Shown in pieces: positions 1 through 41,160 of a stretch of DNA of 41,160 nucleotides. The stretch is from Bacteroidota bacterium. Its GTDB lineage: Bacteria > Bacteroidota > Bacteroidia > CAILMK01 > JAAYUY01. Location of the stretch: positions 1-41,160 of the forward strand of contig JABINZ010000266.1 in NCBI GenBank assembly GCA_018698135.1, in the 5' to 3' direction. Position numbers and translations under genes: made by a program. Position 1 is the first letter of the stretch; each line of letters starts with the position of its first letter. The notes under the pieces are model-generated. The model saw only the letters and a list, made by a program, of their open reading frames with translations. It was not told the DNA's origin and did no database searches.

Positions 1-37
1 AACGATCTAATCTTGAAATAATTTGTGAGAATAAATT

Positions 38-45
38 TATATTTG
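38..45 (+). promoter_or_regulatory. Candidate -7 box (TATATTTG) for a small transcript
   Basis: TATATTTG matches the Bacteroidota -7 consensus TAnnTTTG exactly. It lies about six bases before the G-rich arm of the structured element at 51-118, the right distance for transcription to start there. The -33 element is poor: a TTG at 13-15 lies 22 bases upstream, and a TTTG at 22-25 is too close. Without that second element the call is tentative. Confidence 0.3.
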
Positions 46-50
46 TCATT

Positions 51-118
51 AGGGGCGGTGTTTTTGTTGTGCAACTCAAAGGTATTTGAGATACTTTAAT
101 TCTGCCCCTCTTTTTTTT
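51..118 (+). ncRNA. Putative small structured RNA, or terminator of an upstream gene
   Basis: Bases 51-58 (AGGGGCGG) pair with 102-109 (CTGCCCCT), including one G-U pair. An inner six-pair hairpin (CTCAAA 75-80 with TTTGAG 85-90, loop GGTA) sits between the arms, and a run of eight T follows at 111-118. The outer stem plus T-run is an intrinsic terminator, but its loop of over 40 bases is long for a plain terminator. With the TATATTTG box at 38-45, the stretch could be a self-contained transcript of about 65 bases. I do not recognise a known RNA family. The alternative is the terminator of a gene left of the window. Confidence 0.35.
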
Positions 119-182
119 AATCGTTTAGGACGCTATTGGTTCAAAAATATTAAATGAAGATTATCTGTCAAGCTAGAATCCT

Positions 183-190
183 TATATTTG
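183..190 (+). promoter_or_regulatory. Candidate -7 box (TATATTTG) for the dNK-murF gene run
   Basis: An exact TAnnTTTG match lies 94 bases before the deoxynucleoside kinase start, giving a leader of about 80 bases. No good TTG stands at the usual 19-21 bases upstream, so the -33 element is weak. It is the only strong candidate found for the closely spaced run ending at 6089. Confidence 0.45.
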
Positions 191-276
191 CACATGTATC
201 AATTTGCTAAATGTGAATTTCAATACCATTCAAACAAAGTTTTCGTTTACTACAATAAAAGATCAAATTAAAACAT

Positions 277-957
277 ATGGATTTACTCGATCAGGATTTT
301 GATAATTCAGAACACCAGGATTTCAAACATGTAGCTATTGCCGGGAATATTGGCTCAGGAAAAACCACGCTTACTGAAGCATTGGCAAAACACTATGAGT
401 GGGAGCCTCATTTTGAAGAAGTTGCAAACAATCCTTACATTGATGATTTTTATAAGGATATGAGAACCTGGTCTTTTCATATGCAGATCTATTATTTGAA
501 TTTAAGATTCCAACAGATAATGGAAATTCGAGAAGGGAGTAAAACGGTTATTCAAGATCGTACAATTTATGAAGATGCCTATATTTTTGCACCCAACCTG
601 CATAGCATGGGTTTAATGAGCAAACGTGATTTTGGTAACTACCTCAACCTGTTCGAAACAATTGAGCGATATGTTACTCCACCCGATTTATTGATTTACC
701 TCCGTGGAACAATTCCCGCTTTGGTGAACCAAATTCAGCGAAGAGGACGAGAATTTGAAGATTCATTGCGCCTCGATTACCTGAAAAAACTCAACGAAAG
801 ATACGAAGCCTGGATTAAGGATTTCAAAAACACCAAGAACTCCAAAATCATGATTATTGATATTGATAAATACAATTTTGCTGATAATCCTGAAGATTTA
901 GGAGAGATTATTGATAAAATCAATATTGAGCGATTAGGACTCTTTAATATTTCTTAA
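277..957 (+). CDS. Deoxynucleoside kinase (dAK/dGK family)
   Basis: Predicted to phosphorylate deoxynucleosides with a nucleoside triphosphate in the cytoplasmic salvage pathway for dNTPs. The 226-residue protein has the P-loop AGNIGSGKTT at about residues 22-31, a substrate-site EEVANNPY segment, the QDRTIYEDAY form of the family's DRS/ERS motif, and an arginine-rich lid (QRRGREFE) near residue 154. Length is normal for bacterial dNKs; substrate preference cannot be read from the sequence. The ATG at 277 keeps a short acidic N-terminal extension before the P-loop strand. It is the first gene of a run in which gaps never exceed 22 bases, although the downstream genes concern the envelope. Confidence 0.88.
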   Translation: MDLLDQDFDNSEHQDFKHVAIAGNIGSGKTTLTEALAKHYEWEPHFEEVANNPYIDDFYKDMRTWSFHMQIYYLNLRFQQIMEIREGSKTVIQDRTIYEDAYIFAPNLHSMGLMSKRDFGNYLNLFETIERYVTPPDLLIYLRGTIPALVNQIQRRGREFEDSLRLDYLKKLNERYEAWIKDFKNTKNSKIMIIDIDKYNFADNPEDLGEIIDKINIERLGLFNIS

Positions 958-971
958 TCAAATTGACAAGC

Positions 972-1775
972 ATGATTAAAAAAAACATACATCTACTTTT
1001 AATAATTGCTTTGATATGCTTGCTTTCCATTCCTGCCTCAGCTCAAAAGGGTCAATACATTAACCCTTACGGAATTTATCAATCAACCAGTATTAACAAT
1101 AGGAAAGACTATTTTACAAGCGATGATATTTTAAACCTTAAAAACAGTTATCATTTTGCTTACGGTATTCAATACATTAATAATTTTACCGATATTTTTG
1201 GTATTGAAACAGGTTTAAAGCATTCCACTACAGGACAGAAGTATTATGGTTTCATTGATTATGATGCAAATACGCAAATTACAGAAGATATTAACTATAC
1301 ATCCGAAGTCCTTTTCAATTTTTATCACGTCCCATTTTTACTTCGTTTTAATAGTCCGTTGGATGAAGACAGAATTTTCCTCACTATTGCAGCAGGATTT
1401 CAAGCTGATATTCTGAGTAAAACACAAGTAATAACGGATCCTGCTCCAGTGATTCCACCAGCTGGAATAATCAATTACAATGAGTTATTCTCATCGTTTA
1501 ATGTCAGTTTTGTATCAAATGCGATGTTCACCATAAGTATTACTGAAAAAATACATACGTCTATTGGTTTTCAAATGGCCCGATCAATTGGAGATGTTGA
1601 AAATAAAAAATTTGAATTTGATAAAACAATACATCCTGTGGAATATTATTTTCCAGTAAGCACGAAAAAAAATGATCGACCAGTTTTTAGTCCGAATAGC
1701 AGTAGTGGACGCCAAAAATCAAAACTCACAAATTATGGTTTATTAGTTGGTTTGTCCTTTCTTATCAAATCTTAA
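972..1775 (+). CDS. Exported outer-membrane beta-barrel-like protein
   Basis: A 267-residue protein with a clear signal peptide (MIKKNIHLLLIIALICLLSI, then PASAQ). The rest has alternating hydrophobic/polar strands, aromatic residues near strand ends, and a C-terminus (GLLVGLSFLIKS) typical of the last strand of small Bacteroidota barrels such as the PorT-like group. I start at the ATG at 972; an in-frame TTG at 963 would only add three residues before the signal. It follows the kinase by 14 bases and precedes the glycosyltransferase by 22. Function is unknown; a structural or assembly role in the outer membrane is inferred only from topology. Confidence 0.7.
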   Translation: MIKKNIHLLLIIALICLLSIPASAQKGQYINPYGIYQSTSINNRKDYFTSDDILNLKNSYHFAYGIQYINNFTDIFGIETGLKHSTTGQKYYGFIDYDANTQITEDINYTSEVLFNFYHVPFLLRFNSPLDEDRIFLTIAAGFQADILSKTQVITDPAPVIPPAGIINYNELFSSFNVSFVSNAMFTISITEKIHTSIGFQMARSIGDVENKKFEFDKTIHPVEYYFPVSTKKNDRPVFSPNSSSGRQKSKLTNYGLLVGLSFLIKS

Positions 1776-1797
1776 GCGCCTCAAAAACCATATCTTT

Positions 1798-2571
1798 ATG
1801 GCCATGCATCCTGTCAAGTTATCAGTAGTCATCATCACTAAAAATGAAGACAAAAATATTGGCAGATGTATTGAAAGTGTTCAAAACATTGCAGATGAAA
1901 TTGTCGTAATCGACTCATTTTCTACCGATAAGACTGAAGAAATTTGCAAAAAACACCAAGTAGTTTTTATCAAACATGCTTTTGAAGGGCATATTGAGCA
2001 AAAGAATTTCGCCCTCACATGTGCCAAATACAAGCATGTTCTATCGCTAGATGCTGACGAAGCACTTTCTGAAGAATTACAAAAATCTATCGTTCAAGCT
2101 AAAGCTGATTTTTCCAAAGATGGTTATTTCCTCAATCGTATGACCAATTATTGTGGAAAATGGATCAAACATTCCGGCTGGTATCCTGATCGAAAATTAA
2201 GATTATTCGACAAAACAAAAGGACAATGGGGAGGCGAAAATCCACACGACAAATATGAGCTGTTCAGTAATGGACAATCGTCCCGTTTAAGTGGAGATAT
2301 TCTTCACTATTCATTTTACAGCATCGATCAACATTTGGATACAATTAAAAAATTCTCTAGCATTAGCGCTCAAACTAAATTCGATAAAGGGAAAAAAGCC
2401 TCGCTTTACGATTTGATAATCAGACCTGTTTGGAAGTTCAAAAGAAATTATTTTTTTAAAGCTGGTTTTTTAGATGGCTATTATGGATTTGTAATTTGTG
2501 TGTTATCATCATATGCTACTTTTCTGCGTTATGCAAAATTGAAACAACTTAATAAGCAAAGTCTTGGATAA
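1798..2571 (+). CDS. Family 2 glycosyltransferase, WaaE/KdtX-like
   Basis: Predicted to transfer a sugar from a nucleotide-sugar donor, probably to the lipopolysaccharide core, at the cytoplasmic membrane face. The N-terminus (LSVVIITKNEDKNIGRCIES) is a typical GT-A start. The donor/metal motif is SLDADE near residue 83, and NYCGKWIKHSGWYPDRKLRL with the following GGENPHD are hallmarks of the WaaE-like group. At 257 residues the length is normal. The ATG at 1798 is chosen because the longer frame (from a TTG at 1747) overlaps the preceding gene and adds non-conserved residues. The end overlaps murF by 8 bases, implying translational coupling. The actual acceptor is not known. Confidence 0.85.
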   Translation: MAMHPVKLSVVIITKNEDKNIGRCIESVQNIADEIVVIDSFSTDKTEEICKKHQVVFIKHAFEGHIEQKNFALTCAKYKHVLSLDADEALSEELQKSIVQAKADFSKDGYFLNRMTNYCGKWIKHSGWYPDRKLRLFDKTKGQWGGENPHDKYELFSNGQSSRLSGDILHYSFYSIDQHLDTIKKFSSISAQTKFDKGKKASLYDLIIRPVWKFKRNYFFKAGFLDGYYGFVICVLSSYATFLRYAKLKQLNKQSLG

Positions 2572-3874
2572 AATTAAAGATATATATCAACTTTTTATCA
2601 AGTATCCTGTCATTTCAACAGATAGTCGCACGGATTTAACCAATTCGATTTTTTTTGCGATTAAAGGCGATAATTTTGATGGCAATGCATATGCCTTGAA
2701 GGCTATCGAAAAAGGAGCAGCATATGCTATTGTTGATGATCAAAATCTTACTAAGCACCCAAAACTGATTCTTGTAGACAATAGTTTGAACTGCCTGCAA
2801 AAACTCGCTACTCATCATAGGAAACAGCTCAACATCCCCATCATTGCTGTTAGTGGCTCAAACGGAAAAACAACAACCAAAGAACTTATTACACTGGTTT
2901 TACAAAAAAAATACAAGGTTTTTGCAACACCTGGGAATTTAAATAATCATATTGGGCTTCCTTTAAGTCTTCTCCAAATAAATGCTCAGCACGAAATAGC
3001 AATTCTGGAATTGGGTGCAAACCACATAGGTGAAAATAAAATGCTGATTGACATCTGTTTACCATCGCATGGAATAGTTACCAATATTGGCAAAGATCAT
3101 ATGGGTGAGTTTGGCAGTTGGGAAGGCATTGTTGAAGCATACAAAGAAATATTGGATTACTTTAATCAAGATGAGAGTTGCACATTTTTCCTTAACACGG
3201 ACGACACTTCACTTACTAGTTTAGTAAAAAGTCAGAATGTTATTTCCTATAGCTACAAAGACCAAGTAGAAACGCATATTAAAGGCAATTTACTTAACGA
3301 TGAATTGCTTTGCAAAGTTGTTGTTAAAAGTAGTATTCAAAACGAAAAATCTGTTGTGTCGAGCAAATTATTTGGCTCCTACAATATTTACAATATATTA
3401 GCAGCTTGGGCTATTGGTGAATACTTCCAAATTGAATCCAAGCTAATTATTCAAGCTTTAGAAAACTATAATCCAAAGAATAATCGGTCTCAAATTATCA
3501 AGTGGAAAAGCAATACACTGATTTTTGATGCCTATAATGCAAATCCTTCCAGCTTGAGTTTAGCATTACATGATTTTGGTAATCTGGCAGTTAATAACAA
3601 AAGCATTATCTTTGGAGATATGCATGAACTGGGTGCATATAGCAAAACTGAACACGAAAACATTATTAAACAATTAAGTAAGTATAATTTTAATCATGTT
3701 ATGCTTGTGGGGAAATACTTTACAGATGCATGTAATAACGAAAATTACCTTTGTTTTCCGAATGTGCTATCTTTACAAAGTTGGATGAAAAATCAGAAAT
3801 TTAAGGATGCATACATCTTGCTTAAAGGGTCACGAAGTGAACAAATTGAAACAGCATTTGAAGGCATTTTATAG
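2564..3874 (+). CDS. murF: UDP-MurNAc-tripeptide--D-Ala-D-Ala ligase (MurF)
   Basis: Adds D-Ala-D-Ala to UDP-MurNAc-tripeptide, the last cytoplasmic step of peptidoglycan precursor synthesis. The N-terminal domain carries the uridine-binding STDSR segment near residue 20. The central ATP-binding motif is SGSNGKTTTKE near residue 99, followed by TPGNLNNHIGLPL and ELGANHIGE. The C-terminal domain has DAYNANPSS near residue 323, a MurF signature. At 436 residues it is full length. The only suitable start is a TTG at 2564, inside the end of the glycosyltransferase gene, and the resulting N-terminus (MDKIKDIYQLFIKYP) fits Bacteroidota MurF proteins. Confidence 0.95.
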   Translation: MDKIKDIYQLFIKYPVISTDSRTDLTNSIFFAIKGDNFDGNAYALKAIEKGAAYAIVDDQNLTKHPKLILVDNSLNCLQKLATHHRKQLNIPIIAVSGSNGKTTTKELITLVLQKKYKVFATPGNLNNHIGLPLSLLQINAQHEIAILELGANHIGENKMLIDICLPSHGIVTNIGKDHMGEFGSWEGIVEAYKEILDYFNQDESCTFFLNTDDTSLTSLVKSQNVISYSYKDQVETHIKGNLLNDELLCKVVVKSSIQNEKSVVSSKLFGSYNIYNILAAWAIGEYFQIESKLIIQALENYNPKNNRSQIIKWKSNTLIFDAYNANPSSLSLALHDFGNLAVNNKSIIFGDMHELGAYSKTEHENIIKQLSKYNFNHVMLVGKYFTDACNNENYLCFPNVLSLQSWMKNQKFKDAYILLKGSRSEQIETAFEGIL

Positions 3875-3877
3875 CGC

Positions 3878-5197
3878 ATGAAAAAAACTAGAAACAACCT
3901 GACAATAATCTTCCTGATATTTTGCATGGCAATGAATGTACATGCAAAAGTGGATCCCCGACCCTATCAATACGGGAATTATTTTGTTTCTAAGAAAGAA
4001 ATACTCGAAGACCCAAAATTGAAGTTAATTATACGAAATGCAGGATTTCAAAAAAACGACAAAATAGCTGACATTGGTTCCGAAAATGGTTGTGTACCCG
4101 CTATCCTTTCGATGTTTTACGACCAACTTTCTTTTCACTTAGAGGATATAAATCCTGCAACCTTAAATGACATTGAGTTTAATAAAGTTCGCAACTATTA
4201 TGAGAAATTAAGTGCAAGCACATTTAATTCGGATTTCACCCTTCATATAGGTCAGCAAAGTCAAACATTGTTGCCAACTGATTATTTTGATCATGTAATG
4301 CTTAATGATGTTATTCATCAAGCCTACTATCCTGATAGTTTGATGTCAGATATTTATCGGATTTTGAAAACTGATGGAAAAGTCTTAATCGGACAATATA
4401 ATAATAATGGGATAAGTGAAAAAAATATTCAATTTTTTGCCCAAAGAAATGGATTTGAATTGCTTTCAAAATATCAAGAAGGCAACTACAATCTGTACAT
4501 ATTTCAGAAATCAACAAAGCAAGCTTCTATTCAGCTAAATATTCATCTGGCAGCAATAATTGGAGACAAGCAACTCCTGTCTGAATATGTTCAAAATGAC
4601 TTTCATGCTGTAAACCAGATTGATGAATTAGGTTTTACACCTTTAATGTATGCAGCAAAATATGGACATTATGATTGTGTAGAGTATTTAACAACCAATC
4701 ATGCTGAAGTTGATTTTAAAAGTGCAATATACCCTGTTACACCTCTTCTACTATCCATTCGAAATAACCATTATGAAATAACCAAGTTTTTGTTAAACCG
4801 CGAAGCTCATGTAAATCAGACTTTTTATGGAAAATCTGCATTGATGATTGCCGCTGAAAATGGAAACGCAGAAATGGTCAATTTACTTGTAAATCATACA
4901 GCCGATTTAAACTATAGCTTTGAAGGAAGAGATGTTGTTTACTATGCAGTTCAAAGTGGCAACCTTTATTTGGTAAAGTATTTCTTTACTATTTCAAAAG
5001 TAAAAATTAATAAAAAAGATAAAGTAGGACGTACTCTTCTATCCTATGCAGCAACTTCTAGTAACCCGGGTATTATTCGCTATTTGATTGAAGATAAAAA
5101 AGCAAAAAAGAATACCATGGATAAATGGGGCAACAAGCCATCAGACTATGCATGGAATCGGGATGTTGCCAACTATCTTACATCAAATGCAGGTTAA
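3878..5197 (+). CDS. Exported methyltransferase-like / ankyrin-repeat fusion protein
   Basis: A 439-residue protein with three parts. Residues 1-23 are a signal peptide ending NVHA. Residues about 40-215 resemble a class I SAM-dependent methyltransferase: motif I is DIGSENGC, a strand-ending acid lies in LEDINP, and the post-motif block is FDHVMLNDVIHQAYYP followed by IYRILKTDGKVLIGQ. Residues about 225-430 hold roughly seven ankyrin repeats (GFTPLMYAAKYGH, GKSALMIAAENGN and others). SAM is not normally available outside the cytoplasm, so the first domain may bind something else or be inactive; its glycine motif is degenerate. It starts 3 bases after murF. The combination is unusual and its role is unknown. 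Confidence 0.75.
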   Translation: MKKTRNNLTIIFLIFCMAMNVHAKVDPRPYQYGNYFVSKKEILEDPKLKLIIRNAGFQKNDKIADIGSENGCVPAILSMFYDQLSFHLEDINPATLNDIEFNKVRNYYEKLSASTFNSDFTLHIGQQSQTLLPTDYFDHVMLNDVIHQAYYPDSLMSDIYRILKTDGKVLIGQYNNNGISEKNIQFFAQRNGFELLSKYQEGNYNLYIFQKSTKQASIQLNIHLAAIIGDKQLLSEYVQNDFHAVNQIDELGFTPLMYAAKYGHYDCVEYLTTNHAEVDFKSAIYPVTPLLLSIRNNHYEITKFLLNREAHVNQTFYGKSALMIAAENGNAEMVNLLVNHTADLNYSFEGRDVVYYAVQSGNLYLVKYFFTISKVKINKKDKVGRTLLSYAATSSNPGIIRYLIEDKKAKKNTMDKWGNKPSDYAWNRDVANYLTSNAG

Positions 5198-5207
5198 ATT
5201 TTTCGAA

Positions 5208-5615
5208 ATGAATAAGGAGCACAAAAGCCATTTATCGAATTTAATATCACTCGCATATGCAGATGGCAAATTTGTAGAGAAAGAAAAGGTACTACTTTAC
5301 GCTTTCGGTCATAAAATGGGATTAAGCAAAGCTGAAATTAACGACAGCATTATCAATTTCAATGTTGATAATTTTGTCATGCCTGATTCTTGTTCAGAAC
5401 GATATAACCAACTCTATGAATTAATTACGATGATTCTTATTGACGGGGATGTTCACGAACACGAAGTTAGCTTGCTTAAAAAATATGCAAACAAGCTTGG
5501 ATTTTCTGAATCGCTAGTTGATAAAGTTGCTCAAAAAATTCGCGAATTTTTGCTCAAAGGTTATTCAACAAATAAAATTGCTGACGATCTGCCTAATCTA
5601 ATATCAAAATTTTGA
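5208..5615 (+). CDS. TerB-like domain protein
   Basis: A 135-residue cytoplasmic helical protein with two halves that each carry the TerB-type acidic motif: AYADGKFVEKEK near residue 17 and LIDGDVHEHEVSLLKKYANK near residue 82. TerB/DjlA-like domains are small helical modules, first noted in tellurite-resistance loci, often with a metal-binding acidic patch. No tellurite function should be assumed. I use the ATG at 5208; the longer frame from a TTG at 5088 would overlap the ankyrin gene by 110 bases with low-complexity sequence. It lies 10 bases after the fusion gene and 6 before a YbjN-like gene. Confidence 0.7.
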   Translation: MNKEHKSHLSNLISLAYADGKFVEKEKVLLYAFGHKMGLSKAEINDSIINFNVDNFVMPDSCSERYNQLYELITMILIDGDVHEHEVSLLKKYANKLGFSESLVDKVAQKIREFLLKGYSTNKIADDLPNLISKF

Positions 5616-5621
5616 CAGCTC

Positions 5622-6089
5622 ATGTTTAACAAAGTAGTTCAATATTTAGACAAGAAAGGTTGGAAATATCAACTTGAATCCGATCAGAATCGAGTAGTAT
5701 TTGGAATTCAAGCCAATCATGCCAATATTGATTGTATTGCCAATGTGAGGACAGAAAAAAAACAATTTATCTTTTTATCGATTTGTAATTGCAATGCATT
5801 TCAGGATAAATATGATGATGTGGTGGAGTTTATAACACGGGCCAATTTTGGCCTTGTTAATGGTTGCTTTGAGTTCGATTTTAAAAGCGGAACAATTCGT
5901 TTTAAAACAACGATAATTTATGACCAGGAGAATGAGATTCCAGACAATATATTAGACAAATATATTGTCACCAATTTATTTACAATGGATCATTATATTC
6001 CTGGAATTATGAGCATCATTTATGGAGACAATACTGCTTATAAAGCGATCACCGAAATAGAAGGTATTCCGGGACTAAATTTTAACTAA
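5622..6089 (+). CDS. YbjN-like protein
   Basis: A 155-residue soluble protein with the alternating strand/helix pattern of the YbjN / type III secretion chaperone-like fold. The segment from residue 70 (ITRANFGLVNGCFEFD, then GTIRFKTTIIY) matches the YbjN pattern in which a helix is followed by a strand describing 'remembered' sequence. YbjN-domain proteins are linked to stress responses and chaperone-like binding in other bacteria, but this one has no assigned role. It is the last gene of the plus-strand run. Its stop overlaps the end of the convergent acyltransferase gene by 8 bases, so no separate terminator is present. Confidence 0.6.
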   Translation: MFNKVVQYLDKKGWKYQLESDQNRVVFGIQANHANIDCIANVRTEKKQFIFLSICNCNAFQDKYDDVVEFITRANFGLVNGCFEFDFKSGTIRFKTTIIYDQENEIPDNILDKYIVTNLFTMDHYIPGIMSIIYGDNTAYKAITEIEGIPGLNFN

Positions 6090-7455
6090 AATCTGGTTCC
6101 ACTGGTTTTATCTCAACTGATATTTCATCTAATTTTTCTCTTATATCATTCCGCAATTCGAATATTTGTTCTTTCTCTGATTTCGAAATTCCAAATGAAA
6201 AGCGCAATAGGGCCCATATTTTTTTTGACCATTTATAATAAGAGAAAGCAAACAAACCTGTTAATGGCAAACTAAGCACATAAGCTGTTCGCCAAATAGG
6301 ATCCGGTATTAACATAAAAAATACGATCGAGAAAATAAGATAAAAGATGGGAAAAGTGATCAAACCAACTACATAACGAAATGAACTGATGAACTGTTCA
6401 TCTTTAACTTTCTTAGTTACCAACTCCGGAATTTTATAGGGCAAATAATTATTTATCACACCAAAAATATAAATAGGAAGCAGTGGCAATAATAGGAGAA
6501 TTCTTAACCCAATATTCAAAATTGAATGCGATTTTTTCTTAAAAACCCAATCACGCAAATTCAGTTTTTCAACTCCTTTTGTATATTCTTTTACTAATTC
6601 ATCTACTGCTTCAAATTCCTCTGGCTTTCTATCAATATATTCATCAAGCATCACATTCAGCGATTTATCACATATAAATTTCCCAGGTTGTTTGCACGAA
6701 TTCAAATTTAAATGATCCCCTATCCTATCTCTGTAAATCTCTCTTAATGCATAACATGTCTCATAATACTTCTCCGTTCTAATATCCAACATCACTTTGG
6801 AAAGTTGTTCAGCTACTTTCAACTTAAGATCATTCATCCCCTTCTGGGGATTCTCCTTATAGGTATCATAAAAATCTGACACTTCAATGGCTGGACCATA
6901 ATTAATAAATAAGTCGCTTCGGAATTTATAATAATGGGAATAATCAATACCAACAGGTATAATTTTAATACCCAATTTAAAATCAGCAGCTTCCTCAGCT
7001 TGAAACGCGATTCTAGATATGCCTTTCTGAAGGGGGCGCAATCTCCTGAAACCTGCATGATTTCCTTCAGGAAGAATTGTTAAGCGCATATTCGATTTCA
7101 GAATTTGGACTGTTTTATCAAATACTTTTTTATTCTTCATCACTTCTGAAGCGCCATCTCTAATTCGGTAGATTGGTAGAATTTTCATTAAATAAAGAAT
7201 CCTGGCTGTACTCTTTTTCTTGAAAATATCAGAGCGTGCAAGAAAGACTATTGCTTCTTTATGGTTATTCGCAACTGCCAATGCATCCATTAAAGCGTTC
7301 TGATGATTAGGTGCCATAATAATTGCTCCTTCAGGAGGAACATTTTGTCTGTTGTGTGATATTATCCTACGATAAAACATATAATTACCTAAAGCACTAT
7401 ATACTTTCATCAAAAAATAACCCACAGAAAATTTCTCCACATTGTGAAATGCCAT
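6082..7455 (-). CDS. PlsC-like lysophospholipid/glycerol-phosphate acyltransferase
   Basis: Predicted to move an acyl chain onto a glycerol-phosphate-type acceptor at the inner membrane. In the 457-residue protein the catalytic block is PNHQNALMDAL near residue 50. Here His and Asp are five residues apart, as in some GPAT-like members, not four as in classical PlsC. The acceptor-binding block is LPEGNHAGFRRLRPLQKG near residue 128. Two or more membrane segments follow at about 310-335 and 355-400. The C-terminal half is longer than in plain PlsC (about 240 residues), typical of a Bacteroidota subfamily. It lies 32 bases downstream of the symporter gene and is probably co-transcribed. Substrates are inferred from the family only. 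Confidence 0.82.
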   Translation of the reverse strand: MAFHNVEKFSVGYFLMKVYSALGNYMFYRRIISHNRQNVPPEGAIIMAPNHQNALMDALAVANNHKEAIVFLARSDIFKKKSTARILYLMKILPIYRIRDGASEVMKNKKVFDKTVQILKSNMRLTILPEGNHAGFRRLRPLQKGISRIAFQAEEAADFKLGIKIIPVGIDYSHYYKFRSDLFINYGPAIEVSDFYDTYKENPQKGMNDLKLKVAEQLSKVMLDIRTEKYYETCYALREIYRDRIGDHLNLNSCKQPGKFICDKSLNVMLDEYIDRKPEEFEAVDELVKEYTKGVEKLNLRDWVFKKKSHSILNIGLRILLLLPLLPIYIFGVINNYLPYKIPELVTKKVKDEQFISSFRYVVGLITFPIFYLIFSIVFFMLIPDPIWRTAYVLSLPLTGLFAFSYYKWSKKIWALLRFSFGISKSEKEQIFELRNDIREKLDEISVEIKPVEPDFS

Positions 7456-7487
7456 ACTTATAATTTACTAGTTTATTATTTTGATTT

Positions 7488-8435
7488 TTAGTTAATCTTA
7501 GCTCTCGACCAAAAGAATGCAATGGTTAAACCGGCTAAAATATGCCATATCCCCCACCAAGCTGTAATAAATGCCATACCACCAACTGCTAATTCTGGTG
7601 GAAATATTTTTTCGTTAAACAGCAATACCAGACCCAATCCTGAATTTTGAATTCCCGTTTCAATGGTAATAGATCTCCGGTCCAGTTTTGGTAATTTGAA
7701 AATTGAAGCAATGGTATATCCAGTAGTCAGCGCAAAGAAATTATGAATTAATACGATGATGAAAACATACTTAATGTAGGTTACAAAATGAGTCTTGTTA
7801 TTCATAAAGGAAACAATGACAATTGCTGAGAAGAATAATATTGAGAATATTTTTATCGGCTTCACGATTTTCAACGTGAGCTTTGGCATTTTCCACTTAA
7901 ACAATATGCCCAATAATACAGGCAATCCCAGAATCAGGAATACAGTAATAAACACCTGATTAAGAGGAATATCAAGAGGTCTGACTAAATCGGTACCTAT
8001 GGAAGATAAGAATCGGGTATACATTCTTCCATAAAACATAAAATTGATAGGTGTAAGAAATAATGAAGCGACTGTTGCAAAAGCTGTTAAGCTTACCGAT
8101 AAGGCAATATTTCCTTTTGCCAATGACGAAATAAAATTAGAAATATTACCGCCAGGACAAGCTGCGACCAATATCATTCCTAAAGCCACTGTTGGAGTAA
8201 TCCATTTGTGAAGTAAAACAGCTACTAAAAAAGTAACTAAAGGAAGCAATACAAACTGAGAAACAATTCCAACAATTGCAGATTTTGGACTTTTAAATAT
8301 ATTTTTAAAATTTTCAGGTTTTATCTCAAGTGCTACTCCAAACATGATAAAGGCTAGGGTCACATTAAGAACCATCAATCCTCCGGGATCAAAATTTAAT
8401 CGGATAGTATCTAACTGTTGTAAAGTTTCAAACAT
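7488..8435 (-). CDS. Bile acid:sodium symporter family (BASS/SBF) transporter
   Basis: A 315-residue inner-membrane protein with about nine to ten hydrophobic helices. The key family motif is AACPGGNISNFISSLAKGN near residue 92, whose Gly-Gly-Asn segment lies in the crossed-helix sodium/substrate site. A second conserved stretch, IETGIQNSGLGLVLL, lies near residue 258. BASS members move organic anions with sodium, and bacterial substrates include pantoate and keto acids as well as bile acids, so the substrate is open. The ATG at 8435 gives a normal N-terminus. It appears to lead a two-gene unit with the acyltransferase. No convincing TAnnTTTG box was found upstream. Confidence 0.85.
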   Translation of the reverse strand: MFETLQQLDTIRLNFDPGGLMVLNVTLAFIMFGVALEIKPENFKNIFKSPKSAIVGIVSQFVLLPLVTFLVAVLLHKWITPTVALGMILVAACPGGNISNFISSLAKGNIALSVSLTAFATVASLFLTPINFMFYGRMYTRFLSSIGTDLVRPLDIPLNQVFITVFLILGLPVLLGILFKWKMPKLTLKIVKPIKIFSILFFSAIVIVSFMNNKTHFVTYIKYVFIIVLIHNFFALTTGYTIASIFKLPKLDRRSITIETGIQNSGLGLVLLFNEKIFPPELAVGGMAFITAWWGIWHILAGLTIAFFWSRAKIN

Positions 8436-8772
8436 AGTATATTATTTAGTTAAACAAAAAGTTTAAAGAGCCGCATTAATACCGTAAATTTACTAAAACG
8501 AATTGGAGTAAATCTAAATTAAAATGAAAAACATATTGTAAAAGTAAAATATATAACACTATTGTCTCCACTGGCATATTTTATGCAAAAAAAGATTGCA
8601 AAGCAGATTCATGAGAAGTAAAATCAATTTCTTATTTAATAATTAGTATTTTTATTTATTTAGCAAAATTTGCAATTATCATTAGATTCGAATAAACACT
8701 AGGATTCAATTAAAATTTATGCGATTTGTAATATTTTTTCCAACTTCGCACAGACAATTTAAATCAATACGC
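8436..8772. other. Intergenic region between divergent genes
   Basis: An AT-rich gap of 337 bases separates the symporter (-) from the repeat protein (+). It holds the sigma-54-like site at 8572-8587 and a short palindrome GCAAAATTTGC at 8663-8673. An in-frame ATG at 8719 could extend the downstream protein, but the residues before 8773 do not look like part of a signal peptide. I see no RNA gene and no additional ORF. Confidence 0.5.
8572..8587 (+). promoter_or_regulatory. Sigma-54-like -24/-12 promoter
   Basis: TGGCATATTTTATGCA compares with the consensus TGGCAC-N5-TTGCA: both invariant dinucleotides (GG at 8573-8574, GC at 8585-8586) are present with the required ten-base spacing, with one mismatch in each half. 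Transcription would start near 8598, giving a leader of about 175 bases before the repeat-protein ATG. A sigma-54 activator gene is present in the same window at 28540-30699. No matching activator-binding dyad was identified here, and a chance match in AT-rich DNA is possible. Confidence 0.4.
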
Positions 8773-11700
8773 ATGAAGAAAACCTTATCTATACTCCTGT
8801 TATTAATTCCATTTTATATTTTTTCACAAAACGATCAAGTTAGAGAGCAAAGCAGTAAATACAAACTTGGAGTTAATATTGGAACCGTTTGGGAAGTTGA
8901 CGATGTTAGATGGGAATCTGGTAGAGGATGGGGCGTAAGATTTCATCGTATTTTAAACCCATACATTGATGCCCCCCTTCACTTTTCACTTGGAGTGCGT
9001 TATTTAAAAGGTGAAAGCATAGGAATCGACTGGCAAGTAGATTCAGCTTTGTCCAATAATCTTACATTAAACGGTGTTTACGAACCCAAATTGGATTACA
9101 ATAACTCAATAGGTTATGTTTACCAAAATCATTTCACAGAATTTAAAGAATGGGCTTTTGAAGGGGAAATAGGATTCAATAAATTAAAAATAAATCACAA
9201 TATCGATTTATATCTTTTTGGAGGGCTGGGAATAAGCAGTTATTATTCTTATACCAATCAATTGAATTCAAGTAGAGATCAGTATACTTATAATGATATT
9301 ATTTCCACAGAAAAAAAAGCAGTGTTGCAACAATTAGAAGCATTGCGTGATAATTCCTACGAAAGTCCATCTTTTGGGAGTTCAGGACATGAAGTAGTAT
9401 TTACTCCAAGTGTAGGAATTGGATTAGGTTACATGCTTACTAAAAATATTTCTATCGGATTTGAACATAAAATTTCGTTTCCAAACACCGATTTATTTGA
9501 TGGACGACAAGAATGGAACAATCAGAACATATTAATAGGTGATAACGACATTTATCATTATAGCTCACTGGGCATTAATTTATGGTTGGGAAAAGCTAAA
9601 AAAGAGAAAAGAAAAACAAGTCCAAAACCTTATAAGGCAACAGAAAATTCAAAACCAACGATAACTATAAATCAGCCTAATAAGGATCCATACTATAGTC
9701 AGAATTGTGAAGCAGATATCATAGCAACTATTACAGGAATAGAATCGAAAAGCAATATACGGGTATATAAAAATGGAACACCTATTCCAGCTAATCAATA
9801 CGATTATTTTGAAACGACCAAAAAGCTCTATCTCAAACAAAATTTAGATGGAAATAGCAAATTCCGTGTTTTTGCCTATAATAGCTTTGGAAATACTGCC
9901 AAAGAATTAGAAATAAAATGTGAAGCAGTTGCTGAAAGGCCTTCAGTAAATATAATAACACCATCTCAAAACTATACAACTGCTGAAAATTGTCAAGCCT
10001 ATATCGTTGCCACTACAACAAATATCAGCAGCAAAAATCAAATAGAAGTTAAGGCAAATGGAAAAATACTTTCTCCAGCTGATTATACTTTCAGTGCCTT
10101 AAGTCAGGAAATAACATTGAATCGAAAGATGGATGAAAACACCTTGTTTATCATTCGTGTTGCTAACGATTTTGCACAGGCTAGTGATCAATTAACCATA
10201 AACTGTGGACCACAAGGAACTCCTCCTGAAATAGTGATTACCAATAGCAATACAAAAGCCGTCAATTCAACAAGTTGTGGAGCTTCAATAGAAGCGCGTA
10301 TTGGTAATATGGAAAGTAAATATGGGATTACAGTTAGAGAAAATGGAATTAAAATATCTTCTTCCTATTTCAGTTTCGATCCCAGAACAAAATCCTTTGT
10401 GTTTAATAAAAACTTCAGCGAACAATCTCTATTTTCAATAACAGCACAAAATGAATATGGATATGATAGCAAAGAAATAAAATTGATATGCCAAACTGTA
10501 AGGGAAGAAGAAAAAAAACCACAGGTAATAATTACCAAACCTTTGTCTAATCCGCATCGCACTGAGGAATTTTTAGCCGATATTACTGCAACCATTTTAA
10601 ATGTTCCTGGTAAATCAAGTATTTCAATTACCGAGAATGGTCAAATAATATCGTCTTCATTTTACAAATACGATCAAACAAATAAACGCCTTACACTGTC
10701 AAAAGCAATTTCAGATCAATCTATTTTTATTATAACGGCAACCAACAGTGTAGGAAGTGCCAGTGATCAAATTACAATCATAGGATATTCCGAGGTTATA
10801 ATTCCTGAAATCCTGATTCTTTCTCCAAACACAAATCCATATAATACAAAAGAATGCTCTGGAAATTTAATAGCAACTATTAATAATATAAGCTCAAAAT
10901 CTCAAATAGTACTTATTGAAAATGGGCGAGCTGTATCTTCTTCGCTTTTCAACTATCAACCAGCCAATCAACGGTTTAGTTATTCCTATCTAGTGAATGG
11001 AAAATCTGAACTAGTGATAAAAGCAACAAATGAGGCAGGCGGTGTTACGAAAGGGGTAAGTATTAATTGTTTAAAAGGAGTTACTCCTCCTCCCCCATCT
11101 ACAAAAAAACCAGAAATTACCATAATTTCTCCTAGTACAAGTCCATTTTTTGCTACCGATTGCCTGGCAAACATAAAGGCTAAAGTTTATAACATAAGTT
11201 CAACATCACAGCTTAAAGTATATGAAAACGAGAGCTTATTATCGACTTCCTATTTCAACTTTAATGCGCAGAGTGGAGAATTGCATATAAATAGGCAAAT
11301 TAGCAAAATAAGTGTTTTTAAAATTATTGCTACTAATAAAGCCGGAAGCGCCTCTAAAAGCACCACAATAGATTGCAAACAGCTAGTTAAACCAGAAATA
11401 ACAATAATTTCCCCAACGTCTAATCCATATGTAGCCAACAATTGCATTGCCGAAATTAAAGCAAATATCAGTAATATGTCAGTGAGTGATAAGTTGTTGG
11501 TTTATGAAAATGCAAGACTATTAACTCCCTCAAACTATAGCTTTAATGCAATAAATGGATTATTTACCATTAGTAAATCAATATCAGCAACTAGCACCTT
11601 CAAGATTAGTGCGAGTAATAAAGCAGGGAGTGCAACTGTAAATCGCACAATAGAATGTAAACCAAAACCAACTCCCAAAATCACCATTATTTCGCCTAAA

Positions 11701-12807
11701 ACAAGTCCTTCAATAGTTACAAATTGCAACATCAGTATTCAGGCAAAAATTGATAATATCAGATCCAAATCACAGATTATCGTTTTAGAAAATGGAAAAC
11801 AATTAACAAGTAATTTCTACAGTTGGAATTCAACCACATCCATCTTGACTCTGAATAAGAAAATTGAAGGAAAAAGTAACTTTCAAATAAAAGCTACAAA
11901 TAGTGTTGGAAGTAATTCAAATGAGGTTGAGATTAAGTGCCTTCAAGCTGTTATGCCACCATCCGTAAAAATTATATCCCCAACTAGAAATCCATTCCTA
12001 ACAGTTGATTGTGAAGTTGAGATAATTGCTCTGACCACGCAAATAAAATCTTCAAGTCAATTAAAAGTTACTGAGAACGGAAAAATAATCAGTGCAGAAT
12101 CATATGATTATAATCCCACTACACAAACACTTAAATTAAGAAAATCGATTTTAAGCGAATCGAAATTTGTTATTACAGCAACCAATGAAGGATTAAGTAG
12201 TTCTGATAATGTGACAATCAAATGTCAAAAACCAATACTTAAGCCAAAAGTGAATATTAAAATTCCTGCGACAAATCCTGTGACCATTACAAGTGATAAA
12301 TTAAATGTGACAGCAACCGTTTTAAATATTAGCAGTAAATCACAAATTACAGTATTATTAAATGGAAAAGAAATCAGTTCTTCATCTTATACATTTACTG
12401 CTTTTACAAAGGAGCTTAAATTAAGATTGAACATAAGTCGTAATTCCACCCTTATTATAAAAGCGACCAATAAGGCAGGAAGTGCAAATGATCAATTGTC
12501 GATTATTTATGATGTTGTAAAAAATCCTCCAATAATTACCATCATTAGCCCAACGGCAAATCCTTACAATTCTTCAAATTGTGTAGCGGATATTACAGCA
12601 AAAATTGAAAATATCAACGGTTTAGAGAATATTACTATCCTTGAAAATGGGAAACCATTGGAAAGCGATTTCTACACATGGAATGCGGGAAATAAACAAT
12701 TAAGGATTCAGCAAGATGTTCAAAGCATCTCGAATTTCAAAATCACCGCTACAAATAAGGATGGTAGCGATTCAAAAACTGTGACAATAAAATGTGCAAG
12801 ACCATAA
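8773..12807 (+). CDS. Large exported protein: beta-barrel-like N-terminus plus 11 Ig-like repeats
   Basis: A 1344-residue protein. The ATG at 8773 starts a clean signal peptide (MKKTLSILLLLIPFYIFSQ). Residues about 20-290 are strand-rich with glycine/aromatic patterns (LGVNIGTVWEVDD, FGGLGISSYYSY, VGIGLGYMLTKNISIGFEHK) like an eight-to-ten-strand outer-membrane barrel. After a short basic linker come eleven Ig-like repeats of about 95 residues ending at the C-terminus, with no sorting domain after them. Nine repeats carry one cysteine near each end; repeats four and ten lack both. The repeats probably project from the cell surface or into the periplasm as a rod. I do not recognise a named family. 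A sigma-54-like promoter lies upstream and a strong terminator follows at once. Confidence 0.8.
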   Translation: MKKTLSILLLLIPFYIFSQNDQVREQSSKYKLGVNIGTVWEVDDVRWESGRGWGVRFHRILNPYIDAPLHFSLGVRYLKGESIGIDWQVDSALSNNLTLNGVYEPKLDYNNSIGYVYQNHFTEFKEWAFEGEIGFNKLKINHNIDLYLFGGLGISSYYSYTNQLNSSRDQYTYNDIISTEKKAVLQQLEALRDNSYESPSFGSSGHEVVFTPSVGIGLGYMLTKNISIGFEHKISFPNTDLFDGRQEWNNQNILIGDNDIYHYSSLGINLWLGKAKKEKRKTSPKPYKATENSKPTITINQPNKDPYYSQNCEADIIATITGIESKSNIRVYKNGTPIPANQYDYFETTKKLYLKQNLDGNSKFRVFAYNSFGNTAKELEIKCEAVAERPSVNIITPSQNYTTAENCQAYIVATTTNISSKNQIEVKANGKILSPADYTFSALSQEITLNRKMDENTLFIIRVANDFAQASDQLTINCGPQGTPPEIVITNSNTKAVNSTSCGASIEARIGNMESKYGITVRENGIKISSSYFSFDPRTKSFVFNKNFSEQSLFSITAQNEYGYDSKEIKLICQTVREEEKKPQVIITKPLSNPHRTEEFLADITATILNVPGKSSISITENGQIISSSFYKYDQTNKRLTLSKAISDQSIFIITATNSVGSASDQITIIGYSEVIIPEILILSPNTNPYNTKECSGNLIATINNISSKSQIVLIENGRAVSSSLFNYQPANQRFSYSYLVNGKSELVIKATNEAGGVTKGVSINCLKGVTPPPPSTKKPEITIISPSTSPFFATDCLANIKAKVYNISSTSQLKVYENESLLSTSYFNFNAQSGELHINRQISKISVFKIIATNKAGSASKSTTIDCKQLVKPEITIISPTSNPYVANNCIAEIKANISNMSVSDKLLVYENARLLTPSNYSFNAINGLFTISKSISATSTFKISASNKAGSATVNRTIECKPKPTPKITIISPKTSPSIVTNCNISIQAKIDNIRSKSQIIVLENGKQLTSNFYSWNSTTSILTLNKKIEGKSNFQIKATNSVGSNSNEVEIKCLQAVMPPSVKIISPTRNPFLTVDCEVEIIALTTQIKSSSQLKVTENGKIISAESYDYNPTTQTLKLRKSILSESKFVITATNEGLSSSDNVTIKCQKPILKPKVNIKIPATNPVTITSDKLNVTATVLNISSKSQITVLLNGKEISSSSYTFTAFTKELKLRLNISRNSTLIIKATNKAGSANDQLSIIYDVVKNPPIITIISPTANPYNSSNCVADITAKIENINGLENITILENGKPLESDFYTWNAGNKQLRIQQDVQSISNFKITATNKDGSDSKTVTIKCARP
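9652..12804 (+). repeat. Eleven tandem ~285-base repeats encoding Ig-like domains
   Basis: Repeat units begin near 9652, 9937, 10222, 10516, 10801, 11107, 11389, 11671, 11956, 12241 and 12526; the spacing is 282-306 bases, most often 285. The protein pattern is P-x-I-T-I-I-S-P at the start, N-P-Y then a Cys about 18 residues in, S-K-S-Q-I-x-V-x-E-N-G-K in the middle, I-x-A-T-N-x-A-G-S near residue 78, and I-K-C at the end. The units are diverged at the DNA level, so they are old duplications and not a recent expansion. They are coding sequence and unrelated to CRISPR. Confidence 0.92.
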
Positions 12808-12813
12808 AAAAAA

Positions 12814-12840
12814 AGGCATCCGAATGGATGCCTTTTTTTT
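12814..12840. terminator. Bidirectional intrinsic terminator
   Basis: A perfect eight-pair stem (AGGCATCC 12814-12821 with GGATGCCT 12826-12833) with a GAAT loop is flanked by an A-run on the left and a T-run on the right. It therefore works in both directions, ending the repeat-protein gene (+) and the convergent S46 peptidase gene (-). Confidence 0.92.
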
Positions 12841-12856
12841 TATAAATTGATTTAAT

Positions 12857-15073
12857 TTATTCTTTTATTTTCACATCTGTTGGTGCTACTTCTGTTTCGC
12901 CTCCAACAATGGTTAATTCATCAATGATATTGTAAGCTTCTGCATATTTTTCAATCACAAATAATACATAGCGGATATCGACATTAATTGTGCGTTGAAG
13001 TTCTGGCTCAAAAGCTATATCACCACTCATTGCTTCCCAGTTACCATCAAATGCAAGTCCAATAAGATTTCCTTCACCATCAATTACTGGGCTACCTGAG
13101 TTTCCACCAGTAATATCATGATTTGTAAGGAAACAAACTTTCATTGTCTTCACTCCATTTTTATCAACATCACCATATCGACCAAAATCTTTAAGTTCAT
13201 ATAACTCCTTCAATTTATCCTTTACTTCAAACTCCCAATTGTCAGGATCTTCTTTTTGCATAATTCCATCCATCGTGGTATAGTAGTTAAAATGGACAGC
13301 ATCAGCAGGATAATAGTCCAGAACAGAACCATACGTAACACGCATTGTAAAGTTGGCATCAGGATAATAGTTCTTATCCGGATTCATTTCTCTTAGGCCG
13401 GCAATAAACAATCTTTCGGCTATCATTTTCTTATCAGCTGCTTCGGATGTCGCTTTGCCATTATCGAGATATACATTGAGAAATGCAACCATCATTTGGA
13501 AAATAGGATCTTTATCCAATACTTTTTTTGATGGATTAGCTAAATACAATTCCATCTTTTCTTGCGATGAAAGAATAGATTTTCCAAATGCATATTCTGT
13601 TAGCTTTGAAAAATCACCCTTATTTTTTGCTACTAATTTGCTAAAATACTCAGGTTGAAATTCTGCAGCTACATCAGTGTGATACATTTCCAACATGGAT
13701 GCAAAAAGTTTTTTATCAGTTGGTAAATTGTAATCCTTAAAATAGCCAGCTAAAGAACCACTAATTGATTTAGATACATTATTTACTTTCTCTTGATCAA
13801 CTTCTTCTTCAGAGAGGTAATTATATAATCCACGAAAACGATTTGCCATACCCATGACATCTGCTCCACGATAAATTGCTTCGAAAAAATATTGCCTAGG
13901 AATTTCATATTTATCTAAAACAACATAAGCATCGCTAATATCAGAAATGACATTTCCATATGTTTGAATAGACTTATCACCACTTTTTTGTATCCATGAC
14001 TGAAAATCATCTTCGATTGCAACTTTTTTTCCATACACATTTAGTTTTTTCAAACCTCTTGATTGTCCTTGAAAATACTTCCAATAGTTAGCAGTACGTG
14101 CATATTTTGAAGCATATTGGATTCTAACAGCATCGCTGGCGTCCATATCTTCACGCATAACTTCCAACTTTTTGGTACGAATATTAACTATGGTAGGATT
14201 TTTTAATTGCAATGCTGTGTTAATGCCATAGGACGTTAAATAACGCTCTGTGCTTCCAGGATTGCCCATGATCATGGCATAATCACCTTTCTGAACACCT
14301 TTAAGTGAAACGGGTAAATGATGCTTAGGTTTCATCGGAACATTATCAGTTGAATATTCAGCTGGTTTTCCATCAGGACCAGTATAAACGCGGAATAATG
14401 AAAAATCGCCAGTATGCCTTGGCCACATCCAGTTATCTGTATCGGCACCAAATTTCCCAATAGATGAAGGAGGTGCGCCTACTAATCGAACATCAGTAAA
14501 TACTTCATACACAAATAAGTAATATTCATTACCAGCAAAGAAACTTTCTACACTAGCTTGTAAATGAGATTCACCAATAGCTTCTTTTTGAATTTTTGCT
14601 CTTGCAGTATTAATCATTTGAAATCGTTCCATAGTACTTAAACCATTATGAACTCCTTCAAGTACTAATTCAGACACATCCTCGATTCTAATCAAGAATT
14701 TTACCGACAAACCTGGATTAGTTAATTCCTGATCTTTTGATTTAGCCCAAAATCCATCTTTCAAGTAATCGTGTTCTGTAGAACTGTGAGATTGGATATT
14801 TCCATAACCACAATGATGATTTGTTAATAACAAACCTTCAGAAGAAATCATTTCTCCTGTACATCCACCACCGAAAATTACAATGGCGTCTTTCAAACTT
14901 GATTGATTAATACTATATATTTCTTCAGCAGTAAGTTTCAGACCCAGTTCCTTCATCTTTTCGATGTTCTTATTTAAAAGGAGAGGAATCCACATGCCTT
15001 CATCTGGTGTTGGTGATGCAAAGCCACTAAACAAAACTGACATTGCAAAAACAAATAGCAAACTTTTTTTCAT
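12857..15073 (-). CDS. S46 family dipeptidyl-peptidase, DPP7-like
   Basis: Predicted periplasmic serine exopeptidase removing dipeptides from oligopeptide N-termini, feeding amino-acid use. In the 738-residue protein the signal peptide is MKKSLLFVFAMSVLFSGFAS. The catalytic His lies in LLLTNHHCGYG near residue 87 and the Ser in GGNSGSPV near residue 659. The residue 18 positions after that Ser is Gly (LAFDGNWE). In Porphyromonas enzymes Gly here marks DPP7 (hydrophobic P1) and Arg marks DPP11 (acidic P1), so DPP7-like specificity is inferred. The ATG at 15073 is chosen over an upstream start at 15121 because the shorter form begins with the signal peptide and a promoter box lies inside the extension. 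Confidence 0.93.
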   Translation of the reverse strand: MKKSLLFVFAMSVLFSGFASPTPDEGMWIPLLLNKNIEKMKELGLKLTAEEIYSINQSSLKDAIVIFGGGCTGEMISSEGLLLTNHHCGYGNIQSHSSTEHDYLKDGFWAKSKDQELTNPGLSVKFLIRIEDVSELVLEGVHNGLSTMERFQMINTARAKIQKEAIGESHLQASVESFFAGNEYYLFVYEVFTDVRLVGAPPSSIGKFGADTDNWMWPRHTGDFSLFRVYTGPDGKPAEYSTDNVPMKPKHHLPVSLKGVQKGDYAMIMGNPGSTERYLTSYGINTALQLKNPTIVNIRTKKLEVMREDMDASDAVRIQYASKYARTANYWKYFQGQSRGLKKLNVYGKKVAIEDDFQSWIQKSGDKSIQTYGNVISDISDAYVVLDKYEIPRQYFFEAIYRGADVMGMANRFRGLYNYLSEEEVDQEKVNNVSKSISGSLAGYFKDYNLPTDKKLFASMLEMYHTDVAAEFQPEYFSKLVAKNKGDFSKLTEYAFGKSILSSQEKMELYLANPSKKVLDKDPIFQMMVAFLNVYLDNGKATSEAADKKMIAERLFIAGLREMNPDKNYYPDANFTMRVTYGSVLDYYPADAVHFNYYTTMDGIMQKEDPDNWEFEVKDKLKELYELKDFGRYGDVDKNGVKTMKVCFLTNHDITGGNSGSPVIDGEGNLIGLAFDGNWEAMSGDIAFEPELQRTINVDIRYVLFVIEKYAEAYNIIDELTIVGGETEVAPTDVKIKE

Positions 15074-15108
15074 CTTTATACGGTTTAATTCATTTATAAA
15101 ATAGTTTG

Positions 15109-15116
15109 CAAAAATA
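15109..15116 (-). promoter_or_regulatory. Candidate -7 box for the S46 peptidase
   Basis: On the minus strand the sequence is TATTTTTG, an exact TAnnTTTG match, 36 bases before the chosen ATG at 15073. The -33 element is not at ideal spacing; the nearest TTG is about 28 bases away. Confidence 0.4.
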
Positions 15117-15232
15117 AGCAAAACAATAATGAATAGTATTCTTGCAATGCATTATAAAACTTGAGTTAGCTATTAATATCGTATTCATTAAAACAATTTT
15201 AACATTTTTTATAACTGCTATGCCTGAATCAG

Positions 15233-15240
15233 TATTTTTG
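15233..15240 (+). promoter_or_regulatory. Candidate -7 box for yebC
   Basis: TATTTTTG, an exact TAnnTTTG match, lies 19 bases before the yebC ATG and would give a leader of only about a dozen bases. A T-rich stretch sits at the -33 position but without TTG. Confidence 0.45.
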
Positions 15241-15259
15241 TATTCTAAAATTAAGAATT

Positions 15260-16003
15260 ATGTCAGGTCATAGTAAATGGTCCACTATTAAAAGAAAGAA
15301 AGGTGCAAAGGATGCTGCACGTTCTAAAGTGTTTTCTAAACTAATTAAAGAAATACAAGTTGCTGTAAAACTGGGAGGTATTGATCCTGAAGCAAATCCG
15401 AGGCTTCGGTTAGCACTGCAGAATGGAAAAGCAGAAAACTTGCCTAAAGAAAATGTTGAAAGAGCAATTAAAAAGGCATCAGGAGATGATTCGACTAATT
15501 ATGAGGAAGTAAATTACGAAGGATATGCTGCTCATGGTGTAGCTGTATTCGTTGAATGTACGACCGATAACAAATTAAGAACAGTTGCTAATGTCCGGTC
15601 ATATTTCAATAAATACGGTGGTAGCTTGGGAAAAACAGGTTCTCTTGAATATATTTTTGATCAACAAGGAATATTTACTTTCAGTGCTGAGAATCTGGAT
15701 GTAGAAGAAATTGAACTTGAACTTATTGATGCAGGTGCAGAAGATATAGAACTTGATGACAACTATATTACAGTTACCTCAGCTCGCGAAGATTTTGGGA
15801 GTATGCAGAAAAAACTAGACGAATTAAACATTGAAGTCGAGAACGCTGGTTTGAAAAGAATTCCTAATAATACGAAGGAATTAAATGTTGAGGACTTTCA
15901 ATCGGTTATGAAGTTAATTGATTTGATTGAGGATGATGAAGATGTTCAAAATGTGTATCACAATATTGAACTCACCGATGAATTAATTGAAAGTATGGAA
16001 TAA
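15260..16003 (+). CDS. yebC: YebC/PmpR family protein (TACO1-like)
   Basis: A 247-residue cytoplasmic protein opening with the family signature MSGHSKWSTIKRKKGAKDAA and continuing ARSKVFSKLIKEI. Further family blocks are NPRLRLALQNGKAENLPKEN near residue 42, YEGYAAHGVAVFVECTTDN near 84 and NVRSYFNKYGGSLGKTGSL near 109. YebC proteins were long annotated as transcription regulators; more recent work links them and mitochondrial TACO1 to easing ribosome stalling, especially at proline runs. The acidic C-terminus is usual. It is a single gene with its own promoter box. Confidence 0.96.
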   Translation: MSGHSKWSTIKRKKGAKDAARSKVFSKLIKEIQVAVKLGGIDPEANPRLRLALQNGKAENLPKENVERAIKKASGDDSTNYEEVNYEGYAAHGVAVFVECTTDNKLRTVANVRSYFNKYGGSLGKTGSLEYIFDQQGIFTFSAENLDVEEIELELIDAGAEDIELDDNYITVTSAREDFGSMQKKLDELNIEVENAGLKRIPNNTKELNVEDFQSVMKLIDLIEDDEDVQNVYHNIELTDELIESME

Positions 16004-16040
16004 CCATATTCCAATTATTATTAATCACTTTAGGTAAGAC

Positions 16041-16070
16041 AAAAAAAAACCGCTCCCTGATAGAGAGCGG
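16041..16070 (-). terminator. Intrinsic terminator (minus strand)
   Basis: CCGCTC (16050-16055) pairs with GAGCGG (16065-16070), with a further CT/AG pairing inside. On the minus strand the stem is followed by nine T, from the A-run at 16041-16049. It lies 28 bases beyond the stop of the Cys-rich protein gene. Confidence 0.85.
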
Positions 16071-16097
16071 CCCAAAACACAATTAAAAATCAAAAAT

Positions 16098-16400
16098 CTA
16101 CTTCTTCGTACCTTTTGAAGAACAACATTTGGCTGCTGTGCTCGTTGATTTACATGCTGATTTGCAATCTTTGCTTGAAGTTGTTTTTGAACAACTTGAC
16201 TCGCATTTACTTGTTTTTTTGCTTAAGTCAGCTTTTTTCTTTGTTTCTGCTTTTTTCTTTTTATCATCATCAGGAGTTTTATCCTCATCAGCTGATGAAA
16301 TCATTTCGGTATTTGTTTTTGTTATCTGAATGGCTTTTACACTTAAAGTTGTTATAAATGCCATGACTAACACTATGGATAATATTCTTATTACTTTCAT
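16098..16400 (-). CDS. Small exported Lys/Cys-rich protein
   Basis: A 100-residue protein of unknown function. Residues 1-25 form a signal peptide or anchor (MKVIRILSIVLVMAFITTLS). A charged spacer follows (DEDKTPDDDKKKKAETKKK), then a Cys-rich tail with CESSC, DCKSAC and CC (six cysteines) ending in KGTKK. The cysteines could form disulfides or bind metal in the periplasm; nothing decides between these. The ATG at 16400 is preferred to a TTG at 16424. It has its own terminator. The low-complexity composition means homology searches may mislead. Open frames on the opposite strand here are compositional shadows. Confidence 0.7.
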   Translation of the reverse strand: MKVIRILSIVLVMAFITTLSVKAIQITKTNTEMISSADEDKTPDDDKKKKAETKKKADLSKKTSKCESSCSKTTSSKDCKSACKSTSTAAKCCSSKGTKK

Positions 16401-16518
16401 ATCTTTATTTTTAATTCCTTTCAAATATAAGACACAAAAGCTATTTGTTCCAAATTTATTTTTAGATTTATTCTTATTTAGGAAACCGCTCTATTAGTAC
16501 TGTTTGATTACCTAATAA

Positions 16519-18042
16519 TTAAGGAAATAATATTGTAAAATCAGTTCCTTCATTGATTTGAGATTTTACATCAATTTTAAAATTGTGTGCATCTAAAATG
16601 CGCTTTACAATACTTAGTCCAAGGCCGCTTCCTATTTCACCAGCTGTACCAACTGTGTGACCTTCAAAATGATCTTTGAATAGTTTTTTCAAAGCATCAG
16701 GCTTCATTCCTACTCCAGAATCCTTAATGCTTAAACTTGTAGACCCTGATTCGTTATTTGAAGCAGTAATTTTTATTGAGCCATTCTCGGGAGTAAACTT
16801 AATTGCATTGCCAACTAAATTATTTATTGCCTGATTTAATAGTGTTTCATCTGCTTCAATAATTAATGTTGAAGGTACACTTAATTCAAGGCTTATGTGT
16901 TTACTCTTCAGATCCATTATAAAAGTGTTCTCCACTTCTCTACATACATAATAAAGATTAATCTTTTGCTTGGTTAGCTTGAACTTTCCTAACTCCAAAT
17001 TTGACCAATGATAAATTTTCTTGGTGTAATCAAGAAGTCTTTTAACGCTAAGGTTGATAAATGAGATTATTTCTTTTTGCTCAATGTTTAGCTTTTTCTG
17101 AAATTCTTCATCCCTCATTAATAAGTCTGAAAAACCTGATATGGCTGTTACAGGAGATCGTAAATCATGTGAAATTATTGAAATAAATTGTTCCTTAAAC
17201 TTCAACACTCTTTCAAGTTCCCTCTCTGCTTTTAACAAGTATTCATAATCAAGGTTCTTTCGCCTGGCTTTTTGCAGAATGTTAACCTCACTATCTTTTG
17301 AGTAATCAATCATTTTAATAAACAGAATATCTCGTTCTTCAATTGAAAGAGCATATGCCTGCAAATAATACTCTTTTCCTTGATTATTTACTTCTGTCCA
17401 TAACTCCGAAGAAATTAAGTTGTTTTCCTTCTTTTTCCATAATTCTCTAGCTTCTTCAAGAAATGTTTCAATGAAAATAAACTTTTCCTGAATTGCAATA
17501 AACGCTTTTTCTACCTCTTCTTCTGAAAAAATATCTGAGAACCAAAATGGCTTATGACCTATTAACTTAAATTTTCCTTTTTCTATTCTTTCAAAGGAAA
17601 CAATATTTATGGAAGCCAATATCATTGAGAGTAGATGTTGGTCAAATATGCAATTTTCTTCGCTATTCATTTTTTCTCTTAGAATTTTCTCATTAATAGG
17701 TTGGACTTTGTGTTTTAAATCCAAACTCTCAGCTAAAGAGTTGAAATAAAGCACGAATACATTTTGACCGTCCTTAACCAAATGGATATCATACACTTGA
17801 CTAGCTGAAATCTCAATTTTAGGTAAAATTAACTTTAGTGACTGAAGAGGGAAATAGCCAACTAAATAAGGAGCAATATTCAAAATTTGTTCTCCAATAC
17901 TTGATTTTAAATCTATATTATTTTTAAAACTGCCTGCTTCTAATATTCGACTTTCTTCACTTAACAGGAAATAGAAGTCAAGTTTATTTTCTACTTTATT
18001 AAAATCAATGTATTCACTTATTTGAGATGGAATTATTGTCAT
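16519..18042 (-). CDS. Cytosolic sensor histidine kinase, last gene of the GTPase operon
   Basis: A 507-residue kinase with no membrane segment. Residues about 15-110 and 130-250 look like two divergent PAS-like sensor regions. The dimerization/phosphoacceptor block is FISIISHDLRSPVTAISGF with His near residue 292. The ATPase domain has the N-box NQAINNLVGNAIKFTP, G1 KDSGVGM, and G2 GSGLGLSIVKRIL near residue 476. No response regulator is encoded beside it, so its partner lies elsewhere. It follows the small GTPase by only 2 bases, which suggests that the GTPase or the trans-envelope protein delivers its signal. The absence of transmembrane helices fits input from a cytoplasmic partner rather than direct periplasmic sensing. 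Confidence 0.9.
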   Translation of the reverse strand: MTIIPSQISEYIDFNKVENKLDFYFLLSEESRILEAGSFKNNIDLKSSIGEQILNIAPYLVGYFPLQSLKLILPKIEISASQVYDIHLVKDGQNVFVLYFNSLAESLDLKHKVQPINEKILREKMNSEENCIFDQHLLSMILASINIVSFERIEKGKFKLIGHKPFWFSDIFSEEEVEKAFIAIQEKFIFIETFLEEARELWKKKENNLISSELWTEVNNQGKEYYLQAYALSIEERDILFIKMIDYSKDSEVNILQKARRKNLDYEYLLKAERELERVLKFKEQFISIISHDLRSPVTAISGFSDLLMRDEEFQKKLNIEQKEIISFINLSVKRLLDYTKKIYHWSNLELGKFKLTKQKINLYYVCREVENTFIMDLKSKHISLELSVPSTLIIEADETLLNQAINNLVGNAIKFTPENGSIKITASNNESGSTSLSIKDSGVGMKPDALKKLFKDHFEGHTVGTAGEIGSGLGLSIVKRILDAHNFKIDVKSQINEGTDFTILFP

Positions 18043-18044
18043 TT

Positions 18045-18542
18045 CTAAACAGTCATAATCTTTTCAACAAGGATTTTAAATGCATCTTCAACACCAGTTC
18101 CTCCTTTTGCACTTGTTTGGATAACTTGCCAGCCTTGATTCTGAAGGCTAACGATATCTTTTTCCTTAACCTCCCACTTGTCTATTAAATCAAGCTTATT
18201 AAGTAAAACGACAAAAGGAACATTCCCTATCGTTTCAATAACACGATTATGTAGCTCTTTTAACTTATCCAAGGTATTTTTTCGTGTACCATCAGCAACT
18301 AAAAAATAGGCTGATGCACCTACTAGATAAGATGTTTTTATCTTTTGAAAATCGTCTTCACCATGAATATCCCACAGTATAAGGTTTACATCTTCTCCAT
18401 TATGAATAACGATCTTCTGATCTATTTTTACACCAATAGTGGTCATATATTTTTCAGAAAAAATACTGGTAACATAGCGTTGTACCAAGCTGGTTTTACC
18501 AACAGCAAAACTACCAATCATACAAACCTTCTTCTTAATCAT
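18045..18542 (-). CDS. Ras/Rab-like small GTPase
   Basis: A 165-residue stand-alone G domain very like eukaryotic Ras/Rab proteins. G1 is GSFAVGKTS (residues 10-18). G2 is TTIG with the Thr at residue 35, as in Ras. G3 is WDIHGED (Asp58, Gly61), with Glu where Ras has catalytic Gln61. G4 is NKLD (115-118) and G5 is TSAK (143-146). There is no C-terminal cysteine, so no prenylation. It belongs with bacterial Ras-superfamily GTPases outside the MglA group. The missing Gln suggests slow intrinsic hydrolysis or a partner-supplied residue. Spacing is 5 bases from the OmpA-type gene upstream and 2 from the kinase downstream, so it is translated as part of this unit. Confidence 0.92.
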   Translation of the reverse strand: MIKKKVCMIGSFAVGKTSLVQRYVTSIFSEKYMTTIGVKIDQKIVIHNGEDVNLILWDIHGEDDFQKIKTSYLVGASAYFLVADGTRKNTLDKLKELHNRVIETIGNVPFVVLLNKLDLIDKWEVKEKDIVSLQNQGWQVIQTSAKGGTGVEDAFKILVEKIMTV

Positions 18543-18547
18543 ATTGT

Positions 18548-20269
18548 TTATTCTATCTCCACTAATTTTATAGAAACTCTACGCATTAAACTATCTGAAA
18601 CATCTTCTTTAGTTGATGTTACTGATTCAATCATGAAATATTCTTCCAGAATATCCCTATTAATCAGACTTCTGATGACTGCTTTAGCTCTGGCGTTGCT
18701 TATGTAATTATTTGCTGAAACAGTTCCATATTGATCAGAATATCCCAATACCTCAAAATAATACTTGTTTTTGAATTCCTTTTCTAAATTCAAAAACTCA
18801 TTTATGTATCCCGATATCTTAGCCAATACTTCTGCATGAGATGAATCAATAATATACCCACCTCTGTTAAACAAAACATTGCATTTTGCCAGCTTTTTAT
18901 TTAATTCTTCAGCAGAAAAATAGTAACCAATTTCTAATTGTTCTGTATTAATACTTTTCAAACCCGTTATTTCAGGTAAAACATTCACTATTGAATCTAC
19001 AAAAGCCTGACTACGTTTTCCTGTTAATAACACCTCACCTCTACTGACTTCAATTCCATTATTGATATCATCGGTAAGCTGAAGTTTATGTAACAATTTG
19101 AGATATAAAACTTCTTCATTTATTGAAACATAGTTTTCTAATCTGATAATAATATCAGATGAATCAATTCCAAAATTTGAGTATATAAGGTCAACATCAA
19201 ACACTTCAGGATCCTTTAAGCCATGCACATAATATATTCCTTTATGCTTAGTAATGTCGGTAACAACAACGCCAGGCAGGCTATCAATTTCATTAAATAC
19301 CTTTTCCCAATTATTCTTTTTTTGTGAAGCAGAAAAAATCCAATAACTAATTAATGACGCAATTATGACAAGTAAAATCCATAATACAATAGATTTTTTC
19401 TTTTTTGGAGCTTTTCTTTTCTGAATGACACATTTCTCTAGCGAATCAATCGTTTTATCGAATACTGATGTATCTCCATCAAATGTTTTAAGTTCTTTTG
19501 AAAACAATTGTGAAATATTTTCAATTTCATTTTTTAAAACGTCTCTGTATGTTTCAGCTACATTTCCTTGTACAACAGCAGCAAGAATAACATGAGGTCC
19601 TTGCTCAATCCAGACATTAACATCTCCAACTTGTATGCTGCCTAACTCTTCATTTTCATCAAGGTGAAAAGAATCAAGAACAAAATCCTGAATTGCTTTA
19701 AGCATGCCTGAAACCATATCAGCCTGAATATCTTCTTGTTGATTAGCAACAATATGATTCAAAAGCAAACCTGTTTTTCTATGGATTAAAAACACCTCTG
19801 AAACACGGTACTCAAGGTTATTGAGCATTACAATTTCTGCAAATGACTTACCTGTACGAATTGACTCCATTCGCCATTTTAAGCTTTTCAGGGAGAAACT
19901 ATTTTCAATGCTCTGATTCATAGACTGAATCATTTTTCGAAATGCATCACTGATTGCTTTTCGAATGGCAGGCCCCATAATTGGGAACATGGCTTCTGCA
20001 AGTGGATTAGGGTCTCTGCTAACACTTTTAAGTATCGACTCTTCAACAATTGGGAATAATGTGTCGCTTAATTCTCCAGAATTATCGTGTGATTTACGCT
20101 TTATTGCATCCGCAACAATTAGGCTCACTTCCTGTGCAAAATTATCTGAATCATCCAAGCGATTTTTCAGGGCTTGCAATTCAGTAATTTCCAAACCAAG
20201 AATTAATTCACGTAACTCTTGAAGTTTAAAAGACTCAATCTTGGCAATATTTTTATCCTTTGCCGACAA
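18548..20269 (-). CDS. Trans-envelope protein: cytoplasmic platform, one TM, BON-like and OmpA domains
   Basis: A 573-residue protein. Residues 65-150 hold a conserved helical region (LFPIVEESI, NPLAEAMFPIMGPAIRKAI, KWRMESIRTGKSFAEIVML). Residues about 157-275 resemble a Roadblock/longin-type platform (VFLIHRKTGLLLNHI, VNVWIEQGPHVILAAVVQGN). A basic patch (QKRKAPKKKK) precedes one membrane helix at 293-313. A BON-like region is at about 385-447 (SRGEVLLTGKRSQAFVDSI), and an OmpA-type peptidoglycan-binding domain at 463-570 carries GYSDQYG and SNARAKAV with the expected Asp and Arg. Roadblock-like domains commonly partner small GTPases, and one is encoded next. The start is a TTG at 20269, 11 bases after the preceding stop; no ATG or GTG is better placed. 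Confidence 0.82.
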   Translation of the reverse strand: MSAKDKNIAKIESFKLQELRELILGLEITELQALKNRLDDSDNFAQEVSLIVADAIKRKSHDNSGELSDTLFPIVEESILKSVSRDPNPLAEAMFPIMGPAIRKAISDAFRKMIQSMNQSIENSFSLKSLKWRMESIRTGKSFAEIVMLNNLEYRVSEVFLIHRKTGLLLNHIVANQQEDIQADMVSGMLKAIQDFVLDSFHLDENEELGSIQVGDVNVWIEQGPHVILAAVVQGNVAETYRDVLKNEIENISQLFSKELKTFDGDTSVFDKTIDSLEKCVIQKRKAPKKKKSIVLWILLVIIASLISYWIFSASQKKNNWEKVFNEIDSLPGVVVTDITKHKGIYYVHGLKDPEVFDVDLIYSNFGIDSSDIIIRLENYVSINEEVLYLKLLHKLQLTDDINNGIEVSRGEVLLTGKRSQAFVDSIVNVLPEITGLKSINTEQLEIGYYFSAEELNKKLAKCNVLFNRGGYIIDSSHAEVLAKISGYINEFLNLEKEFKNKYYFEVLGYSDQYGTVSANNYISNARAKAVIRSLINRDILEEYFMIESVTSTKEDVSDSLMRRVSIKLVEIE

Positions 20270-20280
20270 AGAAAAACTGC

Positions 20281-20832
20281 TTATTTAGTATCCTCATGAG
20301 AATCACCACTTATTTTAAGAGCCATTTCAGTTAAATAAACAGCTAATGCTGAACGATCAATTTTACTTTCATCCAACTGACTCACGCTTTCGCTGATCGA
20401 ATCCTTTAATTCTCGATGAACAGTTTTTAATTCATTGGCTTGTTCCTTGGATTTATCAAGTACCAATTTGCGCAAGTCCTTTGATGTTTCTGAAAGCTTT
20501 TCTTTCTGATTCAGCAACTTATTTGCAAGATTCTCATTTTCTTTTGTCAGCTTTTTGATTAACTGATTCCGCTCTGTTTCCTCTTGTTTAAGTTGACTGG
20601 AAATAGATTTAAACTCAGCCTTAATGAATTGCTCTAAATCATCTACTCTTTTTTCAAAATCACGCTGAATAGAAGCAACTTCAGAATGAAGTTTAGTATC
20701 CAAAGAATGAAACTTCTTCTCATATTCAGTCATGTTATTCCCAAAAAGAATATCACGTATTTTAGAAATGCTTTCACCTTCTAAATTTTCACGTGCTTCG
20801 GTTTGGACCTTTTTAAGTTCATCTGCACTCAT
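20281..20832 (-). CDS. Coiled-coil protein, first gene of the GTPase operon
   Basis: A 183-residue hydrophilic cytoplasmic protein. After a short N-terminal segment with ISKIRDILFGNNMTEYEKKF near residue 22, it is a long coiled coil (about residues 40-165) with regular heptads and many Lys, Glu and Gln. There is no signal peptide or membrane segment. It lies 11 bases upstream of the trans-envelope protein and probably forms a scaffold or a contact with its cytoplasmic half. It has no recognised family name. The ATG at 20832 is well placed. A weak promoter-like box (TAGTTTTG on the minus strand, 20947-20954) lies 115 bases upstream without a good -33 element. Confidence 0.75.
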   Translation of the reverse strand: MSADELKKVQTEARENLEGESISKIRDILFGNNMTEYEKKFHSLDTKLHSEVASIQRDFEKRVDDLEQFIKAEFKSISSQLKQEETERNQLIKKLTKENENLANKLLNQKEKLSETSKDLRKLVLDKSKEQANELKTVHRELKDSISESVSQLDESKIDRSALAVYLTEMALKISGDSHEDTK

Positions 20833-20923
20833 AAAACTCTGATTATATATTGATAATAAAACAATCTACAGAAAACATTCTATTTCCCTAACTGCTTCAT
20901 AATCTTTTTATATTAAATATTAA

Positions 20924-20940
20924 ATAGAGACAAGCTCTAT
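20924..20940 (-). terminator. Weak hairpin downstream of the 304-residue membrane protein
   Basis: ATAGAG (20924-20929) pairs with CTCTAT (20935-20940) around a five-base loop. It is followed on the minus strand by AT-rich sequence but no clean T-run. It may reduce read-through from the gene at 20970-21884 into the coiled-coil gene; it is weak evidence for separate transcription. Confidence 0.3.
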
Positions 20941-20969
20941 ACAACTCAAAACTAATACCATTAAAGAAA

Positions 20970-21884
20970 CTAGTGCTTTATCAGTTGCTTCATCCTAATT
21001 CCAAGTAGGGGTATAAGGTATATCATTCCTTGTGTTACTTCTCCACTTTCATAATTCAGTTCTGAACCAAACATACTATGGGGAATAGAATAAATAAGAA
21101 GCAATACGACCGTAGCCAATATGGTTAATAACCTTCTTTCCTTTTTCAAATTACCAATAACGGCAATTAACCAAAAAATGAAAGCAATGAGTGTTTTATT
21201 ATCTGTCAAATCCCATCCAAAAGGGATACCTGTCCAAAACTCGCCAAAGGCATATTTCTGCACAAATGGTCCCAATATCATTCCTCCAACTAAAAGGAGG
21301 AAAAATGTTATGAAGGTATACACTCTAAAGTTCTTATTTCTAAAAATTGCCAATATGCCTGACAATGTAGCGATTAACATCGCAAAGAACATAAAGAAAA
21401 TATGCGGTATTAGTACTTTTGATGGCACTGCACCTTTATATCGAATTACAATTGGCTCATCTTTAAAAATTGTTTGAGTCCCATTTTCATCGGTAAGCTC
21501 AATATAGTATTGTACTTTTCCAGCGGCAGCTTGTTGTTCAATATCAGCAAACAAACCCTCCTCTTCATGAACCTTAAACACTTTATTCATTAACCATGAA
21601 TCAATTGGGTATTTTTTATAGCTAAAATCAGCTTCCTGATAATCATCCTTTGTGGGATAACGTTTAAAGAATAGCTTAGCAGTAACATCAGGGTCACTAA
21701 TTTTCAGTTTAACTTCAGATCTTTCGTCTAGCCCCAAACTTCTCACCAATTTAAGATCGATTTCTTCCTCATTTAAATTTACAGTGATTTTCTTTGGATA
21801 AGTTGGCCCAGTGGTTCTTTGGTAATAAGCAGCAAACAAAGTAATTGCAATAGCAATTACCCAATAGATAAACATTTTCCCCAT
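20970..21884 (-). CDS. Membrane protein of unknown function
   Basis: A 304-residue protein. It has an N-terminal hydrophobic helix (IYWVIAIAITLFAAYY), then a periplasmic domain of about 130 residues rich in strands (residues 28-155), then about four to five membrane helices in the C-terminal half (VLIPHIFFMFFAMLIATLSG onward, GGMILGPFVQ, LIAFIFWLIAVIG, LATVVLLLIYSI). I do not recognise the family. The soluble domain reads like a small beta-sandwich (KLFFKRYPTKDDY, KVQYYIELTDENG). The gene has a good promoter of its own and lies 137 bases upstream of the coiled-coil/GTPase operon on the same strand, so a link to that system is possible but not shown. Confidence 0.65.
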   Translation of the reverse strand: MGKMFIYWVIAIAITLFAAYYQRTTGPTYPKKITVNLNEEEIDLKLVRSLGLDERSEVKLKISDPDVTAKLFFKRYPTKDDYQEADFSYKKYPIDSWLMNKVFKVHEEEGLFADIEQQAAAGKVQYYIELTDENGTQTIFKDEPIVIRYKGAVPSKVLIPHIFFMFFAMLIATLSGILAIFRNKNFRVYTFITFFLLLVGGMILGPFVQKYAFGEFWTGIPFGWDLTDNKTLIAFIFWLIAVIGNLKKERRLLTILATVVLLLIYSIPHSMFGSELNYESGEVTQGMIYLIPLLGIRMKQLIKH

Positions 21885-21909
21885 TATACTTATTTTAAAT
21901 ATTTAAATT

Positions 21910-21940
21910 CAAAAATATAATATAAACTTCATTAATTCAA
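21910..21940 (-). promoter_or_regulatory. Bacteroidota-type promoter (TTG-N20-TATTTTTG)
   Basis: On the minus strand TTG (21938-21940) and TATTTTTG (21910-21917) are separated by 20 bases, matching both the -33 and -7 elements and their spacing. It lies 26 bases before the ATG of the 304-residue membrane protein at 21884. Confidence 0.65.
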
Positions 21941-22029
21941 GATTAACTATCATTCAAACTTAATTAAATACAAAATCAAAATAATTAAATTGAAATAATT
22001 TTATAAATTCGCTCAAAAATTTTGAATTT

Positions 22030-22482
22030 GTGGATAAACTTGAACTGAAAGCGGCACTCATAAATAAGTGCATTAATTTGCTGAATAATAACGCAGAAAT
22101 AGCTAAAGAGGCTATGGATGAGGCACAAGCAAGTGCGAATGAACATGGCTTACCACGAGATCGTTATGATTCATTTCGAGCTCAAGTTTTGAAAAAGAGA
22201 GATCTGTTTGCTCAACAATTCCAGAAATGTCAGAATGATCTTTTAATTTATCAAAAAATTGATTTAAAAAGTCGTCCAGAAGCCATTGGCTTTGGAAGCC
22301 TTGTCATAACAACGAAACATAAGATTCTCATCGCAACAGGAATTGGTAAAGTAGTCGTTAAGGATGATAGTTATTATGTAATTTCACGACAAACGCCACT
22401 CTATCAGAAAATGCAAGGATTAGCAGTTGGAGATTCTTTTGAATTTAATGATGGGATAATTAAAATACTTGAGCTATTTTGA
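22030..22482 (+). CDS. Orphan GreA/GreB C-terminal-like protein
   Basis: A 150-residue cytoplasmic protein. Residues about 1-75 form an antiparallel helical pair (KEAMDEAQASANEHGLPRDR, QKCQNDLLIYQKIDL). Residues about 85-150 resemble the FKBP-like C-terminal domain of Gre transcript-cleavage factors (IGFGSLVITTKHKILIATGI, YYVISRQTPLYQKMQGLAVG). The N-terminal helices are shorter than in true GreA, so cleavage activity is doubtful; it may bind RNA polymerase without it. Similar short proteins are common in Bacteroidota. The start is a GTG at 22030, which gives a family-like N-terminus. It is divergent from the membrane protein gene and 35 bases upstream of the ankyrin gene. Confidence 0.65.
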   Translation: MDKLELKAALINKCINLLNNNAEIAKEAMDEAQASANEHGLPRDRYDSFRAQVLKKRDLFAQQFQKCQNDLLIYQKIDLKSRPEAIGFGSLVITTKHKILIATGIGKVVVKDDSYYVISRQTPLYQKMQGLAVGDSFEFNDGIIKILELF

Positions 22483-22517
22483 TTTTGTTATTTTTACACC
22501 AATAAAAAACACAATGT

Positions 22518-24170
22518 ATGCAGCACTATTCGAGTCATTTTAGAATCCTCTTGATTTCATTTTCTTTATTAATTAGTTTCAGCCTCTTTGCACAAAAAGA
22601 AAACAAATTGCTAATTGCCGCTGCTGATGGTAATATCGATAAGGTAAAGCTTTATCTATCAAAAAACATAGATGTTAATGTTAAGGGGAATTATGACAAT
22701 AGCCCACTCACGATAGCTGCAAAAAACAACCATTTGGATGTGGTTGAATATCTTGTTGAAAACAATGCAGATATATTGCATAAAAACGATCTGGGTTATA
22801 CTGCTTTACTTTATATGATTGCTTCTGGAAATTTATCAGGAGTTAAATTATTAGTTGACAATGGAGCTAAAATTAACGATTATAGTATAAATGGGGCAAG
22901 CTCATTAATGATTGCAGTCGAATCAGGAAATTTTGAATTGGTGAAATTTCTGATTTCAAAAAAAGCCTCCATTAATGATTTTGAAAAAATATATGGCGAA
23001 ACTGCACTGATGTGGGCCATTATTAATCGCAATGTTCAGATTGCTAAACATTTAGTTTTAAAAGGAGCTCAAATAAATGCAACAGAAATTAATGGTTATA
23101 CAGCGCTAATGTATGCATGCGATTTGGGAAATTTAGAGCTAGTGGAATTACTGGTAAAAAAAGGTGCTGACGTGAATGCCCGCGACAAAAATGGCAAATC
23201 GGCAATCATGCATTTTCCAAAAGAAAATGGGAATATTGAAATTATAAAGTTTCTTGCAGCATATAGCGAAAAGGGCAAAGAACATGATCCCTACATTAAT
23301 CTAAATTCCTTTCAAGGATACATTGCACTAAGCCATGCTGCCAAACAAGGAGAAACCAAACTACTTCAGTATATAATGGAAAATAGGCAGAATAAGGATG
23401 TCGATTTTTCAACCGCTTTGTTGTATGCTTCAGAAAATGGACATTTAGCAACTGTCAAATATTTAATAAACGAACAGCATGTAGATGTAAATATCCGATC
23501 AGATAGAGGAGAGACTGCCATGTTATTTGCTGCAAAAAACAATCATATTGAAGTTATTCGGTTTTTATTTGATAAGAAAGCCGATGCTGAACTCCGCCAA
23601 TCAAATGGTCGTAATCCTTTGATCATGGCCATAATAGGTGGGCACATGGAAACAATTCATTTTTTGGTTGAACATGGTGCTCTACTAAATGTGATGGATG
23701 AATCATCCATATTAAATGATGAGGAAGCTGCTTCAGCACTTATGCATGCTTGTGTTAGAGGTTATGTTGATATTGCTAAATACATCATTGACAAAGGTGC
23801 AGATTTGAATTTAAGAAACGACCAGGGAAATGATGCGTTAATCGTTTCCATAAATCATAATCATTTTGAATTAGGTGAATATTTAATCAATAAAGGTGCA
23901 AATGTTAATGCTAAGAATAAAAGAGGTTTTACCCCTTTAATGATGGCTACATCTAAAGGAAGTTTAAAACTAACTAAAATGTTAGTCGAAAGAGGGGCAA
24001 TTGTAAATATGATAAACAAAGATAAAGCTGCAACAGCCTTGGATTTTGCTTATGTGGGCTGGAATCTTTCTTCCAGTTTTAAGGACAAAGTACAACGAAA
24101 AGAGTACAATGAGATAATTAAATATATCAAATTAAAAGGTGGGAAAACTGGTTGGGAAATGATGAAATAA
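22518..24170 (+). CDS. Exported ankyrin-repeat protein
   Basis: A 550-residue protein with a signal peptide (RILLISFSLLISFSLFAQ) and then about 15 consecutive ankyrin repeats filling nearly the whole length (GYTALMYACDLGNLELVELL, GETAMLFAAKNNHIEVIRFL, GFTPLMMATSKGSLKLTKML and others). Repeats 7-9 and 12 are irregular, with short insertions. Ankyrin repeats bind proteins; exported forms in bacteria act in the periplasm or outside the cell, and the partner here is unknown. A short C-terminal helix (YNEIIKYIKLKGGKTGWEMM) closes the stack. The ATG at 22518 is used because the nearby ATG at 22514 is out of frame. The gene ends 2 bases from the convergent radical SAM gene. Confidence 0.85.
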   Translation: MQHYSSHFRILLISFSLLISFSLFAQKENKLLIAAADGNIDKVKLYLSKNIDVNVKGNYDNSPLTIAAKNNHLDVVEYLVENNADILHKNDLGYTALLYMIASGNLSGVKLLVDNGAKINDYSINGASSLMIAVESGNFELVKFLISKKASINDFEKIYGETALMWAIINRNVQIAKHLVLKGAQINATEINGYTALMYACDLGNLELVELLVKKGADVNARDKNGKSAIMHFPKENGNIEIIKFLAAYSEKGKEHDPYINLNSFQGYIALSHAAKQGETKLLQYIMENRQNKDVDFSTALLYASENGHLATVKYLINEQHVDVNIRSDRGETAMLFAAKNNHIEVIRFLFDKKADAELRQSNGRNPLIMAIIGGHMETIHFLVEHGALLNVMDESSILNDEEAASALMHACVRGYVDIAKYIIDKGADLNLRNDQGNDALIVSINHNHFELGEYLINKGANVNAKNKRGFTPLMMATSKGSLKLTKMLVERGAIVNMINKDKAATALDFAYVGWNLSSSFKDKVQRKEYNEIIKYIKLKGGKTGWEMMK

Positions 24171-24172
24171 GT

Positions 24173-25267
24173 TTAGTTTTTGTCATATGCTGAACATATC
24201 ATTTCATGATGGCACCTTAGCACATCTTCTTGTTCAGGATCCTGCAAATGCATTCCATTGCCATGACACCATTTAAAAGAGTCGCAATTTGCGCATTTTC
24301 CTTTTTTTGTCCAGCTTCGATCGCGGTACTTTTGAAATTTAGTATCCCAAATTTCCAGAAAATTATGCTGGTAAATATTTCCTTGCACAAATGAATGATT
24401 GATATTTGGACAAGCTCCAATTGATCCATCGGCTAATACGGAAGCAATATTTACTCCTGCCCTGCAGAAATAAAATCCATCACGAACTTCTTTTTCATAA
24501 TTCCCCAAATAGCCTTCGCAACCATAGCTAGCTTGTATTAATCCTTCTTTTCTAGTCTCTTTTATAAAATCCATTAATTGCAACATTTGCTTATCAGAAA
24601 TATCCAAAAGTGGTTCTGCAAATGCACGTCCAATAGGGGAAATTGTGAATAATCGCCATTTCTTAACATTATTTCTTATCAACCAATTTTTCAGTTCGCC
24701 AAGCTCGCCAATGTTCTTTTGGTTGACACAAGTAACAACATCATAGACCAAATCTTTTTCAGAAGTGATAAATTTAAGTGCAGATAAAGCTTTTTTATAA
24801 CTTCCCTCTTTACCTCTTAGCCAGTCATGTGATTCTTCAAAGCCATCGAGACTTAATGTAATAGATCTTAATCCAAAGTTTATCAGATTTCGAAACCTAA
24901 CCTGATTTAACATATAGCCGTTGGTCACGAATCCCCAAGGATAGCCTTGATGGTATAATGCTAAGCCTACTTTTTCCAGATCCTTGCGCATTAAAGGTTC
25001 GCCTCCAGTAATAACAACCATTACTTTGTTCGGATTATATTTAGTTGAAATTTGCTTTGTGATTTCGAGGAAATCAGCAGCAGGCATGTCTTTAACCTCA
25101 CTATTCTTGTGACAATCGCTACCACAGTGAAGACAGTTTATATTACATCTTAATGTACATTCCCAGAAAAGATAAGACAAATCATGAAGCTGCGACTGAG
25201 CATTCACATATTTATTAAATACATTTAATGTTATTCGTTTCCCAAGTGTAGGCTTATTATTTTTCAT
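24173..25267 (-). CDS. Radical SAM/SPASM enzyme of the rSAM/lipoprotein system
   Basis: A 364-residue cytoplasmic enzyme. The radical SAM [4Fe-4S] motif is CNINCLHC (CX3CX2C) near residue 41, followed by VVITGGEPLMRKDLE. The C-terminal third has the SPASM/twitch cysteines: YFCRAGVN, IGACPN, CANCDSFKWCHGNG and LRCHHEM. These would hold one or two auxiliary clusters, as in peptide-modifying maturases. Its gene overlaps the end of the lipoprotein gene by 11 bases. The pair matches what I recall as the TIGR04133/TIGR04134 rSAM/lipoprotein system of Bacteroidota, in which the modification made is not established. The lipoprotein is the likely substrate or partner. Confidence 0.88.
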   Translation of the reverse strand: MKNNKPTLGKRITLNVFNKYVNAQSQLHDLSYLFWECTLRCNINCLHCGSDCHKNSEVKDMPAADFLEITKQISTKYNPNKVMVVITGGEPLMRKDLEKVGLALYHQGYPWGFVTNGYMLNQVRFRNLINFGLRSITLSLDGFEESHDWLRGKEGSYKKALSALKFITSEKDLVYDVVTCVNQKNIGELGELKNWLIRNNVKKWRLFTISPIGRAFAEPLLDISDKQMLQLMDFIKETRKEGLIQASYGCEGYLGNYEKEVRDGFYFCRAGVNIASVLADGSIGACPNINHSFVQGNIYQHNFLEIWDTKFQKYRDRSWTKKGKCANCDSFKWCHGNGMHLQDPEQEDVLRCHHEMICSAYDKN

Positions 25268-25700
25268 CCAATTCTAAATCTATTTTCAATTCAAAATTTG
25301 GATTGTTTTCAACATTATAATTAATAACACTATCTATATCGTGGTATTCGCCATTTTGCACTCCATCATTATCAAAAGTGCGCACTCTAAGTTCTTCTCC
25401 ATTTAATAAATCTAAAGAGATATCAATGCTGCCAGATGAATCGGTTGCGAAAGATTTATAATCGTATGTACTTTCAATAATTACCTGAATATCTGAAATA
25501 CCCATATTCGTATTTTGGTCAACAACTTCTCCAGAAATTGCCACTTCATCAAGTTTAATCTGATTCATATTCATGGGTACACCATAACAAGCTTCAAAAA
25601 TGAAACAAACCGAACTAAGACCTAAGGCACTTAAAAAAAACCGAAGAAGTTTAGATTTAATTTTAATAATCCATGTAGTTATTGAACGCTTCATCATCAT
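25257..25700 (-). CDS. rSAM-associated lipoprotein
   Basis: A 147-residue protein. It has a basic start (MMMKRSITTWIIKIKSKLLR), a hydrophobic stretch (FFLSALGLSSVCFIF) and the lipobox EAC-YG with the lipidated Cys near residue 38. The segment after the Cys (YGVPMNM) resembles the YG-x-P start of this family. The mature part looks like a carboxypeptidase-regulatory/CNA-B-type beta-sandwich (ISGEVVDQNTNMGISDIQVI, DSSGSIDISLDLL). It is translated first, and the radical SAM gene overlaps its last codons. Three adjacent Met codons make the exact start uncertain by two residues. No precursor-peptide cleavage site is obvious. Confidence 0.8.
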   Translation of the reverse strand: MMMKRSITTWIIKIKSKLLRFFLSALGLSSVCFIFEACYGVPMNMNQIKLDEVAISGEVVDQNTNMGISDIQVIIESTYDYKSFATDSSGSIDISLDLLNGEELRVRTFDNDGVQNGEYHDIDSVINYNVENNPNFELKIDLELDEK

Positions 25701-25953
25701 TGATTTATTCCATTAACAACATTAAAATTAATCATAATTAATCAATTAGAAGGCTTATTGTTTGCTGAATTATTTTGCAAAAAATTCTTTACCAATTTGC
25801 ACGATAATTATTAAGTTGCATTGGCCAACATTGAAATATTGTTGTAAAAGCTATTCCAACCTTGATTTATAAGTAACGGCTTATTTAGAAATATCTTGCA
25901 TTCAAGAAAGAATAATTGAATTTTCGCCTATTCACTATGATGAGGAATGAATA

Positions 25954-27738
25954 TTACAATTGAATAATTAATACATGAGTTTCTTCGCCCCTAAGTACAT
26001 CTACTGTAATTGATTCACCTACATTCAGCTTTTTCAAACGGTTCATATAATCATAGATATTATTCACAGAAAGACCATTTATTGCCGTAATAATATCGCC
26101 ATCTTCCATACCCCCTTTATTTGCTGGAGCGCCTTTTCGCACCACTTCCACTTTCAAACCTTTTATATCGCCTGCGGCAAAATCAGGCATAATTCCAAGC
26201 GTAACTTTATAGGAAGTGCTACTTGCTCTTTCTTTAGGTCCTGCTTCTTTAAATGTTAGTGGATTTGATGCTGATGCTAAATCTTTAATCAAAGATTCTG
26301 AAAACATTAAAACCTGTTGCTCCCCTTCAAAGTCGATTTTATCGATATCATCCTGCCAAGTATGATAGTCAGCATGTGCTCCGGTTGAGATAAAGATCAC
26401 AGGTATACTCTTGGAATAAAATGCAGCATGATCTGATGGACCATAACCTTCAGGTGAAAGTTTTAGATTAAATCCATGTTTTGAGGCATGCATATGCAGT
26501 AATGAATCACTTTCTATTGCTGTTCCAGATCCACCGACTAGCAAAGTCATGGTTTTCTTATTTAAACGGCCAATCATATCGAAGTTTATCATTGTTTTCA
26601 TGCTGGAATTCTCCAGTAATTGTGATTCAACAAAATTCTTAGAGCCCAGTAAGCCCATTTCTTCACCAGTAAATGCAATAAATACAATACTTCTTTTAAG
26701 ATCTTTTTTTGCTTTTTGAAGTGATCCAGCCAATTCTATAATACCAGCTACCCCAGATGCATTATCATCAGCTCCATTATGAACGGCAACTGTGTCGGGG
26801 AAACGTGATCCAGAACCATGTCCTCCCATTCCTAAATGGTCGTAATGTGCTCCAACAATAATGTATTCATTCTTGAGCAAAGGATCGCTTCCTTCAACCA
26901 TGGCCAGAATATTTTGTGAATTGACTCGTATTAAATCGATATCCGTTTGTCCAGATAATTCCACATCTATTTTGGAAGATATGGGAGCCTGTATTTTGTT
27001 CATTTCATTTTCAAGTGCCAATAAGTTGTAATTCATTGATTCAAGAATCATATCGGCAATATTTCGACTAATATGAATGACAGGGATACCTGCAGTACTT
27101 TCAACCTTATCATAAAACAAATCTGTTAATTCATCCGTTTTACTTTTTGAATGCGCTGTTACGAATAATACACCCAAAGCACCATGATCTTTTGCAGTAA
27201 GAACTTTCGTTCTTAATCCAGAAAATTCTTCATACGGATTTTGACGACCTTCAAACTTTGGTTCGCCAATCATAATCAAAGCCCATCTTCCTTTTACATC
27301 AATTCCTTGATAATCATTCCAAGTAGTCTTATCTGTTTTTATATCCAAACCAAAGCCAACAACTGCAATTTTTGCATTTAAAATAGCATCTTCACTAAAA
27401 GACAAAGGCCTAAAGTCCGTATGCATGCTTAACTTCTTATTGCCTATTTGAACAGCATTATTCTCTCCCAGTTCAACACCTGTTACTAGTTCAACATGAT
27501 GAAAACCATTATCACCCATCATTTTCAATCCATAATCAGCAAATTGTTTTCGAATATAGTTTGCTACAACCAAGTCTTCAGGTGTACCTGGTTTCCTTCC
27601 TTTCATTTCATCGGATGCTAAAAATGAAATATGCTTTTTTAATTCCTTTGCTGTTATTTCAGGCTTGGATTTACTACTTCTTGTAAACGAAAAGCTTACT
27701 GAAAGTAGGATGATTGCTAAGATGATTTTTGTATTCAT
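25954..27738 (-). CDS. M28 family metallopeptidase with PA and PDZ domains
   Basis: A 594-residue exported aminopeptidase-type zinc enzyme. It has a signal peptide (MNTKIILAIILLSVSFSFT) and a PA-type insert at about 110-215. The M28 core has the two-zinc ligands: GAHYDHLG (His), NGADDNASG (bridging Asp), FTGEEMGLLGS (catalytic Glu and ligand), NFDMIGR (Asp) and STGAHADYHT (His). A C-terminal PDZ domain at about 505-590 includes GAPANKGGMEDGDIITAING. It probably removes N-terminal residues from peptides in the periplasm or outside the cell, complementing the S46 enzyme. The gap to the lipoprotein gene (25701-25953) is AT-rich with no further gene. It appears monocistronic. Confidence 0.92.
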   Translation of the reverse strand: MNTKIILAIILLSVSFSFTRSSKSKPEITAKELKKHISFLASDEMKGRKPGTPEDLVVANYIRKQFADYGLKMMGDNGFHHVELVTGVELGENNAVQIGNKKLSMHTDFRPLSFSEDAILNAKIAVVGFGLDIKTDKTTWNDYQGIDVKGRWALIMIGEPKFEGRQNPYEEFSGLRTKVLTAKDHGALGVLFVTAHSKSKTDELTDLFYDKVESTAGIPVIHISRNIADMILESMNYNLLALENEMNKIQAPISSKIDVELSGQTDIDLIRVNSQNILAMVEGSDPLLKNEYIIVGAHYDHLGMGGHGSGSRFPDTVAVHNGADDNASGVAGIIELAGSLQKAKKDLKRSIVFIAFTGEEMGLLGSKNFVESQLLENSSMKTMINFDMIGRLNKKTMTLLVGGSGTAIESDSLLHMHASKHGFNLKLSPEGYGPSDHAAFYSKSIPVIFISTGAHADYHTWQDDIDKIDFEGEQQVLMFSESLIKDLASASNPLTFKEAGPKERASSTSYKVTLGIMPDFAAGDIKGLKVEVVRKGAPANKGGMEDGDIITAINGLSVNNIYDYMNRLKKLNVGESITVDVLRGEETHVLIIQL

Positions 27739-27756
27739 AAATTTCTATTATTCAGA

Positions 27757-27764
27757 CAAATTTA
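27757..27764 (-). promoter_or_regulatory. Candidate -7 box for the M28 peptidase
   Basis: On the minus strand the sequence is TAAATTTG, an exact TAnnTTTG match, 19 bases before the ATG at 27738. No clear TTG is seen at the -33 position. Confidence 0.35.
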
Positions 27765-27952
27765 ATAACCATTCAGAATTAAATTTAATGTTATAAAATG
27801 ATTGTTATCATTTATAAATAGTTATTAAGTCAATTTGTGTTTAATTGTATTATTGGTTAAACCTATCAATTGAAAGATACAATCAATAATTTTATTGAAG
27901 GTGCAATATGAAAATTTTGTACCAATAATCCTTAAGGGAGAAGAAAAAATAA

Positions 27953-28297
27953 TTAATGGTAATTTCTCATAATAATTTTCAATTTGTTTAACAGCACTTT
28001 CTTTGAAATTATGCCCTCAAATTGCTCTACTAAATTACCCCTATTATATATTTGGAAAAGAGGAGCTTTAATTATGTTAAGTTTTTTTGCAGTGCTCAAA
28101 TCTTTTTCAATATCGATGCGAAATACTTTAATCTGATCTTTGTATTTCAATTGCACTTCCTTTATAACTGGATTCATGATATGACTTGCCCCATTCCAAG
28201 GAGTATAGAATTCGATTAATGCAAATCTATAATTTGGTAATTCATCAACTGACAACGAGGCCGTATTGTGACCTGAAACTATTGCTTCTAAATTCAT
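27953..28297 (-). CDS. Thioredoxin-fold protein lacking the CXXC active site
   Basis: A 114-residue cytoplasmic protein with the thioredoxin order of elements: FALIEFYTPWNGASH (strand and active-site helix), IKVFRIDIEKD (strand and the segment before helix 3), LNIIKAPLFQIYNRG (cis-Pro loop) and a C-terminal helix. Where thioredoxin has WCGPC this has WNGAS, so both redox cysteines are replaced and the protein contains none elsewhere. It cannot act as a thiol oxidoreductase; a binding or chaperone role is possible. The ATG at 28297 is preferred to a TTG at 28321. It lies 242 bases downstream of the sigma-54 activator gene, separated by the twin dyads at 28504-28538. Confidence 0.75.
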   Translation of the reverse strand: MNLEAIVSGHNTASLSVDELPNYRFALIEFYTPWNGASHIMNPVIKEVQLKYKDQIKVFRIDIEKDLSTAKKLNIIKAPLFQIYNRGNLVEQFEGIISKKVLLNKLKIIMRNYH

Positions 28298-28503
28298 TAT
28301 TATAATTTTGAATAAACGCAAGGCACGCGAATTTTTATAACACTAAAAATACGATGATGAAAAATCTACATTATGAACTAGGTATGCATGTGCCTCACGT
28401 TAACAATGTGAAGTCAATATTTGTACCAATAAAATCACCATTACACAAAACGCTGATTGCATTTTACTTACAAGAAGCAATAAAATGCATCATACCTTTT
28501 TGC

Positions 28504-28538
28504 CTCCATTTTATTGGAGTTTCTCCAAAATAATGGAG
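28504..28538. repeat. Twin CTCCA-N6-TGGAG dyads
   Basis: Two 16-base elements, CTCCATTTTATTGGAG (28504-28519) and CTCCAAAATAATGGAG (28523-28538), stand three bases apart. Each is a CTCCA-N6-TGGAG dyad, and the two can also pair with each other over 14 of 16 positions. They begin 2 bases beyond the stop of the sigma-54 activator gene. They could be activator-binding sites or an RNA hairpin ending the transcript; a T-run after the stem is lacking in both directions. Confidence 0.55.
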
Positions 28539-28539
28539 C

Positions 28540-30699
28540 CTATTCTTTTGAAATATTGAGTTTTTTCATTCGGGCTTCAAGAGTAGTGGGCTTTAATCCC
28601 AAAATTTTTGCTGCACCATTTTCACCTCGAATTTTGTAATGAGTAGATAGTAGAATTTTGATAATATGCTCGCGCTCCACATGCTCTAAATCATTTATAT
28701 CATCATTTAATTCTGTATGAGATTCAGAAAACCAATCTCCAATCTCAAGAACTTTGCCTTTGCTAATTATCAATGCTCTTTCAATCAGGTTTTCCAATTC
28801 TCTCACATTTCCTGGCCAATTATATTTTTGCAATGTAGCCATAGTTTTATGAGGAATTGAATCGATTTTTTTTCCAATACGCGAGGAATATTTAATAATA
28901 AAATGATTGATTAATAAAGGGATATCTTCTTTTCTGTCTCTCAGGGGCGGAACTGTAATAGGAAACACATTCAATCGATAAAACAAATCTGCCCGAAATG
29001 TTTTTAGCTTAACCTCTTTAGAAAGATCTCTATTTGTAGCTGCAATAATCCGAACATTAACTTTCATTGTTCTTGGATTACCTAATCGTTCAAACTCTCC
29101 ATCTTGAATAACGCGTAATAATTTAGGTTGTAATTCCAGAGGCAATTCCCCTATTTCATCTAAAAAGATAGTTCCTTTATCTGCCAACTCAAAACGACCA
29201 ATTTTTTGCGTAAGTGCCCCTGTGAAAGCGCCTTTTTCATAGCCAAATAATTCGCTTTCGATTAAGCTGGCAGGAAGAGCTGCACAATTTACTTTTACCA
29301 GTGGCCGATCCATCCAATTACTAATATCATGAACTGCTCTGGCTATTAGTTCTTTTCCTGTTCCTGTTTCTCCTAATAACAAAACTGTTGAATCAGTAGA
29401 AGCAACTTTTTCAACATTGGTTAGTACTTTTCTAAAGGTGCTGTTTTGAGTAATAATTTCATCAAAATTATGAGTAAGCTTAATCTCATCTTGTAAGTAC
29501 AAATTTTCAGCTTCTAATCGATTTTTTAAACTTTCTATCTCAGAAATAGCATTTTGAATTTGTTTTTCTGCTTGCTTTCTCTCCTGAATATCACGACAAA
29601 AACTAACAATATATTCCTCACCTTCAAATAACAAGTAATTAGACGTGACTTCCATTGGAATTTCTTTCCGACCACTCGTAAAATGTGTAGTTTCATATGT
29701 GGTTACCTTTTTATCGATAACTTTTTTCCATAAAGTTTTCCAGCTGTTTTTATCGTAATTCGGATTGATATTAAAAATGGTCATATTCAGCAGTTCATCC
29801 CTACTAAATCCCAACCAACTACATGCTACATCATTGATTCGAACTAAGCTTCCTTTTTTATTGATGAGCAAAATAGCCTCAGCAGCCCGGTCAATCTCAA
29901 AATGAGAGAGGCGAGTATCCTGTTCAGACTTTACTAATTCCTCATAGGTCCTTTTCAACTCATTTTCAGACTTCTTCTTAAAACTAATGTCTCGAATATG
30001 TTCAATAACTTTAATGACATTTCCTTGATCATCCCTAATCGGATATGACCTAATATCAAGCCACAAGCTTAAACGCTCTATATACTTTTCTGCAATATGA
30101 AGATGGCCGGTTTTAAATGTTTTTAAATTAAGACATTCCTTACATGGTGCATCCTCATGAAGAAGCTCAAAGCATTTCTTGTCTTTATAATCATTTTGGG
30201 TAATACCAAATAACTTTAGCGCAGCATTATTATAATATTGAATACCAAAATCAGCATCAATAATACCTAATGAATCCGGAATTGCTTGAAACATAGCCTC
30301 TAATATTCTACTTGTTTCTTTGGATTTTCTTTCTACTTCTTTGAAGGCAGTAATATCTCTTACAAAACAGCTTACAAATTCTTTACCTGCATACTCCACA
30401 TAGTTTGTCCGTATTTCAACAGGAAAAATATCACCATTTTTTCGCACATGTCGTGTTTCAAACAATAGTGTTTTTTCAATTCTAATTTTACTCCATAAAT
30501 CTTCCCAACTAATATTTAAATAATCTGTACTAATATGGTCAATCTTCATCGATAATAATTCGATTTTACTATATCCCATTTGTGTACAGGCCACATCATT
30601 AACACCTACAACTGCAGAGTCAGACGCAATCCAAAATACAGCATCAGGCACTGTATCTATCTTAAGATGAAGAAAATCGAAAGCACTATTTTGATTCAT
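28540..30699 (-). CDS. PAS-domain sigma-54-dependent transcriptional activator
   Basis: A 719-residue cytoplasmic activator. There are three PAS domains at about residues 8-118, 130-243 and 265-380, of which the first and third are alike ([32 protein letters not shown]). The second has a Cys-rich loop ([14 protein letters not shown]) that may bind a ligand or metal. A coiled-coil linker follows, then the AAA+ domain at about 425-650 with Walker A GETGTGKE, the sigma-54 contact GAFTGA and FLDEIGELP. The Fis-type helix-turn-helix is near the C-terminus ([20 protein letters not shown]). There is no receiver domain, so it senses a signal directly. The ATG at 30699 is preferred to a TTG at 30723. 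Targets are unknown. Confidence 0.95.
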
Positions 30700-30733
30700 A
30701 AATAAAATATTGGATTTTAACAAGGCAATATAA

Positions 30734-30749
30734 TCAGCAGATCTGATGA
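30734..30749. promoter_or_regulatory. Near-perfect 16-base palindrome upstream of the sigma-54 activator
   Basis: TCAGCAGATCTGATGA is a dyad around CAGATCTG with flanking TCA/TGA arms, and only the two symmetric positions between core and arms fail to pair. It lies 35 bases before the activator start, and the rest of the 216-base gap up to 30916 is AT-rich. A regulator-binding site, possibly autoregulatory, is an inference from position. Confidence 0.4.
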
Positions 30750-30915
30750 ACGATTATTACTTGCGAAAATAATCAATTATTCAGGTAATTAAAACTTTAT
30801 ATGATTCCGAACAGTATAATTTCATTTTTATTGGCATTTATTAATAACTGGCAAAATAAAAAAGTAGATATTTGGTTATTATCAAGTGTCTCAATTTTAA
30901 AAAAAAACACATCAT

Positions 30916-31338
30916 TTGAAAGCCTTTATACTTACAGCTTGTATATTTTTATGTGCAATTCAAGGATACTCTTATGATTCATCCTTATTTGATATTGATG
31001 AAGAACGAGTTAAGTCGGAGTTAAAAGATATTAATGATTTGGAGTCTTTCTTTACGCTAAATCAAGGTTTGTCCTTTCAAGATATAATTATTCTCCCTGA
31101 TTTTCAACATATCAATTTTTCACTTAATGATTCGTCTAAAACATCCGTAATCAAAGAATTGCCACTTGGCATCCCTCCTTTTTTCTGGGGTTTTTGCCTT
31201 TCAATTCCAGGCGTGATAATCGTTTATGCTATTACAGAGGATGAAGATAACCTCAAAAAAGCGATGATGGGATGTATTCCTGGAACAGCAATAATTGGAG
31301 GCTGCGTTGCACTGTCATATGGATTATCATCTTGGTAA
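30916..31338 (+). CDS. Small exported/membrane protein, unknown function
   Basis: A 140-residue protein with a signal peptide (MKAFILTACIFLCAIQGYS), an acidic stretch of about 60 residues, and then two membrane helices with a characteristic pattern: LGIPPFFWGFCLSIPGVIIV, an acidic loop TEDEDNLKKAMMG, and CIPGTAIIGGCVALSYG. Small proteins with this pro-Phe-Trp-Gly helix, charged loop and Gly-rich second helix are frequent in Bacteroidota but have no known role. The only workable start is a TTG at 30916. It is followed by a promoter for the next operon, so it is probably transcribed alone. Confidence 0.65.
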   Translation: MKAFILTACIFLCAIQGYSYDSSLFDIDEERVKSELKDINDLESFFTLNQGLSFQDIIILPDFQHINFSLNDSSKTSVIKELPLGIPPFFWGFCLSIPGVIIVYAITEDEDNLKKAMMGCIPGTAIIGGCVALSYGLSSW

Positions 31339-31389
31339 ATTTGTTTAAGAATCATATCCTATCAAGTCTTTGCTAAATTTGTTTATTAA

Positions 31390-31420
31390 TTGCATACAGT
31401 TTAAATGCACGATATTTTTG
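31390..31420 (+). promoter_or_regulatory. Bacteroidota-type promoter (TTG-N20-TATTTTTG)
   Basis: TTG at 31390-31392 and TATTTTTG at 31413-31420 stand 20 bases apart, a full match to both elements. Start of transcription would be near 31427, about 43 bases before the ATG at 31470. It drives the four overlapping genes up to 34151. Confidence 0.7.
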
Positions 31421-31469
31421 TATTTAGCTTACGTTTTCTAACATATTGTATTTAATTGATTTTAAGTTC

Positions 31470-32159
31470 ATGAAATACGTCACTTTATATCTATTCGTAT
31501 TTGCCAGCTATTTTTTTGCGACAAAAGCATATTCCCAGTATTATTTTAGAATAGAAAGTGATATTAGTATTAAAACTAAAATTAATGATGAAAGCAGTAA
31601 TTTAACAATCGGAAAAGCCTACTACAACCGAACTCTTGAAAAACTTGTATATAGTATCAGGTTCCCAGAAAATGAAATATGGTTGATTGAAGATAGCCTG
31701 ATGTATACTATAGTAGATAATAACTTGATCAGAAAACAAAGCATTATTCCCCTGCTACAATACACAATATTCAATTTGGTTCTGGAAGGAAAGCTTTCTG
31801 ACTTTGGGCTTGAAAAAAGCCAGTATAAAATATCCAAAGTTGAGACTGATAAAGACTTAATTATAACCACATGGACAAGTCCTTCTCATTTAAAAAAGCA
31901 ATATGGGCATATTGTTACATCAACTAAAAACAAGGATTTATATGGAGTTGTTATTTTTGATCCTTCAGGAAATATATTGAGTAAACAGTTATTCAAAAAA
32001 TATAAACAGATTGAAGGTATTCGATTCCCTGAAGAGATTATTCAAGTAGTTTATTCGGATGGAAAAGAGTCGTATCAACTTATTACATTTAAAAATGTTC
32101 AAATAAATAATTTGCAAAATGAAAGCTTTTATAACTATTGTCTTCCTGTTGCTAAATAG
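31470..32159 (+). CDS. Exported protein, possibly LolA/LolB-like fold
   Basis: A 229-residue protein with a signal peptide (MKYVTLYLFVFASYFFATKA, then YSQ). The mature part is a run of beta strands with short turns (YYFRIESDISIKTKI, GKAYYNRTLEKLVYSIRFP, KDLYGVVIFDPSGNILSKQL). This order resembles LolA-like proteins, which carry lipoproteins or lipids across the periplasm, but identity is low by eye and the assignment is tentative. The ATG at 31470 is chosen over one at 31446 because it starts the signal peptide. Its last 41 bases overlap the start of yidD, so the two are translationally linked. Confidence 0.55.
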   Translation: MKYVTLYLFVFASYFFATKAYSQYYFRIESDISIKTKINDESSNLTIGKAYYNRTLEKLVYSIRFPENEIWLIEDSLMYTIVDNNLIRKQSIIPLLQYTIFNLVLEGKLSDFGLEKSQYKISKVETDKDLIITTWTSPSHLKKQYGHIVTSTKNKDLYGVVIFDPSGNILSKQLFKKYKQIEGIRFPEEIIQVVYSDGKESYQLITFKNVQINNLQNESFYNYCLPVAK

Positions 32160-32538
32160 TCAGCTTTTTTTTGCATTGGCTCAATCAGAAGAGGAAATTG
32201 ATTTATTAAAAAATATTTTTGAGTCTCATGTCCAAAAACAAGACTATAATTTTGTTGAAGAAAGTGATAATTCTACAGAATTTGTCTTTACACAATTGTT
32301 CAAATTTTATAAACTATTCATCTCTTCTCAGGATAATAAATCTTGCGGATTTCATCCTTCTTGTTCGGTTTATGCAATTCAATCAATTCACCATCAGGGA
32401 AGCTTGGTCGGTATCATCAACGCATTTGACAGACTAACCCGATGTAATGGTTTAAGTCCTGAGCATTATATTTTAAAGGAAGAATTACATCTTTTGGAAG
32501 ATGATGTTCGAAATATTAAATATGAATATGTTAAATAG
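32119..32538 (+). CDS. yidD: YidD-like membrane protein insertion efficiency factor
   Basis: A 139-residue protein. The YidD core occupies residues about 55-120: FYKLFISSQ, then CGFHPSCSVYAIQSIHHQGS and DRLTRCNGLSPEHYIL, keeping the conserved Cys and Pro-Ser-Cys positions. YidD helps YidC insert membrane proteins in Escherichia coli. Here a signal-like hydrophobic N-terminus (MKAFITIVFLLLNSQLFFAL) and an acidic linker precede the core, making it longer than the usual 70-85 residues and suggesting a periplasmic or membrane-anchored location. The context is also unusual: yidD normally sits between rnpA and yidC, whereas here it lies in an operon of exported proteins. Confidence 0.85.
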   Translation: MKAFITIVFLLLNSQLFFALAQSEEEIDLLKNIFESHVQKQDYNFVEESDNSTEFVFTQLFKFYKLFISSQDNKSCGFHPSCSVYAIQSIHHQGSLVGIINAFDRLTRCNGLSPEHYILKEELHLLEDDVRNIKYEYVK

Positions 32539-33361
32539 ACCATTTTTATTTGTATTCGTATTGTTGTTTAGTAATCAGCTTGCGGCACAAAATATTTTTG
32601 ATGAAACAAATTCAAAGAAATATGCTAATTACTTATTTCAAGCAGGTGAATATAAACTTGCAGCTGAAGAATTTGAGCGTTTAAATTTTATGAATCTCGG
32701 AAATGACACAATTCAAACCCGAATGATTCAATCTTATAGAAGATTAGCGGAATACAAAATAGCTGATCAAAAAGTAGATCTCTTTTATCCAAATCTAAAA
32801 TTCAATTTAAAAACTACAGCTATTGAATATGTAATTATCCAAATCCGAATTAATAACGATCAACAAGTTAATTTTTTTATTGACTCAACTATACTCTTAA
32901 ACAAAGATGAGAAATTGTTTTTGTCTTTATCAGCTGATCTGATGAATGCACAATACGAGAATGCAGCAGAACAATTAATTGATTGGAATAATGACATGCC
33001 TCCCAACATTCTTGAATACAGCGCCATAATTGATAATTACGAACATATACGTTTTAAAAGACAATTTTTAGCTGGTAGTTTGTCTGCAATTGTCCCCGGA
33101 TTGGGTCAAACCTATGCAGGATATTGGAAAGATGGAGTTTTTGCTTTATTATTTACAACTTCTGCTGCTTATCAATCCTATCGTGGATTTAAAAAGAATG
33201 GAATTAAGAGTCCATATGGCTGGATTTACGGAGCATTGGGTTGTGGGTTTTATATGGGTAATGTATATGGTGCTATTAAAGCTGCTAATAAATATAATTT
33301 TATAAAAAATAAAGAAATAAGCAACAGAGTTGAAAAAGTATTTTCTACATATTATCCTTAG
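32522..33361 (+). CDS. Exported TPR-like protein with PGLGQTYAG membrane tail
   Basis: A 279-residue protein with a signal peptide (MLNRPFLFVFVLLFSNQLAAQ). Residues about 25-190 are helical and TPR-like (YANYLFQAGEYKLAAEEFERL). The C-terminal 80 residues have two hydrophobic segments opening with AIVPGLGQTYAGYWKDG, a motif seen in TM2/DUF5683-like membrane domains. The start could be 32501, 32522 or 32528; I use 32522 because it keeps the signal peptide short. It overlaps yidD by 17 bases and the following paralogue by 32. Role unknown; the shared operon suggests work in envelope protein assembly. Confidence 0.65.
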   Translation: MNMLNRPFLFVFVLLFSNQLAAQNIFDETNSKKYANYLFQAGEYKLAAEEFERLNFMNLGNDTIQTRMIQSYRRLAEYKIADQKVDLFYPNLKFNLKTTAIEYVIIQIRINNDQQVNFFIDSTILLNKDEKLFLSLSADLMNAQYENAAEQLIDWNNDMPPNILEYSAIIDNYEHIRFKRQFLAGSLSAIVPGLGQTYAGYWKDGVFALLFTTSAAYQSYRGFKKNGIKSPYGWIYGALGCGFYMGNVYGAIKAANKYNFIKNKEISNRVEKVFSTYYP

Positions 33362-34151
33362 TATATGTTCTTTTAGTGGTTTTTCACAAGATATTCAGGG
33401 CACATTAACATTTGCAGATAGTTTGTTTGCCACGCAGAATTATGAATACGCCATTAAAAACTATAAACGAGTTTTATTCTTTGGCGATGACAAATTAAAT
33501 GAGATAATTCAACCTAAACTGGCAAATTGTTTTTTATTATTGGATGATTATGAAAAAGCTTTATTCCATTATAACTTAGCATATTCTTATACTTCAAATG
33601 ATAGTTTATCAAATGAATACCTCTTCAAACGTGTATTGATCTATATTATTCAAAATAAGCCCTATTCTGCATTGCAGGAACTTTACAATATCAGTGTAGA
33701 CAGTTCTGCCATTCAATTCAAAAGGAGAGAGTTTTTCCATGCAGTAATCGATTTTCAAAACAATCAATTTGAAAGTGCGGAAAATCATTTTTTATATGCT
33801 CAAAATGATACAATTAAAGCAAATCAAATTATTGCACTATTCGACCAATATAATTTAAACAAACCAAAGACTAAAACAGCTCGAATATTGAGCATGTTTA
33901 TACCTGGTGCGGGACAGTTATATGCTGGTGATGTTAAAAACGCAGCGAATTCATTAATACTCACTTCTGGCTTAACCCTTCTATTTATTGTAACAACAAA
34001 AAACTATTCACTACTTGATGCATTCATTAGCGTACTACCATGGATAAATCGATATTATGTTGGAGGCTTTACATCGGCTGGGCATATTGCTGCTCAAAAA
34101 ATCGAAGAAAAAAAGCAAAAGCTATATCATGAAATACTGTTGTTATTTTAG
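33330..34151 (+). CDS. Exported TPR-like protein with PGAGQLYAG membrane tail (paralogue)
   Basis: A 273-residue protein with the same plan as its upstream neighbour: signal peptide (MKKYFLHIILSICSFSGFSQ), TPR-like helices (ADSLFATQNYEYAIKNYKRV, CFLLLDDYEKALFHYNLAYS), and a C-terminal hydrophobic region opening with SMFIPGAGQLYAGDVKN. It starts with TTG at 33330, inside the upstream gene; this codon is the first residue of a clean signal peptide, and no ATG is available before it. The two proteins probably arose by tandem duplication and may form a heteromer. A bidirectional terminator follows about 90 bases later. Confidence 0.65.
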   Translation: MKKYFLHIILSICSFSGFSQDIQGTLTFADSLFATQNYEYAIKNYKRVLFFGDDKLNEIIQPKLANCFLLLDDYEKALFHYNLAYSYTSNDSLSNEYLFKRVLIYIIQNKPYSALQELYNISVDSSAIQFKRREFFHAVIDFQNNQFESAENHFLYAQNDTIKANQIIALFDQYNLNKPKTKTARILSMFIPGAGQLYAGDVKNAANSLILTSGLTLLFIVTTKNYSLLDAFISVLPWINRYYVGGFTSAGHIAAQKIEEKKQKLYHEILLLF

Positions 34152-34240
34152 TTTGGAAAAAGATCACAACAACATGTGCTATATTTATTAAACTTATTTT
34201 CACACCAATTTTGCAGAATTGCTAATTAGTGGAGCAAAAA

Positions 34241-34283
34241 AAAATGTTTGTGAAACGAAACGTATTCTCCTCACAAACATTTT
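34241..34283. terminator. Bidirectional terminator between the YidD operon and the TRL cluster
   Basis: A 13-pair stem (AAAATGTTTGTGA 34241-34253 with TCACAAACATTTT 34271-34283) has a 17-base loop. A long A-run before it acts as a T-run for the minus strand, ending the TRL-like lipoprotein transcript. The plus-strand T content is moderate. Confidence 0.8.
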
Positions 34284-34300
34284 ATAAATTTAGTTATTGA

Positions 34301-34582
34301 TTATTCGCCAGTTACAATTGTTGTATATGTGGTTGTAAAAAGGCTTCCCGTTACTTTAAAATCAACAGTCGCAATTCTTGTTATGCCACCATCTTCAGCT
34401 GCTCTTTCAATTCCTACGTCAGCATCCATGGGTACAATAAACCCAAATTTAACATCATAACTTGCTTTACCAACTTTAGTTCCAACAGGATTATCAGTTA
34501 CTAAAACTGGATAACTTACTGAACATGCAGTTAAGAATATTGCTACAATACCTAGAACTACTATATTTTTAATTTTTTTCAT
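34301..34582 (-). CDS. TRL-like lipoprotein 1
   Basis: A 93-residue lipoprotein. The signal peptide MKKIKNIVVLGIVAIFLTAC ends in a lipobox (LTAC). The mature part is SVSYPVLVTDNPVGTKVGKA, then a Phe-Gly strand, an acidic/Ala segment (GIERAAEDGGITRIATVDFK) and a final strand TTYTTIVTGE. The order 'DNP-GxKxGxA ... AAxxGGIxxIxxVD ... TxVTG' matches the TRL-like lipoprotein family (PF13146 as I recall), whose function is unknown. The ATG at 34582 replaces an upstream start whose extra residues overlap the neighbouring gene. It is last of three tandem paralogues. Confidence 0.75.
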   Translation of the reverse strand: MKKIKNIVVLGIVAIFLTACSVSYPVLVTDNPVGTKVGKASYDVKFGFIVPMDADVGIERAAEDGGITRIATVDFKVTGSLFTTTYTTIVTGE

Positions 34583-34599
34583 TGTCTTATTTTTTAAAA

Positions 34600-34929
34600 T
34601 TATTCTCCAGTTACAATTAGCGTATATTCCTGCCATAAATAGAAGTTTTTAATTTTCAAGTCGACAGTAGCAACTCTACTAATACCACCTTCATCAGCAG
34701 CATCATAAATGCTATATTTTTCAGTATTAAAACACAAACCTGAACTAGTGAGTTTCATATTACCAGGAGCTTGTAAGGCAACACTGCCTCCAAAAAGACA
34801 TGTATTTGAAACAGTTCCTCTTTTGCTACCAATTGGATTATCTGTAGCAGTTAAGGGTGTTGTGACACTGCAAGAAACAGCTAAAAATGCAATGATCATT
34901 ATTGCAATTATATTGTGTATTTTTTTCAT
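34600..34929 (-). CDS. TRL-like lipoprotein 2
   Basis: A 109-residue lipoprotein with signal MKKIHNIIAIMIIAFLAVSC and lipobox. The mature pattern is the same as in its neighbours (TATDNPIGSKRGTVSN, YDAADEGGISRVATVDLK, YTLIVTGE). It has an insertion of about 15 residues with two extra cysteines (NTCLFGGSV and GLCFNTEK) that could form a disulfide. It lies 17 bases upstream of copy 1 and 34 downstream of copy 3. Confidence 0.75.
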   Translation of the reverse strand: MKKIHNIIAIMIIAFLAVSCSVTTPLTATDNPIGSKRGTVSNTCLFGGSVALQAPGNMKLTSSGLCFNTEKYSIYDAADEGGISRVATVDLKIKNFYLWQEYTLIVTGE

Positions 34930-34963
34930 ATCAGTATTATTTAAATTTTAGAATTTGATGTTA

Positions 34964-35239
34964 TTATTTACCAGCTTTGGTGCCAGTAACTTTAGTTTCG
35001 TACTTGGAAATAATTCCATAACTCTTAATCGTGAATTTAACGGTACTGATTTTATCAACTTTCCCTTTTTTTGCTGCTTTTTGTAATGAAAAGTCTAGAT
35101 CTGGATTCATTGAGCTTCCACTAGCTTTACCATCAGCATCTCCCATAGGATTATTAGTAACCATCTCGTAGGTTACCGTGCATGAAGACAGAAAGGCTAA
35201 AACAATAAATGCAATAACCACATTTTTAATTTTTTTCAT
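34964..35239 (-). CDS. TRL-like lipoprotein 3
   Basis: A 91-residue lipoprotein with signal MKKIKNVVIAFIVLAFLSSC and lipobox. The mature part is shortened but collinear with the other two (MVTNNPMGDADGKASG, LQKAAKKGKVDKISTVKFT, YETKVTGTKAGK), with a Lys-rich tail in place of the VTGE end and GKV in place of GGI. It is first in the transcript, with a well-formed promoter about 90 bases upstream. Confidence 0.72.
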   Translation of the reverse strand: MKKIKNVVIAFIVLAFLSSCTVTYEMVTNNPMGDADGKASGSSMNPDLDFSLQKAAKKGKVDKISTVKFTIKSYGIISKYETKVTGTKAGK

Positions 35240-35326
35240 AATAATTAGTTTTAGTTAATTAATGAGTTTCTTTTAATCGACAATCAATTAAAATTAGATC
35301 TTACGTTTTTTGGTTAATCGAATACA

Positions 35327-35356
35327 CAAATATAATTTAATTAATAGTTAAGCAAA
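35327..35356 (-). promoter_or_regulatory. Bacteroidota-type promoter for the TRL lipoprotein cluster
   Basis: On the minus strand TTTG (35353-35356) and TATATTTG (35327-35334) are separated by 18 bases, close to the usual 19-21. Transcription would begin near 35320, about 80 bases before the first lipoprotein ATG. The rest of the 35240-35533 gap shows no gene or RNA. Confidence 0.6.
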
Positions 35357-35533
35357 ACAAATGTTGATAAATTCAGTATTAGCAATCCTTGCCACATTCA
35401 ACAACATCAAATTTCTATGCTAAATAGCAGTAAATTCAATTTCTGGGACAAACTGCTTTGCAAAAAACAATACATTAAAAAAATAATTGATGAGTTAAAT
35501 TTTAAACTTACTTTTGCTATTCATTTATTTCAA

Positions 35534-36451
35534 ATGAAAAAAATTCTGACTATAACATTTCTTTTTGTTCTAATTCATATTGGAACCATAGCAATTGCTA
35601 CTAATTCTAAACTGCCAACTATTTCTAATGATTCTATACGGCCATTTATTTATACGGGATTTGAGAAACTGTATAATTTTGAATTTAAAAGCACCGATTC
35701 TTGTATTCAGCAGCTAAAGAAAGACTATGGTTACTCTTCGTGGACATACATATTAGAAGCAAATTACTTTTGGTGGAAAATAATTTCAGGAGAAAAAAAC
35801 GATACATATATTAATTCCTTTTATGGAAGTCTCGACAATGCAAAGAAATACGTCAACCGATTAAATTCCGATGAAAAAAAATTCCTTTCCATATTAATTT
35901 ATTCATTTCAAGCCAGAGTAGATTTAATGGATGAAAAATACTTGAATACAATAGTGGAGTTAAAGAAGCATATTCACATTATTAAAACCACTTTTGAAAA
36001 AGAAGATAGTTATCATGCCTATTACCTAACATCAGGATTGTACTATTATTTAACCTCAGTTGCCTATTCAAATTATTCGCTATTACGCTCTATAATGTTT
36101 TTTATGCCGAAAGGAGATAAACTAAAAGGAATTCGCTTTTTAAATAAGAAAAGTGGTGACATTGTTCTTGAAACAGAGTCTCAATATTTTTTAATGAAAA
36201 TTTTTGATGAAGTAGAACACAGAGATGATTTATCAATTAAATATGCAAGTGTGCTATGCAAGAAATACCCCCAGAATTTTATTTTTCAAGAACAATATTA
36301 CAAATTATTGGCACGTACACGAAAGGCACCATTAACTTCAAACGAATTAAGAAATACAAAAAAAACTATATTAAGAAATAAACAACTTAGCAAAGCCCAG
36401 CAAAATTATTTTATAAATATAACGAAGAAGTTACTTGCCTGCGATTCGTGA
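35534..36451 (+). CDS. Exported TPR-like helical protein
   Basis: A 305-residue protein with a signal peptide (MKKILTITFLFVLIHIGTIA) and an all-helical mature part rich in Tyr, Phe and Lys. The middle (SIMFFMPKGDKLKGIRFLNK) and the end (ESQYFLMKIFDEVEHRDD, CKKYPQNFIFQEQY) resemble the helical-repeat arrangement of Iml2/TTC39-type proteins and their bacterial relatives, but I hold this loosely. The ATG at 35534 is used; the frame is open to an ATG at 35417, but those 39 residues are not signal-like. Its stop overlaps the next start (GTGA), so the transporter is coupled to it. Confidence 0.6.
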   Translation: MKKILTITFLFVLIHIGTIAIATNSKLPTISNDSIRPFIYTGFEKLYNFEFKSTDSCIQQLKKDYGYSSWTYILEANYFWWKIISGEKNDTYINSFYGSLDNAKKYVNRLNSDEKKFLSILIYSFQARVDLMDEKYLNTIVELKKHIHIIKTTFEKEDSYHAYYLTSGLYYYLTSVAYSNYSLLRSIMFFMPKGDKLKGIRFLNKKSGDIVLETESQYFLMKIFDEVEHRDDLSIKYASVLCKKYPQNFIFQEQYYKLLARTRKAPLTSNELRNTKKTILRNKQLSKAQQNYFINITKKLLACDS

Positions 36452-37740
36452 ATAAAATTAAACTAAATAATAGGAAGCTTGTTAACGCATGGATATTTTA
36501 TGATTGGGCAAATTCCGTTTTTCCTCTAGTTATTACAGCTGCGATATTTCCTCCATTTTACGAAGAAGTAACCAAACAGGCTGATGGTAGCGATTTGGTT
36601 TATTTTTGGGGTTTAACCATTAAAAACTCGGTTCTCTATTCCTATTCGTTTTCTTTCTCTTTTCTCATTACAGCCTTTTTATCACCTTTGCTTTCTGGTA
36701 TTGCAGACTATTCGGGCAACAAGAAAACATATATGCGTTTTTTTGTTCTCTTGGGCTCTTTGTCATGTATAATTTTATTTTTCTTTGATGGTAGCAACAT
36801 CCCACTTGGGTTATTAGGCATCATATTAGGCAACATTGGATTTAATGGAAGTCTTGTTTTCTATAATGCCTATCTGAAAGAAATTGTTACTGATGATGAG
36901 TTGGATAAAGTTAGTGCTAAAGGCTATTCTGTTGGCTATTTTGGTGGATTTATACTTTTGGTTATGAATCTGGCATTAATAATGAATGCTGATAAATTGG
37001 GTATTGAAAGCAAAGTTCTTCCATACCAACTCTCTTTTCTATCTGTTGGCATTTGGTGGTTTCTTTTTTCACAATATACTTTTTATCATTTACCAAAAAA
37101 CACAGGAAATTCTACTGAAAAGGGCAATTACATCTTAAATGGATTTAGAGAAATAAATAAAGTTTTTAAGCAATTAAAACATCAGTCTGTTATTCGAAAA
37201 TTTTTAGTTGGATTTTTCTTTTATAGTATGGGAGTACAAACAGTTCTATATATGGCCTCATTTTTTGGAGCTAAAGTACTAAATGTTTCCACTCAAGGTC
37301 TAATCATCTCCATTTTACTAATACAATTAGTTGCCATGCTTGGAGCTCAATTATTTGCCCGACTCTCTTTGAAATTCGGAAACATTAAGGCTCTGCTTAT
37401 TGCATTGGCATTTTGGGTTATTACTTGTGTCACAGCATATTTTATTTACAAACCTGAAGGTTTCTATCTTTTAGCGGCTATGGTGGGTTTAGTTATGGGG
37501 GGTATACAAAGCTTATCTCGATCCACTTATTCGAAATTAATTCCAAAACAAACTACAGACACTGCTTCCTATTTCAGTTTTTATGAATTCTCGGAGAAGA
37601 TAGCCATCGTTCTAGGAATTGCCGCCTATGGATTAATTGAAGACATTAGTGGTTCGATGAGGAATTCTATCTTAATGCTAATTCTATTTTTCGTTGCTGG
37701 ATTTATTGCATTATCATTCGTGAAAATAAAAAAAGCATAA
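36448..37740 (+). CDS. MFS transporter, UMF1/Atg22-like family
   Basis: A 430-residue inner-membrane transporter with about twelve helices. The N-terminal signature NAWIFYDWANSVFPLVITAA near residue 13 marks the UMF1 family (related to the yeast vacuolar amino-acid effluxer Atg22). Further blocks are SGIADYSGNKKTYMRFF near 86 and GLVMGGIQSLSRSTYSKLIP near 345. Substrate is unknown; amino-acid export is possible by homology. It starts with GTG at 36448, overlapping the previous stop by four bases. Confidence 0.88.
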   Translation: MNKIKLNNRKLVNAWIFYDWANSVFPLVITAAIFPPFYEEVTKQADGSDLVYFWGLTIKNSVLYSYSFSFSFLITAFLSPLLSGIADYSGNKKTYMRFFVLLGSLSCIILFFFDGSNIPLGLLGIILGNIGFNGSLVFYNAYLKEIVTDDELDKVSAKGYSVGYFGGFILLVMNLALIMNADKLGIESKVLPYQLSFLSVGIWWFLFSQYTFYHLPKNTGNSTEKGNYILNGFREINKVFKQLKHQSVIRKFLVGFFFYSMGVQTVLYMASFFGAKVLNVSTQGLIISILLIQLVAMLGAQLFARLSLKFGNIKALLIALAFWVITCVTAYFIYKPEGFYLLAAMVGLVMGGIQSLSRSTYSKLIPKQTTDTASYFSFYEFSEKIAIVLGIAAYGLIEDISGSMRNSILMLILFFVAGFIALSFVKIKKA

Positions 37741-37766
37741 AAAAAGACCGGTGTTATACCGGCCTT
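37741..37766. terminator. Hairpin between convergent genes
   Basis: AAGACCGGT (37744-37752) pairs with ACCGGCCTT (37758-37766) with one A-C mismatch and a five-base loop. The A-run on the left gives a T-run on the minus strand, so it is a better terminator for transcripts from the beta-lactamase-fold gene than for the transporter. The following 37767-37950 is AT-rich with no gene. Confidence 0.6.
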
Positions 37767-37950
37767 AATTCAATCAATCAATACTCAACCAATCATATAT
37801 TTTCCAAAATTCTATCTATCTATTTTCTTATTAAACTAATGCACAATTGCGACCACCAAACTAACAATCTGATTTTATGTCACTTAGAAACAAATGCCTT
37901 CGGCAGCAAGTTTCAATACAATAATAATTTCCAAAATATGGAAATCATGC

Positions 37951-39483
37951 TTACAATTTTACTTTCAAAAACTGTAATTCTGTAAAATCAAAATCTGGAT
38001 TAGGAATATCAATTTTCATTTCTTCAATTGTTCCGTCCATGCCCAAATAGAAGTTTACTTTACCCGCTGGTAAGGAAGGAAAGTTATTCATTTTAACCGT
38101 AAAGGTATTGTATTGCCAATGTGCCAGTTCGCCTGTAAACAGAGGTGAAGGTAAAAGAACAACTTGAAGTTTCTTATTCACAAGCTTAATTTCGGCATCT
38201 CCATATAATTCACTGCTATAAATGCCCGAATATGATTTCAAATCCAAAGTAGGCTTAGTGCCCAAAATTCTCTCGGCATTCATCTTCTTTTTTTGCTGCT
38301 CATCGTATTCCTCATTTTTTTTGATTAAATCGAGTATCTCAATGCTCCAATCTTTGTCAATTCCTGCAATGAATTCATCCAATATTTTATAGCTTAACGG
38401 ATAATAAAGTGATGAATTTTTATTCGTTAAAATCACAAATGCCAATCCTTTTTCCGGCACAAAACAAGAATAAGATATCATCCCATCATATCCTCCACTA
38501 TGGCTGATAACTTTAACTCCATGGTAATCAAACATCCCCCATCCAAGGCCATAGGCTTTAAAATGAATTGTTGGGAATCTATTCTTTGAATAAGGACTAA
38601 CTGCTTGTATTGTTTGAGGAGACCACATTTCCCAAGCACTTTGTTTACTGAAATATTGATGGTTATCTAATGTACCTTCACTAAGTTGAAGTTTCAACCA
38701 TCTTAACATATCATCTACACAGGAGTTAATTGCTCCGGCACCTCCTATATTATCCCAATTCTGATATGAAATTGGGAGTACTTCTCCTTTAATATCATTG
38801 TGAGGGGATGCAACATTATCAACTTCAGCCAACTGACTAATACTGGTAAATGTTCTGCTCATTCCTAAAGGAGTGAAGAAATTTTCACTCAGATAAGAAT
38901 CCCAGGATTTCTCGCTAATAATTGGAATTATCTCACCAGCAGTAATAAACATAATATTTGAATAGCCAAATTTAGTTCGGAAATCATATGTTGGTTTTAG
39001 AAATCTGGCACGTTTTATCACCTCTTCGCTTGAATAATTACTATTGAACCAAAGCAAGTCGCCACTAAAAGTAGCTAGCCCTGACCGATGACATAATAAA
39101 TCTCTAATTGTCATCATTTGAGTCACATAAGGGTCATATAACTGAAAATAAGAAATATAATCAACTACACGATCATCCCATGAAATTAGCTTTTTATCTA
39201 CAAGAGAAGCCAATGCAGCACTCGTAAATGCTTTTGTATTTGAAGCAATAGGAAAAATAGTTTGCGCATTAACTTCTCCTTTTGATGCTGAATTACGAAC
39301 ACCATAACCTTTTGCCATCCAAATATTATTGTCTTTAATTATGCCAATAGCCATTCCAGGAACTTCCCAATCAGTCAGGGCTTTTTCGAAATAGGCATCA
39401 AGTTTTACATATTGAGAATCTTGAGCATAAGATGCTAAACTGATAGAGAAAGATAATAGCAGTATAAACAATCTATTTTCCAT
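37951..39483 (-). CDS. Serine hydrolase, class C beta-lactamase / DD-peptidase fold
   Basis: A 510-residue exported protein with signal MENRLFILLLSFSISLASYA. The active-site SxxK is IASNTKAFTS near residue 80, the second motif is FGYSNIMF near residue 172, and the third is ISHSGGYDGM near 335, the HxGG form found in esterase/peptidase members. A C-terminal beta domain (about 420-510, KPTLDLKSYSGIYSSELYGD) is of the DUF3471 type often fused to these enzymes. Likely a periplasmic DD-peptidase, esterase or peptide hydrolase; antibiotic resistance should not be assumed. A box TAGCTTTG (39507-39514, minus) lies 24 bases upstream. Confidence 0.88.
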   Translation of the reverse strand: MENRLFILLLSFSISLASYAQDSQYVKLDAYFEKALTDWEVPGMAIGIIKDNNIWMAKGYGVRNSASKGEVNAQTIFPIASNTKAFTSAALASLVDKKLISWDDRVVDYISYFQLYDPYVTQMMTIRDLLCHRSGLATFSGDLLWFNSNYSSEEVIKRARFLKPTYDFRTKFGYSNIMFITAGEIIPIISEKSWDSYLSENFFTPLGMSRTFTSISQLAEVDNVASPHNDIKGEVLPISYQNWDNIGGAGAINSCVDDMLRWLKLQLSEGTLDNHQYFSKQSAWEMWSPQTIQAVSPYSKNRFPTIHFKAYGLGWGMFDYHGVKVISHSGGYDGMISYSCFVPEKGLAFVILTNKNSSLYYPLSYKILDEFIAGIDKDWSIEILDLIKKNEEYDEQQKKKMNAERILGTKPTLDLKSYSGIYSSELYGDAEIKLVNKKLQVVLLPSPLFTGELAHWQYNTFTVKMNNFPSLPAGKVNFYLGMDGTIEEMKIDIPNPDFDFTELQFLKVKL

Positions 39484-39670
39484 TATTTGTTTTTTATAGG
39501 TCCTTACAAAGCTATGATCATTTACAAAACTTCATCATTATCTCAGTTTAATAAATCTTTATCTTTCAAAAAAATGGCGAATAATTAATTGTAAAGATTA
39601 ATGCTTGGAAAGATTGATGAACAACTTACATGCATCCTAGCAAGGTCTATTCATGAATTTTAGACAAAAA

Positions 39671-39702
39671 AAAAGTATTCAACATTGCTGCTGAATACTT
39701 TT
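39671..39702. terminator. Bidirectional intrinsic terminator
   Basis: An 11-pair stem (AAAAGTATTCA 39671-39681 with TGAATACTTTT 39692-39702) with a ten-base loop has T-runs on both strands. It lies 20 bases after the stop of the PID-CTERM-like gene (-). Confidence 0.88.
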
Positions 39703-39721
39703 TAACTTTTTTAGGTTAATA

Positions 39722-39910
39722 CTATTTTTTTCTAGATTTTATAAATCGTGAAATACCATAAACTGCACCAGCTCCTAATAGCATTAACAATCCGCCCCCA
39801 AGAGGAGCTGTAGCATTAGGTGGTATTGGCTGTGCAGATGCAGGAGTTACCAGAATGAGCACAAATAGTACACAAAATACTGCTATAAGTTTTAACGCTT
39901 TCCTTTTCAT
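39722..39910 (-). CDS. Small protein with PID-CTERM-like sorting tail
   Basis: A 62-residue protein made of only three parts: a signal peptide (MKRKALKLIAVFCVLFVLIL, then VTPASAQ), a short linker (PIPPNATA), and a C-terminal tripartite tail of motif PLGGG, a hydrophobic helix (LLMLLGAGAVYGI) and a basic end (KSRKK). The tail resembles Bacteroidota PID-CTERM signals (P-x-D-G-G-L-x-x-L-L-x-A-G), with Gly in place of Asp. Such tails are thought to be processed by an exosortase-like enzyme. There is almost no mature chain. An ATG at 39910 is used; a TTG at 39919 is also in frame. Confidence 0.65.
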   Translation of the reverse strand: MKRKALKLIAVFCVLFVLILVTPASAQPIPPNATAPLGGGLLMLLGAGAVYGISRFIKSRKK

Positions 39911-39941
39911 TTCATTCAATCTTTAGCAACAATGTAATATT

Positions 39942-39971
39942 CAAATCTAACAAAACTTTTTTTTCTAACAA
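39942..39971 (-). promoter_or_regulatory. Bacteroidota-type promoter (TTG-N19-TAGATTTG)
   Basis: On the minus strand TTG (39969-39971) and TAGATTTG (39942-39949) stand 19 bases apart, matching both elements. It lies 32 bases before the ATG of the PID-CTERM-like gene. Confidence 0.6.
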
Positions 39972-40243
39972 TAAGAATCAAAAAAATATTTTTCTCTACA
40001 GATTCAACTATTAAACTAATAAAAACTTTACTTTAATAATCCCTAGTGAACGGAATCTGACAGAGTTTGTAGACAAGTGCAAATATATAAAAAAAAAATA
40101 AAGGAGTATAATTAATAATTGTTTTTAGCTTTTCTTTCAAAAATAAATAGCCCCAATTTTACTTTTTCTAATAAATACAAACTTTGCTTAGTATATAAAT
40201 CTTAATGCTTTATAATTCATCCTGTAAGTAATTGCATATTGAA
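39972..40243. other. AT-rich intergenic region
   Basis: Beyond the promoter at 39942-39971 this gap has A- and T-runs only. I see no ORF with a credible start, no stable hairpin with a T-run and no RNA gene. No clear terminator for the S41 protease gene was found. Confidence 0.5.
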
Positions 40244-41160
40244 TTATTTCGACTTATCAATATCTTTAATCACTGAAATAGCTTCATTTATATAAGAATC
40301 TTTTTTTATTTCTTTATGCCATGCATCTGATCTAGCTTTAGCCCCTTCGCTTTCATCAATTTTCTTCTGATCCTCAGCTAAAACATGAACAGATAATTCT
40401 TCTATTTTTTTTGCAATATCATCATATTTCTTACTCTCTTTTTCAAACAAAGAAATCATCTCTTGATATTCTTTATAGTTGAGCGGATATGAACTTCTAT
40501 CACTTTGTTCTTTCATCCACTTTGCACTTTCATCCATTAAGTTAAAAAACTCATTGTCTGAAATTCGATGTTCACTATTTTTTTTAATTTTATTCAAATC
40601 AATTTTTGAACTCCAATAGGAATAGTCTATCGATTTAATTTCATTCCAGGGCAAGGGATTGTTTAGTTCTCGTTCACCAATATCCACATAATTGAATTCA
40701 TCGGGCAAAATGATATCTGGAACAACTCCATTAAGTTGTGTAGTTGCACCATTAATTCTATAAAACTTTTGAATAGTTACCTTAACAGAACCAAGTCCTG
40801 TATAATTCTTGCCATTTTGGTATGCAAATGGATCTAGCTCAATAAAACGTTGAACAGTTCCTTTGCCGAAGCTTGAATTCGATCCAATAATAATAGCTCG
40901 CTTATAATCCTGCATAGCTGCTGCAAGAATTTCAGATGCAGATGCACTAAAGGAATTTACTAAAAACACCAATGGGCCATCATACAAAACCTGATTGTTG
41001 TAATCTTCTAAAATGATTGGTTTACCATATCTGGCTTTAACTTGAACCACAGGCCCATTTGGAATAAAATAACCAGCAATTTTTACCACATCATTTAAAG
41101 AACCTCCTCCATTATCACGCAAATCGAAAATTAGTCCATCAATATTCTCTTTCTTTAGTT
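40244..41160 (-). CDS. C-terminal part of an S41 (Prc/tail-specific) protease, cut by the window edge
   Basis: The reading frame continues past the right edge, so only about the last 305 residues are seen. The S41 core has GLIFDLRDNGGGSL, then the catalytic serine in LVNSFSASASEILAAAMQDY and the catalytic lysine in SSFGKGTVQRFI, the Ser-Lys dyad of Prc/Tsp. The last 130 residues are helical and charged, like the DUF3340 C-terminal region of Prc. These periplasmic proteases trim or degrade proteins from exposed C-termini. The N-terminal signal and PDZ domain are presumably outside the window. An apparent internal start at 41122 is not the true start. Confidence 0.93.
   Translation of the reverse strand, partial: LKKENIDGLIFDLRDNGGGSLNDVVKIAGYFIPNGPVVQVKARYGKPIILEDYNNQVLYDGPLVFLVNSFSASASEILAAAMQDYKRAIIIGSNSSFGKGTVQRFIELDPFAYQNGKNYTGLGSVKVTIQKFYRINGATTQLNGVVPDIILPDEFNYVDIGERELNNPLPWNEIKSIDYSYWSSKIDLNKIKKNSEHRISDNEFFNLMDESAKWMKEQSDRSSYPLNYKEYQEMISLFEKESKKYDDIAKKIEELSVHVLAEDQKKIDESEGAKARSDAWHKEIKKDSYINEAISVIKDIDKSK

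What the first reader, a model, noticed from the sequence alone, without database searches (positions are those of the whole stretch)
16519..20832. Trans-envelope small-GTPase operon: coiled coil, platform-TM-BON-OmpA protein, Ras-like GTPase, histidine kinase
Seen: four minus-strand genes with gaps of 11, 5 and 2 bases. One protein joins a cytoplasmic Roadblock/longin-like region to a periplasmic OmpA peptidoglycan-binding domain through one helix; the next is a Ras/Rab-like GTPase with all five G motifs; the last is a histidine kinase with no membrane segment. Known: Roadblock/longin folds act as platforms or GAPs for small GTPases, and MglA/MglB is the best studied bacterial case. Inference: cell-wall state sensed by the OmpA/BON half is passed to the GTPase and then to the kinase. 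I know of no characterised system with this arrangement.
Basis: partly seen in the sequence, partly recalled or inferred. Interest (0 to 1): 0.78.

Follow-up and report, generated by a model that had tools for sequence, protein, structure and literature searches.

The report
Wall-anchored bacterial Rab-like GTPase operon
Four adjacent genes encode a signalling relay in which a wall-anchored protein is predicted to hold a Rab-like molecular switch inside the cell that controls a histidine kinase; the gene set was described from genomes in 2014, but its key domain was unassigned there and is here predicted to have the fold that regulates Rab switches in our own cells.

Summary
In detail: four minus-strand genes (20832-16519; gaps 11, 5, 2) encode a coiled coil, a 573-aa platform-TM-OmpA protein, a Rab-like GTPase and a soluble histidine kinase. 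The arrangement is not new. Wuichet & Sogaard-Andersen (2014, PMC4316618) described it as the Group 1 Rup system: coiled coil, unknown domain-TM-OmpA, GTPase lacking the G3 glutamine, and an output protein with an invariant N-terminal glutamine. All are met here. That paper left the platform domain unassigned, and I found no experimental study. Likely mechanism: the wall-anchored platform docks and loads the GTPase, whose GTP form binds the kinase's glutamine modules. Binding and direction are inferred, not shown. Verdict: new member of a known, uncharacterised kind.

The parts
20281..20832 (-). Gene 1: cytoplasmic coiled-coil protein, 183 aa
   Evidence: ORF; homologues directly upstream of the platform gene in 72/76 loci
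18548..20269 (-). Gene 2: platform-TM-OmpA protein, 573 aa (TTG start)
   Evidence: ORF, OmpA, AF2 model
19844..20269 (-). Gene 2 residues 1-142: mainly helical cytoplasmic region
   Evidence: AF2, lower confidence (pLDDT mostly 56-75)
19427..19843 (-). Gene 2 residues 143-281: longin/Roadblock-fold domain
   Evidence: AF2 pLDDT 86.3, pTM 0.79; Foldseek hits to TRAPP, Ragulator, Mon1-Ccz1, Sec22b, MglB
19334..19390 (-). Gene 2 residues 294-312: transmembrane helix
   Evidence: Hydropathy 2.66, lysines on the N-terminal side
18890..19282 (-). Gene 2 residues 330-460: periplasmic alpha/beta region, possibly BON-like
   Evidence: AF2 secondary structure; weak BON hit in 1 of 46 homologues; full-model Foldseek alignment to two-domain Rv0899, rmsd 14
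18557..18874 (-). Gene 2 residues 466-571: OmpA peptidoglycan-binding domain
   Evidence: Pfam OmpA 3.5e-08; Foldseek OmpA/Pal hits down to 6.5e-07
18045..18542 (-). Gene 3: Rab-like small GTPase, 165 aa (Rup Group 1)
   Evidence: Pfam Ras 8e-31; 45% median identity to operon-linked homologues
18492..18515 (-). GTPase G1 motif GSFAVGKT with Phe at the Ras Gly12 position
   Evidence: Phe in 64 of 91 aligned relatives
18357..18371 (-). GTPase G3 motif DIHGE, Glu in place of catalytic Gln61
   Evidence: Gln in only 3 of 91
16519..18042 (-). Gene 4: soluble histidine kinase, 507 aa
   Evidence: HisKA and HATPase_c
17662..18042 (-). Kinase residues 1-127: N1 module, conserved Gln114 (codon 17701-17703)
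   Evidence: Gln in 28 of 30 aligned
17218..17643 (-). Kinase residues 134-275: M1 module, conserved Gln257 (codon 17272-17274)
   Evidence: Gln in 26 of 28 aligned
16522..17196 (-). Kinase catalytic core: HisKA 283-350, HATPase_c 398-507
   Evidence: Pfam

Best explanation
This is a Group 1 Rup system, a four-protein trans-envelope small-GTPase relay. Gene 2 is fixed to the inner membrane by one helix and to peptidoglycan by its OmpA domain; its cytoplasmic half is a longin/Roadblock domain that docks the Rab-like GTPase and controls its nucleotide state, most likely as a loading (exchange) platform like the longin pairs of TRAPP and Mon1-Ccz1. The coiled-coil protein probably scaffolds the complex. 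The GTP-bound GTPase binds the glutamine modules (N1 with Q114, M1 with Q257) at the front of the soluble histidine kinase and sets its activity. Because the GTPase lacks Gln61 and has Phe at position 12, it should hydrolyse GTP slowly unless a residue is supplied in trans; the kinase glutamines are the candidates (idea of PMC4316618), making the kinase both effector and GAP. Shown by sequence or prediction: domains, fold, conserved gene order, conserved glutamines, missing G3 Gln. Inferred: binding, direction, exchange role, trans-glutamine catalysis, wall state as input.
For: Every feature given for Group 1 Rup systems in PMC4316618 that I could test is met: coiled coil, domain-TM-OmpA, Rab-like GTPase without G3 Gln, output with conserved N-terminal Gln. 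Longin/Roadblock fold of the platform. Conserved order in at least 13 phyla. Outputs change (kinase, HD-GYP, GGDEF, nucleotide cyclase, sigma-54) while the glutamine modules stay, as expected if the modules are the GTPase-facing part. Longin pair of TRAPP binds its Rab much as MglB binds MglA (PMC10933270).
Against: No interaction, structure of a complex or phenotype is available. Roadblock/longin domains serve as GAPs, GEFs or inert scaffolds, so an exchange role is a choice among three. TM-scores are moderate (about 0.35-0.56) and sequence profiles do not find the relation. Relatives without TM or OmpA exist, so wall sensing cannot be the core function of the family.
Confidence: 0.55

Rival explanations
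1. Conservon-like order: the kinase acts upstream and the GTPase, with the platform as its MglB-like GAP, is the output that acts at the envelope.
For: No response-regulator gene lies beside this kinase; PMC4316618 argues that in actinobacterial conservons the GTPase is the output; the platform fold also matches MglB (3t12).
Against: In relatives the kinase position is taken by HD-GYP, GGDEF, nucleotide cyclase or sigma-54 proteins, which are typical end points of a pathway; the constant part of these proteins is the glutamine module in front.
Confidence: 0.2
2. Positional scaffold: the OmpA protein only fixes the GTPase and output protein at a place on the wall (for example pole or septum); it senses nothing.
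For: OmpA plus coiled coil suit anchoring; OmpA-less relatives show that the core works without a periplasmic part; MglA/MglB is a positioning system.
Against: A structured periplasmic region lies between the TM and OmpA parts (confident in the AF2 model), more than an anchor needs; no localisation data either way.
Confidence: 0.2
3. Chance neighbours: an ordinary kinase and an OmpA protein that happen to flank a GTPase gene.
For: None found.
Against: Same order in most of 80 loci from many phyla; published earlier as a conserved neighbourhood.
Confidence: 0.01

Closest known systems
Group 1 Rup GTPase systems (Wuichet & Sogaard-Andersen 2014, PMC4316618)
   Same: Gene content, topology of the OmpA protein, GTPase without G3 Gln, glutamine-bearing N-terminus of the output protein
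   Different: Platform domain, unassigned there, is predicted longin/Roadblock here; this kinase has two glutamine modules; nucleotide-cyclase and sigma-54 outputs found here are not in the sections of that paper I read
Actinobacterial conservons (CvnA-D)
   Same: Kinase + Roadblock-fold protein + small GTPase + further protein in one operon
   Different: MglA-type GTPase with GTPGQ G3, membrane-bound kinase, separate MglB-type Roadblock protein, no OmpA (PMC4316618)
MglA/MglB
   Same: Small GTPase with a Roadblock-fold partner; MglB is among the Foldseek hits
   Different: MglA G3 is TVPGQ or GTPGQ, here DIHGE; no Robl_LC7 match in this genome; partner here is membrane- and wall-anchored
Eukaryotic longin Rab regulators (TRAPP core, Mon1-Ccz1)
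   Same: Longin-fold domain predicted to partner a Rab-like GTPase; a TRAPP core entry is the best structural hit (2j3t)
   Different: Bacterial, fused to a TM-OmpA wall anchor, coupled to kinase or second-messenger outputs; exchange activity unknown

Membership tests
Group 1 Rup system | Single-domain Ras/Rab-like GTPase under 240 aa with canonical G1, G4, G5 | tested here: met
   165 aa; GSFAVGKT, NKLD, TSAK; Pfam Ras 8e-31
Group 1 Rup system | No glutamine in G3 | tested here: met
   DIHGE; Gln in 3 of 91 relatives
Group 1 Rup system | Neighbouring coiled-coil gene | tested here: met
   20281-20832, homologue upstream in 72/76 loci
Group 1 Rup system | Neighbouring conserved domain-TM-OmpA gene | tested here: met
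   18548-20269
Group 1 Rup system | Output module (c-di-GMP enzyme or kinase) with N-terminal invariant Gln | tested here: met
   Q114 and Q257 at the conserved positions; identity with the Gln of the published logo assumed, figure not seen
Group 1 Rup system | GTPase falls in the Rup Group 1 clade of the published tree | tested here: inconclusive
MglA | TVPGQ or GTPGQ in G3 | tested here: not met
   DIHGE; motif definition from PMC4316618
Longin/Roadblock fold | Five-stranded sheet with central helix in the order beta2-alpha-beta3 and flanking helices | tested here: met
   AF2 order and Foldseek hits; a prediction, not a solved structure
Longin/Roadblock fold | Match to a curated family model (Robl_LC7 or longin) | tested here: not met
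   No Pfam match in the window; 1 of 78 relatives to Intu_longin_1 at 0.0044
Rab GEF (TRAPP-like) | Stimulates nucleotide exchange on its GTPase | not testable with these tools
   Needs biochemistry
BON domain | Match to Pfam BON | tested here: inconclusive
   None in the window protein; 1 of 46 homologues at 0.0032
Histidine kinase | HisKA with H-box and HATPase_c | tested here: met
   SHDLRSP; HisKA 3e-12, HATPase_c 4e-24

The most novel reading that the evidence does not exclude
Bacteria of many phyla possess a true longin-Rab regulatory pair: a wall-tethered longin platform loads a Rab-like GTPase, which drives kinases, second-messenger enzymes or sigma-54 activators through a glutamine module that is both effector site and GAP. 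The longin-Rab partnership of eukaryotic membrane traffic would then have a bacterial counterpart used for envelope signalling, on the GTPase branch (Rup Group 1) that PMC4316618 finds very similar to Rab/Ras/Ran/Rho.
Probability: 0.35. Interest if true: 0.8.

Novelty: new member of a known kind. Interest (0 to 1): 0.52.

Why it matters
Group 1 Rup GTPases were reported as very similar to eukaryotic Rab/Ran/Ras/Rho, yet none had been characterised and their regulator was unknown (PMC4316618). Assigning the wall-anchored partner to the longin/Roadblock fold gives a concrete, testable partner and suggests that pairing of longin-type platforms with Rab-type GTPases is not confined to eukaryotes and Asgard archaea. 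The exchange of output enzymes behind constant glutamine modules makes the trans-glutamine GAP idea directly testable by point mutation.

Tried and rejected
Profile search of the platform against PDB gave only a chance-level hit to Rv1264 (E 0.33); Pfam gave nothing consistent over 78 members. N1 and M1 modules against PDB and Pfam gave nothing solid (one N1 member to PAS_9 at 5e-4); hhalign against a single PAS sequence was suggestive for N1 (p 0.002) and negative for M1, so 'PAS-like' is only a hint. No plasmid match. The promoter scan is at chance level. I saw no fusions of GTPase with platform or kinase in the fetched loci. Labels 'HD-GYP?' and 'EAL?' from my regular expressions were set aside in favour of the Pfam tally. 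The conservation of DM[VI][SA]GML[KT] in the genome-contig loci is partly ascertainment, because that pattern found them; in loci found by profile the motif is seen with small changes in 11 of 16 genes, and my expression missed the other 5.

Full report
OBSERVATION. The four genes are present as described: 20281-20832, 18548-20269, 18045-18542 and 16519-18042, all on the minus strand, with gaps of 11, 5 and 2 bases. Gene 2 has an OmpA domain (residues 466-554, 3.5e-08), gene 3 is a Ras/Rab-type GTPase (8e-31) and gene 4 a histidine kinase with HisKA and HATPase_c. Gene 2 has one strong transmembrane segment (294-312) with lysines on its N-terminal side, so its N-terminal half should be cytoplasmic and the OmpA half periplasmic; gene 4 has none. 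The window lies in a 4.2-Mb assembly.

THE ARRANGEMENT IS PUBLISHED. [quoted passage not shown] The GTPases lack the G3 glutamine, and the authors suggest it may be supplied in trans. No Rup protein had been characterised then, and no later paper on it turned up in the held library under the names I searched. The library lacks most subscription journals, so later work elsewhere cannot be excluded.

TESTS OF MEMBERSHIP. GTPase: G3 is DIHGE; Gln stands there in 3 of 91 relatives. The P-loop is GSFAVGKT; the Ras Gly12 position is Phe in 64 of 91. Lys16, the switch-I Thr, DxxG, NKxD and SAK are kept almost throughout, so nucleotide and Mg binding should be intact while self-catalysed hydrolysis should be slow (inference). 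Identity is 34% to human Rab23 and a median of 45% to operon-linked homologues. Neighbours: in 80 loci fetched by the platform domain, from at least 13 phyla by their titles (Acidobacteriota, Gemmatimonadota, Planctomycetota, Verrucomicrobiota, Cyanobacteriota, Chloroflexota, Calditrichota, Deferribacterota, Latescibacterota, Delongbacteria, Spirochaetes, Desulfobacterota, Proteobacteria, Bacteroidota), the coiled-coil gene is directly upstream in 72/76 and the GTPase directly downstream in 63/71. In a sample of the phylum, 14 of 395 genomes, this one included, have the platform: widespread but patchy. MglA is excluded by the G3 motif, and no Robl_LC7 (MglB-type) gene is detected in this genome or 39 relatives.

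THE PLATFORM DOMAIN. This is the main new result. AlphaFold2 on the whole protein with 46 sequences gives, for residues 143-278, the order helix, two strands, helix, three strands, helices. A second model of residues 134-290 with 78 sequences has pLDDT 86.3 and pTM 0.79. Foldseek against the PDB then returns a TRAPP core entry (best, 9.1e-5), AP and COPI small subunits, Ragulator, Rag complexes, Mon1-Ccz1, Sec22b and MglB; nearly all of the 50 listed hits are complexes built on this fold. TM-scores are moderate (about 0.35-0.56 of the query). Sequence profiles alone do not find the relation, which explains why the domain was 'unknown' in 2014 and still matches no Pfam model. By the rules in PMC10933270 Roadblock has an N-terminal helix and longin lacks it but has a second C-terminal helix; this domain shows both, so I do not choose between them. 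The central helix 183-201 is the most conserved element; part of that conservation is ascertainment, because the search pattern lay in it, but loci found by profile show the same motif with small changes. TRAPP longins bind Ypt1 in a geometry similar to MglA/MglB (PMC10933270) and longin and Roadblock domains share a GTPase-binding mode (PMC3521125), so GTPase docking is the natural function; exchange, GAP and scaffold roles cannot be told apart here.

THE OUTPUT PROTEIN. Pfam over 54 output proteins finds HisKA in 21, HD domains in 12, GGDEF in 6, adenylate/guanylate cyclase in 5 and sigma-54 activators in 2. In front of these lie two distinct modules, N1 and M1, each ending in a stretch with a conserved glutamine: N1 Q..NE..L (Gln in 28 of 30) and M1 LQ..R...L (Gln in 26 of 28). 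The window kinase has both, Q114 and Q257, as do eight other outputs; most have one, and in L049 the two lie on separate neighbouring proteins. Profile comparison suggests that N1 and M1 are related (p 8e-5, probability 60%), and N1 may be PAS-like, but no model was made.

MECHANISM. Best supported: wall-anchored longin/Roadblock platform -> Rab-like GTPase -> glutamine modules -> kinase activity, with the module supplying the missing catalytic glutamine. Domain content, fold, order and conserved residues are shown by sequence or prediction; every interaction and the direction are inferred. Relatives in Flavobacteriaceae and some others have a platform of about 270-290 aa without TM or OmpA, so the core is platform plus GTPase plus output, and wall sensing is a layer present only in the OmpA forms. 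Rivals are a conservon-like reverse order and a pure positioning role.

JUDGEMENT. The finding is real and its structural guess was good, but the system is a known, uncharacterised kind. The added value is the fold assignment, the tandem glutamine modules, the Phe12/Glu62 switch chemistry and the wider range of outputs.

Noticed in passing
window 16098-16424 (-), 16047-16073: A 108-aa ORF with a hydrophobic N-terminus and a Lys/Ser/Cys-rich tail lies 94 bases behind the kinase gene, followed by a terminator-like 12-bp stem with a T tail; it could be a fifth gene of the transcript, but no homologue was found beside the related operons.
   Followed up: partly
window 3878-5197 (+): One 439-aa protein joins a methyltransferase domain to ankyrin repeats; a second ankyrin-repeat protein lies at 22518-24170.
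   Followed up: no
window 19844-20269 (-): The helical N-terminal part of the platform protein (LADALFPVMGPAIRKAI) weakly resembles the regulatory domain of the M. tuberculosis adenylyl cyclase Rv1264 (E 0.33, not significant).
   Followed up: no
L098, L099, L104, L106, L013, L020, L007: Short platform proteins (270-289 aa) without TM or OmpA, still next to a coiled coil, the GTPase and a kinase or glutamine module in most; L106 has two GTPase genes.
   Followed up: partly
L084, L085: Calditrichota versions in which the output protein is a sigma-54 transcription activator behind an N1 module.
   Followed up: no
L065, L067: Acidobacteriota loci with a rearranged order: GTPase and kinase genes lie upstream of the coiled-coil and platform genes.
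   Followed up: no
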